From a virus: 49,995 nucleotides of DNA. The notes under the pieces are model-generated. The model ran no database searches, was not told the origin of the DNA, and worked only from the letters and a program-made list of their open reading frames with translations. Shown piece by piece: positions 1-49,995 of the stretch; positions within the stretch are counted from its first letter, which is position 1; every line of letters begins with the position of its first letter. A program made the position numbers and the translations under genes. The stretch spans positions 1 to 49,995 of IMG/VR virus record IMGVR_UViG_3300048930_000674, one strand, 5' to 3'.

Positions 1-127
1 AGGCGGTGCGGCACTCGCGCTTGGCGCCGCGGCGACCGCCGCGTCGATCCCGGTCAACATCGCCAGCGACCAGACCGTGCCCGTCACGGCGACCGGCGCG
101 GTCGCCGACGGCGCTGCGGCGTCGGGG
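1..127. repeat. 127-bp terminal direct repeat, left copy
   Basis: These bases are identical to the last 127 of the window (49869-49995). The reading frame of a large structural gene passes through the overlap without a break, so the two ends are the same locus and the molecule closes into a circle of 49,868 bp. An overlap of exactly 127 is a common maximum k-mer size in short-read assemblers, so it most likely marks assembly circularity and not the packaged ends. Confidence 0.97.
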
Positions 128-757
128 GCGGGCAACCCGGTCCTCATCGCCGGGCAGGACGGCACGAACGTCCAGTCGATCAACACCGACTCGACGGGGC
201 GCGTGCATGTGGCGACGATCGCCACCTCCATCGTGCCGGGCACGGCGGCGACGAACCTCGGCAAGGCCCAGGACTCCGCGATGGGCGCCACCGACACCGG
301 CGTGGCGAACCTCATGGTCCGCCGCGACGCGCCGACGAACGTCACGCCGGCCGCAGGGGACTACGCCGTCCCGCAGCTCAACAGCCAGGGCGCGCAGTAC
401 GTCCACCCGACCTTCGCGGGCTCGGCGGCGGCGTCGGTCGCGCAGATCATCAGCGCGGCGTCCGCCAATGCCACGAGCATCAAGGCGTCGGCAGGCGTCG
501 TGACGACGATCGCCGCCGTGAACAACGGGACCGCGTGGCGCTACCTGAAGCTGCACAACACCTCGACCGCGCCGACGGCGGGCTCGGGCGTCGTCGCGAC
601 CTACGGCCTGCCTCCCGGCGGCGGCATCACGCTGGCGTTCCCGACCGGCCTCGCGTTCTCGACCGGCATCGGCGCGACGATCACCGCGGGCATCGCGGCG
701 GCGGACACCGCCGTCATCGGGGCGAACGAGGTGGCGGCGACGATCACCTACCACTGA
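1..757 (+). CDS. Virion structural protein, C-terminal part (gene spans the circular junction)
   Basis: This is the 3' part of a gene that begins at 49135; codons start at base 2 here. Joined across the junction it encodes 496 residues. The protein is Ala/Gly/Thr-rich with few charged residues, as in beta-rich phage surface proteins. A motif of about 55 residues (GT..xNLGKAxDxA then GVxxLxVRxD) occurs once just before the junction and once after it, around 235-405 here, which suggests an internal duplication. The C-terminus has alternating hydrophobic beta-type sequence and ends at TGA 755-757. It sits in the accessory structural cassette between portal and minor head protein. I cannot assign it to a named family; a fibre, head decoration or tail-associated role is inferred from context. 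Confidence 0.75.
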   Translation, partial: GGAALALGAAATAASIPVNIASDQTVPVTATGAVADGAAASGAGNPVLIAGQDGTNVQSINTDSTGRVHVATIATSIVPGTAATNLGKAQDSAMGATDTGVANLMVRRDAPTNVTPAAGDYAVPQLNSQGAQYVHPTFAGSAAASVAQIISAASANATSIKASAGVVTTIAAVNNGTAWRYLKLHNTSTAPTAGSGVVATYGLPPGGGITLAFPTGLAFSTGIGATITAGIAAADTAVIGANEVAATITYH

Positions 758-768
758 CCGAGGGCCGC

Positions 769-1143
769 ATGGGCTACCTGACCGAGAAGTCGACCGCCAC
801 CGTCTACCGCTCCATCTCGGCGATCGAGCTGTCCCCGAGCGACGACTCCCTGCGCTTGACGATCACGGAAGGCATCGACGTCCCGCAGCCCGACGGCTCC
901 GTGCGCTTCGTGCCCACGCGCGCCGACTTCCGTCCCGACATCGGCGCGCAGGGGCCGGCGCTCATCAACATGCCCCTCGGCCAGCTCGCGCCCGCGCTCG
1001 GCGTGACGACGCCCGCCGACATCGCCGCCATGTCGATCCGCCAGATCATCGTTGGGCTGGTCGACTACGCCCTGACGCCGCAGCCCGCCCCCGGGCCCGA
1101 GCCCGAGCCGCCTGCACCCGAGCCCGACGCGCCGCCCGCGTGA
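769..1143 (+). CDS. Small structural-cassette protein with Pro/Glu-rich tail
   Basis: A 124-residue protein starting at ATG 769, behind AGGG and 11 bp after the previous stop. The first 100 residues look globular. The last 25 are an alternating Pro/Glu/Ala run ending in DAPPA, probably a flexible extension. No catalytic motif or membrane segment is visible. Tight spacing with both neighbours suggests co-expression with the accessory virion genes. Function is unknown. Confidence 0.7.
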   Translation: MGYLTEKSTATVYRSISAIELSPSDDSLRLTITEGIDVPQPDGSVRFVPTRADFRPDIGAQGPALINMPLGQLAPALGVTTPADIAAMSIRQIIVGLVDYALTPQPAPGPEPEPPAPEPDAPPA

Positions 1144-1151
1144 GGTAGTCC

Positions 1152-1850
1152 GTGGGCATCGAGATCCGGCAGACGGCGACGTTCAACACCGACGGCGCTC
1201 GCACGACCTCGCCGAGAGCTGTCACGCTCGCGCAGGATGTGCTTCCCGGCTCGCTGCTGGTCGTGGCGGGCGTGTCGCTCCTGTACGGCTCCTACACTTA
1301 TTCGACGCTGACTGGAGTCACGGACGATCGCAGCAACACGTGGGCCACCCCGGTCAATCATTACTCCTCGTGGGCCGCAGGGGTGTGGATGTGCGAGGCG
1401 CACGCTGCGGCGGCAGGGTCGACGACCGTGTCCCTGTCGTTCACAAACACGAGCGACCTGTCCCTGTCGATCGCGGTGATGGAGGTCACGGGCGCGGCGC
1501 AGGCGAACGCGCGTGAAACCTACGTGACCGGCAAGGCGACGACGACCGGCTCCAGCGTCACGACCGCCACGACCAGTCCGCTGTCGCAGCCCGACTGCCT
1601 GCTGATCGGCGTGGGCGGCGGCGCGTTCGGCGTGCCCGCTGGGACCGACGATTGGGACTCCAAGTTGGCGGTCAACAACGGCGGGTCGCGCATCGGCACG
1701 CAGATCCTCGCGCGCGTCGTCAGCTCGACCGATGCCGTGTCGATGACCGTCAATCACGAGTCGACCGCGAACGCGCGGCATTCGTTGATGGCGGTCTACA
1801 AGGCGGCGCTCGCGGGCGGGCGGCTGTCGATGATGGGCTGCGGCAACTAG
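1152..1850 (+). CDS. Accessory virion protein, paralogue of the 20481 gene
   Basis: A 232-residue protein with a GTG start at 1152 preceded by GAGGTAG at good spacing. It is rich in Thr, Ser and Val and looks beta-stranded. Residues about 145-222 match the product of 20481-21443 in order and spacing: LLIGVGGG.FG.P, then W, then VNNGG.RIG.Q, then DAV and a final small-residue strand. The two genes are therefore diverged paralogues, one in the cassette before the head genes and one beside the tail tip. A carbohydrate-binding or fibre-associated jelly-roll role is plausible but inferred; no enzyme motif is seen. Confidence 0.75.
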   Translation: MGIEIRQTATFNTDGARTTSPRAVTLAQDVLPGSLLVVAGVSLLYGSYTYSTLTGVTDDRSNTWATPVNHYSSWAAGVWMCEAHAAAAGSTTVSLSFTNTSDLSLSIAVMEVTGAAQANARETYVTGKATTTGSSVTTATTSPLSQPDCLLIGVGGGAFGVPAGTDDWDSKLAVNNGGSRIGTQILARVVSSTDAVSMTVNHESTANARHSLMAVYKAALAGGRLSMMGCGN

Positions 1851-1859
1851 GAGCGGGCG

Positions 1860-4757
1860 ATGCTTCTCCTGCTCCTGCGCTTCATCCCGCGCGAGTACAC
1901 CGAAGCGCGCACCGACTCGGGCTCGGCGTCGTTCTCGACGTCGGTCGGGCTGTTCGCGCAGGCCGCTGACACCGAGTCCGCCTCCGCGTCCGACTCTGCT
2001 GCCGTCACTTTGGTGCGGGTCGGGGCGCGCACGGACGCCGCGACTGGCAGCGACGCAGCGACGACCGTCGCGACCCTGCTCGCCGCCGACACCGAGTCCG
2101 CGACCGCGTCCTCCTCGCAGGTCGCCGGGCAGCTCGCTGTCGCGTCCGACACCGAATCGGCCACGGCGTCCGAGTCCGAGGCGGTCACGACGACGCGCGT
2201 CGGCGCGACGACGGACATCGGCACCGCGACCGACTCCTCGACTCAGGCGTCGGTACGTGCGGGCGCTTGCACGGACACGGGCACGGCGTCGTCGGCGCAG
2301 TCGAGCGCCGCGACATTCGTGGCTGCGGACACCGAGTCGGCCACGGCGTCGGCGACCGAGACGATCGCGTGGCCGAAGGCGATCACGGAAGCGGGCACAG
2401 CAACCGAAGCACCGCTGCCCAACGCGATCCGCAACCCCGATGCGAGTCAGGGCGCAGCGGTCGGCGCGCCCGGCACCGCCCCGGACCTGTGGAATGTTCC
2501 GACCTCGACTGGGGGGCTTGCCCGAGAGGTCGTCGCGATCGGCGTCGATGGCAGCACGGGCCTGCCCTACATCGACATTCGGTGGGCTGGCACGACGGTC
2601 GGTACGTCGACCTCGCTTGCCAACTTCGATCAGCTCCTCGGCATTGCGGCCTCGCCGGGTCAGGTGTGGCGCACGACGGCGCGCGTGGCTCTTGTGGGCG
2701 GGAGCCTAGCGGGGCTGACGTCCATTCGCCTGTCGACGCTGTACCGCTGGTCGGGCGCGCAGCTCAACGAGTCTAGCCTTCACCTTCAGTCGACGCTCGA
2801 TGGCACGCTGCGGGAGTTCACGACCCCGTTCGCGATCGCCACCCGCACCGAGACGACGAACGTCGTCGCGCGCCTGACGGCGTACTACCCCGCCGGCACG
2901 GCGCTCGACTTCACGATCCGGTTGTGCGCGCCGAATCTGGAGCTGTTCGCTGCGCTCGCGACCACGACGCGCGTGGGTGCGGTCACCGACGCTGCCGCCG
3001 CCTCCGAGTCCGAGACGGCCTCCGTCGTCTACCCGAACGCGCGCACCGACACGGGCACGGCAAGCGAGTCGGCGTCGATCGCATGGCCGAAGGCGTTCAC
3101 GGAGTCCGCGACCGCCTCCGAGTCCGAGACGGTCAGCACGACGCGCGTCGGCGCTGACACTGAGTCGGCATCGGCGTTCGACTCCGCCACGACCGGCGTC
3201 GCCTCGCCGCGCGACCGCACCGACACCGGCACCGCGTCCGATACGCCAACCGCCACGACGACTCGCGTCGGCTCGGTCACGGAGGCAGCGACGGCTGGCG
3301 ACTCGGCTGTCGCGACGACGACTCGCGTCGGAGCCGTCACCGACGCCGCGAGCGCTACTCGCGCCAACCTCGTCACGACGACTCGCGTCGGGGCCGACAC
3401 CGAGGCGGCGGACGCCGGCGACACGGCGACAACCCTTGCGGCGCTCGGGTCGAGCCGCACCGATGCCGCGAGTGCAGCCGACTCCGCCGCGATCGCATGG
3501 CCGAAGGCGCAGACCGACGGCGCGACCGCAACGTCCTCCGTCAGCACGGCGCATGTCGCGCTCGCCGACGTCTCCGAGCCAGCCGCCGCCGGCGACGCCG
3601 CCGACGCAGGGGCGATCGCCGCCCGGGTGCGGACCGACAGCGGCGTGGCGTCCGACGCCGCCGCCGTCGGCTCGGTGCGCCCAGTCGCGATCACCTTCGC
3701 GGCCTCGGCGTCCGACTCGGCGAGCTCGTCCGAGACGAACGCCGACACCATCGTCATGGGCGCGGCGGCCGAGGATGTGCCGTCCTCGCTCATCGTCGCC
3801 AACGAGGCGCAGCTCGACACCGCCGGCGCCACGATGGACGCCGCCGGCGCCGCCTCATTCTTGGCCGCCCGGTCGGAGTCGGCATCCGCCTCGCTGTCGA
3901 TCGTCGTCGCCGCGGCCCTGCCCGCGCATACCGTCGACGAGGCGGGGGCCAGCGACACCAGCGACGCCGCCGCGATCGTCCCGGTCGTCAACGCCGAGGA
4001 GGCCACCGCGGGGTTCGCCGCCTCGACGGCGCTCATCCGTGCCGGCGCCACAACCCTTTCCGCCGCCGCCGCGCAGACCGCCGCCACGACGATCGAGGCG
4101 CAGGACGCCCTCCATGAGGCCGCCGCGGCATCGGATGCGCTCTCCTCCCGGCTCGATGCCGTCGCAACGGCTGTCGACGCGCTGGACGCGTCCGAATCGG
4201 GATCCGCTGGCTTCTCCTCGACCGACTGGACGATGGACGAGGCCGGGGCCGTGGTCGAGGCCCAGGCCACCGCTACGCGGCTCGGTGAGTCGGTGGACTC
4301 GGCTGGCGCCGACGTGTTCCTCGACAACCGGGGCGAGTTCGGAATCGACGCCGAGATGGCGGCCGCCGCCGGCGACAGCGCCGTCGCCAGCATCGAGTCG
4401 ACCAGGTCCAGTACCGAAGGGGCTGGCGCCGACATCACCGTCGCGACCTCCTCGGTGCTGTCCGTGACCTCGACCCAGGCGTCGCAGGCGTCGTCCTCGG
4501 AGGCCTCGCTCGCGCGATTCCTGGGCGCCGTGATCGAGTCGGTCGAGCCGTCGGCCTACCTCGAGACAGACCTCACGACGGGCCTGCGCCCGACGTTCGT
4601 GTTCCGCCGGAACGTCTTCGAGGAGGACCGCACGCTGGTACCCGATGTCGAGCCCCGAACGGTCGTGGCGCCCAGGCGGGACCGGGTCCGCAGGGTCGAC
4701 GCGGAGGACCGTACCAGCATCGCCCGCGACCGGCGTGTCGTGCGGCTCGAGGAGTGA
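1860..4757 (+). CDS. Giant Ala/Ser/Thr/Asp/Glu repeat protein with an inserted globular domain
   Basis: A 965-residue protein. Most of it is a degenerate repeat of about 20 residues built on TTRVGA, T-D/E, A/S-rich and D-S-A-T motifs. The DNA shows this too: a 17-bp unit starting ACGACGACTCGCG recurs at 3255, 3315 and 3375, exactly 60 bp apart. Residues about 185-360 break the pattern with a Trp/Tyr-containing segment (DLWNVPTSTGG to LDFTIRLCAPNLEL) that looks like a folded carbohydrate-binding-type domain. The last 50 residues are Arg/Asp/Glu-rich. Composition suggests an extended surface fibre. It lies just ahead of a fibre-tail adaptor gene. The role as a virion fibre is inferred. Confidence 0.85.
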   Translation: MLLLLLRFIPREYTEARTDSGSASFSTSVGLFAQAADTESASASDSAAVTLVRVGARTDAATGSDAATTVATLLAADTESATASSSQVAGQLAVASDTESATASESEAVTTTRVGATTDIGTATDSSTQASVRAGACTDTGTASSAQSSAATFVAADTESATASATETIAWPKAITEAGTATEAPLPNAIRNPDASQGAAVGAPGTAPDLWNVPTSTGGLAREVVAIGVDGSTGLPYIDIRWAGTTVGTSTSLANFDQLLGIAASPGQVWRTTARVALVGGSLAGLTSIRLSTLYRWSGAQLNESSLHLQSTLDGTLREFTTPFAIATRTETTNVVARLTAYYPAGTALDFTIRLCAPNLELFAALATTTRVGAVTDAAAASESETASVVYPNARTDTGTASESASIAWPKAFTESATASESETVSTTRVGADTESASAFDSATTGVASPRDRTDTGTASDTPTATTTRVGSVTEAATAGDSAVATTTRVGAVTDAASATRANLVTTTRVGADTEAADAGDTATTLAALGSSRTDAASAADSAAIAWPKAQTDGATATSSVSTAHVALADVSEPAAAGDAADAGAIAARVRTDSGVASDAAAVGSVRPVAITFAASASDSASSSETNADTIVMGAAAEDVPSSLIVANEAQLDTAGATMDAAGAASFLAARSESASASLSIVVAAALPAHTVDEAGASDTSDAAAIVPVVNAEEATAGFAASTALIRAGATTLSAAAAQTAATTIEAQDALHEAAAASDALSSRLDAVATAVDALDASESGSAGFSSTDWTMDEAGAVVEAQATATRLGESVDSAGADVFLDNRGEFGIDAEMAAAAGDSAVASIESTRSSTEGAGADITVATSSVLSVTSTQASQASSSEASLARFLGAVIESVEPSAYLETDLTTGLRPTFVFRRNVFEEDRTLVPDVEPRTVVAPRRDRVRRVDAEDRTSIARDRRVVRLEE

Positions 4758-4760
4758 TCC

Positions 4761-5048
4761 ATGGCAAGTTCGATCCCCACCTTCACCAAGGACGCGAGCG
4801 AGAGGCTCGACTACACGGTCGACTGGACCGCGTGGCTCACCGGCGGCGATACGATCGCAGCGGCGCCCACCTGGACCGTGCCGGCCGAGCTGACGAAGGA
4901 CGCCCAGGGGCATGACAGCACCCGCGCCACCGTCTGGCTGACCGGTGGCGTACCCGGTCGGACCTACACGGTGGAGTGCCGCATCACCACCGTCCAGGGG
5001 CGGATCGCCGAGCGGGCGTTCGTGCTGGCGGTCGTCGACCGGCGCTGA
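4761..5048 (+). CDS. Phage fibre-tail adaptor-like protein
   Basis: A 95-residue single-domain protein. The pattern LDYTVDW..WL.GGDTI, then TWTVP, then ATVWLTGG..G..YTVECRITT..GR..ERAF.L.V is that of the small Ig-like phage fibre-tail adaptor family. The start ATG 4761 lies 3 bp after the previous stop, so it is probably translationally linked to the giant repeat protein. It probably helps attach a fibre to the virion. Family recognition is by eye; the partner is inferred from adjacency. Confidence 0.75.
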   Translation: MASSIPTFTKDASERLDYTVDWTAWLTGGDTIAAAPTWTVPAELTKDAQGHDSTRATVWLTGGVPGRTYTVECRITTVQGRIAERAFVLAVVDRR

Positions 5049-5054
5049 TCGGCG

Positions 5055-6257
5055 ATGACCCCGAAGCAGTTCGCGAGGCTGCCGCCCAAGCGCGCGATCG
5101 CGTACATGCGCGGCCGGAAGGTGGCGCTGCCGGACGACTACTACTCGCGCGCCGGCACCTATCGGCAGCAGGCCTTCTCGATCGCCGGACTCGCGAGCCT
5201 GGACGCGCTGCAGGCGGTACTGGACAGCCTGAACGACGCGCTACGACGTGGCGAGTCGTTCGCCGACTGGAAGCGCAGCGCCGTCGACCAGCCCGAGCTC
5301 GGGGTGCTGCCCAAGCACCGCCTCGAGAACATCTTCCGCACCAACCTGCAGGGCGCCTATGCCCGCGGCACGTACCAGCGCCAGGCCGAGGTTGCCGACC
5401 GCCGGCCGTACCTGATGTACGACGCCGTCAACGACTCGCGCACCCGCCCTAGCCACCGCGCGATGGACGGCTTCATCGCCCGGCACGACGACCCGATCTG
5501 GGCGAAGTGGCGCCCGCCTGTCGGGTACCGCTGCAGGTGCGCCGTGATCTCGTTGACAGAAGCGCAGGCCCGCGCCCGAGGCCTGGCCGAGCAGGTGCGG
5601 CCGCGCGTCGAGCCGGATCCGGGGTGGGACTACGACCGGTCCGCCGGGATCCAGCCGGGCATCGATCGGGCAGTGCGCCGTCGCAAGGCGCAGTGCGGCC
5701 CGCTCCTGTTCGCGGGGGGCGCTCCGCAGCCGCCGATCTGGTGCCGCGGCGTTGGCAAGGAGATGCTCGAGCGCTACGCGCTGGATCGCAACAAGCCGAT
5801 GCCCGAGCCGCGGCCTGCGCCGGGTCCGCTGCTAACCGAAGGCCAGGACGAGCGCTTCTACCTGACGGAGTTCATGCAGGCGTTCGGGGCGCAGTGGAAC
5901 GAGACGGTCGAGCTGACGACGCTCGGGCCGGGGTTGACCCTCGAGGTGTCGCGGGAGCTGTTCATCGTTCACGGAAGCGGCAAGTCGAAGTTGGACAAGC
6001 GCGGCAGGGCCGTGTACGCGGCCTGGATCGCGGCAGCGATTCGCGAACCGGATGAGGTCTGGGTGACGAACGACGTGCATGGCGCGCGCTTGAACCTGCT
6101 CGCGCGCTTTCGGTTCGGGGGACGACTCCACGGGATCGTGGCCGTCTTCAAGAAGCGGGGGGACGTCTGGGTCGGCTGGTCCGGGTTTCAAGCCGAACGA
6201 GAATCCTATCTCGCCGGGCTGAGAAACGGCGAACCATTGCACCGACGGGACGCGTAG
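5055..6257 (+). CDS. Minor head protein (Mu gpF-like) with C-terminal PBECR2 nuclease domain
   Basis: A 400-residue protein. Residues about 1-175 are a Mu gpF-type head morphogenesis domain, with the helical segment HRLENIFRTNLQGAYARGTY, the motif SRTRPSHRAMDG and a final GYRCRCAVISL. Residues about 265-390 match the PBECR2 class of phage-borne Barnase/EndoU/Colicin/RelE-like domains: ERFYLTEFMQAFGA, a strand ending in LFI, DEVWVTND, LLARFRF, and WVGWSG near the C-terminus. The first domain joins portal and capsid during head assembly. The second is predicted to be an RNase or tRNase delivered with the DNA or acting in the cell; that activity is inferred from the family. Decayed sequence resembling its C-terminus follows. 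Confidence 0.88.
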   Translation: MTPKQFARLPPKRAIAYMRGRKVALPDDYYSRAGTYRQQAFSIAGLASLDALQAVLDSLNDALRRGESFADWKRSAVDQPELGVLPKHRLENIFRTNLQGAYARGTYQRQAEVADRRPYLMYDAVNDSRTRPSHRAMDGFIARHDDPIWAKWRPPVGYRCRCAVISLTEAQARARGLAEQVRPRVEPDPGWDYDRSAGIQPGIDRAVRRRKAQCGPLLFAGGAPQPPIWCRGVGKEMLERYALDRNKPMPEPRPAPGPLLTEGQDERFYLTEFMQAFGAQWNETVELTTLGPGLTLEVSRELFIVHGSGKSKLDKRGRAVYAAWIAAAIREPDEVWVTNDVHGARLNLLARFRFGGRLHGIVAVFKKRGDVWVGWSGFQAERESYLAGLRNGEPLHRRDA

Positions 6258-6267
6258 ATGAGGTGAC

Positions 6268-6565
6268 GTGCGCAGGGCCATCCTGCGCAGCGTCGGGCGT
6301 AGTCCTGCTGAGGTCGATGGCCGGCATCGGCGCTACGTTGCGCGAAAGTATAGGAGCACTGCTACCTGGCTATCAAGGTCTCCCTCGAAGACGAGAGACG
6401 TAGCGTGGCGCGCGGCACGCCCCGATGCCGCGCGCCACGGGCCGCGGTCGTCTACCGCTTGCCGAGAGCGCGCGGTGGGTGGGGTGGTCCGGATACCCGG
6501 TGACGCAGGAGCGCTTGCTGGGGCAGGCGCGCGACGGGAACTTGCTGCACCGCCGAAAGGCGTGA
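6268..6565 (+). pseudogene. Decayed second copy of the PBECR2 C-terminal domain
   Basis: No intact gene covers this gap, but pieces of the preceding PBECR2 domain are readable in changing frames. RSPAEV..RHRRYVARKYR (about 6299-6355) parallels REPDEVWV..LNLLARFRF. AAVVYRL (about 6440-6460) parallels IVAVFKK. WVGWSG, then ERLLGQARDG and LHRRKA (6476-6565) parallel WVGWSG, then YLAGLRNG and LHRRDA at the end of the intact gene. At least two frame changes separate the pieces. It looks like a tandem duplication, or a replaced toxin tip, that has decayed. The continuous 257-residue frame across it is not a real gene. Confidence 0.65.
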
Positions 6566-6711
6566 CGGGAGGGGGTCCGCCCCCCAGCCCGCCCCAGCGA
6601 GGATCCTGCTCAAGCCGGCGGACGACTCGTCGACTCGCTGTTACGCCGGTGAGTCTAAGACAGGGCGCATTCCGCCGCAACGTCCGCCCGGCCACTGTCG
6701 AGTTGAGATCT
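6566..6711. other. Non-coding stretch between decayed domain and late promoter
   Basis: Only a short GC hairpin (GGGGG-TCCG-CCCCC near 6573-6586) without a T tract is visible before the promoter-like element. I see no gene and no convincing terminator here. Confidence 0.5.
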
Positions 6712-6764
6712 GCGCACCGCCGTGCGCCTTCGGCCGGCGACGCTCCGCCGCTACAACGGCGGCC
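6712..6764 (+). promoter_or_regulatory. Putative Mor-dependent late promoter ahead of the protease
   Basis: A dyad GCGCAC-N4-GTGCGC at 6712-6727 is followed after 24 nt by TACAAC (6752-6757) and after 7 nt by an ATG (6765). The same element with identical spacing occurs at 10573 and 46241. The dyad would lie at about -53 to -37, where the Mor activator of phage Mu binds its middle promoter. There is no good -35 box, as expected for an activator-dependent promoter. Control by the Mor-family gene at 44292 is inferred. Confidence 0.72.
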
Positions 6765-6809
6765 ATGGTCCACATTCTTGAGCCCTCGCGACAGGGCGGC
6801 CCGGCGTGA
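6765..6809 (+). CDS. 14-codon leader peptide coupled to the protease gene
   Basis: ATG 6765 lies exactly 7 nt after the TACAAC box, the position occupied by the portal and tail-terminator start codons at the two sister promoters. The frame runs 14 codons (MVHILEPSRQGGPA) and stops at TGA 6807-6809, which overlaps the protease GTG (6806) as GTGA. This suggests leaderless initiation on the micro-ORF followed by coupled reinitiation on the protease. The peptide itself may have no function. Confidence 0.5.
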   Translation: MVHILEPSRQGGPA

Positions 6810-7744
6810 GGCAGCCGCTGATTCTGACCGCGCCGGTCGCCTTCGAGGCCGGCGGAGCCGCTCTCCCGAAGAAGCTGCGGGGCACGGCGTACTCCGGCGG
6901 ACGGGTGCCGGACCGCAACCTCGTGATCGATCTCGCGACGACCTCGATCACCACCCCCGCGCCGCTGCTGGCCGGACACCTGTCCGGGAGCGTCGTCGGT
7001 CGCATCACCCAGGCGAGCGTCGCCAGCGCTATCGCGATTGAGGGCGACCTGTACTCCGACATCGACGACGACGCGCGGGCGATCGCCCAGAAGGCTGCAC
7101 GGGGCCATCCCTGGCAGCTGTCGGTCGGGCTGTACGGCCACACCTGGGAGGACGTGCCGCCCGGCAAGACCGTGTCGGTCAACGGACAGTCCTTCGACGG
7201 GCCGATCACCGTTCTGCGCAACGGCGTCGTGCGCGAGGTCTCCATCGTGGCGCTGGGCGCGGATCCCGCTGCCGACGCCGCCTTCTTCAATCACCATCGA
7301 GGACGATCCATGTCCGAACAGAACGCCGCGGTCGCGCAGCTCGCGACCCTGACCGTCGAGCGCGACCAGGCGCGCGCCAACGTCACCCGCCTCGAGGCCG
7401 AGAACCGCACCCAGGCCGCGAGGATCACCGAGCTCGAAGGGCAGCTCGCCACGCTCACCGAGCGGGCCCGCGCGGCCGAGACCGCGCAGCGTACGACGGA
7501 CGTGCGCGCGATGCTCCAGGAGCTCGGCCTGGAGTTCAGCGAAGCGGCGGCCGCCCCGTACCTCGCGATGAGCGCCGAGGTCTTCGCCGGCGTCCGCAGC
7601 CAACTGTCCCAGCTCAAGCCGAAGCTGCCCGCGCACCTGGCGCAGTCGGTCGCCGATCTCGGTGCCGGCGGCGGCAGCGGGCAGCAGCCCGCGCCGGGAG
7701 GTCTGCTGCTGCAGACCGTCAAGGCCCAATTCGGCATCAAGTGA
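6806..7744 (+). CDS. Prohead protease-scaffold fusion (Mu gpI-like)
   Basis: A 312-residue protein with a GTG start at 6806. The N-terminal 165 residues look like a Mu gpI-type head maturation protease, with candidate catalytic His58 in LLAGHLSG and Ser106 in WQLSVG. Residues about 170-235 form a heptad-rich coiled coil (LATLTVERDQARANV, then LEGQLATL), followed by a Gly/Pro linker and a C-terminal capsid-binding-like tail. The protease would cleave the scaffold and itself during head maturation. Position between minor head and decoration genes fits. It is read from the promoter at 6712. Confidence 0.85.
   Translation: MRQPLILTAPVAFEAGGAALPKKLRGTAYSGGRVPDRNLVIDLATTSITTPAPLLAGHLSGSVVGRITQASVASAIAIEGDLYSDIDDDARAIAQKAARGHPWQLSVGLYGHTWEDVPPGKTVSVNGQSFDGPITVLRNGVVREVSIVALGADPAADAAFFNHHRGRSMSEQNAAVAQLATLTVERDQARANVTRLEAENRTQAARITELEGQLATLTERARAAETAQRTTDVRAMLQELGLEFSEAAAAPYLAMSAEVFAGVRSQLSQLKPKLPAHLAQSVADLGAGGGSGQQPAPGGLLLQTVKAQFGIK
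7310..7744 (+). CDS. Nested scaffold protein (in-frame internal start)
   Basis: An internal in-frame ATG at 7310 (residue 169 of the protease) is preceded by CGAGGA at 6-7 nt spacing. Initiation here gives a 144-residue protein made of the coiled coil and C-terminal tail only. Lambda (C/Nu3) and Mu (I/Z) both make their scaffold from such a nested start, so the arrangement is expected. The start site is seen in the sequence; its use is inferred. Confidence 0.6.
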   Translation: MSEQNAAVAQLATLTVERDQARANVTRLEAENRTQAARITELEGQLATLTERARAAETAQRTTDVRAMLQELGLEFSEAAAAPYLAMSAEVFAGVRSQLSQLKPKLPAHLAQSVADLGAGGGSGQQPAPGGLLLQTVKAQFGIK

Positions 7745-7755
7745 GGAACTGATCC

Positions 7756-8430
7756 ATGGCCACCTTCTCCGAATCGAACCGCATCGGCGATGTCGTCAAG
7801 CGCGAGTTCGAGCCCCTGCTCAATCGCGAGAGCATCGTCATCGCCACCGGCGCCGCGCAGAACCTCAAGGTCGGCACGGTGCTCGGCCGCATCACCATCG
7901 GGAGCGCCACCGTCGCCGCGAAGGCCGGCGGCAACGCCGCGAACACCGGTGCGCTCACCCTGGACGCCACCACCCCGGTGCTCGCCGGCGCCGCGGCCGG
8001 CGTCTACACGGTCCGCTGCATCGCCGCCGCGTCCAACTCGGGCACGTTCCGGGTCGAGGATCCGGCGGGCCGCTTCATCGGCGAAGTCGCCGTGGGCGCG
8101 ACCTTCGCCGAGCAGGTGAAGTTCAGCATCGCCGACGGCTCCCAGGACTTCGTGGTCGGCGAAGGGTTCGACATCACGGTCGCGCCCGGCACCGGCAAGT
8201 ACGTGCTGCACGACAACGCCGCCACCGACGGATCGCAGAACGCCGCCGCAGTCCTGCTCGAGGACGCCGACGCCACTGCCGCCGACGCGCCGGCGATCGC
8301 CCTGGTGCGCGGGCCGGCGGTCGTCGCCGACGGCGCGCTGATCTTCAAGGCTGGCATCTCGGCCCAGAACCGCGCCGCTGCGATCGCCGCACTCGCGGGG
8401 CTGGGCATCGTGGCCCGCCGCACCGTCTGA
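7756..8430 (+). CDS. Head decoration (capsid cement) protein, lambda gpD-like
   Basis: A 224-residue protein starting 11 bp after the protease stop, with GAGGAACTG upstream. The N-terminal block (ESNRIGDVVKREFEP, NRESIVIATG, then LKVGTVLGRIT) is the usual opening of phage head decoration proteins. The rest is Ala/Gly/Val-rich beta structure. It probably trimerises on the expanded capsid. Its place between protease and major capsid is canonical. Confidence 0.85.
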   Translation: MATFSESNRIGDVVKREFEPLLNRESIVIATGAAQNLKVGTVLGRITIGSATVAAKAGGNAANTGALTLDATTPVLAGAAAGVYTVRCIAAASNSGTFRVEDPAGRFIGEVAVGATFAEQVKFSIADGSQDFVVGEGFDITVAPGTGKYVLHDNAATDGSQNAAAVLLEDADATAADAPAIALVRGPAVVADGALIFKAGISAQNRAAAIAALAGLGIVARRTV

Positions 8431-8446
8431 CCCGAGGGCTTCCGAC

Positions 8447-9454
8447 ATGAACGTCAACCCGTTTTCCGTCTTCTCGACGTCCGAGATCGCTGCGGCGATC
8501 AACGTCATCCCGAACACCTACGGCAGGCTCAACGAGCTCGGCCTGATGCCCACCCGCGGCGTGACGATGCCCGACATCGTCATCGAGGAGCAGAACGGCT
8601 CGCTCGCGCTGATCCCGACCGAGCGCATCGGCGGGCCCGGGGCGGTGGGCAAGGTCGGCAAGCGCAAGGTGCGCACCTTCCGGATCCCGAAGCTCGTCTA
8701 CGACGAGGCGGTGACGCCGGCCGAGGTGCAAGGCGTGCGCGCCTTCGGCTCGAACGAGCAGGCTGGCCTGGCGGCTCTTCTGACCCAGAAGCTGACCACC
8801 GCCCGCACCAAGCACGACCTGACGCTCGAGTGGCTGCGCGTCGGGGCTCTGAAGGGCCAGATCCTCGATGCCGACGGCTCCACGGTGATCTACAACCTCT
8901 TCACCGAGTTCGACATCGTCGAGAAGAGCGTCGACTTCCTGCTGGGCACGGCCGGCACCGACGTGCGCGGCAAGTGCATGGAGGTCGTCCGTCACATCGA
9001 GGACAACCTGCTCGGCGACGTGATGAGCCGCGTGCATGCGCTGGTCTCGCCCGAGTTCTTCGACAAGCTGGTCGCGCACTCGAAGGTGCAGGCCGCGTAC
9101 CAGTCCTACCAGGAGGCGGCGCAGCGTCTCGGTGGCGACATGCGCAAGGGCTTCACCTTCGGCGGCATCACCTTCGAGGAGTACCGCGGTCAGGCCACGA
9201 ACACCGGCGGCACCACCTCGAAGTTCATCGCCGCCAACGAGGGCCGGGCGTTCCCGATCGGTACGTCCCAGACCTTCGGCACGTTCGTCGGGCCGGCTGA
9301 CTTCAACGAGGCGGTCGGCACGCTCGGCCAGATCTACTACGCGAAGACGCTGCCTTCGAAGTTCGAGCGCGGCTACGAGATCCACACCCAGTCGAACCCG
9401 CTGCCGATGTGCATGCGGCCTGCGGTGCTGGTGAAGCTGACGACCTCGAACTGA
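8447..9454 (+). CDS. Major capsid protein (lambda gpE family)
   Basis: A 335-residue protein of normal length for lambda gpE-type capsid subunits. Recognisable features are the N-terminal FSTSEIAAAINVIPNTYGRL segment, DIVIEEQNGSLALIPT, the E-loop-like RKVRTFRIPKL, and a C-terminal block with EEYRG, FPIGT and LPSKFERGYEIHTQSNPLP. It forms the capsid shell. A strong terminator follows the gene, separating its message from the connector genes. Confidence 0.93.
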   Translation: MNVNPFSVFSTSEIAAAINVIPNTYGRLNELGLMPTRGVTMPDIVIEEQNGSLALIPTERIGGPGAVGKVGKRKVRTFRIPKLVYDEAVTPAEVQGVRAFGSNEQAGLAALLTQKLTTARTKHDLTLEWLRVGALKGQILDADGSTVIYNLFTEFDIVEKSVDFLLGTAGTDVRGKCMEVVRHIEDNLLGDVMSRVHALVSPEFFDKLVAHSKVQAAYQSYQEAAQRLGGDMRKGFTFGGITFEEYRGQATNTGGTTSKFIAANEGRAFPIGTSQTFGTFVGPADFNEAVGTLGQIYYAKTLPSKFERGYEIHTQSNPLPMCMRPAVLVKLTTSN

Positions 9455-9502
9455 TCGCCCTGCACGGAGTCTCCTCCACTCGCCCCCACGGCGAGATGGC
9501 TC

Positions 9503-9535
9503 GGCCCCGACCCTCTCGCAGGGCGGGGCCTTTTT
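9503..9535 (+). terminator. Intrinsic terminator after the major capsid gene
   Basis: The hairpin GGCCCCG / CGGGGCC (9503-9530) with inner CCCT / AGGG pairs is followed at once by TTTTT (9531-9535). The next gene starts 13 bp later with no recognisable promoter, so connector genes 9549-10561 probably depend on read-through. Confidence 0.88.
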
Positions 9536-9548
9536 CATGGAGCACCAG

Positions 9549-10010
9549 ATGGCCTACGCCACCCTCGAGGACCTTCGCGTCGCATTCGGCGAGCGCGAGG
9601 TCGCCCAGCTCACGCAGCGCCGCACGGACTTCGTCGAGGCCGCGGACGCCGCGACCTCGGTCTCCTTCCTCGAGCAGGCGTCGTCGGAGATCGACTCGCG
9701 CCTCGCCACCCGCTACGACGTGCCGGTCTCGCCGGCGCCCCGGATGCTGGTGGCGGTGTGCTGCGACATCGCCCGGTACCGCCTCTACGACGACGCGGCG
9801 CCCGAGACGGTCCGCACCCGCTACGAGGACGCCGTGCGGTGGCTGAACGACCTGGCCGCCGGGCGCGCCGCGCTGCTGAACGACGACGGATCCGTCGCCG
9901 GCGCGCGCACCACGGACACGGGCGCCGCCTCCGCCGTCGTCGCGGTTCCCAGGGCGCTCGTCTTCGGTGCCGGGTTCCGGACACGCTACGACAGCGAGCT
10001 CGCGCCGTGA
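9549..10010 (+). CDS. DUF1320 / Mu gp36-like connector protein
   Basis: A 153-residue protein. The opening MAYATLEDLRVAFG, then EREVAQLT and ASSEIDSRLATRYDVP, and RYRLYDD..PE.VR.RYEDA.RWL is the DUF1320 pattern (Mu gp36), a head-completion or head-tail connector protein. An upstream in-frame ATG (9537) exists, but ATG 9549 has GGAG at proper distance. Its stop overlaps the next start as GTGA. Confidence 0.85.
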   Translation: MAYATLEDLRVAFGEREVAQLTQRRTDFVEAADAATSVSFLEQASSEIDSRLATRYDVPVSPAPRMLVAVCCDIARYRLYDDAAPETVRTRYEDAVRWLNDLAAGRAALLNDDGSVAGARTTDTGAASAVVAVPRALVFGAGFRTRYDSELAP

Positions 10011-10561
10011 AAGTCGGGATCGAGATCGACGACCGCGAGGTGCGGGAGCTGTTCGCCACCCTTGTGCGCAAGGGGGCGGACCTGTCGCCGGTGATGCGCG
10101 AGATCGCAGCGACCCTCGAGGCGGCGACGCAGCTCCGGTTCAAGGAGGGCGTGGCGCCAACGGGCGCGCCCTGGTTGCCGCTCTCGGCGGTGACCCGCGC
10201 GACGCGCGCCAAGCGCAGCCGGTCGAAGGGAGCCGCGGCGGTTGCGCGGGCGCTTGCCGGTCCGATGCAGCCTCTGCTCGACACCGGGCGGCTGCGGGGC
10301 TCCATCACCTCGAGGTACTCGGCGAAGCAAGCGGTGGTGGGCACGAACCTGGTGTACGCGCCGATCCACCAGTTCGGGTTCCACGGGCCGCAGGCAGTGA
10401 AGCCGCATGCGCGCCGCAGCCGAAAGGGCGGCACCCACCAGGTCCGCGGGCACACCCGGAACATGAACGTCCCCGCACGCCCGTACTTCGGCCTGTCCGC
10501 TGCCGATCGAGCCGAAGTGCTCGACATCCTGCGCGAGCACATCGCCTCCACCTCGGGCTGA
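10007..10561 (+). CDS. Phage virion morphogenesis protein (Mu gpG-like tail completion)
   Basis: A 184-residue protein with GTG start 10007 overlapping the previous TGA by 4 nt. The order KVGIEIDDREVRELF, then FKEGVAPTGAPW, LLDTGRLRGSI, and Y..IHQFG..G with a C-terminal PARPYFGLSAADRAEVLDIL matches the phage virion morphogenesis family (Mu gpG / P2 gpS type). It acts at tail completion or head-tail joining. A longer open frame extends upstream but lies within the DUF1320 gene. Confidence 0.87.
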   Translation: MKVGIEIDDREVRELFATLVRKGADLSPVMREIAATLEAATQLRFKEGVAPTGAPWLPLSAVTRATRAKRSRSKGAAAVARALAGPMQPLLDTGRLRGSITSRYSAKQAVVGTNLVYAPIHQFGFHGPQAVKPHARRSRKGGTHQVRGHTRNMNVPARPYFGLSAADRAEVLDILREHIASTSG

Positions 10562-10572
10562 CAGGGCCGAGT

Positions 10573-10625
10573 ACGCACCGCGGTGCGCCTACGGCGGCCG
10601 GCGGCCGGCCGGTACAACCCGTGGC
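10573..10625 (+). promoter_or_regulatory. Putative Mor-dependent late promoter ahead of tail genes
   Basis: Dyad ACGCAC-N4-GTGCGC (10573-10588), 24 nt, TACAAC (10613-10618), 7 nt, GTG 10626. The spacing is identical to the elements at 6712 and 46241, and the first 18 positions differ from them at only two. There is no Shine-Dalgarno sequence between the box and the start codon, which implies a leaderless message for the tail operon. Confidence 0.72.
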
Positions 10626-11069
10626 GTGATTGCCCTCGCCCCTGTCGTCGATCGCCTCCGTGAGCACTGCCCGTCGTTCAACGCGATCGACGGAGCCGCG
10701 GAGTTCTCCGCGATCGCGGATCGCGTCACGACCCACCCCGCAGCGTGGGTCGTGCCGCTGGCGGACGCCGCTGGCGAGAACCGCTTCGGCGCCGGCGTGG
10801 CGGTCGCGCAGCGCGTGGAGACTTCCTTCGGGATCGTCCTCGTCTGCGCGGACCGGTCCGATCGGCAGGGCGCCGCGGCGGTCGAGCTGCTCACGCGCCT
10901 TCGTCGCGAGGTGCTCTCCGCGGTGCTGGGTTGGGTGCCGGCCGACGGCGCGGCTCCGCTCGCATTCGTCTGTGGCGACGCGCTTCGGTTCTCGGCGGGC
11001 CTGACCTGGTGGCAGGACACCTACTCGACCGCGTGGGAGTGCCGCTCACTCCCCGGAGCTCCTTCATGA
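10626..11069 (+). CDS. Mu gp37-like tail terminator protein
   Basis: A 147-residue protein from GTG 10626, exactly 7 nt after the TACAAC box, with no ribosome binding site. The pattern MIALAPVVDRLREHCP, AWVVPLA..A..N..G.G..QRVE..F.IVL, LL..LR..V..AVLGW.P, and DALRFSAGLTWWQDTYSTAW is that of Mu gp37-like / phage tail terminator proteins that cap the tail and bind the head connector. It is the first gene of the tail operon. Confidence 0.82.
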   Translation: MIALAPVVDRLREHCPSFNAIDGAAEFSAIADRVTTHPAAWVVPLADAAGENRFGAGVAVAQRVETSFGIVLVCADRSDRQGAAAVELLTRLRREVLSAVLGWVPADGAAPLAFVCGDALRFSAGLTWWQDTYSTAWECRSLPGAPS

Positions 11070-11242
11070 CCGACATCACCCACGACCGGTACGCCGGCAT
11101 CGGCGGCAGCTATGTCGTCGTCGATGGCGAGCGCTTCCCGGCGGACCACGAGAACGGCTACGCGCCGCTGCCGCACACCCGCAACGAGGACGGTACGCCC
11201 GTCCAACCGGAACCGGCTCCGGAGCCGGACCCGCAGGAGTAA
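11066..11242 (+). CDS. Small tail-operon protein with Pro/Glu-rich C-terminus
   Basis: A 58-residue protein whose ATG 11066 overlaps the previous TGA (ATGA). It begins MTDITHDRYAGIGGSYVVV and ends in alternating Pro/Glu (PEPAPEPDPQE). Small proteins of this type commonly sit between tail terminator and tail tube genes in siphophages. Function is unknown. Confidence 0.7.
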   Translation: MTDITHDRYAGIGGSYVVVDGERFPADHENGYAPLPHTRNEDGTPVQPEPAPEPDPQE

Positions 11243-11245
11243 GCC

Positions 11246-12190
11246 ATGCCGCTGTACGCCCGCCGGGCAGTCGTGCTCGCGAAAACCGAATCGCCCGCCG
11301 GCCAGGATGCGAACCCGACCGGGGCCGCGAACGCGATCGCGGTCGCGAACGTCAACCTGTCCCCGCTGAACCTGCAGACCCAGGACCGCGGCCTGCTGCG
11401 ACCGTACCTCGGCGGAAGCGAGCAGATCGTCACTGGGGAGTATGCGGAGATCGAGTTCGAGGTCGAGGCGGCCGGCGCCGGCACGTCGGCCACGACCGTC
11501 TCGAAGTTCGGCCCGTTGCTCAAGGCCTGCGGCATGGCCGAGACGGTCGGTGCATCGGACGTCTCGTACCTGCCGGTCTCGACCTCGTTCTCGACCGTCA
11601 CGATCTACTGCTACATCGGCGACTCGGTGCTGCACAAGATCACCGGCGCGATGGGCGACGTGACCGCGGAGTTCGTCGCCGGCGAGATCCCGAAGCTGAA
11701 GTTCCGGTTCCTCGGCATCTACAACGTCGTCACCGACGCATCGTCGTCCGGCGTTGCCTACACCGGATGGCAGGTGCCGGTCGGCTTCCGAGACGCTGTC
11801 GTGCCGACGTTCACCGTGCACGGTCTGCAGAAGACCGCGCCGATCGGCTACCGGTCCATCTCGGTCGGACTCGGCAACAACCTCGTCTACCGCAACCTGA
11901 TCGGGTCGGTGAGCGCGCTCATCACCGACCGTGCGGCTGCGGGTTCGGTGGAGCTCGAGGCCGCGACGATCGCCACCAAGGACTGGTTCGGCATCGTCCG
12001 GGGGCTGACCACCGCGGCCATCACGCTGCAGGTCAACAGCACCGCGACGAACATCTTCCAGGTCGACGCGCCGAAGGTCCAGATGACCAACCCGCGGTAC
12101 TCCGAGCTCGACGGCATCGTGATGATGACGCTCGACATGCGGATGCTGCCGTCGTCCGGGAACGACGAAGTGAAGTTCTCGACGAAGTGA
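11246..12190 (+). CDS. Major tail tube protein
   Basis: A 314-residue protein 3 bp after the preceding stop. The N-terminal RAVVLAKTESPAGQD.NPTGAANAI is typical of phage tail tube subunits, as are the later G.SE..VTGEYAEIEFEVE.AG and PLLKACGMAE motifs. Beta-rich throughout. It polymerises around the tape measure. Position before the frameshifting chaperones and tape measure is canonical for siphophages. Confidence 0.87.
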   Translation: MPLYARRAVVLAKTESPAGQDANPTGAANAIAVANVNLSPLNLQTQDRGLLRPYLGGSEQIVTGEYAEIEFEVEAAGAGTSATTVSKFGPLLKACGMAETVGASDVSYLPVSTSFSTVTIYCYIGDSVLHKITGAMGDVTAEFVAGEIPKLKFRFLGIYNVVTDASSSGVAYTGWQVPVGFRDAVVPTFTVHGLQKTAPIGYRSISVGLGNNLVYRNLIGSVSALITDRAAAGSVELEAATIATKDWFGIVRGLTTAAITLQVNSTATNIFQVDAPKVQMTNPRYSELDGIVMMTLDMRMLPSSGNDEVKFSTK

Positions 12191-12213
12191 TGCGCTGACG
12201 GGAGCCACTGCTG

Positions 12214-12543
12214 ATGTTCTGCATCGACCTGTCGCCGACGTACGCCGCTCCGATCTCGCACACCCTCCCGGGCGGGGTCCGGGCGGTGTTCCGCGGCGTG
12301 TTCCATCGGATGACGGAGTCCGAGTCCGAGGAGTTGCTGTCGAAGCTCTCGCGCAGCGAGCTGTCGGCCGTCCAGGCGGTCGTACGCGTGCTCGCCGGGT
12401 GGGAGGAGGTTGCCGACGCGAAGGGCGAACCGCTCCCCTTCACCCCGGACAACCTCTCGAAGCTGCTGGCGATGCAGGGCATGTCCGCGGCGATCGTCTA
12501 CGCGTGGGCGCGCTCGCTGAGGGAGGTCGAGGAAAAAAACTGA
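12214..12543 (+). CDS. Tail assembly chaperone, short form (lambda gpG analogue)
   Basis: A 109-residue protein ending GAA-AAA-AAC-TGA. It begins MFCIDLSPTYAAPISHTLPGG, followed by an acidic helical region. The final codons contain the heptamer A-AAA-AAC in the correct phase for -1 slippage. The unshifted product binds the tape measure before tube assembly by analogy with lambda gpG. Confidence 0.87.
   Translation: MFCIDLSPTYAAPISHTLPGGVRAVFRGVFHRMTESESEELLSKLSRSELSAVQAVVRVLAGWEEVADAKGEPLPFTPDNLSKLLAMQGMSAAIVYAWARSLREVEEKN
12534..12540 (+). promoter_or_regulatory. Programmed -1 frameshift slippery site
   Basis: A-AAA-AAC, with AAA 12535-12537 in the P site and AAC 12538-12540 in the A site, directly before the zero-frame TGA. 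After slipping, reading continues CTG-ATC-GGC in the -1 frame to 12932. This is the classical lambda G-GT arrangement. Confidence 0.9.
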
Positions 12544-12932
12544 TCGGCGCCGTGCGGCACTGGCTGCGCGGCGGGATCGGCGAGGACATCGATCCGCAGA
12601 AGTCCGACGAGGCGGCATCGCTGCGCGACCTCGGCGTCCCGGAACAGCTCATCGCACGCCAATGCGCCCTTCGAACCGACTTCGCCGTGCTGCCCCGCAA
12701 CGAGACGACCGTGCTCGTCTGGTGCGCGATCGCGGCGACGCAGTGGTCGATCGTCGCGGGGTTCGGCGGTGCGCAGTACATCGGGCTGCGCTACGAGGCA
12801 CTCCCGGCGGTGCTCGACCTGCTGCAGGTGTCACCAGACGAGAGGCCCAGGGTGTTCCGGGGGATTCGTCTGATGGAGCGCGTCGCGCTGCGCGCGCTCA
12901 ACGAAGCGCCAGGCGGAACAGGCCGATCGTGA
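12540..12932 (+). CDS. Tail assembly chaperone, frameshift extension (gpT part of the GT fusion)
   Basis: The -1 frame adds 130 residues to the short chaperone, giving a fusion of about 239 residues (12214-12540 joined to 12540-12932). The extension starts LIGAVRHWLRGG and has the features usual for GT extensions: a compact helical domain, RNETTVLVWCAIAATQW and LRYEALPAVLDLL. It has no ribosome binding site of its own, so expression by frameshifting is the simplest reading. Its stop (12930-12932) overlaps a possible small downstream ORF. Confidence 0.85.
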   Translation: MIGAVRHWLRGGIGEDIDPQKSDEAASLRDLGVPEQLIARQCALRTDFAVLPRNETTVLVWCAIAATQWSIVAGFGGAQYIGLRYEALPAVLDLLQVSPDERPRVFRGIRLMERVALRALNEAPGGTGRS

Positions 12933-13056
12933 TGTACGAGGCGCCGAGGGCCGGCATGAACGTGGAGACGCCCGGGTCGGCGGCGAAGAAGACCCACGCC
13001 CAGAACGCCAGAAAGCTCATCCCGATGCACAGCAGGTAAGCGAGCACCGCACCCAT
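12898..13056 (-). CDS. Candidate antisense two-helix membrane micro-protein
   Basis: The minus strand encodes 52 residues starting MGAVLAYLLCIGMSFLAFW. There are two hydrophobic stretches (residues about 4-25 and 34-49) separated by ADPGVST, with Trp, Tyr and Phe placed as in real membrane helices. GAGG lies about 9 nt before its ATG. Its start codon shares CATG with the tape measure start, pointing the other way. The competing plus-strand 35-codon frame has the same GC3 bias because third positions coincide, so composition cannot decide. Role unknown. Confidence 0.42.
   Translation of the reverse strand: MGAVLAYLLCIGMSFLAFWAWVFFAADPGVSTFMPALGASYITIGLFRLALR
12932..13039 (+). CDS. Candidate 35-residue ORF coupled to the chaperone stop
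   Basis: ATG 12932 shares a base with the GT-fusion stop (TGATG), a junction used repeatedly in this genome, and the frame ends at TAA 13037-13039, 15 bp before the tape measure ATG. The peptide is basic (KKTHAQNARK). It could couple translation into the tape measure gene, which lacks a close Shine-Dalgarno sequence. It overlaps the antisense membrane ORF; probably only one of the two is real. Confidence 0.35.
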   Translation: MYEAPRAGMNVETPGSAAKKTHAQNARKLIPMHSR

Positions 13057-15979
13057 GGCCGGCAACCTCACGTTCGGAATCCGCCTGACGGCCGATGGTA
13101 CCGGCTTCGTGGGGCAGGTCAACGTCGCGAAGGACGCGCTGCGCGAGCTGAGCGCCGCGGGGCGCGCGACGGGCCGCGAGGTCGGCACCGGGGTGGGAGC
13201 GGCCAGCGGCGCGCTGCGCGATCTCGGTGCGGCGGGCCGGACCGCCGGCCAGGAGGTCGGCGCCGGCGTCGGCTCCGCCCGTCGGGGCGTCGAGAGCATC
13301 TCCCGGCAGCTGACGCAGCTGCGGGCCCTGGCGGCGGGATTCGGCGTCGCCACCGGACTGACGGAGTTGTTGCGCCAGTCCGTCTCGGCCGCCGACGCGA
13401 TGACCAACCTCGCCGCGCGGCTCGACCTGGTCACGGGTTCCTCGGATCGCACCGCTGCCGTCCAGGCCCGCCTCTTCCAGATCGCCCAGGCCTCGAGGGT
13501 CTCCTTCGTCGAACTAGGAGCCACCTATGCCCAGGTGGCGCGCTCGACCGCCGAGCTCGGGATCAGCCAGGACCGGGTCCTGGGGGTCACGCAGGCGCTG
13601 TCGCAGGCGATCACCATCTCCGGCGGGTCGGCGTCGTCTGCGCAGGCTGCGATGGTGCAGCTATCGCAGGGGCTCGCCTCCGGCACGCTCCGGGGCGAGG
13701 AGCTCAATTCCATCCTCGAGCAGACACCGCGTGTCGCACAGGCGATCGCCGACGGGATGGGCGTGTCGGTCGGGCAACTCCGCAAGCTCGGGGAAGAGGG
13801 GGCGCTGACGGCGCGGGCCATCGTCCAGGCGCTCGAGAGGTCCGCCCCGCAGCTGGCGGCCGAGTTCGCGAAGATTCGCCCGACCATCAGCGGCGCCTTC
13901 CAGGCACTCCAGAACTCGGCGACCGACTTCATCGGGGAGGTGGACCGCTCGAGCGGCGCCTCGCAGACGCTGGCCGAGAAGATCACGGAGTTGGCCGATG
14001 CTCTGACCAAGGCGAAGAGCGGCGTCGATGGCTTCCTCACCACGGCCAAGCCGATCGCGGAGATGGCGGCGTGGGCGGCTGGCGCGGTGGCGTTGGCGCG
14101 CGGGCTGCAGGCGATCGCCGCGGTCGGCGTCGGCGGCGGGCTGATGGCGCTGCTGGCGAAGCTCGCAGGGCTCGCCGGCGGCCCAATCGGCGTGGCTGCG
14201 GCGGTCGGGGGGCTCGCGATCGGCGGAATTCGGTCGTTCATGGGCTCCGAGACGGGCCGCGAATGGCAGGCGAATCAGGTCGAGCAGCAGCTCGAGACGG
14301 CGCGGCGCTTCAACCCGCCGGACTCCCCGCGGGTGAAGGCACTGGAGCGCGAGCTCGCCGAGCTGCGGGCGACGCTGCCCAAGCCGCCGCAGCTCGCCGG
14401 CCCCGATCCGTTCCAGGCGACGATCCAGGACGAGGTCGACCGCGAGGCGGCCGGCAAGGCGGCCGCACGCGACCGGCAGAAGTACGTCTCCTCGGCCGAC
14501 AACCAGTCGAGGGCGCAGCGCCAGCAGGCCGAACGTACTGCAGCCGAGGAGCAGTTCCGCCAGCTGATGGCCGCCCAGGCCGGCGCGCCCCAGTCGGACG
14601 TCGACCAGCTCTTCGCGGCCTACCGGCAGCGCGTCGCGAACATCGACGAGAAGTATCGCGACAAGGACGGCGAGGCCGCGGCACGGCGCGCCGCCGGCTC
14701 CACCCGACAGGCGATCGCGGCGCGACTGGCCGACGAACAGGCGGCGATCGAGCAGGGTGAGCGGATGAAGCTCGCAGTGCTCGAGTCGCTCGGCAGGCAA
14801 GGGCTGCGGACCGACGAGCAGCTGGTGAGGGAGCGGGAGCGGATCCAGCTCGACTCGATCGACCGGCAGATCGCGACCGCCGAAGTGGCGCGCGCGGCGG
14901 CCGGTCGCGACGAGACCGAGAAGGCACGCGCGACCGGCGCGATCAACCAGCTTGTGAGGGAGCGCGCCCAGGTCGAGCTGCAGGCGACGCTGCAGCTGGC
15001 CGAGCTCGCCGCGCAGCGCGAGGCCCTGGCGGACAAGGAGGCGAGGTCGTTCCGGCGGGCGCGATTCGACGATCTGCAGGGCCTGCGCGAGTCGATCCGC
15101 TCGATGGCGGACGAGAACGAGGCGCGTCTGCAGGCGATCGCGACGGGCCGCGAGGAAGCCGAGATGCTGCGGGAGCTCCGAATCGCCCGCCTGGAGGCTG
15201 AGCTCGAGGTGGACGAGCGGCCCGATCCGGAGAAGCTGGAGCGGCTTGTCCTGCTGCGTGAGGAGCTGCGGCTGCTGCGGGAGCGGCGCGAGATCGACGG
15301 CCAGCGGGAAGCCCGGCGCCGCGATGAGGCGCTGCCTGGCCGGCTCGAGGAAGAGGCCCAGGCGCGGCAGCGGCGCCAGGCGGAGACGCTGGAGCAGTCG
15401 CTCACCGACTCGCTGTACCGGTCCTTCGAGAGCGGCAAGTCCATCGCGGAATCGTTCCGCGAGACGCTCAAGGCCACCTTCGGCACCCTGATTCTTCGTC
15501 CGCTGATCGAGCCGGTGATGAAGCCGATCGCGAACGCCGCCTCGGGGTTCATCGAGCAGATCGTGAACGTGGCGATCGGGGCAATCGGCGGCGCAACGAG
15601 CACGGGCAAGAGCCCGTACGCGTTCGAGACAGGCTACGTCGGCGGGCCGTCGAACGCGTACGCGATCGACGCCATGATGGGCAACGCTCCGGGGCGGCCC
15701 CGTGCGCGGGGAGGACAAGTCCTCTCGGGGCAGACGTACCTGGTGGGCGAGGAAGGACCGGAGGCGCTCGTGATGGGCGGCGGGGCGTACGGGACGGTCG
15801 TCCCGAACCACGCGCTCACGCCCTCGGGCGCAGGGCGATCGGTCGTCATCAACCAGACCTTCAACGTGTCGTCCGGGGTCGACGCAACGACGGCGACGAA
15901 CATCTGGCGCGCGGCGAAGGACGCCGCGCAGACCGAGATGGTCGAGCGCGTGCGATCGGGCGACCGATCGCTGTGGTGA
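13055..15979 (+). CDS. Tape measure protein
   Basis: A 974-residue protein, the long rod that sets tail length. Residues about 110-300 carry the conserved tape measure domain (NLAARLDLVTG, then VELGATYAQVARSTAELG and SGTLRGEELNSILEQTPRVAQAIA). Residues about 345-410 hold Gly/Ala/Leu hydrophobic segments that could cross the host membrane. Residues about 490-790 are highly charged coiled coil. The C-terminus has the usual Gly-rich end with VGEEGPEAL. A diverged 25-residue repeat (GRATGREVGTGVG / GRTAGQEVGAGVG) lies at 40-80. At about 3 Å per residue in family terms it would specify a tail near 140-150 nm; that length is only an estimate. Confidence 0.93.
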   Translation: MAGNLTFGIRLTADGTGFVGQVNVAKDALRELSAAGRATGREVGTGVGAASGALRDLGAAGRTAGQEVGAGVGSARRGVESISRQLTQLRALAAGFGVATGLTELLRQSVSAADAMTNLAARLDLVTGSSDRTAAVQARLFQIAQASRVSFVELGATYAQVARSTAELGISQDRVLGVTQALSQAITISGGSASSAQAAMVQLSQGLASGTLRGEELNSILEQTPRVAQAIADGMGVSVGQLRKLGEEGALTARAIVQALERSAPQLAAEFAKIRPTISGAFQALQNSATDFIGEVDRSSGASQTLAEKITELADALTKAKSGVDGFLTTAKPIAEMAAWAAGAVALARGLQAIAAVGVGGGLMALLAKLAGLAGGPIGVAAAVGGLAIGGIRSFMGSETGREWQANQVEQQLETARRFNPPDSPRVKALERELAELRATLPKPPQLAGPDPFQATIQDEVDREAAGKAAARDRQKYVSSADNQSRAQRQQAERTAAEEQFRQLMAAQAGAPQSDVDQLFAAYRQRVANIDEKYRDKDGEAAARRAAGSTRQAIAARLADEQAAIEQGERMKLAVLESLGRQGLRTDEQLVRERERIQLDSIDRQIATAEVARAAAGRDETEKARATGAINQLVRERAQVELQATLQLAELAAQREALADKEARSFRRARFDDLQGLRESIRSMADENEARLQAIATGREEAEMLRELRIARLEAELEVDERPDPEKLERLVLLREELRLLRERREIDGQREARRRDEALPGRLEEEAQARQRRQAETLEQSLTDSLYRSFESGKSIAESFRETLKATFGTLILRPLIEPVMKPIANAASGFIEQIVNVAIGAIGGATSTGKSPYAFETGYVGGPSNAYAIDAMMGNAPGRPRARGGQVLSGQTYLVGEEGPEALVMGGGAYGTVVPNHALTPSGAGRSVVINQTFNVSSGVDATTATNIWRAAKDAAQTEMVERVRSGDRSLW

Positions 15980-15983
15980 CGCG

Positions 15984-16583
15984 ATGAGCGAGACGCTGAC
16001 CTACCCGTTCGGGACCGACACCTACCGGCCCGAGTCGTTCTCGCTGAAGGTCGAGGACTTCGTGCTGATCTCGACCCCGGCGCTGGGCGGGCCGATCCGT
16101 ACCTACGAGGTGCCCGGGACCCGCCTGGTCGCGACACTCGCCTACGGGGTCCAGCTGACAGCCGAGCGGGCAGAGATCGCTGGGTGGTGGGCCAAGGCCG
16201 GGCTGCGGCGCAATCGCGTGCGCCTCTATCACCCGGCGCTCGTGGCGCCTCGCGGCACAATGCGCGGCTCGCCGCTCGTCAAGACCCAGGCGCTGCAGGG
16301 CGCGGCGACTGTGACTGTGAAGTCCGGCTCCGGGACCTTGCTGCGGGGCGACATCATCGGGCTGACGGACGGGCTGCACGTCGTGACCGACGACGTGACG
16401 TTCTCCGGTGGCGAGGCGATCGTCGCGATCTCGCCCCAGGTGCGAGCGACCGTCGCGGTCGATTCCGCGGTGACGTGGGACCGCCCGACCGGCACGTTCA
16501 TGTGCCTGTCCGCGCCGGACGTGCCGTTTCGTGGGACCGGCGGGCATCCGTCCTTCAGCGTGTCCCTGGTCGAGGCCCCCTGA
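15984..16583 (+). CDS. Minor tail protein (distal tail-like)
   Basis: A 199-residue beta-rich protein following the tape measure by 4 bp. It starts MSETLTYPFGTDTYRPESFSL and has paired strands and a C-terminal SFSVSLVEAP edge. Position between tape measure and hub protein corresponds to lambda gpM or a distal tail protein, but no decisive motif is visible. Confidence 0.7.
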   Translation: MSETLTYPFGTDTYRPESFSLKVEDFVLISTPALGGPIRTYEVPGTRLVATLAYGVQLTAERAEIAGWWAKAGLRRNRVRLYHPALVAPRGTMRGSPLVKTQALQGAATVTVKSGSGTLLRGDIIGLTDGLHVVTDDVTFSGGEAIVAISPQVRATVAVDSAVTWDRPTGTFMCLSAPDVPFRGTGGHPSFSVSLVEAP

Positions 16584-16584
16584 C

Positions 16585-17184
16585 ATGGCCGCGCACGAAC
16601 TCGCAGGCGGCGGCTCGGCGCTGGCGAAGGCCAACCACGCGCGGGTCGTCAACCTCGTCGAGATCCTCTCCCAGCCCGCGCTCGGGGCGGTGACGCCCGT
16701 GCGCCTGGTGACCGGCATGTTCGACGTGAGCTACGGCGGCAATACGTTCTACGCCTCCGGCCAGCTGCTCCAGATCAGCGAGATCCGGGAGACGATGGCC
16801 AACCGCGCCTCCCGGCTCTCGATCAAGGTGTCGGCGGTTCCGTCGTCGCTGCGCTCGCTCGCGCTCGATGCGCAGTACACCTACGTGGGCCGGCAGATCA
16901 CGATCTGGACGGCGGCGCTGTCCACCGCCTACGCGGTCGTCGGCACGCCCGATATCGCGCTCCTCGGGCGGGTTGGAAAGATGACGATCACCGACCGCGC
17001 CGGGACGAGCGACGGTACGTGCGAGGTCGACATCCTGTGCGTCGACCGGTACGCGCGGCTGCGGACGTCGAACGAGCGCCGGCTGTCGCACGAGCAACAG
17101 AAGCACCTGTACCCGGGCGACACCGGGCTGCGCTTCCTCACGAAGATGCGTGAGGACAACACCGCGGTCCTGGGGCAGCGATGA
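16585..17184 (+). CDS. Minor tail / baseplate hub protein (lambda gpL- or DUF2163-like)
   Basis: A 199-residue protein, ATG 16585 directly after the preceding TGA. It opens with a helix (ALAKANHARVVNLVEI), then VRLVTGMFDVSYGGNTFYASG and ISEIRETM...RLSIKVS, and ends in a segment with DRYARLR..NERRLSHEQQ. This order is like the N-terminal part of DUF2163 hub proteins and lambda gpL. Its stop overlaps the tip protein start by 4 nt. Confidence 0.7.
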   Translation: MAAHELAGGGSALAKANHARVVNLVEILSQPALGAVTPVRLVTGMFDVSYGGNTFYASGQLLQISEIRETMANRASRLSIKVSAVPSSLRSLALDAQYTYVGRQITIWTAALSTAYAVVGTPDIALLGRVGKMTITDRAGTSDGTCEVDILCVDRYARLRTSNERRLSHEQQKHLYPGDTGLRFLTKMREDNTAVLGQR

Positions 17185-20100
17185 GCGTCTTCAAAGACTT
17201 CCTGCTCGCTGCGGCCGGGGCGGCCGTTTCGCTCCTGTCGTTCGGCGCAGGCACACCGCTCCTGGCGAGCTTCACCTGGCAGGCGTTCGCCGCGCGGACG
17301 GCGCTCGTGCTGGGCGTGCAGACCTACTCGCGCAGCCAGCAGCGGCGCGCGGCGCGCGGCGCGGCGGCAGGCGTGCAGGACAACAAGGTCACGATCCTCG
17401 CAAACGACCACCCCGAGGTGATCGTCTATGGGACGACGCGAGTCCCGACGGTGCTGGTCTACCGCGCCAACCACGGAGCGAAGAAGCAGTTCCTGACGCT
17501 CGTCCTCGCCGTCCCGTGCCGGCACAGGCTGACGTCGATCAAGCGCATCCTGTTCGATGGCGTCGACATCGGCGACCTGTCGGGCGCGACGAACGGCTAC
17601 GTGACCGCCGGGTCGAAGTGGCACACGGCGAAGGTCGAGTCCTACACCACCGACTTCGACGGCGGTACGACGGGCAAGGTCATCACGCTGCCGTTCTCGG
17701 CCGGCGAGATCGTCGGCGTCGACACGGTGGCGCTGCGCGCGCCCGACTACGCCGCGCAGCTCTCGGCCTTCGGCCAGGTGCCGCCGGGCGGCTACGTGAC
17801 GCTCGCCCAGACCCAGTACGTCGTCGCGGGCAACCAGATCACGGTCAACGTCGACTCGTCGAACGGCTTCCAGATAGTCGTGACCTACCGAATCCGCACG
17901 TCCGCGAAGGCGTGGGTCTACGTGCGGAAGAACCTCGGTGAGGCAGCGGGCGGGACGTTCGACGTCGACGGCAACGGGACGACCCTGTCGTCGGTGTCGC
18001 AGTGGACATCGGCGGACAAGCTCTGCTCGATCCCCAACATCGTCCTGACGCTCGAGGCCGACCCGGACGGGACCGTGTGGGCGAACGGCGTTCCGCAGGT
18101 GACCCTCATCGTCGAGGGCGCGGCCGTCTACGACCCGACGAAGGATTCGACCAACGGCGGCTCGGGCGCACACAGGCTCGCGAATCCGGCGACCTGGGAG
18201 TTCTCGAACAACGCAGCCCTGTGCTGGCGCGACTTCATGCGGCGGGAGGTCGGCTGCACTGCCGCGGAGATCGACGACGCCTCTGTGCGTGCGGCCGTCC
18301 CGGTGTGCGATGCCGCGGTGACGCTGCGCGCGGGCGGGACGGAGAAGGCGTTCACGGTCGACGGGACGGTGTCGACGGAGACGTCCTGGCAGGACAACGT
18401 CGAGACGCTCGCTATGGCGATGCTCGGCAACGCGGTCAAGATCGGCGCGCGCTGGTCGATCGTTCCGTTCTCGTGGGAAGCGCCGGTCGTGACGCTCGAC
18501 ACCCCGAGCCTGTCGGACGGAGACGTCGTGGTCGACCCGCGCCCCGAGCCCGACCAGATCATCAACTCGGTGCGCGGCCGCTACATGGACGGGCGAGCGA
18601 CGACGGAGAGCCCGCACGGGCTGTTCGCGCTCGACGACTTCCCGCCGGTCGAGATCGCCGCGTACATCACCCAGGACCTCAACGAGAAGCTCTGGCACGA
18701 CGTCGCGCTCCCGCTGTCCGTGGGCGAGGAGCGGGCGCAGCGGATGGGGACGTTCTACGCCTACCGCGCTCGGTCGGCGATGACGCTGTCGGCGACGTTC
18801 AACATGGACGCCTACGAGCTGGCTCCGGGCAAGCGGGTCCGGCTGCCGTGGGCGCTCAACGGCTGGGACATTACCCAGGACGGCGGCACCGGGAAGGTGT
18901 TCATCGTCCACGACTGGAGCTACGAGGCTCCGCACCGTGTGGGCCTGCTGTTGAAGGAGGACGCGGCGGCTTACTACTCCTGGGACTACAACGCCGCGAA
19001 GCTCCTCGATCCGACGCCGAACACCTCGCTGCCGCCACCGAACTACGTCGCCACGCCCGCGAACATGGCGATCCGCATGGACGCCTCGACCTTCTACGTG
19101 GCGGCGGACGGCTCGACCGTCCCCTATGCCGAGGTGTCGTGGGACGCGCTGTCGAGCGACGACGCGCATGTGGAGCTGTTCTGGAAGCGCGCGGCGGACT
19201 CGGAGTACCGGCGCATCGTCGCGGACTCGCGCTCGACGACGCTGTGGATCGAGCGCATCGCGCGCGGCGACGTCCTGTCGGCCTACGCGATCGCGGTGAA
19301 CGCCATCGGCGCGCAGTCCGCGCCGGTGTTCTTCCCGAGGATCGACGTGCCGGACACGCTCGCCGTTGCCGTGAGGCCCGCGCCGTTGTCGGCGAACCTG
19401 CTCGTCAACGCCTCCTTCGAGTTCTCCGCCGACCGGTGGGGTACGTGGGCGAACGACAGCACGGTGTCGCGGGTGCTGAAGGAGGTGTACTTCGGCTTCG
19501 CTGGCCTGCCTGCGAACGCGCGGCTGGAGATCGACTCTACGGGGACAGGCAGCGCCTCGACGCTTGCCGCCTACTCGGAGTTCGTCACCGTCGACCCTGG
19601 GGCGCTGTTCGCCGCCTACGTGGACGCGCTGCCGCTGTCGGTCGACGCGGCGATCTCGATCGACTGGTACGACGCTGCACGCGCCTACCTCACGAGCTCA
19701 CCGGGCACGACGGTGCCGGGACGCGCGGCGATGACCGGGAACCCCGCGCTGATCGAACAGTACGGCCGCTCATGGGTGTTCGCGAACGCACCGGGCACCG
19801 CGCGCTACGCGCGGTTCGTGCTGTGGGCGACGGGCTCGTGGACGGCCTCCGACACGCTCGGGCGGAAGTACATCTTCTTCGTTCGCCCGTTCCTCGGGAA
19901 GGTGCCGTCGGAGGTACTGCGGGTCGAGGAGAACCTGCCGGCGTGGGACGCAGGTGCGTCGCTCGTCCTGGGCACCGACGCGCTTCTCGCGGGCGTCGCG
20001 ACGGAGGTGGCGACGAAGGTCGACTCGACGGGCGCGGTCTGCGCGGCGGTCCCGTACGTGATCGCCAAGCGCATCCGCGCCGACATGGTTCTGGACGGCC

Positions 20101-20477
20101 CCACGATCACCTCGCCCGTCGCCGCGAAGATGGAGGTCACGGTGACGTTCACGGTCGGGGCGAGCTACGCGAACGACGGCAGCGCGCGGAATGTGCAGGC
20201 GATGCTGTTCCGCAACGGCGGCGACCCGGAGCCGGACTTCGTCCCGATGCCGGTCACTCGCGCGGCAGGCGCGGCCGAGGCGCTCGTCAACGTGACGATG
20301 CGCCACATCTTCCTCGTTGCCGCGAACGAGACGGTCACGCCGATGCTCGCGCTCAACCGCTCGGATCCGTCGGTCACTTCGTTCGCCGAGAAGGTCGCCC
20401 CTTCGATCGCCGCGTCCAACAACACCACCGATCGCGTCTACGGCGCGAATTGGTCGGTCGTCCTCATCAAGAGGTAG
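17181..20477 (+). CDS. Tail tip / central fibre protein (lambda gpJ-like)
   Basis: A 1,098-residue protein. A hydrophobic N-terminal segment (FLLAAAGAAVSLLSFGAG) is followed by the hub-type region with VYGTTRVPTVLVYR and YDPTKDST. Residues about 440-600 carry the phage tip domain (DQIINSVRGRYMDGRATTE, ELAPGKRVRLPW). A fibronectin III-like module lies at about 625-715. The rest is beta-rich with a lectin-like block (LLVNASFEFSADRWG). No NlpC/P60 peptidase gene precedes it, unlike lambda. It probably forms the tail tip and contacts the receptor. Confidence 0.87.
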   Translation: MSVFKDFLLAAAGAAVSLLSFGAGTPLLASFTWQAFAARTALVLGVQTYSRSQQRRAARGAAAGVQDNKVTILANDHPEVIVYGTTRVPTVLVYRANHGAKKQFLTLVLAVPCRHRLTSIKRILFDGVDIGDLSGATNGYVTAGSKWHTAKVESYTTDFDGGTTGKVITLPFSAGEIVGVDTVALRAPDYAAQLSAFGQVPPGGYVTLAQTQYVVAGNQITVNVDSSNGFQIVVTYRIRTSAKAWVYVRKNLGEAAGGTFDVDGNGTTLSSVSQWTSADKLCSIPNIVLTLEADPDGTVWANGVPQVTLIVEGAAVYDPTKDSTNGGSGAHRLANPATWEFSNNAALCWRDFMRREVGCTAAEIDDASVRAAVPVCDAAVTLRAGGTEKAFTVDGTVSTETSWQDNVETLAMAMLGNAVKIGARWSIVPFSWEAPVVTLDTPSLSDGDVVVDPRPEPDQIINSVRGRYMDGRATTESPHGLFALDDFPPVEIAAYITQDLNEKLWHDVALPLSVGEERAQRMGTFYAYRARSAMTLSATFNMDAYELAPGKRVRLPWALNGWDITQDGGTGKVFIVHDWSYEAPHRVGLLLKEDAAAYYSWDYNAAKLLDPTPNTSLPPPNYVATPANMAIRMDASTFYVAADGSTVPYAEVSWDALSSDDAHVELFWKRAADSEYRRIVADSRSTTLWIERIARGDVLSAYAIAVNAIGAQSAPVFFPRIDVPDTLAVAVRPAPLSANLLVNASFEFSADRWGTWANDSTVSRVLKEVYFGFAGLPANARLEIDSTGTGSASTLAAYSEFVTVDPGALFAAYVDALPLSVDAAISIDWYDAARAYLTSSPGTTVPGRAAMTGNPALIEQYGRSWVFANAPGTARYARFVLWATGSWTASDTLGRKYIFFVRPFLGKVPSEVLRVEENLPAWDAGASLVLGTDALLAGVATEVATKVDSTGAVCAAVPYVIAKRIRADMVLDGPTITSPVAAKMEVTVTFTVGASYANDGSARNVQAMLFRNGGDPEPDFVPMPVTRAAGAAEALVNVTMRHIFLVAANETVTPMLALNRSDPSVTSFAEKVAPSIAASNNTTDRVYGANWSVVLIKR

Positions 20478-20480
20478 CCC

Positions 20481-21443
20481 ATGCCCTACGCCGACATCAA
20501 GGTCCGCCAGCGCGCCGAGTTCATCAGCTCGGGCGTCGGCGGGCAGACCTTCCAGCTAACGCTCGGCTCGCCGACCGTAGCAGGGAACACGCTCCTCCTT
20601 GTCGGGAACTCCATCCGCGCCGACCTGTACACCGGGGTTGACCTCCTGTCCGTGTCCTCCACCGTCAACGGATCGGGCGGAAATACCTGGGGGTCGATCA
20701 CGAACTACGATGCCGACCCGGGCAACGGCGGCACGACGCTGTGGGGCGTGATGGCACAGAACATCGCCGCTGGCACGACGGTCGTCGCCGGCACGCTCGA
20801 CCTTGCCATGACGCAGAACCTCGTCGGCGCGCGGCTGTTGGAGATCGAGGGCGTGCCGACGTCGGGGGTCGAGGCGTTCACGCCCGTGACCGCGCGCTCC
20901 AACAACGCGCTCCAGAACTACATCGACTCCGCCTCCTCGGGCACGCTGCCGCAGACCGATGTCCTGCTGGTCGGTATCTCGGGCGGCCCCTACGGCAATC
21001 CGTCGAACGAGGGCACGTGGACCGAGGAGATGTCGGTCAGCAACGGCGGCGGGAAGATCGGGTTCCAAGTGGCGACGCGCAAGGTCACGGCGACCGACGC
21101 GGTGACGTTCCGCACGCTGCACGATGCCGACATCGCCAATTACCGCGGCTCGATCCTGTTCGGGTTGAAGGCGAAGGCCGCCTCTACGCGCCAGTACCAA
21201 GCGCAGTTCGACCCGCTGAAACTCAACAATACGCACGGCGCATTTACCGCGTTCGTGCTGGTGAATGGCGACTGCGATCAAGTCCTCGCCAAGAGGTTCA
21301 CGAACGTGACCGCGACGGCCGGTGGCCTCGTTGTCTGCACGCCGGCCGACTCGGGCGCGCAGCTTTCGGACACGATCAAGATCCAGATCGAAGGGCCGAC
21401 GATCACCTCCGGGTGGGCGACTGGCTCGTGCGTGGACGCCTGA
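20481..21443 (+). CDS. Tail-fibre-associated protein, paralogue of the 1152 gene
   Basis: A 320-residue beta-rich protein just downstream of the tip gene. Residues about 155-235 align with the product of 1152-1850 (LLVGISGGPYGNP, W, VSNGGGKIGFQV, DAV, LFGLKA). A C-terminal extra domain of about 85 residues, absent from the paralogue, contains two cysteines and ends GSCVDA. It probably belongs to the tail-tip fibre complex; receptor or glycan binding is inferred from location only. Confidence 0.75.
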   Translation: MPYADIKVRQRAEFISSGVGGQTFQLTLGSPTVAGNTLLLVGNSIRADLYTGVDLLSVSSTVNGSGGNTWGSITNYDADPGNGGTTLWGVMAQNIAAGTTVVAGTLDLAMTQNLVGARLLEIEGVPTSGVEAFTPVTARSNNALQNYIDSASSGTLPQTDVLLVGISGGPYGNPSNEGTWTEEMSVSNGGGKIGFQVATRKVTATDAVTFRTLHDADIANYRGSILFGLKAKAASTRQYQAQFDPLKLNNTHGAFTAFVLVNGDCDQVLAKRFTNVTATAGGLVVCTPADSGAQLSDTIKIQIEGPTITSGWATGSCVDA

Positions 21444-21456
21444 CGGGAGCGACGAC

Positions 21457-24400
21457 ATGAACTTCATGGAGCGCGCGATCAGCGACATGCGGATCCCCGG
21501 GTTCACCGGGGCCTACCTGTCGTCCTATGCGGCCAACGAGCTGAAGTTCCTCGGGCGTACCGGCGTGATGCGGACTCATGCCTCGCTCGGCATGGGGCGC
21601 TACCCGGGCAAGACGGTGAGCCCGCCGACGACGGACGCATGGACGTCCGTGAACCCCGATCGCGGCATGGTGAGCTACGCCACGACCGCGCAGAAGGAGG
21701 CCGACTGGACGACGATCGGCATGTGGAACCACGTCGTCTTCTCGGAGGAGTACGGCTTCAATCATCTGCCCGGGTACACCGGGAACACGCGGGTCAAGAT
21801 CTGGGGCATCGAAACGTGGGTCCAGCTCAAGTCGACGCGGCGCTGGCACCGCGCGCGCTTCGTCGACTTGCTGCGCGGCGAGGCGTGGGATCCCAAGTTC
21901 GACAACTACGGCGGGTCGTGGGACGGCGTGAACTGTGACTATCGGCTGGAGTCCGACGGGCGCGCATCGGTACGCCCGGTCCTCAAGTCGGGGGTGGTCG
22001 CTGGCTACTACATGTTCCACGGCTGGTCGGGCGGCGTGTCGATCGCCGACGCCTCCGCCTACCCTCGCAACGACATCCGCAACGTCCTCGTCCTTCAGCG
22101 GCAGGCGCTCGTGCTGCACAACTCCAGCGGTACGGACGATCGGCGCCACTCGGTGTTCCTCGTGGGACTTGGCGCGGACTACGTGCCGGCGCAGAGTGTG
22201 AACCTATGGCCGGCTGTCGGGTCGTCGCGGCATCGGCGTGTCGTCGCGCGCTGGCCGCAATGGGAGGCGATGTTCCTCCACACGATGACGGAGAGCGAGA
22301 TCCGTGCGGGCGACTTCCCGCCAGAGCTTGCCGGGCTGTCAGAGGACCTGACTGACGGGGGCGACGGCGGCATCATGGTCCCCTCGCCGGCCCCGGCTCC
22401 CGCGCCCGCGCCGGCTCCTGCGCCCGCGCCCGCTCCCTCCTCCGGCGAGTGGCCGGTGCTGGTGACCGCGCCGGCCGGCAACTCCGACTTCGTGCAGTCC
22501 GACCTCGCGCAGCCGGGATACCGTACGTGGGTCGAGGAGCCGAGGTCGGCTCCGCCATACATCCCGTCGACCTCGCGCCGCACCCTCATCACGCGCGTGT
22601 CCGACTTCACCACGTGGGGTGGCACGGTCAACGCGCAGATCGCGCGGCCCTACTACTCGCGCCGCTCGTGCTGGAACGCCGACGGCTCGTACTTCCTCGC
22701 GCAGTTCCTCAACAGCTCGGACGGAACCGAGGCTGGCGGGATGCCGCTCCTCAACGGCTCGACCTACGAGTACATCAAGCGGGTCGGCGCGTTTGGCTAC
22801 GACCACCGCTGGCACCCGGCCGACCCCGACAAGGTCGTCTACCCGTCGTCGAACAAGTACCGGACCTACTCGATCGCGGCCGACGCCTCGGCCGACCTGT
22901 TCACCTTCACGGGCTACACGGCGGTCGACGGCTCCACGGGCATGTTCGGCGACGAGGGCGCGCCCGATCGCAGCGGTCGGTACTGGGTCGGGTGCTGCAC
23001 GGGTGGCGCGGGCGGCCCCGACCTCGTGTGCGTGGACGTCATCGCCGGGTCCGTGCTCGGGACGATCCAGCTTCCGAGCGGGTGGGGCTACAACGAGATC
23101 CAGGCCTCGCCGCTGAACTGGTGGAGCATGTCCCGGAAGGGCGGGTACATCATCACGCAGTCGCTCGCGAGCTGGACGACGCGCAACAGCATCAGCGTGC
23201 CCGCCGGCCTCAACGTGTGGTCGAAGGCGGGTGCGCTGCTGCGCTCGTTCACCGCGTCGGGCTACGCCTTCCACATGGACATGGGCGTCGACACGGAGGG
23301 CTACGAGGTCGCCGTGATGGTGGGCGACGAAGGCACGATCGGCGGGCTCAAGACCCGCGCCGTCAAGACCATCCGCTTCGACGACGTCAACTTGACGCCG
23401 AGGCTGGAGTGCCCGGCCGGGATGATCCGCGAGGCTTGGCACACCTCCTGCCCCATGAATGCGGACGGGTGGGCGATTGTCTCCTCCTTCGGCGATGCGA
23501 GCGGGATGGCGACGGCACAGGAGGCGGCGCTGTTCAACACCATCTTCGCGGTCAGGCTGGACGGGTCGAAGCGGGTGGCGGTGATCGCGAACGTGCGGCA
23601 CCCGACGAACGACTCCGCCGACATGACCTACAACTTCGAGACCCACGCCTGCGCGAAGCCCGACATGACCGCGGTCGCGTGGACGAGCGTGTGGTCGTAC
23701 TCGACCTCAGCATCCCGGCGCGCATCCCACCTGTACGTGGCACGCGGCGACGACTCGGTGCCGAGCGGCGGGAGCAGCGGAGGCGGTACCGGCGGCGGCT
23801 CGACTGGGGGCGGCACGGGCGTGCCGGTGACGCCCGGCTGGGCTCCTGCGAACGCCTTCCCGCGCCTGTCGAACGGCATGGCGAACGCGGACACGGGTGC
23901 CACGGGCGCGTCGACGGGGTTCACGGCCCCGACGATCACCACGACGACGCTGCCGGCGGGCACGGCGGGCGCGCCCTACACCGCGACGCTCCTGCAAGCG
24001 ACCGGGTCGCCGGGCTTCGTCTGGACCGTGCAGTCTGGCTCGCTGCCGGCGGGGCTGACGCTCGCGCCGGGGAGCGGGCTGCTGTCAGGCACGATCGCTG
24101 GCAATGCGACGTCTCAGACCTTCACGGTCCGCTGCACCAACTCGCATGGGTATGACGACCAGGTCCTCACGATCACGGTCGGTTCGCTGCCGTCGATCCA
24201 GAACGTGCCGCTGCCCGAGGCGACGGTCGGCGTCGCTTACACGCAAGGGCTCACGGGGGCCGGCCCGTCGCCCTACACGTGGGCAGTGACAGCGGGCAAG
24301 CTGCCGCCGGGGCTCACGCTGAACACGAGCACCGGGGTCATCTCGGGCACGCCGACGACGATCGGGACGTACCTGTTCTCCGTCGCGGCGTCGAACAGCT

Positions 24401-24498
24401 ACGGGCAGGGCACGCCGCTGTCGCTGTCGATCGCGGTCGGCGACCTGTCGGTCGAGGCGTTCGTCGCGTCGCCGTGGTCCAGATGGTGGAGGAAATGA
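21457..24498 (+). CDS. Large tail fibre/spike with propeller-like region and two He_PIG Ig domains
   Basis: A 1,013-residue protein. ATG 21457 is chosen because GGGAGC lies at proper distance; the open frame extends 45 codons further up inside the previous gene. Residues about 305-330 are a Pro-Ala tandem linker. Residues about 360-760 contain repeated four-strand blocks with WHP.DPD and WSMSRKGGYI, suggesting a beta-propeller. A Ser/Gly linker leads to two putative-Ig (He_PIG) domains at about 825-1000, each with LPAGLTL/LPPGLTL, then G.LSGT or GVISGTPT. It is the best candidate for the main host-range protein. Confidence 0.85.
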   Translation: MNFMERAISDMRIPGFTGAYLSSYAANELKFLGRTGVMRTHASLGMGRYPGKTVSPPTTDAWTSVNPDRGMVSYATTAQKEADWTTIGMWNHVVFSEEYGFNHLPGYTGNTRVKIWGIETWVQLKSTRRWHRARFVDLLRGEAWDPKFDNYGGSWDGVNCDYRLESDGRASVRPVLKSGVVAGYYMFHGWSGGVSIADASAYPRNDIRNVLVLQRQALVLHNSSGTDDRRHSVFLVGLGADYVPAQSVNLWPAVGSSRHRRVVARWPQWEAMFLHTMTESEIRAGDFPPELAGLSEDLTDGGDGGIMVPSPAPAPAPAPAPAPAPAPSSGEWPVLVTAPAGNSDFVQSDLAQPGYRTWVEEPRSAPPYIPSTSRRTLITRVSDFTTWGGTVNAQIARPYYSRRSCWNADGSYFLAQFLNSSDGTEAGGMPLLNGSTYEYIKRVGAFGYDHRWHPADPDKVVYPSSNKYRTYSIAADASADLFTFTGYTAVDGSTGMFGDEGAPDRSGRYWVGCCTGGAGGPDLVCVDVIAGSVLGTIQLPSGWGYNEIQASPLNWWSMSRKGGYIITQSLASWTTRNSISVPAGLNVWSKAGALLRSFTASGYAFHMDMGVDTEGYEVAVMVGDEGTIGGLKTRAVKTIRFDDVNLTPRLECPAGMIREAWHTSCPMNADGWAIVSSFGDASGMATAQEAALFNTIFAVRLDGSKRVAVIANVRHPTNDSADMTYNFETHACAKPDMTAVAWTSVWSYSTSASRRASHLYVARGDDSVPSGGSSGGGTGGGSTGGGTGVPVTPGWAPANAFPRLSNGMANADTGATGASTGFTAPTITTTTLPAGTAGAPYTATLLQATGSPGFVWTVQSGSLPAGLTLAPGSGLLSGTIAGNATSQTFTVRCTNSHGYDDQVLTITVGSLPSIQNVPLPEATVGVAYTQGLTGAGPSPYTWAVTAGKLPPGLTLNTSTGVISGTPTTIGTYLFSVAASNSYGQGTPLSLSIAVGDLSVEAFVASPWSRWWRK

Positions 24499-24500
24499 GG

Positions 24501-24857
24501 ATGGACGAACCAGAGAACATGGAGCGCTGGCGCGGGCGCGTCGATGCGTTCATCTCGGCATCGGCAGCCGACCGCGTAGGGCTGCACGGATCGATCGACC
24601 GAATGGTGGAGCGCGCGGACCGCCGGCACGAAGAGTTGATCGAGGCCCTGCGCGAGACGAACCACGCCATGCGCGACTCGCTGCAGGCTCTCACGAACGC
24701 GATCGCGGTCGAGCGAGCTCGGATCGACCGGTGGGAGGCGCGAGCCGAAGGGGCCTCGTGGCTCGCGCGCTTCGTTCCTCACGGCGTTACCGCGGCGGTG
24801 ACGTCCGCCGTGTGGTGGCTCATCAGTGGCGGGAAGACGCCGCCCCCTACGCCATGA
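24501..24857 (+). CDS. Coiled-coil protein with C-terminal membrane anchor (XhlA-like lysis accessory)
   Basis: A 118-residue protein. ATG 24501 is chosen because GGAGG (24488-24492) lies 8 nt upstream; in-frame ATGs at 24483 and 24495 are alternatives. Residues about 20-85 are a charged amphipathic helix, and residues about 90-112 (FVPHGVTAAVTSAVWWLIS) a membrane segment. This layout resembles XhlA-type holin accessory proteins. It is the first gene of the lysis cluster, with ATGA coupling to the next ORF. The lysis role is inferred. Confidence 0.68.
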   Translation: MDEPENMERWRGRVDAFISASAADRVGLHGSIDRMVERADRRHEELIEALRETNHAMRDSLQALTNAIAVERARIDRWEARAEGASWLARFVPHGVTAAVTSAVWWLISGGKTPPPTP

Positions 24858-24931
24858 CGGCCGCGCTGTTGGCCTTCGACCTGATGGTTCTCGCCGCGGT
24901 CGCGGTGATGCTCTACCTGGTGCTGCGATGA
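24854..24931 (+). CDS. 25-residue single-membrane-span peptide in the lysis cluster
   Basis: ATG 24854 overlaps the previous TGA and its own TGA overlaps the next ATG (ATGA at both ends). The peptide MTAALLAFDLMVLAAVAVML plus YLVLR is almost entirely one hydrophobic helix. The double coupling and location favour a real small membrane protein, possibly a holin partner or antiholin. Function is not established. Confidence 0.55.
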   Translation: MTAALLAFDLMVLAAVAVMLYLVLR

Positions 24932-25395
24932 TCGAGACACTCCTTTCCTTCCTGGGCGGCTCGGCCTTCCGGATGCTCTGGGGCGAGATCGCCGCGGCGT
25001 GGGCCCGGTACCAGGAGCACCGCCACGAACTCGCGATGCTCGAGCTGCAGGCACGCATCGAGGCGCAGCGACACACGCAGCAGGTCGAGATGATCCGGCT
25101 GCAGACCGAGGCGCAGGTCGAGGTCGTACGAGTGCAGGGGGAGGCGGACGTCGCCCGCGGCGAGGCCGATGCGTTCACCGCGGCGGTCCGCGGCACCACC
25201 TACAGCTACGGGATCGGCTGGGTCGACGCGTGGAACGGGGCCATCCGGCCGGGGCTCGCGACGATCGCCGGCCTGCTCATCGCAGCGCACTTCGTACGGC
25301 AGGGCTTCCAGCTCGACGAGCATGGGTGGGCCTTGGTGGCGGCGATCATTGGCGTCTACATCGCCGACCGGACGTTGGCGAAGCGGGGCAAGTGA
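24928..25395 (+). CDS. Candidate holin, GTA-type three-TM family
   Basis: A 155-residue protein. The N-terminal ETLLSFLGGSAFRMLWGEI is followed by a long charged helix rich in Glu/Gln/Arg (residues about 25-90), then WVDAWNGAIRP and two membrane segments (LATIAGLLIAAHFV and ALVAAIIGVYIADRTL). This order matches the three-TM holins found in gene transfer agents and proteobacterial prophages. It is coupled to the endolysin by TGATG. It would open the inner membrane for the endolysin, which has no signal sequence. Confidence 0.72.
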   Translation: MIETLLSFLGGSAFRMLWGEIAAAWARYQEHRHELAMLELQARIEAQRHTQQVEMIRLQTEAQVEVVRVQGEADVARGEADAFTAAVRGTTYSYGIGWVDAWNGAIRPGLATIAGLLIAAHFVRQGFQLDEHGWALVAAIIGVYIADRTLAKRGK

Positions 25396-25841
25396 TGGTC
25401 GAGGAGGCCCTACCGATCACGATCCGGCTGTGCCACCAGTTCGAGGGCTTCTTCCCCCAGCCCTACCTGTGCCCGGCCGGGGTGCCGACCATCGGGTTCG
25501 GCACGACGCGCTACCCCGACGGCCGGGCCGTCGGTCTGGGGGATGCACCGATCACGCGCGAGCGGGCCGACGAGCTGCTGCTGCACGACCTGCGGCGGGT
25601 CTACCTGCCCGCCGTCCAGAGGCTGTGCCCGGGGGTCGACACCGCTCCTCGGCTGGCGGCGATCCTGGACTGGACCTACAACCTGGGCGCCGCGAACCTG
25701 GCGGCGTCGACTCTGCGGCGCAGGATCAACCAGGGCGACTGGCAGGACGTTCCGGCGCAGCTGCGGCGCTGGATCTACGCCGCGGGCCGGCCCTTGCGGG
25801 GCCTGGCGCGCCGGCGCGATGCCGAAGCGGCCCTGATCTGA
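25395..25841 (+). CDS. Endolysin, GH24 phage lysozyme
   Basis: A 148-residue lysozyme. The catalytic Glu17 (FEGFF), Cys26 and Thr32 (VPTIGFGTT) follow the T4-lysozyme-type spacing E-8-C-5-T, with Cys in place of the more usual Asp. Later motifs include LLLHDL, AILDWTYNLGAANL and RRRINQGDW. There is no signal peptide or SAR helix, so release needs a holin. It would cut the glycan strands of peptidoglycan. The last gene of the late operon; a terminator follows. Confidence 0.92.
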   Translation: MVEEALPITIRLCHQFEGFFPQPYLCPAGVPTIGFGTTRYPDGRAVGLGDAPITRERADELLLHDLRRVYLPAVQRLCPGVDTAPRLAAILDWTYNLGAANLAASTLRRRINQGDWQDVPAQLRRWIYAAGRPLRGLARRRDAEAALI

Positions 25842-25877
25842 CGTCCGGGTGATCGTCTTCGGGCCCTCGGCCCGGAG

Positions 25878-25901
25878 CCCGGCCGGCGGCCGCCAGCCGG
25901 G
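25878..25901. other. GC hairpin between endolysin and terminator
   Basis: CCCGGC / GCCGGG arms enclose the palindrome GGCGGCCGCC; the following GATTGCTCTTT is only a weak T tract. It may assist termination or be a relic. Confidence 0.35.
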
Positions 25902-25958
25902 GATTGCTCTTTCCGGCGAACCCGCGCTATGACCCGGGGGCCGACCGCTGCTGATGAG

Positions 25959-25989
25959 CCCGCTCCGGGAGACCGGGGCGGGTGTTTTT
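25959..25989 (+). terminator. Strong intrinsic terminator ending the late operon
   Basis: CCCGCTCCGG, loop GAGA, CCGGGGCGGG: a 10-bp stem with one G-T pair, followed by TGTTTTT. It lies between the endolysin and convergent minus-strand genes. No spanin gene is visible between 25842 and 26088. Confidence 0.9.
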
Positions 25990-26088
25990 CAAGCCCGCCG
26001 GCTTGCGACGCGGCCGCAGGAGCCGCCGCCGCGGGGTCGGATAGGCGAGGGGGCGGGGCGGTGAGGCGCTGTAGGGGCGCTATTCGCG

Positions 26089-26541
26089 TCAGGCGGCGCG
26101 GCGCTCGATCCACGCCCAGGCTAGGCATCGCTCCAGGTCGCCCAGCACGTCCGCCACGCCCACGTGGTGCACGATGTCCGGCCGCAGCCGCGCAGCGACC
26201 CAGGGCTCGGGCGGCGGGCGCTCTGCAGCGGTGGCCGTGGGCCGCGCGTCAGCGTGCAGCTCGCGCCATAGCGGCGCCCCGCATCGGCTGTGCACGCCGA
26301 CCCCGATCGTGGCGAGCGGATCCAGGCTGCGGGCGTCTGCCACCTCGATCAGCAGGCACCGGCCGCGCGCCTGGGCGGTGAGCACGATCCCGATGTCGCC
26401 GGCCGGCACCGCCTCGCCGGCCAGCATCCGGCCGATCCAGCCGTCCAGCAGCTCGATGATGTCGTCGCGCACCTCGGAGCGCGGCGAGCGGCGCACGTGC
26501 CCGGTATCCAGCGTCACGTGCTGCACGTAGCGGTCACGCAT
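26089..26541 (-). CDS. Conserved phage protein of unknown function
   Basis: A 150-residue protein. It opens MRDRYVQHVTLDTGHVRRS, has IGVGVHSRCGAPLWRELH in the middle, and ends WLGDLERCLAWAW-like (VLGDLERCLAWAWIERRAA). I recall this pattern from proteobacterial prophages, always without function. It is the last gene of a three-gene leftward operon and overlaps the XRE-like gene by 8 nt. Confidence 0.75.
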   Translation of the reverse strand: MRDRYVQHVTLDTGHVRRSPRSEVRDDIIELLDGWIGRMLAGEAVPAGDIGIVLTAQARGRCLLIEVADARSLDPLATIGVGVHSRCGAPLWRELHADARPTATAAERPPPEPWVAARLRPDIVHHVGVADVLGDLERCLAWAWIERRAA

Positions 26542-26743
26542 CGCGCGCCTCGTCCACGGTCATGCGGCCGGTCAGGATCAGGTACAGCAGCCACAGGCCG
26601 GCCGGCATCGGGTTGATGCCGGCCTCCCACGCCGCCCAAGTGCGGCGCGCCACGCGCACGGTGTCGGCCGCCTGCTGCTGCGTGTGGCAGGCGGCGGCGC
26701 GCGCGGCGCGCAACTGGGTGGAGTGAACGATCAGCGCGCCCAA
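26534..26743 (-). CDS. Small XRE-type helix-turn-helix protein
   Basis: A 69-residue protein. Residues about 9-60 form a helix-turn-helix domain (LRAARAAACHTQQQAADTV, then VARRTWAAWEAGINPMP and LWLLYLILTG). The R-TW-WE motif is typical of Cro/C1-type recognition helices. Likely DNA target: the 19-bp palindrome upstream of this operon at 26964-26982. It may autoregulate the operon. Confidence 0.75.
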   Translation of the reverse strand: MGALIVHSTQLRAARAAACHTQQQAADTVRVARRTWAAWEAGINPMPAGLWLLYLILTGRMTVDEARDA

Positions 26744-26913
26744 GCCGGAAGGGGCCGGTTATGCGCCGCCCGTCGCCAGTTTTTGCGGACTTCGGCGGGG
26801 GTGGCAATTTCTAGCCAGTCGTTCAGCCGTTGATGCCACTGCTCTGGCCTCGCGGCCAGCAGCAGCTCAAGTCGAACGGCTGCGCGCTCGGCGCGAGGCG
26901 TGGGTGCGACCAT
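26731..26913 (-). CDS. Small basic protein, first gene of the leftward operon
   Basis: A 60-residue protein. The start is taken at ATG 26911-26913 because AGGAG lies 6 nt upstream; a longer frame without ribosome site extends to 27000 through the promoter. It contains RLELLLAARPEQWHQRLNDW and a C-terminal RKNWRRAAHNRP. No family recognised. It overlaps the XRE gene by 13 nt. Confidence 0.65.
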   Translation of the reverse strand: MVAPTPRAERAAVRLELLLAARPEQWHQRLNDWLEIATPAEVRKNWRRAAHNRPLPAWAR

Positions 26914-26963
26914 GCTGATCTCCTGCCCCGCTGCCGGGAGGCGCCGGTGCGTCGGGTGACGCG

Positions 26964-27000
26964 ATGTGCAGATTATGCACATTGGCGGGCTGGGGTGCAA
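26964..27000 (-). promoter_or_regulatory. Promoter with 19-bp palindromic operator for the 26089-26913 operon
   Basis: On the minus strand TTGCAC (26995-27000), 17-nt spacer, CATAAT (26972-26977). The -10 sits inside the perfect inverted repeat ATGTGCA-GATTA-TGCACAT (26964-26982). Repressor bound here would block the promoter. The XRE-type protein at 26534 is the likely binder, by inference. Confidence 0.75.
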
Positions 27001-27201
27001 TCACCCGGATGGGTGGTCGAGCTGTCTAATTGCACGGCGATGGGCCGCGAATTCCATGGCGTTTTCGGGCGCCCTCAAAGCGACATTCTTTAGACGCCGC
27101 CTGCGAATATAAGCTGCTAGATCAATTACATAGCTCGAATTCGCTGGATATAACGCGGGTAGTTCAGGCCCAGCATCCATGCGGGTTTCCGGCCGATTCA
27201 A
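27001..27201. other. Non-coding region, probable attP with repeated TTAGAC sites
   Basis: This stretch is more AT-rich than the rest of the genome and lies at the 3' end of the integrase gene, the usual place for attP. TTAGAC or its complement GTCTAA occurs at 27024-27029 and 27090-27095, and as an inverted pair at 27202-27215 overlapping the integrase stop. They could be integrase arm-type sites. The core crossover sequence cannot be identified without the host attB. A 66-codon TTG frame here is unlikely to be a gene. Confidence 0.5.
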
Positions 27202-28176
27202 TTAGACACGTCTAAAACTCGGCCCTTGAACGACCGGTATTTCGCGGTCGCGCAGGTACTGCTGCGTCATCCGCTCCGACCGATGTCCGAGCAGCGCCTG
27301 GGCATCGAGCCCCTGCCGTTTCGCCTCGGTGGCGGCCATCGCGCGCAGGTCGTGGATGGTCGCGCCGGCGACGCCCGCCGCCGTGCAGGCGGCCTTCCAG
27401 TCGCGCCAGATCGGCTGGTACGCGAGCGGCCGGCCCTGGTCACCCTTCACCAGCCATTTCGACGCGATGCGCCCGTGGGCACGCTTGGCAGCGTCCACCG
27501 CAGCGCGTAGTTCCGGGGTCCAGGCGACGACCAGGGCGGCGCCGGTCTTGCGCTGGACGAACTGGAGGCCTTCCTCCAGGCAGTCGGTACGCTGAATGCC
27601 GAGCACGTCGCCGATCCGCTGGCCGGTCAGCAGGCACAGGTCCATCGTGATCTGCAGGCGGTCGGACGCCTCCGCCCGAATCGCCGCGAATTCCCCGAGC
27701 GTGAGGCGCCGCGTGCGCTTGCGCGTGGGGTTGCGCTTGACACCGACGACCGGGTTCGCGGGAACGAGCCGCTCCTCGAGGGCCCAGTCGAACGTCATCC
27801 GCAGCAGCGACAGGCACCTGTTCGCCATCCCTGGCGTGTCCGAAAGCCCGCGCCGCAGCTGTGCCACGTCGGCGGGCGTCACGTCGTGCGGGCCGAACTC
27901 CGCCAGGATCCCCTGCAACTTGCGCGCTGCCAGGCGGTAGAGCTTCTGCGTCGCCGGCGCCTTGCCAGCGATCAGGTGCGGCAGCGCGTCCTCGATGAGG
28001 GCGGGCATCCCGCCGCTGGCCTGGGCGATCAGGCGCGCGTACTCAGCCAGACACCCCCGTAAGTCGGAGTCGGGGCCGAGGCGTGTCCACCGTCCCCGCT
28101 TCACGTACCAGATTGCCCCGTGCTTGCGGTAGCAGCAAGCGGGGAGGTCGCGGTCTTTCCGTCGGGGTCGGTTCAT
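27202..28176 (-). CDS. int: Tyrosine integrase
   Basis: A 324-residue site-specific recombinase. Start ATG 28174-28176 is preferred because GGAGG lies 7 nt upstream; the frame is open 11 codons further. Residues about 60-145 form the core-binding domain (KLYRLAARKLQGIL, RCLSLLRMTFDWALEERLV). The catalytic residues are visible: Arg187 in GQRIGD, His275 and Arg278 in HDLRAMAATEAK, His298 in LLGHRS, Tyr307 in MTQQYLRD. It integrates and excises the phage at attP, presumed just downstream. It is the last gene of the leftward PL operon, like int in lambda. Confidence 0.95.
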   Translation of the reverse strand: MNRPRRKDRDLPACCYRKHGAIWYVKRGRWTRLGPDSDLRGCLAEYARLIAQASGGMPALIEDALPHLIAGKAPATQKLYRLAARKLQGILAEFGPHDVTPADVAQLRRGLSDTPGMANRCLSLLRMTFDWALEERLVPANPVVGVKRNPTRKRTRRLTLGEFAAIRAEASDRLQITMDLCLLTGQRIGDVLGIQRTDCLEEGLQFVQRKTGAALVVAWTPELRAAVDAAKRAHGRIASKWLVKGDQGRPLAYQPIWRDWKAACTAAGVAGATIHDLRAMAATEAKRQGLDAQALLGHRSERMTQQYLRDREIPVVQGPSFRRV

Positions 28177-28315
28177 CGACGTCCCTCCTGAACACGACGA
28201 TCGAGCCATCCGGCCGGAGCCGGTAGGGTATCCGCATGTGATCGAGTGCGCGGCGCTGGGCGCTGCGGCGTGTGCGCTGCGTGAGGAGCTGCAGCTCGTC
28301 GGCGGTCAGTATCAC
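28043..28315 (-). CDS. DUF4224-family protein overlapping int
   Basis: A 90-residue protein with GTG start 28313-28315 behind GGGAGG. The first 60 residues (ILTADELQLLTQRTRRSAQRRALD, then IPYRLRPDGSIVV) match DUF4224, small proteins encoded directly before phage integrases. The last 134 bp overlap the integrase N-terminus in another frame, which is unusually long. A role as excisionase or directionality factor is possible from position only. Confidence 0.72.
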   Translation of the reverse strand: MILTADELQLLTQRTRRSAQRRALDHMRIPYRLRPDGSIVVFRRDVDEPTPTERPRPPRLLLPQARGNLVREAGTVDTPRPRLRLTGVSG

Positions 28316-28512
28316 GCCGCGCCTCCCGCGCGCAGCCGCGCCCGCTCCAGGCACGCCGCGCACCGGAACCGCGGCCGGCCGTCGCCGCCGATCGTGATGC
28401 GGCCGCCGGCGGGGGGCTGGTCGGACTGGCACGAAGTGCAGAAGCGCCGGCCGGTCACGCGCTCGACTGCGACCGACATCGCCCGGCGCTCGGCGTTGCG
28501 CGGGTCGGTCAT
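28312..28512 (-). CDS. Small zinc-ribbon-like protein
   Basis: A 66-residue protein with two Cys pairs, FCTSCQSD and FRCAACLERAR, separated by a Gly-rich turn, which suggests a zinc ribbon. Its stop overlaps the next start by 4 nt and its start overlaps the preceding gene. Function unknown. Confidence 0.7.
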   Translation of the reverse strand: MTDPRNAERRAMSVAVERVTGRRFCTSCQSDQPPAGGRITIGGDGRPRFRCAACLERARLRAGGAA

Positions 28513-28916
28513 TCGTCACCCGACAGCGTGATGCACACTAGGCCGCTGTCGTCGGCCCGCTGCGCCGAGCCACGACGAACGAGATAGTCGATTGCGTCGG
28601 CGACGAGCGTGCCGGGCGCGCACTCGTCAGACAGGAGCGTGATCGTCCACGCGTCCCGCGCCACGCCGGCGCTGCGAATCAGAGACTCCGACGACTCATC
28701 AGCGATCCGGAACGCGTCCTGAGTCAGCGCCGCATCAGCGCGGTCCTGCTCCAGCGCACGCATGAGCGCGCGCTGCATCGCGTCGGTGTCGACTGCCAGC
28801 CTGCAGCGAGGGGAGTAGGTCACGGCGCGCCCGCAGTGCCGCGCCATGCTCGCGAGCTCGACGTAGTCGCGCAGTATCTCGGCTGCGCGCATCGCCACTG
28901 ACCGCAGCTCGCTCAT
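28509..28916 (-). CDS. Hypothetical leftward early protein
   Basis: A 135-residue protein. The start at ATG 28914-28916 follows GGAGGAGCGGGAG; the open frame extends upstream but overlaps the neighbour. Mostly helical and acidic, with VAMRAAEILRDYVELASMA at the N-terminus. No known family recognised. Confidence 0.7.
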   Translation of the reverse strand: MSELRSVAMRAAEILRDYVELASMARHCGRAVTYSPRCRLAVDTDAMQRALMRALEQDRADAALTQDAFRIADESSESLIRSAGVARDAWTITLLSDECAPGTLVADAIDYLVRRGSAQRADDSGLVCITLSGDE

Positions 28917-29149
28917 TTCTCCCGCTCCTCCATCATCGCGTCCGCGAGCCGGTACGCAACCTGCGCAAACCATTCCGCCCGCTCGCCGCCGCGCTCCCCG
29001 CCGAGCGCGTCCAGGGGGCTCATGCTGTTCGGATGGATATGCGCGGACAGCAGCCCTTGCAGCGCGTGCATGGCGAACTGGTCGCGCAGCAGGTCCGACG
29101 AGACGACGTAGGTCCGGCGCTCGGGGGAGTAGTACGCGTAGGCGTTCAT
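28913..29149 (-). CDS. Hypothetical leftward early protein
   Basis: A 78-residue protein beginning MNAYAYYSPERRTYVVSSD. It overlaps both neighbours by 4 nt. The C-terminal half is helical (AEWFAQVAYRLADAMMEE). No function can be assigned. Confidence 0.68.
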   Translation of the reverse strand: MNAYAYYSPERRTYVVSSDLLRDQFAMHALQGLLSAHIHPNSMSPLDALGGERGGERAEWFAQVAYRLADAMMEEREK

Positions 29150-29445
29150 CCTGCGCTCCCCGACCCAGCCATCTCCGCATTGTCGATCCACTCGTGCGCG
29201 ATCCGACCGCGCTCGATGGTCAAGCGCACCGGCGACGTGAACTCGCGCCATACGCCGCCATCGATCCGCACGGCCACGCTCTGCGCGCCGTGCTCGATGC
29301 ACACGCGAAACATCGCCTGTGCGCGCAGCCGGTCCCGCTCCTCGCGCAGCAGCCGCAGCTCGGCCACCGCGCGGCGCAGCACGTGCTCCGGCGCGAGCTC
29401 GGCTGTCCGGTAGCGGTGCTCGAGCTCGTCGGCGATCGTGGTCAT
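29146..29445 (-). CDS. Hypothetical leftward early protein with N-terminal coiled coil
   Basis: A 99-residue protein starting at ATG 29443-29445. Residues about 5-45 form a charged helix (ADELEHRYRTAELAPE, LRLLREERDRLRAQA); the rest is beta-like (VAVRIDGGVWREFTSPVRL). Four-nt overlaps with both neighbours. No family recognised. Confidence 0.68.
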   Translation of the reverse strand: MTTIADELEHRYRTAELAPEHVLRRAVAELRLLREERDRLRAQAMFRVCIEHGAQSVAVRIDGGVWREFTSPVRLTIERGRIAHEWIDNAEMAGSGSAG

Positions 29446-29684
29446 GCGCGGCCTCGCGCGACGGCGTCCGCGAACGCACCGCATTCGCGATGCAACGTCT
29501 CGATCATCGAGGCTCCGAGGTCGTCGTTGTCGCCGCACTCGGCGGCCGCCTCGCTAGTGGCGAGCAGCGCCGCCTGGAAGCCGGCGTAGAACGCCCGCCG
29601 CATCTCCATGCGCTGAACGCGCCCAGCCGCGGCCGGGACCACCGCAGCCTCGAAGGACGTCCACTGCTGGGCGATCGTGCGCAT
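29442..29684 (-). CDS. Hypothetical leftward early protein
   Basis: An 80-residue helical protein (RMEMRRAFYAGFQAALLA, then SMIETLHRECGAFADAVA). The F-YAGF-A-L pattern resembles small phage early proteins of unknown function. It overlaps the next gene by 4 nt. Confidence 0.65.
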   Translation of the reverse strand: MRTIAQQWTSFEAAVVPAAAGRVQRMEMRRAFYAGFQAALLATSEAAAECGDNDDLGASMIETLHRECGAFADAVARGRA

Positions 29685-29691
29685 GCCGGCC

Positions 29692-29991
29692 TCAGAAGAA
29701 CGTCGGCTGCGCGATCGCGCGGGTCCAGAACATCAGCGCCGCTTGGGCGCTCGAGCGTCCAGATCCAGCCCAGAATCCCGGGTTGGCGGCCTGCAGCCGG
29801 CCCAGCTCGACGACGTCGTTCTCGTGCGCAGCCATGTGCTCGGCATGCCCGCGCTGCTGCGCGAGGTACCAGTCGATCTTCTCGGCCATCGCCTGCAGCT
29901 GCGGACCGAGCGCCTTGATCTCGTTCATCAGGTCGATCTCGGCCTGTGACAGCTCGCGGTATCCGGCAATCTTGCGGTGCTGGTTGTCCAT
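29692..29991 (-). CDS. Acb2/Tad1-family cyclic-nucleotide sponge (anti-CBASS/anti-Thoeris)
   Basis: A 99-residue protein. The N-terminal helical hairpin HRKIAGYRELSQAEIDLMNE followed by IKALG, and the C-terminal A..LM.WTRAIAQPTFF, are the signature of the Acb2/Tad1 hairpin family. These small hexameric proteins bind CBASS cyclic oligonucleotides or Thoeris signals and so disarm the defence. From memory, Tyr11 and Lys26 are ligand-binding residues in the characterised Acb2, and Tyr and Lys occupy exactly those numbers here. The middle (residues about 40-75) is longer than usual and His-rich. It lies among early leftward genes, the right timing for an anti-defence protein. Which signal it binds is unknown. 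Confidence 0.82.
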   Translation of the reverse strand: MDNQHRKIAGYRELSQAEIDLMNEIKALGPQLQAMAEKIDWYLAQQRGHAEHMAAHENDVVELGRLQAANPGFWAGSGRSSAQAALMFWTRAIAQPTFF

Positions 29992-30024
29992 CTCATGCCC
30001 TCCTGGGCGGGTAGTGAAAACTGG

Positions 30025-30276
30025 TCACGGCTTCCCATCGCCCTGCAGCACGATCCGATGCCGGCGCACCCACAGCCGCCGGCCGTTGTCGAGCTGCACG
30101 CGCACCTGGTCGCCCTGGACGCGCGCCACGGTCCCGGGCTCGTCGCGCCAGATCGCCCACGCGCGCGGCGAGCGCAGCACGATCACGCGGCGGCCGACCC
30201 ACGGGTGCGGCGCGAACTGGCGGGCCCGGGCGGCGCCGCCCAGCGCGGCGATCTGGTGGCGGTCCTCGGGGGTCAC
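30025..30276 (-). CDS. Small SH3/KOW-like protein
   Basis: An 83-residue protein with GTG start 30274-30276 behind AGGAGG. After a short helix (HQIAALGGAARARQF) the sequence is beta-barrel-like: VGRRVIVLR, W.IWRDEPGTVARV, DQVRVQLDNGRRLWVRRHRIV. The G-V-G pattern resembles KOW/SH3 domains that touch RNA or transcription complexes. Its upstream neighbour ends in a similar domain. Confidence 0.65.
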   Translation of the reverse strand: MTPEDRHQIAALGGAARARQFAPHPWVGRRVIVLRSPRAWAIWRDEPGTVARVQGDQVRVQLDNGRRLWVRRHRIVLQGDGKP

Positions 30277-30668
30277 GCGGCCTCCTGCTGCTGCGGCGTC
30301 GCGACGAACCAGCGACGCACGCTGAACACGCCGCCACCGACCCGCACGCGGGTTTGACGACTGTTTGACGCGCCGACGTACTCGCCGGAGCGTCCGGCGA
30401 ACCGGCCGCCGGTCAGCACAATCGGGTCGCCGGGCAGCAGCCCGAGCGCCGACATCTGGCCGCCGTGCCGCTCGCGGACCACGACGTCGAGCAGCGCCGC
30501 GGACATCTCGCGGCGGTCCTTGACGCCGAGCCGGGTCCGGATGCGCCACAGCATCCCGTCGGCCGTGTGGAGGCACACGCCCATCCGGCGCGCGATCTCC
30601 TGGCGCGGCACGCCCGCGGCGTACAGACGGGCGTACTCGTGCTGCGTGGGGGTGAGGGCGATCGCCAT
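30273..30668 (-). CDS. LuxR-type helix-turn-helix fused to a KOW-like domain
   Basis: A 131-residue protein. Residues about 4-60 are a LuxR/GerE-type DNA-binding domain (LTPTQHEYARLYAAGVPRQE, then IARRMGVCLHTADGMLWRIR). Residues about 76-112 have the KOW pattern (LLPGDPIVLTGGRFAGRSGE, then YVGASN..QTRVRV). It lacks any receiver or sensor domain. It could recruit or block RNA polymerase at phage or host promoters. The domains are seen; the function is inferred. Confidence 0.72.
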   Translation of the reverse strand: MAIALTPTQHEYARLYAAGVPRQEIARRMGVCLHTADGMLWRIRTRLGVKDRREMSAALLDVVVRERHGGQMSALGLLPGDPIVLTGGRFAGRSGEYVGASNSRQTRVRVGGGVFSVRRWFVATPQQQEAA

Positions 30669-30671
30669 CGA

Positions 30672-31526
30672 TCAATCCGGCGTGCCGTTCACGACAGGCA
30701 TCGCTGTCGCATCCGCGATCCGCGCGCGCATCTCGCTGACGGCGTGCTGCATGACGACGTGAGGCCGGATCAGGTCGACCCACATGGTCAGGTTGCCCTC
30801 GGCCAGCCGGTACCGGAGCCGCGCATCGACGCGATAGCGCGGGCCGTTGAGCAGCACCGGGATCGCGATCGCAATCGTCTCCGGGATCTGCAGCTGCCCC
30901 TTGCCGGCGGACCCCTGCACGGTCTCCTCGTAGGTCAGCTGGTGAGATCCGTTCTGCAGGCGGATGCCGCTGGTGTAGTTGACCTTCTTGCGCGCTTCCA
31001 GGGTCAGCGCGACCTGCAGCATCGTCGCGCCGTCCGGCTCGATGATGTCGGGCACCTGGTCCTCGATGAATCGCGCGAACTCGGCCTGGCTGCGCACCTT
31101 GCCGTCTGCGCCTGCCCAGGTAGTCCACTCGCGGGACAGCTGCGCCTGGAAGAGCACCCGGTGATCGCGCCAGCCGACGAGCGGCTCGCCCGCCGGCGAA
31201 TGATCGTTCAGCACGCCGACGAACGACGGCGCGCTCGTCGGCGAGTCGCAGGGCTTGGCGTAGATGACGCACGAGTCGACCGGGTGTAGCGGGGCCAGGC
31301 GCTTGAGCAGCGCGACGAACGACTCTTCGTCGGCCGCGCGCACCGGGCCCCTCGCTCGCCACGGATGCGCCCAGCCGGTCTCCATCGATTGGACGCTGAA
31401 CCCGTTTGGCAACAGCACGAAGCGGGGATCATCTTTCAGCCCGGCCGCGAGTGCCGCGCCCGCGGCCAATGCCGCGCGGAACTCACCCGGCGCGTCGGGG
31501 TTGGTGTCTTGATTCGAGGTCTGCAT
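30672..31526 (-). CDS. DUF2303 family protein (YfdQ-like)
   Basis: A 284-residue protein. It carries the DUF2303 features: an early V.LP.GF.V.S.E, then SCVIYAKP, FVGVLNDHSPA....WRDHR, L..EW..W...DGK..SQ.EFA.FIED, and a C-terminal beta region with LNGP.Y.V.ARLRYR. The family is common in phage early regions near recombination genes; its biochemical role is not known to me. Confidence 0.85.
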   Translation of the reverse strand: MQTSNQDTNPDAPGEFRAALAAGAALAAGLKDDPRFVLLPNGFSVQSMETGWAHPWRARGPVRAADEESFVALLKRLAPLHPVDSCVIYAKPCDSPTSAPSFVGVLNDHSPAGEPLVGWRDHRVLFQAQLSREWTTWAGADGKVRSQAEFARFIEDQVPDIIEPDGATMLQVALTLEARKKVNYTSGIRLQNGSHQLTYEETVQGSAGKGQLQIPETIAIAIPVLLNGPRYRVDARLRYRLAEGNLTMWVDLIRPHVVMQHAVSEMRARIADATAMPVVNGTPD

Positions 31527-31532
31527 GTCGGC

Positions 31533-31895
31533 TCAGGGGTTGGTTGCGGTGCGAACGTCGACGACCGGCCCGGCGTCTGGGACGACCACCAGGCCGTCAA
31601 GGCGCAGCTGCTTCGGGTCGTCGCGGGTCAGGAATCCGTCCGGCGTCGGGAACATCAGCGACTCGCCGCGGTCTGCCTTCGGCAACTTCAGCGCGACGTC
31701 GTCGTGCACGCTGAAGTGCCGCCCGCCCTTGCCGGGCTTGAGCGTCAGCTTCAGCGTCAGGGTGCCGCCCTTGCCGGTCTCCGCGCAGGCCATCGTCAGC
31801 GCGCGCAGGGCCTCGGTCAGCTCGTCGCCGAGCTCGCCGTACCGCAGGCCGCTGATGACCGCGGCGAATGTTCTTGGGATGGGTGTGTTGCTCAT
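31533..31895 (-). CDS. Hypothetical early protein next to DUF2303
   Basis: A 120-residue protein with ATG 31893-31895 behind AAGGAGCG. It contains LGDELTEALRALTMACAET, a Lys/Gly-rich TLTLKLTLKPGKGG and C-terminal LRLDGLVVVPD. The same type of gene often precedes DUF2303 in prophages. Function unknown. Confidence 0.72.
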   Translation of the reverse strand: MSNTPIPRTFAAVISGLRYGELGDELTEALRALTMACAETGKGGTLTLKLTLKPGKGGRHFSVHDDVALKLPKADRGESLMFPTPDGFLTRDDPKQLRLDGLVVVPDAGPVVDVRTATNP

Positions 31896-32089
31896 CGGTC
31901 GCTCCTTCTTGAGACGTAGATCCGCTCGACCGTCCAGTCGCGCGGCTGGATCGATGCCGTCGCCTGGTACTCGGCCCAGCGTTGCTCGGCGGCGGCGCGG
32001 GAGCCGAACACGCCCAGATCGAGCTGCCGCCGCCCGTCGACCGACAGGCAGTAGCGCGGCGTGCGGCACAGCACGGGCTGGCTCGGCAC
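31892..32089 (-). CDS. Hypothetical small early protein
   Basis: A 65-residue protein with a GTG start, overlapping the next gene by 4 nt (ATGA). It has a DLGVFGSRAAAEQRWAEYQA segment reminiscent of a SPOR-like alpha/beta repeat. No firm family. Confidence 0.6.
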   Translation of the reverse strand: MPSQPVLCRTPRYCLSVDGRRQLDLGVFGSRAAAEQRWAEYQATASIQPRDWTVERIYVSRRSDR

Positions 32090-32096
32090 GACTGGC

Positions 32097-32297
32097 CTAC
32101 TGCGACTCGGTCGCCGGCTCCGCGCCGGCGGTCTCGACGGGCGTCTCGCGCAGCGCGATCACGTCGTCGACGGACGCGACCGCACAGTCGAAGCGCCGGC
32201 GCGCCGCGTGGCGCACGGCCTGCGCCGGCGTGTGGGCGCGCACCAGGCGCCGTTCGCCGCTGGCGCGGTCGGTGATGAGGTAAACGCGGTCAGGCAT
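32097..32297 (-). CDS. Hypothetical small early protein
   Basis: A 66-residue protein (MPDRVYLITDRASGERRLVR, then AHTPAQAVRHAARRRFDCAV). The pattern strand, turn, helix with TPAQAVRHAA is found in many small phage proteins of unknown role. Confidence 0.65.
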   Translation of the reverse strand: MPDRVYLITDRASGERRLVRAHTPAQAVRHAARRRFDCAVASVDDVIALRETPVETAGAEPATESQ

Positions 32298-32399
32298 CGA
32301 TCAGGGTCCTGTCTGTGGGATGGGGTGGCCGTCTCCCCGGCCTGCCACGCCTGTCACCGCCGGCGTTCGCGTCAGCGCGCCCGGGATGGGCGGGTTCGG

Positions 32400-33197
32400 T
32401 CAGGCGGCGCGAGCGCGCATCGTCTTCTCCTCGAAGACGCGTACGCCGGGCAGCACGCAGGCGGTGCCAAGACCGCGCACGTAGGCGCGGAGCTTCAGGT
32501 TGTCGGGCTGGATCAGGGCGAGCAGCTCGGGCCGCTCGGCGATGTGCCTCACCAGCGCATGCAGGTCGACGATCTCGAATTCGATCTTCGAGACGGTCGC
32601 GATCCCCTTGACCTTGGCCACCGGCTCCGGAGCGGCCGGCGCCGCCGTGACGAGTTGCGCAGTCGTGGCGGCTGCTGCGGCCTCCGACTGCGCGCGGATC
32701 GCGGCGGCGCGTGCGAGTTCGGCTGCCTGGGCGTCGCCCTCGGCCTTCAGGCGCTCCGCGGCCGCGGCCTGCTCGGCGGCCTCGCGCTGGCGCGCCGCGG
32801 CCTCCTCCGCAAGACGCGCGCGCTCGATTGCCGCGGCTTCCTCGGCCTTGCGCCGGGCCTCGGCGACGATTCGTGCCTGCTCCTGATCGTACGCGAGCAT
32901 CTTGCCCTTGAGCGTCCGCTCGGCCTCGGCCAGCAGGTCCGACGGCCCTCGGAACAGGTCGTTGATGCGGCGGAGCACCTCGTTCAGCGGCTTCGTCAGG
33001 CCCGTGCGCTGCTCCTCGAGCCTCGCGGCGCGCGCCTTGATCGCGCGCAGCTCCTCGGCGGCGAGCGCGTACTCGTCCGCGTCGGTGATGGGAAGTTCGC
33101 GGATGAACGCGAGCGCGCGCTGCGCGCGGCCGGTGAGGTCCTGCGCGTCGGGCAGGGTGAGAGAGGCGACGGGCGCCAGGATGTCGGGGGCGTTCAT
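32400..33197 (-). CDS. Coiled-coil protein beside the recombination genes
   Basis: A 265-residue protein. Residues about 45-190 are almost continuous Ala/Glu/Arg-rich coiled coil (EEQRTGLTKPLNEVLRRIND, then ARRKAEEAAAIERARLAEEA). The C-terminal 70 residues are globular (VSKIEFEIVDLHALVRHIAE). Such proteins accompany exonuclease/RecT pairs in many phages. It overlaps the exonuclease gene by 4 nt. A structural role in recombination or DNA handling is inferred. Confidence 0.75.
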   Translation of the reverse strand: MNAPDILAPVASLTLPDAQDLTGRAQRALAFIRELPITDADEYALAAEELRAIKARAARLEEQRTGLTKPLNEVLRRINDLFRGPSDLLAEAERTLKGKMLAYDQEQARIVAEARRKAEEAAAIERARLAEEAAARQREAAEQAAAAERLKAEGDAQAAELARAAAIRAQSEAAAAATTAQLVTAAPAAPEPVAKVKGIATVSKIEFEIVDLHALVRHIAERPELLALIQPDNLKLRAYVRGLGTACVLPGVRVFEEKTMRARAA

Positions 33198-33778
33198 GCG
33201 AGGGATTCCGCGTAGCGATAGAGGGTCAGACAGCTGAGAAACACCGACCAGTCGTTCGGGTCGTTGAGGGCGTCGAGCCGGTACGTGCCATCGGGCCGCA
33301 GGCGCAGCGCCGCGCGTCGGGTGACCGCGGGGTTCGACAGCGCGCGCAGGTACGCCGAGGTTTGCGGCCCGGTGGTGATCGGGGTCGCGATCGAGGTCTT
33401 CAGGTCGACGAGCCAGCACTCGCCGTCGATCGCCATCACGCGGTCCAGCGTGCCCGCGTAGCGGTACAGCGGGTCGAACACGCGGCACTCGTTCTCGACG
33501 ACCGTCGCCCGGGTCTCCGCGAGGAACCGCCGGTACGCCTCGAGGTAGGGCGCTACGTCGGCCTCGACGCTCGCCTCGTCCAGATCGTCCTCGTCGTGCA
33601 GCTGCGCCGCGAGGTGCACCCGCCGGCCGAGGTCGGCCTTCGCGGCGAGAACGTCCGGCGGCACCCGCGAGAAATCGACCAGCGGCCACAGGACCGAGGT
33701 CACGCCGGGCACGCGCACGCCGCCAACGCGGTACTCGTGCGCGACCGGATCGAAGGTCAGCATCTCCGGCGCGCCCAT
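33194..33778 (-). CDS. PD-(D/E)XK exonuclease (RecE/Cas4-like)
   Basis: A 194-residue nuclease. The core is GTLDRV (Asp112) followed by CWLVDLKTS (Asp125, Lys127) and a helix with QTSAYLRAL, the layout of PD-(D/E)XK exonucleases. ATG 33776-33778 is taken as the start; an upstream extension would run into RecT. It would resect double-stranded ends to give the single strands loaded by the adjacent RecT. Confidence 0.83.
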   Translation of the reverse strand: MGAPEMLTFDPVAHEYRVGGVRVPGVTSVLWPLVDFSRVPPDVLAAKADLGRRVHLAAQLHDEDDLDEASVEADVAPYLEAYRRFLAETRATVVENECRVFDPLYRYAGTLDRVMAIDGECWLVDLKTSIATPITTGPQTSAYLRALSNPAVTRRAALRLRPDGTYRLDALNDPNDWSVFLSCLTLYRYAESLA

Positions 33779-33779
33779 G

Positions 33780-34688
33780 TCACACCGCCGCGAGGAGCTC
33801 GCCCTTGAGCGCCGCGAACTGCTCGGACGACAGGAGCTCGATCGAGGCGACCTGGAAGCGATCGCAGACGCTCGCCTCCTCGAGGCCGGCGGCGCGCAGC
33901 TTGTTGCGCAGGTAGGCGACCTGGCCGCCGGAGATCGAGCCCGAGCTCGGCGCGCTCGTGGACGCCGGGGCCGGCGGCGTCGACTCCTGCGGCTGATCGG
34001 CGCCACCGGAGACCTCGCCGGTCGCGGCGTCGACCGTCAGCGTGGCCGCAGCAGGCGTACCCTCGCTGCGGCGGCGCGGACCGCGCGGCGGGGGCTGGTC
34101 GACCGGACCCATGTAGCGCTCGGCTGGGACATTGGCTTCCTCGAGCTCGTCGGGCAGGTAGACGCCAAGGATCGCGCCCGGTGCGTACTGGCGCGCCCAG
34201 TACGCGACCTGGCGGTAGCCGAGCTGCTGCGACGGGTGCGTCTGCCACAGTGGCGAGTTCCGGACCTTCACGTCGCCGTTGCGCAGCCACTGCGTCCAGC
34301 GCGGCTCCGTCTCCCCGCGCAGCACCATTCCGACCCTGCAGCGCAGGTCCTGCCCCTCGCCCTGGAACTCGTACTGCGGGGCGCCGACGATCGTGCCGGT
34401 CGCCTGCAGCACCGCGACGATGAGCTGGCCGCTGTAGCTGATGTTCCCGTTGATGAAGTGCGTCTGCTGCGCGACCGCGAACGGGTGCATCCGCCACTGC
34501 GCGGCCTGCATCACGACCGCGAGGCAGTCGCTCGGCTTGCCCTGCAGGTGCTTTGGCACCGTGATCGCCGCCTTCGACATCAGGTCGGCGAACGTGACGA
34601 GTGCGTTGAGTGCCGTCGGGTTCATCAGCACCGCCATCGTCCCGGCGTCAGGTGACTCTGCAGTGGGCGCGATGGAAAGGTCGTTCAT
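33780..34688 (-). CDS. recT: RecT-family single-strand annealing protein
   Basis: A 302-residue protein with GGAG at good distance from ATG 34688. The RecT core is clear: MSKAAITVPKHLQGKPSDCL, AVVMQAAQWRMHPFAVAQ, ISYSGQLIVAVL, then LGYRQVAYWARQYAPGAILG. A Pro/Ser-rich linker leads to a C-terminal helical domain (residues about 245-302). It anneals complementary strands in phage recombination with the downstream exonuclease. Confidence 0.92.
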   Translation of the reverse strand: MNDLSIAPTAESPDAGTMAVLMNPTALNALVTFADLMSKAAITVPKHLQGKPSDCLAVVMQAAQWRMHPFAVAQQTHFINGNISYSGQLIVAVLQATGTIVGAPQYEFQGEGQDLRCRVGMVLRGETEPRWTQWLRNGDVKVRNSPLWQTHPSQQLGYRQVAYWARQYAPGAILGVYLPDELEEANVPAERYMGPVDQPPPRGPRRRSEGTPAAATLTVDAATGEVSGGADQPQESTPPAPASTSAPSSGSISGGQVAYLRNKLRAAGLEEASVCDRFQVASIELLSSEQFAALKGELLAAV

Positions 34689-34728
34689 GAGGGTCTCCAG
34701 GTAGATGGATCGGTTCAGTGCTGCGCGG

Positions 34729-35004
34729 TCAGACCAGCCACCTGCCGTCGAGCCAGTCGGCCACCGCGACCGCGGCGATCGTGGCGAGGAGGATCGCGAT
34801 CAGCGTCGCGCCCAGCAGGATCAGTGCGTCGAGCACTGTCGTCACGGCGTCGATCGGGTCGCGCTCGTCGTTCGCGGCCTGGTCGGACCAGTTCTGCTGG
34901 TAGCGCTGCGCGCGGCCGTCGGCGACGTCGCGCGGGATCTGCAGGCCGGTTCGCCGGTCCATCGACAGCAGGCGCTGTGCGCGCCTCGAGTAAAGCGTGC
35001 TCAT
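34729..35004 (-). CDS. Small membrane protein of the leftward operon
   Basis: A 91-residue protein with one C-terminal membrane helix (VLDALILLGATLIAILLA, continuing TIAAVAVADWL) after a basic and polar N-terminal half. It is coupled to the preceding gene by a 4-nt overlap. Possible superinfection or host-takeover role; nothing specific is recognised. Confidence 0.68.
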   Translation of the reverse strand: MSTLYSRRAQRLLSMDRRTGLQIPRDVADGRAQRYQQNWSDQAANDERDPIDAVTTVLDALILLGATLIAILLATIAAVAVADWLDGRWLV

Positions 35005-35234
35005 CGGGGCACCTCCGTGTGGACGGTCTCGGCCGGCGGGAGCCGGTCGATCGGGAACTCGGCGCCGTGCAGGCGCATCGCGGCGATCACGTCGTCGCGC
35101 ACCTCCCGGTACAGGTCCATGTGGACCGCGAAGCCGGTTCGGCGGTAGTCGGACAGGACACGCTCGGCGAGCACCTGGCTGTTGATCGCCAGCTGCACGA
35201 GCAGGGATCGGTCGATCTCGACGTAGCTGCTCAT
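35001..35234 (-). CDS. Hypothetical leftward early protein
   Basis: A 77-residue protein. ATG 35232-35234 is chosen because GAGGAG lies 8 nt upstream. It contains IDRSLLVQLAINSQVLAERV and a C-terminal Pro-rich end. No family recognised. Confidence 0.65.
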   Translation of the reverse strand: MSSYVEIDRSLLVQLAINSQVLAERVLSDYRRTGFAVHMDLYREVRDDVIAAMRLHGAEFPIDRLPPAETVHTEVPR

Positions 35235-35449
35235 GCGGACCACTCCTCGCGCTCGTTGGCCAGATCCGCCGCGAGCTGCGCGGCGTGCTCGGTCGGGTAG
35301 TTCGCGATCGCGCCGTCGCGAACCAGGTCGTGGCGCACGCCGAGCGCCGGGCTGCGCGAGACGCGCCAGCCGATCACGCGGACGACGATGTGCCCGCCGA
35401 CCCGTTCGGGGACGACGATCGGCGCGGGCTTCCAGGTGTGCGGGCTCAC
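35231..35449 (-). CDS. Hypothetical leftward early protein
   Basis: A 72-residue protein with GTG start 35447-35449 overlapping the previous stop (GTGA). It has VVRVIGWRVSRSPALGVRHD and YPTEHAAQLAADLANEREEW, an alpha/beta pattern seen in small phage proteins. Function unknown. Confidence 0.6.
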   Translation of the reverse strand: MSPHTWKPAPIVVPERVGGHIVVRVIGWRVSRSPALGVRHDLVRDGAIANYPTEHAAQLAADLANEREEWSA

Positions 35450-35652
35450 GGGCACCGCTCCCAGTACTGGCCGTCGTCGAGCTCGCGGTCGGCGTAGTCG
35501 TCGTCGTCGCCGTAGCTCCACTCGGCGTACCCGTCGTCGCCGGCCTCGTCCTCGTCGTCGTCCGCGGCCTCGGGCGTGCGCGGGTCGAGCGGGTCGCCGT
35601 CGCACGCCGGCCAGGACGCCTCGTCCCCGAAACCTGGGACCGGGCCGCTCAC
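35446..35652 (-). CDS. Very acidic small protein (possible DNA mimic)
   Basis: A 68-residue protein with GTG start 35650-35652 (GTGA overlap). Residues about 26-62 are mostly Asp/Glu with Tyr and Trp (EAADDDEDEAGDDGYAEW, then DDDDYADRELDDG). The net charge is strongly negative. DNA-mimic anti-restriction proteins look like this, but so do other small acidic proteins; the function is speculative. Confidence 0.58.
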   Translation of the reverse strand: MSGPVPGFGDEASWPACDGDPLDPRTPEAADDDEDEAGDDGYAEWSYGDDDDYADRELDDGQYWERCP

Positions 35653-35903
35653 GCCGCGCTCCGCATCGCCAGGCCGCCCGAGCCACACAGGGCCTCGAGC
35701 CGGTCGTTCACGGCGCGCAGGCGGCTCACCGCCTTCGCGTGCACCGACTGCCCGTCCACCGCCTTCCAGTCCGGATGCGACAGCACCAGCACCGCCACCG
35801 CGATGTCCGCGCGCAGGCCCTCCAGCGTCTCGCGGTCCGCACCCGCCACAGCAAGTCCACCCTCGACCACCGCTTCCTCCTCGGCCCCGGTGAAGCGGGG
35901 CAT
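35649..35903 (-). CDS. First gene of the PL operon, probably leaderless
   Basis: An 84-residue protein. Its ATG (35901-35903) lies only 6 nt after the PL -10 box, so the message should begin at or next to the start codon. The sequence TCCTCC before it is not a ribosome site. The helical C-terminal half has AVSRLRAVNDRLEALC. No family recognised; its place first in the operon suggests an immediate early role. Confidence 0.65.
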   Translation of the reverse strand: MPRFTGAEEEAVVEGGLAVAGADRETLEGLRADIAVAVLVLSHPDWKAVDGQSVHAKAVSRLRAVNDRLEALCGSGGLAMRSAA

Positions 35904-35909
35904 GGAGGA

Positions 35910-35938
35910 AGATTAGCGAGCGCTATACGTCATGTCAA
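35910..35938 (-). promoter_or_regulatory. PL-like leftward early promoter
   Basis: On the minus strand TTGACA (35933-35938), 17-nt spacer, TAATCT (35910-35915): a near-consensus sigma-70 promoter. Operators flank or cover both boxes. It drives the operon from 35903 down to the integrase. Confidence 0.9.
35914..35925. promoter_or_regulatory. Repressor operator OL1-like
   Basis: TAGCG-AG-CGCTA, a perfect 5-bp dyad inside the PL spacer and overlapping the -10 box. It matches the sites at 37673, 37688 and 37712. Confidence 0.85.
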
Positions 35939-35950
35939 TAGCGGCCGCTA
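35939..35950. promoter_or_regulatory. Repressor operator OL2-like
   Basis: TAGCG-GC-CGCTA directly upstream of the PL -35 box, centred 25 bp from the first operator. Confidence 0.82.
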
Positions 35951-36244
35951 AATTTCGCGACGCGCCCCCGCCCCTCTGTGACCCGCCGGCGTCGCGGGGG
36001 CGGCGGGGGAGAGGTGGACCGATCGGGAAGTGATGAGCGCGGGCGGCTCGAAGGGGCGCGCGCAGGGGTGGCCAACAGGTCGCCGCCGCGGCCAAGCGCT
36101 GAATACCGCCACGGCTCCCGTGATATCGTCACGTTCCAGCGTTCGTCGCGACGTAGCATAGGTTCCTGATGCACTGCATGATCGCGCCGGCCTCACGCAG
36201 GCATCAGTTTTGCCTGCTGCGGCAGAATGATTCGGGGGAAACCA
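35951..36244. other. Non-coding region with several small dyads ahead of the DUF2335 genes
   Basis: No credible gene. Inverted repeats are seen at 36119-36133 (CGTGA-N5-TCACG), 36169-36179 (ATGCACTGCAT) and 36197-36217 (GCAGGC-N9-GCCTGC). None has a T tract. They may be regulatory sites for the rightward gene pair that follows, but no clear -35/-10 pair is evident. Confidence 0.4.
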
Positions 36245-36475
36245 GTGAGCCGCTTGATGCGTATGGTCGCGGGGTTCGCGTTGACTGCGGACGCCTATGC
36301 TCGGCCGCGGCGCTACCCTGCAGCGACGGGTCCGGCCGATGACGCGCGCGCTCTCGCTTCGGATTACCGTGCGGTCGGCGATTCGCTTCGCCGGGCGTTG
36401 AAAGAAAGTGGCTCGGCATACCCGAATCCAGGCGCAGTCGAAGGACGGCGAGCAGTTCGACGTCACCGCGCATGA
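36245..36475 (+). CDS. Small protein paired with the DUF2335 gene
   Basis: A 76-residue protein. GTG 36245 follows GGGGG at 6 nt; an ATG at 36227 lacks a ribosome site. It contains ADDARALASDYRAVGDSLRR, a pattern typical of small phage proteins. The 3' 68 bp overlap the DUF2335 gene in another frame. It lies in the immunity region pointing away from PL, so it may be expressed in the lysogen. Confidence 0.55.
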   Translation: MSRLMRMVAGFALTADAYARPRRYPAATGPADDARALASDYRAVGDSLRRALKESGSAYPNPGAVEGRRAVRRHRA

Positions 36476-36824
36476 ATCGGATAGCCCGCTGTTGCCGGTT
36501 GCGCAGCTCGAGCGGCTACATGGCTTCAGGCCCGACTTGGTCGACTGGGTCATCGAGAACACCCGCGAAGAAGCGGTTGCCAGACGCAAGCGAACTGCCC
36601 GCGTCGATGCCTTTGTCCTGATCGAGCGCGTTGGCGGTCTGGTCGCAGGATTCTTGATCGCGTTCGCCGGGATCGTGGCCGCAGCGTATCTAGCGATCAA
36701 CGGTCAACCTTGGGTGGCGGCGGTGCTCGGAGGCGGTACGTTGGTTTCGATCGTCACTGTGCTCGTGACCGGGCGCAAAGCGCCTGCAGCTCCCGAGCAG
36801 GGCGAGCAGAAGAAGACCAAGTAG
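36408..36824 (+). CDS. DUF2335 family membrane protein
   Basis: A 138-residue protein with GTG start. Residues about 28-60 (LLPVAQLERLHGFRPDLVDW, then VIENTREEAVARRKR) precede two membrane helices (VGGLVAGFLIAFAGIVAAAY and AVLGGGTLVSIVTVLVTG) and a Lys-rich tail. This is the DUF2335 layout. Located beside the repressor on the opposite strand, it is a typical lysogen-expressed cargo gene; superinfection exclusion is a possible role by location only. Confidence 0.8.
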   Translation: MARHTRIQAQSKDGEQFDVTAHESDSPLLPVAQLERLHGFRPDLVDWVIENTREEAVARRKRTARVDAFVLIERVGGLVAGFLIAFAGIVAAAYLAINGQPWVAAVLGGGTLVSIVTVLVTGRKAPAAPEQGEQKKTK

Positions 36825-36849
36825 CGGGTCCGGGCGCTGGAAGTGCCGT

Positions 36850-37662
36850 TCACGCCACCTCGCCCCGCCAGGCGAACACCACGCGCCCGAGCACGGCGAA
36901 CCGGTCGCGCTGGGCTGGCTCGACGCGCTCGGTCTCGTACTCCCGGTTGCTCGAGATCAGCAGCCACGCCCCGTCGGACTTGCGCTGCACGCGCTTGACG
37001 AGGATGTCCTCAGGCCCGCGCAGAAGGTAGATGCCATCCTGCCCGACCGACTGCACGCCGGTGTCGATCACCAGCATGTCGCCGTCGTCGAACGTCGGGC
37101 GCATCGAGTCGCCGAACGCCGTGACCAGCCGCAACGCCTGCAGACTGGTGATCCGCGCCGCCCCCAACTGCCGGCGCAGGTTCTCCTCGTTGACGCGCAC
37201 CAGCGTCACAACCTCGTTGCCGTCGTCCATGCCGCCTCGCCCCATCCTCGGGTACACACCCTCGTGCTTCTGGAGCCACATCTCACCCGGCCGCAGGCTC
37301 TCCAGTTGAGCTTCCTCGCCCGACTCGCCCGGTCGGGCGAGCGCGCCTCGCTCGATCGCAACGACGGCCGCGCCTGAAGGGGTCGGCGACGGGCCGGGGA
37401 TCACCTCGGTGACGGAACGTTCCGCGGCGGCGGCGCTTTCCGTGATCTCGGCAGTGTCGAGCCAGCCGGGGGGCATGTTCAGTGACCGCTCGATGTGGCG
37501 AGCGCTTTCCTCCGTCATGGTCCGAACCCCGGTGAACCACTGACTCACCTGGGAAGGGCTGCGCTTGATCGCGTTCGCGAGAAGGCGTGCATTGCCCTCG
37601 AAGCGTTCGTCGCGGAGTCGCTCGAGACGGGCAAGACGACGCTGTCGAACCTCTGCAGTCAT
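36850..37662 (-). CDS. CI-type phage repressor with S24 peptidase domain
   Basis: A 270-residue repressor. Residues about 24-64 form the XRE DNA-binding domain (NARLLANAIKRSPSQVSQWF). Residues about 150-265 form the S24/LexA-type domain, with Ser186 in AFGDSMRPT and Lys223 in ILVKRVQR as the dyad. I see no Ala-Gly or Cys-Gly dipeptide in the linker before Ser186, the usual self-cleavage site. It should keep the prophage silent by binding the five TAGCG-N2-CGCTA operators at PL and PR. Its ATG lies 6 nt after a TAAACT box, implying a leaderless PRM message. Confidence 0.92.
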   Translation of the reverse strand: MTAEVRQRRLARLERLRDERFEGNARLLANAIKRSPSQVSQWFTGVRTMTEESARHIERSLNMPPGWLDTAEITESAAAAERSVTEVIPGPSPTPSGAAVVAIERGALARPGESGEEAQLESLRPGEMWLQKHEGVYPRMGRGGMDDGNEVVTLVRVNEENLRRQLGAARITSLQALRLVTAFGDSMRPTFDDGDMLVIDTGVQSVGQDGIYLLRGPEDILVKRVQRKSDGAWLLISSNREYETERVEPAQRDRFAVLGRVVFAWRGEVA

Positions 37663-37674
37663 GGGGGGAGTTTA
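37663..37674 (-). promoter_or_regulatory. PRM-like promoter -10 for the repressor gene
   Basis: On the minus strand TAAACT (37669-37674) is followed by six C residues and the repressor ATG. No convincing -35 box is present, as is usual for promoters that need activation. The operator at 37673-37684 overlaps the box, so repressor can control its own synthesis. Confidence 0.6.
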
Positions 37675-37684
37675 GCGATGGCTA
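37673..37684. promoter_or_regulatory. Repressor operator next to PRM
   Basis: TAGCG-AT-GGCTA, one mismatch to the dyad. It overlaps the PRM -10 box; centre 15 bp from the next site. Confidence 0.78.
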
Positions 37685-37687
37685 ACA

Positions 37688-37699
37688 TAGCGAGCGCTT
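37688..37699. promoter_or_regulatory. Repressor operator overlapping the PR -35 box
   Basis: TAGCG-AG-CGCTT, one mismatch. It overlaps the first bases of TTGACG (37698-37703). Confidence 0.8.
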
Positions 37700-37727
37700 G
37701 ACGCGGAGATATAGCGCACGCTAATCT
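37698..37727 (+). promoter_or_regulatory. PR-like rightward early promoter
   Basis: TTGACG (37698-37703), 18-nt spacer, TAATCT (37722-37727). The -10 box is identical to that of PL. The cro ATG follows 10 nt later, leaving a leader of only a few bases. Confidence 0.88.
37712..37723. promoter_or_regulatory. Repressor operator in the PR spacer
   Basis: TAGCG-CA-CGCTA, a perfect dyad overlapping the PR -10 box, in the same relative position as the operator inside PL. Confidence 0.85.
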
Positions 37728-37737
37728 CCGGGCCACG

Positions 37738-38013
37738 ATGCAGCTCTCCGAACACATCAAGCGGAATCCCGGCGCCGGCACGCGCATCGCCAGGGAACTG
37801 GGCGTGAGCCTCTCCTACCTGTCGCAGATGGCTTCCGGTCATCGGCCCATCCCGGTGAAGACCGCAGTGCGGATCGAGGTGCTCACGGATGGCGCGGTGC
37901 CGCGTTGGGACATGCATCCCGACGACTGGCACCGAATCTGGCCGGAGCTGATCGACGCGCCCGGGGCGCCGGCGGTGCCGGCCGAGGGCGAGCGGCAGGA
38001 GAGGGCGGCGTGA
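37738..38013 (+). CDS. Cro/YdaS-like antirepressor
   Basis: A 91-residue protein, divergent from the repressor. Residues about 14-50 (GTRIARELGVSLSYLSQMASG, interrupted after ELG for length) form a helix-turn-helix of the Cro/YdaS type, followed by PIPVKTAVRIEVLTDG. The C-terminus is Pro/Ala/Glu-rich. It is the first gene of the PR operon and should repress PRM to favour lytic growth. Nearly leaderless message, without a Shine-Dalgarno sequence. Confidence 0.83.
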   Translation: MQLSEHIKRNPGAGTRIARELGVSLSYLSQMASGHRPIPVKTAVRIEVLTDGAVPRWDMHPDDWHRIWPELIDAPGAPAVPAEGERQERAA

Positions 38014-38300
38014 GTACCTCCGCGATGAGCGACGGCCTGACCCCCGAGCTGGTTCGAGCGATCGTGCGCGAGGAACTCGCGAGATCGGCGCCGGAGCCGG
38101 TGCGCTGCCCCGAATGCGACCTACCGGTGCCACGGGTCAACTGGGTGATCGGCGGGGCTACGGTGTCGTGCTCCCGGAATGATCCGACCACGCTCGGTCC
38201 GCCTCGTCGAGAAGAGTGCGGGCTCTCGCGAGCGCTGCTCGCTGGAGCGCTATCAGCGTTGGGGAGCGCGTGCCGGGATCGTTCGGAAGGCGAATCGTGA
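38010..38300 (+). CDS. PR-operon protein with VRAIVREEL motif and CPEC ribbon
   Basis: A 96-residue frame starting GTG 38010 (GTGA overlap with cro); ATG 38025 is an alternative. It begins MSDGLTPELVRAIVREELAR and has CPECDLPVPRVNWVIGG. The N-terminus is repeated in the gene at 38487. Its 3' half overlaps an antisense gene (38158-38397), so the extreme C-terminus is uncertain. Confidence 0.6.
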   Translation: MSTSAMSDGLTPELVRAIVREELARSAPEPVRCPECDLPVPRVNWVIGGATVSCSRNDPTTLGPPRREECGLSRALLAGALSALGSACRDRSEGES

Positions 38301-38397
38301 AGTCGACGCACTCGCCCGTGTCGAACGTCGCTTCCATGCGGACCGTCAGGCGTGTGCCGATCGGGTCGATGCTGAGCGTGGTCTTGGCCAGATCCAT
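38158..38397 (-). CDS. Antisense small protein within the PR operon
   Basis: A 79-residue protein with natural composition (MDLAKTTLSIDPIGTRLTVR, then CVDFTIRLPNDPG and LARARTLLDEADRAW). Upstream AAGGGGGCGCCC is shared with the antisense gene at 38689, as is the MDL start. Its mRNA would be complementary to the PR transcript. Function unknown. Confidence 0.6.
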   Translation of the reverse strand: MDLAKTTLSIDPIGTRLTVRMEATFDTGECVDFTIRLPNDPGTRSPTLIALQRAALARARTLLDEADRAWSDHSGSTTP

Positions 38398-38486
38398 GGG
38401 CGCCCCCTTGAGCAGTGGGATGGGTCGGTGGAACTTCCGATCCTACTGCCGCGGCGGGCGCCCGCCCCATGCGCACCGGTGACGCG

Positions 38487-38897
38487 ATGACCGAACCGAT
38501 CACCGCGGACCAGGTGCGAGCGATCGTGCGTGAAGAGCTCGAGGCGGTCGCGTCGCGCGCTGGGTTCAACGTGTCCCGAAGCTTCACGTTCGTCACAATA
38601 GACGAGCTGCGTCGCGCATTCGAGGGCGGCGATCCGGGGTCCGTCACTACGGGCTCGGGGCGTCCCGAAGCGGGGAGCGTCGTGTCGGTCAGCCGCCCCG
38701 CAATGCCTGCAGGTTGGCTCGCAGCAGCGCGACGAGTTGCTCGCCGCGTGCTCGCTGGTCGGCGAGATTCTGGAGTGCTTGTTCTGGCTGTTCGGCCCGA
38801 CTCCCCGGGGGATAGCGAAGACTCGAGCCAGCGATCGCGTCCTTCATCACCTGCAGGAACGACGCGTCCCGATCCGCAGGCTGGGTGCGTGCGATGA
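38487..38897 (+). CDS. PR-operon protein, paralogue of the 38010 gene
   Basis: A 136-residue frame whose first 20 residues (MTEPITADQVRAIVREELEA) repeat those of the 38010 gene. Coding-like sequence continues to about residue 65; beyond about 38690 it runs opposite the antisense gene 38689-38982 and becomes Arg/Ser/Pro-rich, so the functional protein or the ORF end is uncertain. Confidence 0.5.
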   Translation: MTEPITADQVRAIVREELEAVASRAGFNVSRSFTFVTIDELRRAFEGGDPGSVTTGSGRPEAGSVVSVSRPAMPAGWLAAARRVARRVLAGRRDSGVLVLAVRPDSPGDSEDSSQRSRPSSPAGTTRPDPQAGCVR

Positions 38898-38982
38898 GCA
38901 GGGCCACTGCGAGCGTCAGCGTACTGATGGCCGCCGCGAGCGTTCGGTCGGTCTCGTCGTTCATGTCGAGATTCAGGTCCAT
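38689..38982 (-). CDS. Antisense small protein with one membrane helix
   Basis: A 97-residue protein. MDLNLDMNDETDRTL is followed by a hydrophobic helix (AAAISTLTLAVALLIA) and a charged helical C-terminus. AAGGGGCGCCC precedes its ATG, as for the gene at 38158, and the next 45 bp upstream are also similar between the two. Function unknown. Confidence 0.62.
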   Translation of the reverse strand: MDLNLDMNDETDRTLAAAISTLTLAVALLIARTQPADRDASFLQVMKDAIAGSSLRYPPGSRAEQPEQALQNLADQRARGEQLVALLRANLQALRGG

Positions 38983-39048
38983 GGGCGCCCCTTTCGTGCG
39001 GGGAGGGTGGGTGGAGCTTCCATCCTCGCACGGACGTGGGCGCCCGCA

Positions 39049-39255
39049 TCACCTGTCCTCGGGTGGCAGCACGGCCGGTTCGGGCCCGTTGGTGTCCTCC
39101 GGTTCGTCGGGCAGATCGACCGTGATGCACAGCCCGACGAAGCCGTCGTCGCTGACGATCGACGACTCGATCTCCACGGTGCGCCCGTCGTCGAGCTCGT
39201 GGCGCTCGATCTCGAGCGAGTGCAGTCGCGGCGCGCGGCGGGGCTTCTTCGGCAT
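39049..39255 (-). CDS. Third antisense small protein
   Basis: A 68-residue protein with GGAG 6 nt before ATG. It contains LEIERHELDDGRTVEIESSI and GLCITVDLPDEPED, which resembles the VDFTIRLPNDPG segment of the 38158 product. It may be a distant relative. Function unknown. Confidence 0.62.
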   Translation of the reverse strand: MPKKPRRAPRLHSLEIERHELDDGRTVEIESSIVSDDGFVGLCITVDLPDEPEDTNGPEPAVLPPEDR

Positions 39256-39397
39256 GACGTTCTCCGTGGTTGGGCGCGGCGCCCGCCGCGCGAGCTGCGA
39301 CTCGATTCCCGCAAGGCCCGGGTGAGGTCGCGCAGTCGAGCAAGGGTCGGGGCCACCACCCCCCGGAAGAAGAACCTGCCGCCGCGCGAATCACCTC
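39256..39397. other. Short non-coding stretch with GC hairpin
   Basis: An 8-bp stem GCGCGGCG / CGCCGCGC with a 2-nt loop lies at 39274-39291 without a T tract. No gene or promoter is evident. Confidence 0.4.
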
Positions 39398-39652
39398 ATG
39401 TACCTACCAGACGATATGTCCCGCAACGCATCGAGCGATCCAGCCGGAAAGCTCACCGCCCGCCTCGACATCCCCGTGAGCGAGTCGCTCAAGGAGTCGC
39501 TCAGCGCGCTGGCGATCGTGAGCGGCTACGGCTCAACGGGCGAGTACCTGCGGGCGGTTCTGACCGCCCACGTGCATGGCCATCTCGCGACCGCCCAGGC
39601 AGCGTACCGGCGCAGCGGCCCAGCCGCGATGGGACGAAAGGACGGCGAATGA
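39398..39652 (+). CDS. Ribbon-helix-helix-like DNA-binding protein
   Basis: An 84-residue protein; ATG 39398 or 39416 (MSRNASS) could be the start, neither with a strong ribosome site. KLTARLDIPVSESLKESLSA followed by VSGYGSTGEYLRAVLTAH is the Arc/CopG strand-helix-helix pattern. It ends ATGA into the next micro-ORF. Probably an early regulator; target unknown. Confidence 0.7.
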   Translation: MYLPDDMSRNASSDPAGKLTARLDIPVSESLKESLSALAIVSGYGSTGEYLRAVLTAHVHGHLATAQAAYRRSGPAAMGRKDGE

Positions 39653-39732
39653 GCCCGACCCCTTCGTCATGGTCATACGGCCACGGCTGCACGGCCACGT
39701 GTCGGCGCACCGGATGCGCAGCGAGCCGATGA
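39649..39732 (+). CDS. 27-residue micro-protein with ATGA junctions on both sides
   Basis: ATG 39649 overlaps the stop of the ribbon-helix-helix gene and its TGA (39730-39732) overlaps the next ATG (39729). The peptide (MSPTPSSWSYGHGCTATCRR plus TGCAASR) has three Cys and a His in CTATC...C spacing. The double overlap is the main evidence that it is translated. Confidence 0.5.
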   Translation: MSPTPSSWSYGHGCTATCRRTGCAASR

Positions 39733-39980
39733 GCGCCCTGCAGCAGCTCCTTGACGTACGCGCTGCGCTCGCCGCGCACGAGCGCATGGCGGCCGGGCGG
39801 GTGTACGTGCACCTGGCTGACGACGCCGAGCGCGCGGCGCGACCGGTTCGGCCCATCGATGCGGACGAGCACGATGCACGCGCCAAGGAGCGCGAGCGGG
39901 GAGCCCGCCGGCGCGCTGCACTGCGATCGCGTCAGCAGACCCACGCGCTGCGCGTGAAGCTCGGCATGGCGGGGGTGTGA
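39729..39980 (+). CDS. Hypothetical basic early protein
   Basis: An 83-residue protein. ATG 39729 is chosen because it overlaps the micro-ORF stop (ATGA); an upstream ATG at 39669 has no ribosome site. It contains LQQLLDVRAALAAHERMAAG and a strongly basic C-terminus (ARAKERERGARRRAALRSRQ). Possibly nucleic-acid binding. Confidence 0.62.
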   Translation: MSALQQLLDVRAALAAHERMAAGRVYVHLADDAERAARPVRPIDADEHDARAKERERGARRRAALRSRQQTHALRVKLGMAGV

Positions 39981-40210
39981 TGTCCACCGTCTACGGCACG
40001 CCCGTCCTGACCCCGGCGCAGTCGGTCGCAGGCCGCATCGCCCACCTGTTCGAGAAGCACGCGGACCTGCAGCGCATCGTCGTGTGGCGCGGCGGGCGTG
40101 ACCGGATCTTCGTGCAGCCGTTCCGCGAGCAGCGGCTCGGGGCGCACCTGATCGGCGTCTACACCCGCGAGGTCCGGATCGTCGATCTGATCGAGGACTT
40201 GGCCAAGTGA
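39980..40210 (+). CDS. Hypothetical early protein
   Basis: A 76-residue protein starting ATG 39980 (TGATG junction; GTG 39977 is an alternative). It has AGRIAHLFEKHADLQRIVVW and VYTREVRIVDLIEDLAK, an alpha/beta fold of small phage proteins. No function assigned. Confidence 0.65.
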   Translation: MSTVYGTPVLTPAQSVAGRIAHLFEKHADLQRIVVWRGGRDRIFVQPFREQRLGAHLIGVYTREVRIVDLIEDLAK

Positions 40211-40425
40211 ATCCCGACGCACGCGCCGCCCACGAGCGTCTGGCAGCGCTCCCGCGGACCGTTCACCGACGCGAGCCGCAAGAGCAGCACCCCGGATCCT
40301 TCGTCGGCCACCCGATCGAGGGGCGTCGCCCCGGCCGGCCTGCAGCGGTCCAGCACCCGCCACCGACCAGGTCGCGGACATCGATGAGTAGAGCGAGGAG
40401 GGACTGCCGATGCCTACGCGCGTGA
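40207..40425 (+). CDS. Hypothetical early protein upstream of the replication gene
   Basis: A 72-residue frame with GTG start overlapping the previous stop (GTGA). It is rich in Arg, Pro and His with little secondary structure. Its last 16 bp overlap the replication gene start. The overlap geometry supports translation, the composition does not add support. Confidence 0.45.
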   Translation: MNPDARAAHERLAALPRTVHRREPQEQHPGSFVGHPIEGRRPGRPAAVQHPPPTRSRTSMSRARRDCRCLRA

Positions 40426-41492
40426 TTCGCGAGGGAATGCTGACGAGCGAGCGCGTGGACTCGCTCTCTGAACTGGCCGAGCTCTTCTACCGCCGCCTGC
40501 AGCAGGTCGTCGACGACCACGGTCGGTACTTCGCTCACCCGACGCACCTGCGCACCAACTGCTTCCCCGCGCGGATGGACCGCTACACCGACCTCCAGGT
40601 GCTCGGCTGGCGGCGGGAGTGCGAGGCCGTAGGGCTCGTCAGGGTGTACCAGGTGGGCCGGCTCGAGTACCTGGAACTGGCCGACTTCCGGCAGCAGATC
40701 AAGTCGAAGTCGAAGTTCCCGGACCCCGTAGACGGCCGACCGGTGTGCCCCCCGACACCTCCGTGTCCGACTGTCGAAGGGGCCGACTCACCCCCCGTAC
40801 ACGACCCGTACACGGACCGTGCACGGACCGTACACGACCCGTGCACGCTAGTCGTAGGCGAAGGCGAAGGCGAAGGCGGAGGCGCCGCGCGTGCGCACGC
40901 GTGTGATCCCGCGCCTGCGCACGCACGCGAGGAGCCGCCGCCGCCGCTGCCGCCGCCGCCGAAACTTGGACCTGACCCGCTCGAGCGGACCGGCGTGACC
41001 GTGCCGCTCGATCCGATCGACCCGGACCGCGTGGTGCCGATCCGCGCTGCCGAGCGCTTCGACCCCGGGGAGCCGACCCGGGAGGGGGTGATCGCGGCGT
41101 GGCTGATCGACCGCGAGCGGGCTGCGGGTCGCCAGACGCGGGGGCTGTCGGCGATGAACCCGCGGCTGCGGAGGTGGGTCGAGGACGGCGTGACGGACGG
41201 CGAGATCGCCGAGGCCTACCGGCTCGCGGTCGAGGCCCGGCTGGCGCAGGCGGACGGTTCGCCGCTGTCGATCGGGTTCATCGACGTGAAGCTGCGCGAC
41301 CTGCGGGCGAAGGCCGCAAGGCCAACGGAACGTCTGCCGGCGCGCCCCGGGCCATCGCCGTGGGAGCGCGATACGCGATCGATGCTCGACGAGGCCGATC
41401 GCATCGGGCTGAAGGTCAACGGGCAGTGGACCGCCGACGACCTGCGTTGGCACATCCGGCAGCGCCATCGGGCGCAGGGGAGAGCCGCATGA
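40410..41492 (+). CDS. Replication initiator (lambda O-like) carrying the origin
   Basis: A 360-residue protein with a strong GGAGGG ribosome site. Residues about 1-95 look like a winged-helix replisome organiser domain (ELAELFYRRLQQVVDDHGRY, then LQVLGWRRECEAVGLVRVYQ, then YLELADFRQQIK). A low-complexity middle (residues about 110-195, Pro/Asp/Gly/Glu) is encoded by DNA iterons. The C-terminal 150 residues include EGVIAAWLIDRERAAG and DDLRWHIRQRHRAQG, possibly contacting a host helicase or loader. As with lambda O, the protein probably binds repeats inside its own gene. Confidence 0.82.
   Translation: MPTRVIREGMLTSERVDSLSELAELFYRRLQQVVDDHGRYFAHPTHLRTNCFPARMDRYTDLQVLGWRRECEAVGLVRVYQVGRLEYLELADFRQQIKSKSKFPDPVDGRPVCPPTPPCPTVEGADSPPVHDPYTDRARTVHDPCTLVVGEGEGEGGGAARAHACDPAPAHAREEPPPPLPPPPKLGPDPLERTGVTVPLDPIDPDRVVPIRAAERFDPGEPTREGVIAAWLIDRERAAGRQTRGLSAMNPRLRRWVEDGVTDGEIAEAYRLAVEARLAQADGSPLSIGFIDVKLRDLRAKAARPTERLPARPGPSPWERDTRSMLDEADRIGLKVNGQWTADDLRWHIRQRHRAQGRAA
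40796..40901. repeat. Probable replication origin: five 11-bp iterons plus hexamer repeats and palindrome
   Basis: Five head-to-tail 11-bp units at 40796, 40807, 40818, 40829 and 40840 follow CGTRCACGRMC, the last ending CTA instead. One unit per helical turn puts all sites on one DNA face. Five hexamers of the AGGCGA type follow (40856-40885), then the perfect palindrome CGCGTGCGCACGCG (40888-40901). Iterons inside the initiator gene are the lambda-type origin arrangement. No obvious AT-rich unwinding element is next to them. Confidence 0.8.
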
Positions 41493-41971
41493 GGCGGATT
41501 GGCGACGAGATGGGCGGCATCGGCGCGAAGCGCGTCTGGCACGGGTCGCAGGAGCAGGGCGAGCAGGCCGTGCATCGGCCGGGGATGTGCAGCGCGCACG
41601 GCTGTCCGCTGCCGGGTGCGATCTCGACGGGCGGCGACTCGCCGAAGTACTGCTGGCTGCACTTCGGGGCGGGAGTCGATGCGAACGACCGGATCACGTC
41701 GTGGCTGCGACGCCGGCCTCTGGTCGTCGAGGCGCTGTGGGTCACCGAGGCGTGGTCCGAGGCGCAGATCGACGCGCTGGGCGTGCGGCTCGACGAGGCC
41801 GGGCTTGGCGACATCGCGCCTCAGATCCGCGTGCTCTCGCACGAGGGCTACGGTCGGCACGGCGAGGGGCTCTCCGTCACCCGCGACGAGCGCAAGCACC
41901 CGAAGCTCTTCATGCAGCGGGTCCGCGGGTGGGTGTCGACTCAGATCGGCGCGATCGGACGCAGCGCATGA
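41489..41971 (+). CDS. Hypothetical protein with Cys/His cluster
   Basis: A 160-residue protein, ATGA-coupled to the initiator. Residues about 33-60 (CSAHGCPLPGAIS, then YCWLHF) could bind zinc. The rest is helical, ending RKHPKLFMQRVRGWVSTQIG. Next to the replication gene, it could take part in helicase loading or DNA binding, but no family is recognised. Confidence 0.68.
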   Translation: MRRIGDEMGGIGAKRVWHGSQEQGEQAVHRPGMCSAHGCPLPGAISTGGDSPKYCWLHFGAGVDANDRITSWLRRRPLVVEALWVTEAWSEAQIDALGVRLDEAGLGDIAPQIRVLSHEGYGRHGEGLSVTRDERKHPKLFMQRVRGWVSTQIGAIGRSA

Positions 41972-42126
41972 AGCCGTCCTGCCGCCACTGCACGCATGCC
42001 GAGGGTCGGCCCGGCGTCGACTGGCGCGGCGCGGCGCTGTGGTGCCTGCGGCATCGGACACTGGTGCAGCGGCCGTGCGCCGACTTCGCCCGCGAGCCGG
42101 GCTCGGACGACGAGGGCGCGGCATGA
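41968..42126 (+). CDS. Small Cys-rich protein
   Basis: A 52-residue protein with CRHCTHA, LWCLRHR and RPCADFAREPG. The spacing is typical of small phage zinc-binding proteins that carry a C-terminal C-x-D-F/Y-x-R-E-P-G motif. ATGA overlaps on both sides. Role unknown. Confidence 0.7.
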   Translation: MKPSCRHCTHAEGRPGVDWRGAALWCLRHRTLVQRPCADFAREPGSDDEGAA

Positions 42127-42374
42127 CGCTCTGCCCCGAGTGCCAACGCGCCGAGCTGGACCCGCTGCACTGCGTGTACGGCCGCGGGCTGTGCTGCCGG
42201 GCCCGCGCGATCATGGCCACGCCGAGGGGGCTGCGCCGCCAGGCCGCCGATGCGGTGCAGACCGGCCTGTCGCCGCTCGAGCGGCACCAGGTGCGCATCC
42301 GGTGCGAGGAGCTGCTCAGGCCGACGAAGAGCGAGGCGCTTCGCGGCATGGCTGTGCAGGGCGGCGCGCAGTGA
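42123..42374 (+). CDS. Small Cys-rich early protein
   Basis: An 83-residue protein. LCPECQRAELDPLHCVYGRG followed by LCCRAR forms a probable zinc site; the C-terminal half is a basic helix (HQVRIRCEELLRP). Similar small proteins occur next to phage replication genes. Function unknown. Confidence 0.7.
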   Translation: MTLCPECQRAELDPLHCVYGRGLCCRARAIMATPRGLRRQAADAVQTGLSPLERHQVRIRCEELLRPTKSEALRGMAVQGGAQ

Positions 42375-42406
42375 GTCAGGCAAGTCCAACGACAAGGAGG
42401 GTCGAC

Positions 42407-43306
42407 ATGACGCAGAAATCCGTGGGGGTGCAAGGCCAGTCGAAGGCGCCCCGCGCGAACATCTTCGACCACGCGCAGCCGACGTTCGTCGCTAAAGGCG
42501 CGGTGGTCGTCGACAAGGTGCAGCGGTTCGGGTGGGAGACCATCGACGAGCCCGGCGAGCTGCACTGGCTCGACAAGGACACGCTGTCTGTCGATCACGA
42601 AATCTACCAGCGGCAGATCGACAACCCGGCGAAGGTCAACAAGATCGCCGGACAGTGGTCGTGGATGGCGTGCGGTGCGCTGACCGTCGCGATCCGGCAG
42701 TCCGGCACCTACTGGGTCATCGACGGGCAGAACCGGCTCGCCGCAGCCCGCAAGCGTAGCGACATCAAGACGCTACCGTGCTTGGTGTTCCTTGTGGATT
42801 CGCCCGAGGCAGAAGCTGCCGCCTTCGTGCGAATCAACAAGAACCGCCGATCGTTGTCGCGGGTCGAGATGTTCAAGGCCGAAGTGGCGATGAAGGACGA
42901 GTACGCACTGCGGCTTGTTGCAGTCCTCGAGCGGTACGGCTATCGCGTCGCGGTTGGCGGCAACAGGCGCGCGTTGCAGTGCGTCGACTGCCTGCTCAGA
43001 CTGCTGCGCGAGTCGCCCAATTCGCTGGAAGTGGTCCTCGACGTGCACAACGTCGTGCTCGACTCGGGCAAGGTGCTTACGGAGATGGTCAACGGCATGG
43101 CGTTCCTCATCGCGCAGGGCGTCGACTTCAGCAAGCCGGCGCTGCGTCGAAGGATCGCGCAGGTCGGCCACGATGCAATCCTCAAGTCGATCCGGGACAC
43201 GATGCACTTCCGGGGCGCCTCGACTCAGTCGATCTACGCAGAAGGCATCGCGCGTGCGGTCAACAAGGGGTTGCGCAACGACTTGATCGTACTGGACGCC
43301 GGTTGA
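42407..43306 (+). CDS. ParB-like nuclease-fold protein (DUF6551-like)
   Basis: A 299-residue protein with GGAGG 6 nt before ATG. After a short N-terminal region, LSVDHEIYQRQIDNPAKVNK leads to WVIDGQNRLAAARKR, the GxxR-type box of ParB-like domains. The C-terminal half is helical with no typical ParB HTH. There is no parA neighbour. It may be a DNA-binding or nuclease protein in replication or host takeover; partitioning is not suggested because the phage has an integrase. Confidence 0.78.
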   Translation: MTQKSVGVQGQSKAPRANIFDHAQPTFVAKGAVVVDKVQRFGWETIDEPGELHWLDKDTLSVDHEIYQRQIDNPAKVNKIAGQWSWMACGALTVAIRQSGTYWVIDGQNRLAAARKRSDIKTLPCLVFLVDSPEAEAAAFVRINKNRRSLSRVEMFKAEVAMKDEYALRLVAVLERYGYRVAVGGNRRALQCVDCLLRLLRESPNSLEVVLDVHNVVLDSGKVLTEMVNGMAFLIAQGVDFSKPALRRRIAQVGHDAILKSIRDTMHFRGASTQSIYAEGIARAVNKGLRNDLIVLDAG

Positions 43307-43416
43307 TGCTGACCAAAGTGCTCCGACGTTTTGGCCGCGAGCGTGTCGCTGCGGCGCTCGCCTACGCCGAGGAATGCCTCGGGCGCTTGCGCAACCAGCC
43401 GAAGGGCCGGACATGA
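43306..43416 (+). CDS. 36-residue basic micro-protein
   Basis: ATG 43306 shares a base with the preceding stop (TGATG), and the stop overlaps the RusA start (ATGA). The peptide MLTKVLRRFGRERVAAALAY then AEECLGRLRNQPKGRT is a basic amphipathic helix. The two coupled junctions make translation likely; role unknown. Confidence 0.55.
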   Translation: MLTKVLRRFGRERVAAALAYAEECLGRLRNQPKGRT

Positions 43417-43907
43417 CCACGATCGCATTCACCGTGCCAGGGGTTCCGGTCGCGAAAGGCCGTCCGATCGTCAGCACCCTGCGCGGCCGGCCGATGATGC
43501 GCACGCCGGCACGCACGGCGCGCTACGAGTCGCAGGTGGCGCTGTTCGCGTCGCAGGCGATGGCGGGCCGCGCGCCGGTCACGTGCGCGGTGATCGTGCA
43601 CATGGTCGCGGTGTTTCCGGTCGCGCCGTCGTGGCCGAAGCGCCGGCAGCGAGCGGCACTCGCCGGCGAGATCCGGCCGACCTGCCGACCGGACCTTGAC
43701 AACGTCGCGAAGGCTGTCGGCGACGGCTGCAACGGCATCGCGTGGGCCGACGACAGCCAGATCGTCGAGCTGCGCACCGAGAAGCGTTACGGCGAGGTAC
43801 CCGGCCTGCACGTGACGGTCTCGTGGGCGGGTGGAGAGTCCGATGTGCCGCCGCAGGGTGACCCCGCCACCGTGCAACTGTTGGACCCCGAGGACGTCTT
43901 CGCATGA
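43413..43907 (+). CDS. rusA: RusA-family Holliday junction resolvase
   Basis: A 164-residue protein. MTTIAFTVPGVPVAKGRP is the RusA opening. The catalytic core RPDLDNVAKAVGDGCNGIAW followed by ADDSQIVEL places Asp94, Asp96 and Asp113 as metal ligands. It resolves recombination junctions or branched replication intermediates before packaging. Coupled by ATGA to both neighbours. Confidence 0.93.
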   Translation: MTTIAFTVPGVPVAKGRPIVSTLRGRPMMRTPARTARYESQVALFASQAMAGRAPVTCAVIVHMVAVFPVAPSWPKRRQRAALAGEIRPTCRPDLDNVAKAVGDGCNGIAWADDSQIVELRTEKRYGEVPGLHVTVSWAGGESDVPPQGDPATVQLLDPEDVFA

Positions 43908-44077
43908 CCCGTCGATCGCATCGCTTCGCGTTCTCCGCCAGACACTCCGCCGCGGTGAACGCCCTGTACCTCAAGCAGCTCGCCGACGGCCTCGTCGAAG
44001 GGCCGTTCCCGGGAAGACCGCAGCGCCTGGGTCTTGCGGTTCGGCTGGCGCTGCGCGCGTGGAGGGCGTACCGATGA
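43904..44077 (+). CDS. Small basic protein downstream of rusA
   Basis: A 57-residue protein, ATG 43904 overlapping the rusA stop and TGA 44075-44077 overlapping the next ATG. It is basic and helical (HSAAVNALYLKQLADGLVEG, then RLALRAWRAYR). No family recognised. Confidence 0.65.
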   Translation: MTRRSHRFAFSARHSAAVNALYLKQLADGLVEGPFPGRPQRLGLAVRLALRAWRAYR

Positions 44078-44289
44078 TCCGCGGAGTCCCCACCGGCGAT
44101 CCCCGGGTCGCGACGTTCGTGCTCACGGTCCGCGAGCGCTGCGCCGGCCGCGCCAGCCACGACCGGCCGCTCTACGACATCGCCGACAGCCTTCGCGCGG
44201 AATGGCGCCGGCGCGGCGAACTCGTGAATCTCGCGCCGTCCGACGAGGAACTGATCGAGCGCGAGATCCGGCGGTGCACCGGGACCTGA
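44074..44289 (+). CDS. Hypothetical early protein before mor
   Basis: A 71-residue protein (PRVATFVLTVRERCAGRASH, then LYDIADSLRAEWRRRGE, ending LIEREIRRCTG). ATGA-coupled to the previous gene and 2 bp before mor. Unknown function. Confidence 0.65.
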   Translation: MIRGVPTGDPRVATFVLTVRERCAGRASHDRPLYDIADSLRAEWRRRGELVNLAPSDEELIEREIRRCTGT

Positions 44290-44291
44290 CG

Positions 44292-44693
44292 ATGAGCGCG
44301 ATGCTCGAGGAGCTGACGCTGGTCATCGGTCACGCCGCCACGCGCCGCCTGGTCGAGGTCTACGGCGGGCGCAACATCTTCCCGCCGATGCTCGGCGCTA
44401 CCGGCGCACGCTGGAACCAGGTGCGCGAGATCGTCGGCGAGGCCGCGGCCGACGCACTGTGCCGGCGCTACTGCGGCACACGGCTCTACATCCCGCTCAA
44501 CGTCGCCGCCAGGCGCGCGTGGCAGGAACGCGAGATCGTACGGCTCTCCGCCGAAGGACTCTCGGACGACGAGATCGCCGACAAGATCGCGGTGATGATC
44601 CGCCCGACGGCGAGCTGGGTCGCACGTGTGCGCCGGCGGGCGACAAGGGAGGCAGAAAGCGCCGCGTCCACGACTGTCGTGATGGACTTGTGA
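44292..44693 (+). CDS. Mor-family transcriptional activator (late gene switch)
   Basis: A 133-residue protein. MLEELTLVIGHAATRRLVEV followed by YGGRNIFPP, then GEAAADALCRRYCGTRLYIP and a C-terminal HTH (REIVRLSAEGLSDDEIADKI) match the Mor/C activator family of phage Mu. Mu Mor binds a dyad at about -51 to -36 of its promoter and recruits RNA polymerase without a -35 box. Three elements with that geometry lie at 6712, 10573 and 46241. It is the last regulatory gene of the rightward early operon, just before terminase. Confidence 0.85.
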   Translation: MSAMLEELTLVIGHAATRRLVEVYGGRNIFPPMLGATGARWNQVREIVGEAAADALCRRYCGTRLYIPLNVAARRAWQEREIVRLSAEGLSDDEIADKIAVMIRPTASWVARVRRRATREAESAASTTVVMDL

Positions 44694-44694
44694 C

Positions 44695-44997
44695 ATGGGT
44701 ATACCGAGAACAGCATTCCAGCCCGGACACGTGAAGGTCGGCGGGCGCAAGAAGGGCACGCCGAACAAGGCGACGGCCGACATCAAGGCGCTTGCCCGGG
44801 TCCACGGGCCCGAGGCGGTCGAGAAGCTCGTCGAGCTGATGCGCACCGGCCCCGAGAAGGTGAGGCTCGCGGCGGCCCGCGAGCTCCTGGACCGCGGTTA
44901 CGGCAAGCCGACACAGGCGGTCGAGGTCTCGGGCCACGAGGGCGGGCCGCTGCTCGACTGGACCGCGCTGCTCGCCAAGCCCCCGACGCAGGAGTGA
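44695..44997 (+). CDS. Terminase small subunit-like protein
   Basis: A 100-residue protein. FQPGHVKVGGRKKGTPNKAT is the DUF5681-type opening common in phage small terminases; then a helical region (AVEKLVELMRTGPEKVRLAA, then ARELLDRGYGKP). Directly upstream of the large subunit with coupled stop/start. It probably recognises phage DNA for packaging. Confidence 0.75.
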   Translation: MGIPRTAFQPGHVKVGGRKKGTPNKATADIKALARVHGPEAVEKLVELMRTGPEKVRLAAARELLDRGYGKPTQAVEVSGHEGGPLLDWTALLAKPPTQE

Positions 44998-46226
44998 TGC
45001 TGCACGCCGGGCAGCAGTCGATCCTGAGGTCGGCCGGGAGGTTCAACGCCGTCGCCTGCGGCCGCCGCTTCGGCAAGACGACCCTCGGCGTGGCGATCGC
45101 CGCCCACGGCGCACCGCATTCGCCAGGTGGGCTGCTCTCTGGGTACTCCGTCGGATGGTTCGCCCCGACGTACCGTCTGCTGGACGAGGCATGGCGTGCG
45201 GCCCGGGGTTTCCTTCGCAACCTCGTCGTGCGCACCGATGCGCAGCAGAAGCGGCTCGAGCTCGCCACCGGCGCCGCGTTCGACTTCTGGACTCTGGAGG
45301 ACGTGGATGCCGGCAGGGGGCGGAAGTACGGGCTGGTGATCGTGGACGAGGCCGCGATGGCCCGGCACCTCGAGTCGACCTGGAATGCAGCGATCCGACC
45401 GACCCTCACCGACTACCGCGGGGCCGCCTGGTTCTTCTCGACCCCGAAGGGCCGCAACTACTTCTGGCAGCTGTACCAGCTCGGCACCGAGGACTCAGCA
45501 CAATGGCGCGCGCACCATGCGCCCACCGCGGCCAACCCGCACATCGATCCGGCTGAGATCGAGGAGGCCAGGCGCAACCTGCCCGAGAGGATCTTCGCGC
45601 AGGAGTACCTCGCCGAGTTCCTGGAGGACGGTGCCGGAGTCTTCCGGCGGGTCAGCGACGCGATAGACGACGAGCTGACCGCGATCGTCCCGGTGAGCCA
45701 TGACGACGGGTCGGGAAGCGCCTACGCGATGGGGGTGGACTGGGGGCGTCACAACGACTGGACCGTCATCACCGTGATCGAAGCCCCATCGAACCGGGTC
45801 GTCGCGTTCGATCGCTTCAACCGCATCGAGTACGCCTTCCAGATCGAACGGCTGCGGGCGCTCCATTCCCGGTTCCCGGCGGCGCAGATCGTTGCCGAGG
45901 CCAACGCCATGGGCGAACCGCTGATCGAGCAGCTGCAGCGCGCGGGGCTGCCGGTGCGCGCCTTCACCACCACCAATGCCTCGAAGGCCGCCATCATCGA
46001 GTCGCTGTCACTCGCGCTCGAGCAGGGGGAGCTGCGCATCCCCCGGATACCGGAGCTGGTACGCGAGCTGCTCGCGTTCGACCAGGAGCGGCTCGCCTCG
46101 GGCGCCGTCCGCTACGGTGCCCCGCCGGGGCAACACGACGACTGCGTGATGAGCCTCGCTCTCGCCTGGAATGCGGCCGCAGCCGCCGGTGCGCCGTCCG
46201 TCGGCTTCGCCCGGCGCCCCCGCTGA
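44997..46226 (+). CDS. terL: Terminase large subunit
   Basis: A 409-residue packaging ATPase-nuclease; ATG 44997 in TGATG with the previous stop (GTG 44994 alternative). Walker A CGRRFGKTT (residues 21-29), Walker B GLVIVDEA (112-119, Asp117-Glu118) and coupling motif FFSTPKGRN are clear. The RNase H-like nuclease shows AMGVDWG (Asp248), AEANAMG and QHDDCVMSLALA. It pumps DNA into the prohead and cuts it. Headful or cos cutting cannot be decided from the sequence alone. Confidence 0.95.
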   Translation: MLHAGQQSILRSAGRFNAVACGRRFGKTTLGVAIAAHGAPHSPGGLLSGYSVGWFAPTYRLLDEAWRAARGFLRNLVVRTDAQQKRLELATGAAFDFWTLEDVDAGRGRKYGLVIVDEAAMARHLESTWNAAIRPTLTDYRGAAWFFSTPKGRNYFWQLYQLGTEDSAQWRAHHAPTAANPHIDPAEIEEARRNLPERIFAQEYLAEFLEDGAGVFRRVSDAIDDELTAIVPVSHDDGSGSAYAMGVDWGRHNDWTVITVIEAPSNRVVAFDRFNRIEYAFQIERLRALHSRFPAAQIVAEANAMGEPLIEQLQRAGLPVRAFTTTNASKAAIIESLSLALEQGELRIPRIPELVRELLAFDQERLASGAVRYGAPPGQHDDCVMSLALAWNAAAAAGAPSVGFARRPR

Positions 46227-46240
46227 CCCGACCGCGCGCA

Positions 46241-46293
46241 GCGCACCGCCGTGCGCCTGCCGCGTGCGGCACTCGCTCGGTACAACCCTGCGG
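46241..46293 (+). promoter_or_regulatory. Putative Mor-dependent late promoter ahead of the portal
   Basis: Dyad GCGCAC-N4-GTGCGC (46241-46256), 24 nt, TACAAC (46281-46286), 7 nt, GTG 46294. The geometry is identical to the elements at 6712 and 10573. It occupies the only gap in the terminase-portal junction. Confidence 0.75.
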
Positions 46294-47838
46294 GTGACTG
46301 CCCGCCGCCCCGTACCCGCGCTGCTCGCCGCGGCGCCTCGTCCCGTCCCGACGCGCACCGAGCGCGGCGGCCCCGTCGGCATCTACCGCAACGCCGCCTC
46401 CGCGGCCGACGCGATGCTCGGCGCGCTGGTCAGCCTGCCCGAGATCGATTCCGTCCTGGCGCGAGCCGGCATCCACCGCCACCAGCTGCGCGAGCTCGAG
46501 TTCGACGACGAGATCGCCGCTGCCCTCGACACCCGGCGCGATGCGGTGCTGTCCACGCCGTGGCGTCTCGAAGGCGAGGACGGGGAGCGCACGGTCTGGG
46601 TGATGGAGCAGCTCGAGCCGTGCATCGAGTCGATCCTGCGGGGAGCCTGGGCGGCGGTGCCGTACGGCTACTCGGTCATGGAGGCGATCTACGCCAACGT
46701 CGAAGGAGGGCGGATCGGGCTCGCGAGCTGCGCGGAACGCCCGATGGAGTGGTTCAAGCTGCAGCGCGATGGCCGGGTGTTCGCCACGATCGGCGGCCTG
46801 CCGGAGTTCGAATGCGACCAGGTCCTGAAGTGGCACATCACGCGCCGCAACCCGACATGGCGCAACCCGGCCGGCGACGCGCTGCTCTCGCGCCTGTACT
46901 GGCCGTGGCACTTCCGCACCAACGCCTGGCGGTTCTGGCTCGAGTTCCTCGAGCGCTTCGGCATGCCGCTGATGCTCGGCAAGGGCGCCCAGCCCCAGAA
47001 GCTCGCCGACGCGCTCGTGGCGATGGGGGCGTCCGCGGCGATGGCGGTCGGGCTGAACGAGGACGTCCAGGCGGTCACCTCGGGGGCCGCCGCCGGCGAG
47101 TTCGAGCGCGCGGAGAACGCGCTCGCGCGCCGCATCCAGAAGCTCGTGCTCGGTCAGACCCTGACCACCGACGTCGACGGCAAGGGCTCATACGCGGCCG
47201 CCCGTGTCCACGACCTGGTGCGCCAGGACCGGCGCAACGCCGACCTGCGCCTGGTGCGTCCCACGGTGCAGCGGATCGTCAACGCCCTGTGGCTGCTCAA
47301 CCGCTTCCCGGGCCGCCCGCCCGTCTTCCTGCAGCAGGACGGCCAGGGGCTTCAGCTCGAGCGGGCCGAGCGCGACGAGCGGCTGGTGAAGACGGGCATC
47401 CTGCAGCTGTCCGAGTCGTACTTGCTGCGCACCTACGACTACGAGCAGGGCGACATCTCCATCCCGGCCGCCCCGGCGCCCCGCGCTCCCGAGGACGCCG
47501 AGCGTGATTCGAGGAGCCGCGCCGGCGCGGGACGCCAGGCTGCTGCGGGGGCAGTGACCCTCGCCGCTGCTCCTGCCTTCACCGCGAGGCAGATGGAGAT
47601 CGAGGCCCTGGGCGACGTGCTGCTCGAGGAGGGCGGGGCGCCCGTTCCGAAGGCGGCGATCCATGCCGCGATACGCGCGGCCCGTGACCCCGAGGACCTG
47701 GCCGAGCGGCTCGCCATGCTCCTGCCGGCCCTGCCGGGCAGCGCCTTCGAGGAGCTGCTGGCCCGCGCGCTCTTCGCCGCCGACCTCATCGGCTACGTCC
47801 AGGAATCGGTCAACCGACCGGCACTCACCTCCGAGTAA
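46294..47838 (+). CDS. Portal protein (DUF935, Mu gp29-like)
   Basis: A 514-residue protein. GTG 46294 is chosen: it lies after the terminase stop, 7 nt after TACAAC, and the first residues then read VTARRPVPALLAAAP. The DUF935 core is recognisable: LRELEFDDEIAAALDTRRDA, GWAAVPYGYSVMEAIY, FKLQRDGR, then W.FRTNAWRFWLEFLERFG and P..LGKGAQP. It forms the dodecameric portal through which DNA enters and leaves. The C-terminal 100 residues are Ala-rich and helical. Confidence 0.92.
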   Translation: MTARRPVPALLAAAPRPVPTRTERGGPVGIYRNAASAADAMLGALVSLPEIDSVLARAGIHRHQLRELEFDDEIAAALDTRRDAVLSTPWRLEGEDGERTVWVMEQLEPCIESILRGAWAAVPYGYSVMEAIYANVEGGRIGLASCAERPMEWFKLQRDGRVFATIGGLPEFECDQVLKWHITRRNPTWRNPAGDALLSRLYWPWHFRTNAWRFWLEFLERFGMPLMLGKGAQPQKLADALVAMGASAAMAVGLNEDVQAVTSGAAAGEFERAENALARRIQKLVLGQTLTTDVDGKGSYAAARVHDLVRQDRRNADLRLVRPTVQRIVNALWLLNRFPGRPPVFLQQDGQGLQLERAERDERLVKTGILQLSESYLLRTYDYEQGDISIPAAPAPRAPEDAERDSRSRAGAGRQAAAGAVTLAAAPAFTARQMEIEALGDVLLEEGGAPVPKAAIHAAIRAARDPEDLAERLAMLLPALPGSAFEELLARALFAADLIGYVQESVNRPALTSE

Positions 47839-47850
47839 AGGAACCCAGCG

Positions 47851-48429
47851 ATGTCCAGCAACCGGTCCGCCGCCGGCCTCATTGTCAACGCCGGCCTCAT
47901 CACCCGCCCGCAGATGATCGAGGTCATCGAGGCGCCGTTCTTCCAGTTCGAGCTCAAGTGCTTCGATGCGGACGGCCGGCTGAAGTGGTCCGAGGTCTTC
48001 CGCAACGCCGTCACGCGCGTGGGCGCGGGCGACCTGCTCGACAAGTACCTCGCCGGGTCGACCTACACGGCCGCGTGGTACCTCGGGCTCATCTCGTCCA
48101 CCTCCTACACCACCGGCCCGGCGACGACCGACACCGCTGCCTCGCACGGCGGCTGGACGGAGTGCGCCGCGTACTCCGCCGGCACCCGCCCGCAGATCAC
48201 GTTCGGTGCGTCCTCGACCGGCTCCAACAACGTCACCAAGGCCGCGTCGAGCGCCGTGTCCTTTGCCATCAACGGCACCGACACGGTGAAGGGTTGCTTC
48301 GTGATCTCCAACAACACGAAGTCGGGCACGACGGGGATCCTCTACTCCGCCGGCACCTTCACCGACCGCGCGGTCGTGAGCGGCGACACCCTGAACGTCA
48401 CACCAACGTTACAGATTACATGCTCTTGA
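47851..48429 (+). CDS. Structural-cassette protein after the portal
   Basis: A 192-residue protein with AAAGGA at proper distance. LIVNAGLITRPQMIEVIEAP is followed by FRNAVTRVGAGDLLDKYLAG and WYLGLISS, then Thr/Ser/Gly-rich beta sequence (FAINGTDTVKGCFVISNN, then TLNVTPTLQITCS). It resembles phage structural proteins of unknown role commonly found near fibre genes. The HNH gene begins 45 bp after its stop. Confidence 0.75.
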   Translation: MSSNRSAAGLIVNAGLITRPQMIEVIEAPFFQFELKCFDADGRLKWSEVFRNAVTRVGAGDLLDKYLAGSTYTAAWYLGLISSTSYTTGPATTDTAASHGGWTECAAYSAGTRPQITFGASSTGSNNVTKAASSAVSFAINGTDTVKGCFVISNNTKSGTTGILYSAGTFTDRAVVSGDTLNVTPTLQITCS

Positions 48430-48473
48430 GTTTGAACAGTCGGTTCGCGTTTTAGCCTCCTCGGGAGAACCTG

Positions 48474-49142
48474 ATGCCCAGAACCGCGTGCGACGACCCG
48501 ATTATCGGGAATGTCTTCGGTCGCCTGCTGGTGATCGACGTCGGCCGGGCTGTCGCCGGGCCCCCGGCAGGGCGAGTGCGGACCGCGATCTGCCGCTGCC
48601 TGTGCGGCAACGACGCGCTCTCTTTCCAGCAGATCGGAAACTTGAATCACGGCAAGGTCCGGTCCTGCGGCTGCCTGAAGTCCGAGGTCACGCGCGCCAG
48701 GCAGACGAAGCACGGACACGCGAGGGCAGGCGTGCGTCGCACGCCAGAGTACGAGGCCTATCTCGCCATGCTCGGCCGCTGCCACAACCCTAACGACGCC
48801 GACTACCCGAATTGGGGTGGGCGAGGTATCGAGGTGTGTGAGCGGTGGCGCGGCAATCCGTCGGCGTTCCTCGTGGACATGGGTCCGAGGCCGTCGGCGC
48901 AGCACTCGCTCGGCCGGATCGACAATGACGGCCCCTATTCGCCCGAGAACTGCCGCTGGGAGGTCAAGGTCGAGCAGATCCGAAACCGGAGCAACACGAG
49001 GCGTATCGAGTTCAACGGCGAGACGCTGACGCTCAAGGAGTGGGCCACTCGCCTCGGGGTGAAGTACATCACGCTCTACATGCGATTACGCGAAGGCTGG
49101 CCCGTCGAGCGCGCACTGACCACCGGCGGCGCGCATGGCTGA
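48474..49142 (+). CDS. Free-standing HNH homing endonuclease
   Basis: A 222-residue protein with GGGAG before ATG. N-terminal Cys ribbon (CRCLCG at 40-45 and CGC at 65-67), then the HNH region YEAYLAMLGRCHNPND, GGRGIEVCERW, and HSLGRIDNDGPYSPENCRWE. The C-terminus (FNGETLTLKEWATRLGVKYI, then LREGWPVERALT) is a DNA-binding helix-turn-helix module of the NUMOD type. It is less GC-rich than its neighbours, and its 3' end overlaps the next structural gene. It probably arrived as a mobile gene and cuts sites in related phages. Confidence 0.85.
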   Translation: MPRTACDDPIIGNVFGRLLVIDVGRAVAGPPAGRVRTAICRCLCGNDALSFQQIGNLNHGKVRSCGCLKSEVTRARQTKHGHARAGVRRTPEYEAYLAMLGRCHNPNDADYPNWGGRGIEVCERWRGNPSAFLVDMGPRPSAQHSLGRIDNDGPYSPENCRWEVKVEQIRNRSNTRRIEFNGETLTLKEWATRLGVKYITLYMRLREGWPVERALTTGGAHG

Positions 49143-49995
49143 CAACGTCACGGTCGACAACGGCACGGGCTCGGACTACGTCGTCGCGACCGACGAGGTC
49201 GGCGCGCGCCACATCCAGATCGTCAAGCTCGCCCACGGCGCGGACGGGGCGCTCGATGGGCTTGCCGACGACGCGAGCCCGCTGCCCGTCAACATCCACT
49301 CGCCCGCGCAGGAGGGGTTCAGCTACTCGCGGGCGGGAGTGATCGCGCAGAACTCGGTTCTCCTGTCGATCGATTGCACGAAGCTCCGCGCGCTGTCCAT
49401 CCAATGCACCTCGATGGGCACTACGGGCGTCGTGACGCCCGAGTGGAGCAACGACAACGCCACGTGGGTCGGCACGACGCTCGCGCCCACCTCCAGCTCT
49501 TCCGCCGGCGTCGCCACGACCTTCAACGCGGCAGGGCTGTGGACGACGCATGTCGTGGCGCGCTACTTCCGCTTGCGCCTGTCGACCGCGACGACGGCTG
49601 GCACGACGACGATCTACGTGCAGGGGTTCAACGTCCCGATTGACCTGCCCTACGGGTCGATCGCGTCGATCGCGTCGAGCATCACGCCGGGCACCGGATC
49701 GTCGAACCTTGGGAAGGCGGAGGACACAGCGCACGCGACCGGCCATGTCGGCGTGATGGCGCTGGGCGTGCGCAACGATGCGTTCGCCACGCTTGCCACC
49801 ACCGACCTCGACTACACCCCGCTCGCGGTCGACGGCGCGGGCCGGCAGGCAGTCAACGTGTCGCAGGTAGGCGGTGCGGCACTCGCGCTTGGCGCCGCGG
49901 CGACCGCCGCGTCGATCCCGGTCAACATCGCCAGCGACCAGACCGTGCCCGTCACGGCGACCGGCGCGGTCGCCGACGGCGCTGCGGCGTCGGGG
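49135..49995 (+). CDS. Virion structural protein, N-terminal part (continues at base 128 of the window)
   Basis: ATG 49135 overlaps the HNH stop by 8 nt. The frame is open to the window end and continues through the 127-bp overlap to TGA at 755-757, giving 496 residues in total. This part starts MADNVTVDNGTGSDYVVATD, contains an Asn/Thr/Ser-rich beta region, and includes the first copy of the duplicated SSNLGKAED...GVMALGVRND motif. See the entry at 1-757 for the C-terminal part. Confidence 0.78.
   Translation, partial: MADNVTVDNGTGSDYVVATDEVGARHIQIVKLAHGADGALDGLADDASPLPVNIHSPAQEGFSYSRAGVIAQNSVLLSIDCTKLRALSIQCTSMGTTGVVTPEWSNDNATWVGTTLAPTSSSSAGVATTFNAAGLWTTHVVARYFRLRLSTATTAGTTTIYVQGFNVPIDLPYGSIASIASSITPGTGSSNLGKAEDTAHATGHVGVMALGVRNDAFATLATTDLDYTPLAVDGAGRQAVNVSQVGGAALALGAAATAASIPVNIASDQTVPVTATGAVADGAAASG
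49869..49995. repeat. 127-bp terminal direct repeat, right copy
   Basis: Identical to bases 1-127. It lies within a coding sequence and shows no attachment-site or cos-like feature, supporting an assembly overlap. Confidence 0.97.

Follow-up and report, generated by a model that had tools for sequence, protein, structure and literature searches.

The window analyzed here (the whole stretch of 49,995 nucleotides, positions 1 to 49,995 of IMG/VR virus record IMGVR_UViG_3300048930_000674) contains a region which is very probably the lysis-lysogeny switch of a lambda-type temperate phage (probability roughly 0.93). The first-pass annotation had described an immunity region with twin PL and PR architecture, a reading upheld by the identity of the genes, by the operators and operator spacings of a close relative (locus L012) and by the operators present at the PL promoter throughout the family. 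The switch has the design of CP-933P, but its operator is another one, and its repressor is longer and of the S24 type.

The genes of the region are the following.

35649-35903, minus strand: 84-aa protein encoded first in the leftward (PL) operon; its ATG (35903) follows the PL -10 at a distance of 6 bp, and neither Pfam nor PHROG gave a match
36408-36824, plus strand: membrane protein of PHROG 3996 (8e-24), filling the cargo slot that separates PL from the repressor
36850-37662, minus strand: CI-like repressor with an N-terminal helix-turn-helix (HTH), a disordered linker and a C-terminal S24 domain (Pfam S24, 3.1e-16; PHROG 4 repressor, 3.5e-29)
37738-38013, plus strand: YdaS-family Cro of 91 aa (Pfam PF15943, 1.6e-10; PHROG 35, 2e-14)

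The repressor gene is divergent from cro and both lie between a leftward operon of recombination genes and a rightward operon of replication genes. Along the phage, tail genes, an endolysin, a leftward integrase, an exonuclease and RecT are followed by PL, the repressor and cro, and then by a replication initiator, RusA and the portal. Megablast with the first 25 kb of the window gave no relative among 50,697 phage records.

In the AlphaFold model of the repressor the HTH helices are confident and the linker disordered, and confidence in the C-terminal S24 domain is only partial or moderate; the C-terminal model nevertheless matches the C-domains of LexA, UmuD and lambda CI (Foldseek), and the domain carries the GDSM serine and the VKR lysine. 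The third helix, PSQVSQWFT (about residues 36-44), is the recognition helix. Inspection of the linker by eye revealed neither an Ala-Gly nor a Cys-Gly cleavage pair, and induction by SOS-dependent self-cleavage is therefore uncertain. As for Cro, its best solved relative is the YdaS protein of CP-933P (sequence E 4e-13), to which the structure aligns (8co2, Foldseek) with 48–49% identity, 1.3 A and a TM score of 0.87–0.89 normalised by target.

Two cargo genes had been proposed between PL and the repressor. One of them is the PHROG 3996 gene at 36408-36824, which is convergent with the repressor gene; the other, an 82-aa open reading frame at 36227-36475, has no family match in Pfam or PHROG. 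In lambda the slot between PL and the repressor is occupied by the rex genes, and a role of the PHROG 3996 protein in superinfection exclusion is a guess from its position.

The promoters below were recognized in the sequence, and PL and PR are arranged in the same way in L012.

35910-35938, minus strand: PL, TTGACA (35938-35933), 17-bp spacer, TAATCT (35915-35910)
37698-37727, plus strand: PR, TTGACG (37698-37703), 18-bp spacer, TAATCT (37722-37727)
37669-37674, minus strand: putative PRM -10, TAAACT, 6 bp before the repressor ATG (TAACCT at this place in L012)

Five copies of the dyad TAGCG-N2-CGCTA are superimposed on these promoters.

35914-35925: operator OL1, TAGCGAGCGCTA, exact, with 2 bp in common with the PL -10
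35939-35950: operator OL2, TAGCGGCCGCTA, exact, adjoining the PL -35
37673-37684: operator OR3, TAGCGATGGCTA, one mismatch, with 2 bp in common with the PRM -10
37688-37699: operator OR2, TAGCGAGCGCTT, one mismatch, with 2 bp in common with the PR -35
37712-37723: operator OR1, TAGCGCACGCTA, exact, with 2 bp in common with the PR -10

The centers of OL1 and OL2 are 25 bp apart, those of OR1 and OR2 24 bp and those of OR2 and OR3 15 bp; about 1.8 kb separates the PL and PR clusters. The first-pass annotation had listed the dyad as occurring five times, and all five coordinates were right, although only three copies are exact and two carry one mismatch. The end of OR2 shares its TT with the PR -35, which accounts for the single mismatch of this site. 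Also sustained were the statements that at both promoters one operator overlaps the identical -10 box TAATCT (OL1 and OR1) and another touches the -35 (OL2 and OR2). The overlap of OR3 with a PRM-like -10 is a further feature, absent from that annotation; thus, at PL, PR and PRM alike the end of an operator doubles as the start of the -10. TAATCT is a weak -10 that shares only 3 of the 6 bases of TATAAT, and since it fails the -10 threshold, a generic promoter scan of the window reported nothing at PL or PR. PRM has no recognizable -35 and neither OR1 nor OR2 is centered near -42 relative to the predicted leaderless start of the repressor, which makes lambda-style activation of PRM by the repressor doubtful.

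In a genome of 70% GC a GC-rich palindrome might cluster by chance. At one mismatch or fewer the motif has five sites in the 49,995 bases vs. 0.9–1.3 expected from Markov simulations, and three exact matches were found where 0.00–0.02 are expected in the window. The motif at two mismatches, on the other hand, is no commoner than chance predicts (23 found, 27 expected), a scan which is uninformative and which is the one point on the side of chance; against it, all five matches at one mismatch or fewer fall on promoters. All 7168 combinations of a 5-base half-site with a spacer of 0–6 bases were also enumerated across the window. Only TAGCG-N2-CGCTA places five sites in the two promoter intervals, and none of its sites lies elsewhere in the 50 kb. 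The second-best combination, TTAGC-N4-GCTAA (4 of 4), reads this dyad one base further out. This enumeration, together with the conservation of sites and spacings in L012 described below, refutes chance clustering, whose probability is negligible.

L012 is the closest relative of the switch, with 64% identity in Cro and 59% in the first 80 residues of the repressor, and its recognition helix is identical. Its operators correspond to those of the window as follows.

4431: OL1 counterpart, one mismatch
4456: OL2 counterpart, 25-bp spacing kept
equivalent place: OR3 counterpart, degenerate (TAGCAAGTGCTA), 15-bp spacing kept
5955: OR2 counterpart, identical site
5979: OR1 counterpart, 24-bp spacing kept

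The overlaps between promoters and operators match those of the window, and L012 likewise has a PHROG 3996 membrane protein (4803-5222, 1.6e-24) in its cargo slot. It had been stated that loss of the sites in phages with the same repressor HTH would speak against the operators; in L012, the single close relative found, the sites are maintained. Across viral and genome collections and 399 genomes, L012 (which appears again as L043) was the only relative with an identical recognition helix. Scans with the repressor HTH also gave two distant relatives, L041 and L042 (39–40%), and the TAGCG-N2-CGCTA operator is absent from their gaps.

A search of viral contigs for tandem exact dyads yielded seven loci, among which only L007 (7127-7162) resembles a switch promoter, repeating the operator word and the operator/-35/operator/-10 scaffold of the window in the arrangement TAGCGTACGCTA-TTGACT-...-TAGCGACCGCTA-TACT; the other six have no such promoter. 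The L007 locus sits just after a serine recombinase gene at the end of its contig, which stops before any repressor. In the 399 genomes of the order of L041 the tandem-dyad pattern had one match. Two loci among the distant HTH relatives, L057 and L058, encode repressors with PAQISQW helices and carry upstream TAGCG-like dyads with a 3-base center (TAGCGTTACGCTA and TAGCGTGTCGCTA); judging from these sequences, they are possibly a spacing variant of the TAGCG specificity.

The recurrence of this arrangement was examined in the window, 24 IMG/VR loci and two phages from GenBank, which make 27 phages sharing this type of Cro. The operator was deduced solely from the 100 bp preceding cro and then sought within 4 kb on both sides. 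It could be inferred from the cro/repressor gap in 25 of the 27 phages, and further copies numbered 29 on the repressor side vs. 2 on the cro side over equal distances. A leftward promoter lies between the operators in all 13 far clusters inspected, 11 of them with TTGAC. The gap-only finder failed for L022 and L039 and found no far sites in several other phages; in L012 it chose a longer version of OR3 and so missed the known PL sites. The operator words vary by lineage, for instance TTTAG-N6-CTAAA in L015, L016, L018, and L021 and AAGCGA-N-TCGCTT in L019 and L028, and the former group agrees with the footprinted half-site of CP-933P, GTTTAGTAA (PMC8630535). The recurrence of operators on the repressor side therefore makes twin PL and PR clusters a family trait: they are common in the YdaS-Cro phage family, each lineage having its own palindrome.

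Co-variation of operator and recognition helix among relatives had been put forward as a check, and the gap sequence does track the HTH. Over 19 phages, the similarity of the repressor N-termini correlates with the 6-base words shared by the gaps (r = 0.74, permutation p = 0.0002), as does that of the Cro proteins (r = 0.62), while equal-length control DNA starting 150 bp into cro shows no relation (-0.23 for the repressor, -0.21 for Cro). Shared ancestry of the module partly confounds this correlation, which therefore supports, and does not prove, the reading of gap words by the HTHs.

These data bear on the idea that the dyads serve another regulator, a host factor or a different phage protein, with repressor and Cro binding elsewhere. 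Tandem TAGCG-N2-CGCTA pairs in some contigs without a visible repressor or cro would fit it; however, the operator sequence changes with the HTHs of repressor and Cro across phages, L012 retains sites and HTHs together, and the sites lie on PL, PR, and PRM as in the footprinted switch of CP-933P (PMC8630535), so that a separate regulator is very unlikely.

The CP-933P circuit of Escherichia coli O157:H7 (PaaR2, YdaS, YdaT; structures 8co2 and 8c7k) has been footprinted and reporter-tested (PMC8630535). There, the CI-like PaaR2 and YdaS bind overlapping operators on PR and PRM, both proteins repress PL, and a toxin-antitoxin pair lies between PL and the repressor (PMC8630535). The window shares with it a homologous Cro (49% identity), the divergent repressor and cro genes, operators on PR, PRM, and a distant PL, and extra genes between PL and the repressor. 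The -35 and -10 of PL are identical to those of PR in CP-933P (PMC8630535), whereas in the window only the -10 is identical. Other differences concern the operator, which in CP-933P has another half-site and more repeats (16 inverted repeats, 6 operators aligned), the repressor, PaaR2 being short (His-tagged mass 15.1 kDa) while that of the window has an S24 domain, and the cargo, which in CP-933P is the toxin-antitoxin pair.

The name of Pfam PF15943, "Bacterial toxin YdaS," and the reported toxicity of Rac YdaS (PMC5700373) might suggest instead that repressor and Cro form a toxin-repressor or toxin-antitoxin module whose palindromes merely autoregulate it. The YdaS of CP-933P, in contrast, works as a Cro and not as a toxin (PMC8630535), and Jobling argues likewise for Rac, where YdaS and YdaT would be Cro and CII rather than toxins (PMC5917428); the distant PL cluster over recombination genes also fits a phage switch, and a toxin module is extremely improbable. 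By the published CP-933P work the Pfam name of this Cro family is a misnomer.

The phage switch proposed here resembles that of lambda (CI, Cro, OL/OR) in gene order, in its S24-domain repressor, in having operators at both PL and PR, three of them at OR, and in neighboring sites about 24 bp apart. The OL and OR clusters of lambda are about 2.3 kb apart, compared with 1.8 kb in the window, and the OR sites of lambda are roughly evenly spaced. In the window there are five sites instead of six (two at PL), the dyad is shorter, only 15 bp separate OR2 from OR3, Cro belongs to the YdaS type, the lambda-like geometry for PRM activation is lacking and the operators have no sequence kinship to those of lambda. 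The immB region of the telomere phage PY54 (PMC4488713), compared by its layout and regulation, is similar in its divergent repressor and cro genes; it differs in its Cro, which binds one operator only, OR3, and presumably leaves its own promoter unrepressed (PMC4488713).

Leaderless transcripts may be a further point in common. The cI and cro mRNAs of PY54 are both leaderless (PMC4488713), as is the repressor mRNA of CP-933P (PMC8630535), and a leaderless start is predicted for the repressor of the window. Here, the distance from the -10 to the start codon is 6 bp for the PL gene, 6 bp for the repressor and 10 bp for cro. In most of 19 cro genes examined the -10 ends 6–8 bp before the start codon, and a Shine-Dalgarno-like word occurs in only one of the 19. 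It is an evenly balanced proposition that the switch is fully leaderless, the mRNAs of the repressor, cro, and first PL gene starting on the initiation codon or a few bases from it, and that it is built on a fixed scaffold which recurs throughout the YdaS-Cro phage family and in which operator word and HTH are replaced as a pair, giving rise to many separate immunity groups. The scaffold would consist of an operator, TTGAC, an operator fused to the -10 and a start codon 6–8 bp further on.

The switch probably works as follows. In the lysogen, dimers of the CI-like S24 repressor would bind TAGCG-N2-CGCTA at four operators, OL1, OL2, OR1 and OR2. Together these cover the -10 and the -35 of both PL and PR, which would silence the two early operons, the recombination genes leftward and cro with the replication genes rightward. 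OR3 lies on the promoter of the repressor itself, and by analogy with lambda and CP-933P Cro would prefer this site, halting repressor synthesis in lytic growth. The sites OR2 and OR3, only 15 bp apart, are therefore unlikely to be filled together. Binding of both proteins to the predicted operators and the order of filling are inferred, and the layout would permit cooperativity or DNA looping between the PL and PR clusters. The operator/HTH co-variation, a comparison of sequences, suggests that the dyad sets the immunity specificity.

The design is well known and the accepted picture of lambdoid switches is unchanged. What is gained for this phage is a predicted immunity specificity that is directly testable. 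In addition, a single promoter scaffold is combined with many operator/HTH pairs in the window and 26 other phage loci. With this natural data set the recognition code of the repressors and their YdaS-type Cro proteins can be tested; immunity groups could thereby become predictable from sequence.

Follow-up and report, generated by a model that had tools for sequence, protein, structure and literature searches.

A Mor-family gene and predicted late promoters ahead of portal, head and tail operons in an apparently integrating siphophage

Genome layout and the Mor-family gene

The window, by which we mean the whole 49,995-nucleotide stretch of viral DNA analysed here (IMGVR_UViG_3300048930_000674), begins and ends alike, bases 1-127 being an exact direct repeat of 49869-49995 (127 bp), which makes the record a complete genome, either closed into a circle or terminally redundant, with a length of 49,868 bp. 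Family searches of the proteins identified tyrosine integrase, RecT and exonucleases among the leftward genes, and Rep-like, ParB-like and RusA proteins among the rightward early genes, while the lysis-lysogeny region (36850-38013) holds an S24 CI-like repressor gene (36850-37518, - strand) and a Cro-like gene (37738-38013, + strand). With its integrase, S24 repressor and RusA, the phage has an integrating, lambda-like layout, and among the proteins scanned there was no match to a transposase of the DDE A/B type, the mark of a Mu-like transposable phage. Within the Rep-like ORF (40437-41492) lie four tandem 11-bp iterons (CCGTRCACGRM, 40795-40847), which mark a likely replication origin.

Of the genes that come next, those for RusA, Mor, the terminases, portal, protease and tail terminator are on the + strand. 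A RusA-like resolvase gene (43413-43907; PF05866 3.8e-31, phrog_140 9.3e-40) directly precedes the mor block, mor itself occupies 44274-44693, and the small and large terminase subunits (44731-46226; TerL phrog_2 2.6e-37, TerS phrog_15261/2538) lie between mor and P1, the first of three copies of a DNA element. P1 is followed by a Mu-type portal gene (46294-47838; PF06074 3.2e-63, phrog_113 1.6e-84), an HNH endonuclease gene within the head module (48474-49142), the gene for a repeat-rich 965-aa protein, gene F, and then the second copy, P2, with the genes for head maturation protease (6806-7744; phrog_3244 7.6e-21), which is the first full-length gene of its operon, decoration protein, major capsid and connectors. 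The third copy, P3, precedes the tail terminator gene (10626-11069; PF23840 7.2e-35), the first of the tail operon. The 965-aa protein (1860-4757), made mostly of degenerate 57-60 nt repeats, is T/S/A/D-rich and without a PHROG match; its gene is an insertion between the portal region and gene F, a place where two relatives (L056 and G002) also carry long insertions.

What is known of Mor and C comes mostly from phage Mu. A prior reading of the sequence only (the sequence-only reading) had placed a Mor-family gene at 44292, and this membership is confirmed by profile comparisons: the product, which starts at ATG 44292 or GTG 44274, matches PF08765 (Mor; E=2.3e-7, 31.2 bits vs a cut-off of 24.9) and phrog_836 ('late transcriptional activator', 5e-20), and an alignment of 17 relatives matches the Mu Mor structure 1rr7 (E=2.9e-6) across the second GG-YIP unit and the helix-turn-helix (HTH). 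The profile of these relatives matches Mu C weakly (0.004). An AF2 monomer model of the protein reached a pLDDT of 91, and a Foldseek search of this model against the PDB gave no significant match, 1rr7 included. The architecture consists of two helix-helix-strand units (IG..A..L....GG..YIP) and then the HTH, the N-terminal unit being tandemly duplicated in this Mor group (window 44292-44693 and the alignment) and single in Mu Mor and C.

Lambda-type phages carry Q in the slot after a RusA-type gene and ahead of the late block, and it is in this slot that mor sits. A Q-family gene found no match among the early rightward ORFs scanned, the small ORFs being covered in part. The Mor-type protein thus shares with lambda Q both its genomic slot and its presumed role as late switch, but differs in that the window has three separate predicted initiation sites whereas lambda has one antiterminated transcript. 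The proposal that a Mor-type switch stands in place of Q is supported by the family assignment, by the three exact elements described below and their Mu-like geometry, by the lack of a detected Q-family gene, and by a promoter layout mostly confined to Mor-carrying relatives.

Three copies of one element

The arrangement RCGCACNNNNGTGCGC-N24-TACAAC has exact matches at 6712-6757, 10573-10618 and 46241-46286, all on the + strand, and none elsewhere in the 49,995 bases. In full, the element reads RCGCAC-N4-GTGCGC-N24-TACAAC-N7-start codon, the codon being GTG, GTG or ATG. A first-order Markov model of the window gives a chance expectation per strand of 0.11 dyads, 3.5e-6 for the dyad with TACAAC, and 9e-8 with the start codon added; three elements of unchanged spacing, as had been claimed, are confirmed. 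The claimed near-identity over the first 18 bases is likewise borne out (18/18 in two copies, 16/18 in the third), as is the divergence beyond, the remaining 22-nt spacers being identical at 12-14 of 22 positions. Relaxed dyads (two mismatches or fewer) gave 52 matches in the window and are no commoner than chance, so the signal is the exact dyad with its fixed spacing and not dyads in general. An exact scan of IMG/VR for the element returned 16 matches, which we rejected as unrelated, since they lie mostly in lower-GC contigs and none has a correctly placed start codon; the exact dyad was found in no other phage there.

At P1 the dyad GCGCACCGCCGTGCGC (46241-46256) and the -10-like hexamer (46281-46286) stand ahead of the portal GTG at 46294, and at P3 the dyad ACGCACCGCGGTGCGC (10573-10588) and hexamer (10613-10618) stand ahead of the tail terminator GTG at 10626, in both cases with 7 nt after the hexamer. 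At these two the start codon is that of the operon's first gene. At P2, which has the P1 dyad at 6712-6727 and its hexamer at 6752-6757, the codon 7 nt past TACAAC is ATG 6765, which opens not the protease gene but a 14-codon mini-ORF (6765-6809) where the protease message is predicted to begin; the protease GTG (6806) lies inside it, 41 nt past that ATG. The GTGA overlap of the two would make translational coupling from a leaderless start possible.

The dyads might instead be RNA hairpins, that is, terminators or processing sites at operon ends. Two of them lie 12-15 nt past a stop codon, and two relatives (L129 and L131) have long inverted repeats at the place of the dyad; however, no T run follows the dyads, the nearest called gene upstream of 6712 ends 455 nt away, and a hairpin gives no reason for the fixed spacing to TACAAC and start codon. 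We hold this explanation to be quite improbable, and turn back to a reading of the dyads as operator DNA.

The distance from dyad centre to -10 is 32.5 nt in all three copies, in keeping with the about 31-32 nt of a Mu Pm-type promoter. In Mu, a Mor dimer occupies a 16-bp dyad that runs from -51 to -36 (centre -43.5) in a promoter without a -35, where it takes over from the -35 contact and interacts with both alpha and sigma (PMC4390567, PMC4287176); we use these published values, since a simple search of the Mu record for dyads did not locate Pm. With +1 set at the start codon, the window dyads span -53 to -38 (centre -45.5), and a +1 two bases 5' of the codon would reproduce the Mu positions exactly, such that the Mu Mor-like placement previously proposed is upheld. 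By reading, no TTGACA-like hexamer occupies the -35 position of the three copies, though the -10 TACAAC is present, in contrast to an early leftward promoter of the same phage. The latter (35904-35945, - strand; TTGACA-N17-TAATCT) is sigma70-like and lies 6 nt 5' of the ATG of gene 35649-35903, likely a second kind of leaderless start.

On these features and the comparison with relatives below, we assign a probability of roughly 0.8 to the reading in which the portal, head and tail operons run from three Mor-activated, -35-less, leaderless promoters. The Mor-family protein would be encoded last in the early rightward operon and, as a dimer, would occupy GCGCAC-N4-GTGCGC. This 16-bp dyad would stand in for the -35 box, with Mor recruiting host RNA polymerase to the weak -10 (TACAAC) and transcription beginning at the start codon or no more than about two bases from it. 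From such a start it would follow that portal and tail terminator are translated from leaderless messages, and the protease by way of a leaderless mini-ORF. The head and tail regulon proposed earlier would run from portal to tail; the terminase genes would not belong to it, since they lie 5' of the first element and are probably read from the mor transcript, and so the regulon would not comprise all late genes.

Relatives and the divergence of protein and site

Relatives were retrieved with the capsid protein (12 viral and 9 genome loci), a portal alignment (45 viral loci) and a TerL alignment (80), whereas neither Mor nor portal as a single query against IMG/VR, nor Mor against phage records, found any match. 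A Mor gene is present in 16-17 of 40 portal relatives, and in most it lies close to terminase or portal. In many of them the portal gene is directly 3' of mor and an element is found at the protease only, from which it looks as though the protease promoter is the core of the system and the portal and tail promoters are additions. Two relatives (L058:6025-6426 and L059:3017-3673) carry a further Mor copy upstream, single-unit and Mu-like, and may therefore have a Mor-to-Mor cascade resembling the one from Mor to C in Mu.

New support for the Mor reading is strongest in the comparison with relatives. Closest among those found, L056 is 64% identical in TerL, 58% in portal and 68% in capsid, but only 24% in Mor. 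Superficially it is a close relative that keeps mor and has lost the element, an outcome named beforehand as contrary to the proposal; the window dyad is indeed missing, yet three elements with another dyad, GTTAGACGCTGTC(G/A)C(C/T)CTATG, occupy exactly the three homologous places with the spacing kept, each followed 19 nt on by a -10-like hexamer, with the start codon another 6-7 nt away. A very different Mor with a different shared dyad fits co-divergence of protein and site. Yet another dyad occurs in G002 (L065), as CTGACGGCCGTCAG 5' of portal and CTGACGAGCGTCAC 5' of protease; L098 has GTGAC-N6-GTCAC before the protease and a one-base variant (ATGAC) before another gene, a layout of 5-6-5 as in Mu; and AGGGAA-N4-TTCCCT-N24-CAGACT-N7-ATG in L058 matches the window geometry to the base. 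An ungapped 24-mer repeat search 5' of portal gave noise, except in the window and L056/L061.

These comparisons bear upon whether the elements are merely conserved recombination linkers between gene modules. They do mark the borders of modules, and 18 bp are nearly the same in all copies while the flanks differ, but in relatives the sequence is wholly changed while position and spacing are kept, and a -10-like hexamer and leaderless start, neither of which a linker needs, are retained; we consider linkers the least probable of the alternatives, and very improbable. Less remote, albeit still unlikely, is that the elements are real late promoters whose dyad is bound by a host factor, by the Cro- or CI-like protein, or by some phage protein that went unrecognised, with Mor acting elsewhere. 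The phage does encode further HTH proteins. However, no exact dyad lies near 36.8-38 kb, the repressor/Cro region where CI/Cro operators are expected, by which we ruled out the dyads as such operators, and a host factor leaves unexplained why dyads differ between phages, agree within one, and are associated with mor.

For activation by Mor, the reading we prefer, the protease starts of 11 Mor-positive and 21 Mor-negative genes were compared after removal of duplicates. Over all offsets, palindromic pairing in the Mor-positive set peaks 45.0 nt 5' of the start (0.545 vs 0.262), and none of 2000 shuffles reached the observed mean pairing. Palindromes with 5 or more of 6 positions paired and their centre 43-46 nt 5' of the start were found for 7/11 Mor-positive and 3/21 Mor-negative genes (Fisher p 0.007), a band picked after the first loci had been inspected, with the prediction then written down before the TerL set was examined. 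Of that set, L129 and L131 fit, having strong palindromes centred at 45.0; L139, which at first resembled a third replicate, was left out of the count, as its 'Mor' is a different HTH protein. Three loci with a Mu-like single-unit Mor (L144, L145 and L148) have the palindrome centre near 41.5, outside the band. With the TerL additions the counts are 9/14 vs 3/21 (p 0.003). Against the association, the Mor-positive L062 and L080 have weak dyads at the protease, and L068, in which no Mor was detected, has a palindrome at 43.5. A Shine-Dalgarno match of at least 4 nt at the protease start is found in 0/11 Mor-positive and 15/21 Mor-negative genes (p 1e-4).

Distances between Mor HTH sequences correlate with distances between dyads (Mantel r 0.44, p 0.003, n=11), although the N-terminal part correlates nearly as well (r 0.34, p 0.013), and hence shared ancestry explains part of the correlation. 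Recognition helices of the form R(H/Q)I(R/I)NI (L058, L095, L097, L129) pair roughly with TTC(C/A)C or TTCCG half-sites, and those of the form (H/Q/S)(I/V)(Y/Q)R (G002, L056, L098) with GTCAC half-sites. We lean, by a small margin over even odds, towards a widespread and hitherto undescribed system of late-gene control among integrating siphophages that have Mu-type portals, in which a two-unit Mor and private dyads would co-evolve as one orthogonal pair per lineage and serve one to three leaderless-message promoters.

Relation to known switches and significance

The predicted system resembles Mu Pm and Mor in its Mor-family HTH protein (dimeric in Mu), in a 16-bp dyad lying some 31-32 nt upstream of the -10, with no -35, and in the location of the activator gene towards the early operon's distal end. 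It departs from Pm in having one dyad before three structural operons and starts that look leaderless, and from Mu Mor in the two tandem N-terminal units and in a phage that integrates by tyrosine integrase. The Mu late promoters that C activates are lys, I, P and mom, with PI ahead of protease gene I (PMC4461284), and in the window a Mor/C-family protein is likewise predicted to serve several late operons, P2 and the protease promoters of Mor-positive relatives being the counterparts of PI. Unlike Mu, however, with its two-step cascade of Mor and then C, the window was found to have one Mor-type protein, and P1 (portal) and P3 (tail terminator) fall outside the set of four late promoters of Mu. 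The window thus joins a single Mor-type protein to a geometry like that of Pm and to more than one predicted late promoter, the protease promoter among them.

Mor-like genes have been annotated in the non-transposing siphophages Stenotrophomonas phage Suso, Xanthomonas FoX1-5, Achromobacter Mano and Burkholderia Mica, although the literature searched holds no published target sites for them. Like the window, these phages have a Mor-family 'late transcriptional activator', and Suso has a Mu-type portal as well, but in Suso and FoX1 the Mor-like gene precedes lysis genes and not terminase or portal. Because such genes were already known, and because the Mu protease gene I promoter requires C, the 'new regulatory system' of the sequence-only reading was too strong a term; what is new lies in the predicted target sites, in late promoters predicted to be leaderless, and in the way Mor and dyad change together.

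Mor-like genes outside Mu carry annotations without targets; here candidate Mor targets can be named from sequence alone in about a dozen phages. As the geometry is constant while dyads and recognition helices change, the protein-DNA code of the Mor family becomes testable, and the set of Mor proteins and dyads offers orthogonal activator-promoter pairs as well as a natural collection for the study of partner change in switches. If co-divergence is true, close relatives can differ in their activator-operator pair and yet keep the rest of the structural module. Furthermore, the set indicates that a Mor/C-type head-protease promoter is common to Mu and to integrating lambda-like siphophages, and hence that the late switch has moved between replication lifestyles.
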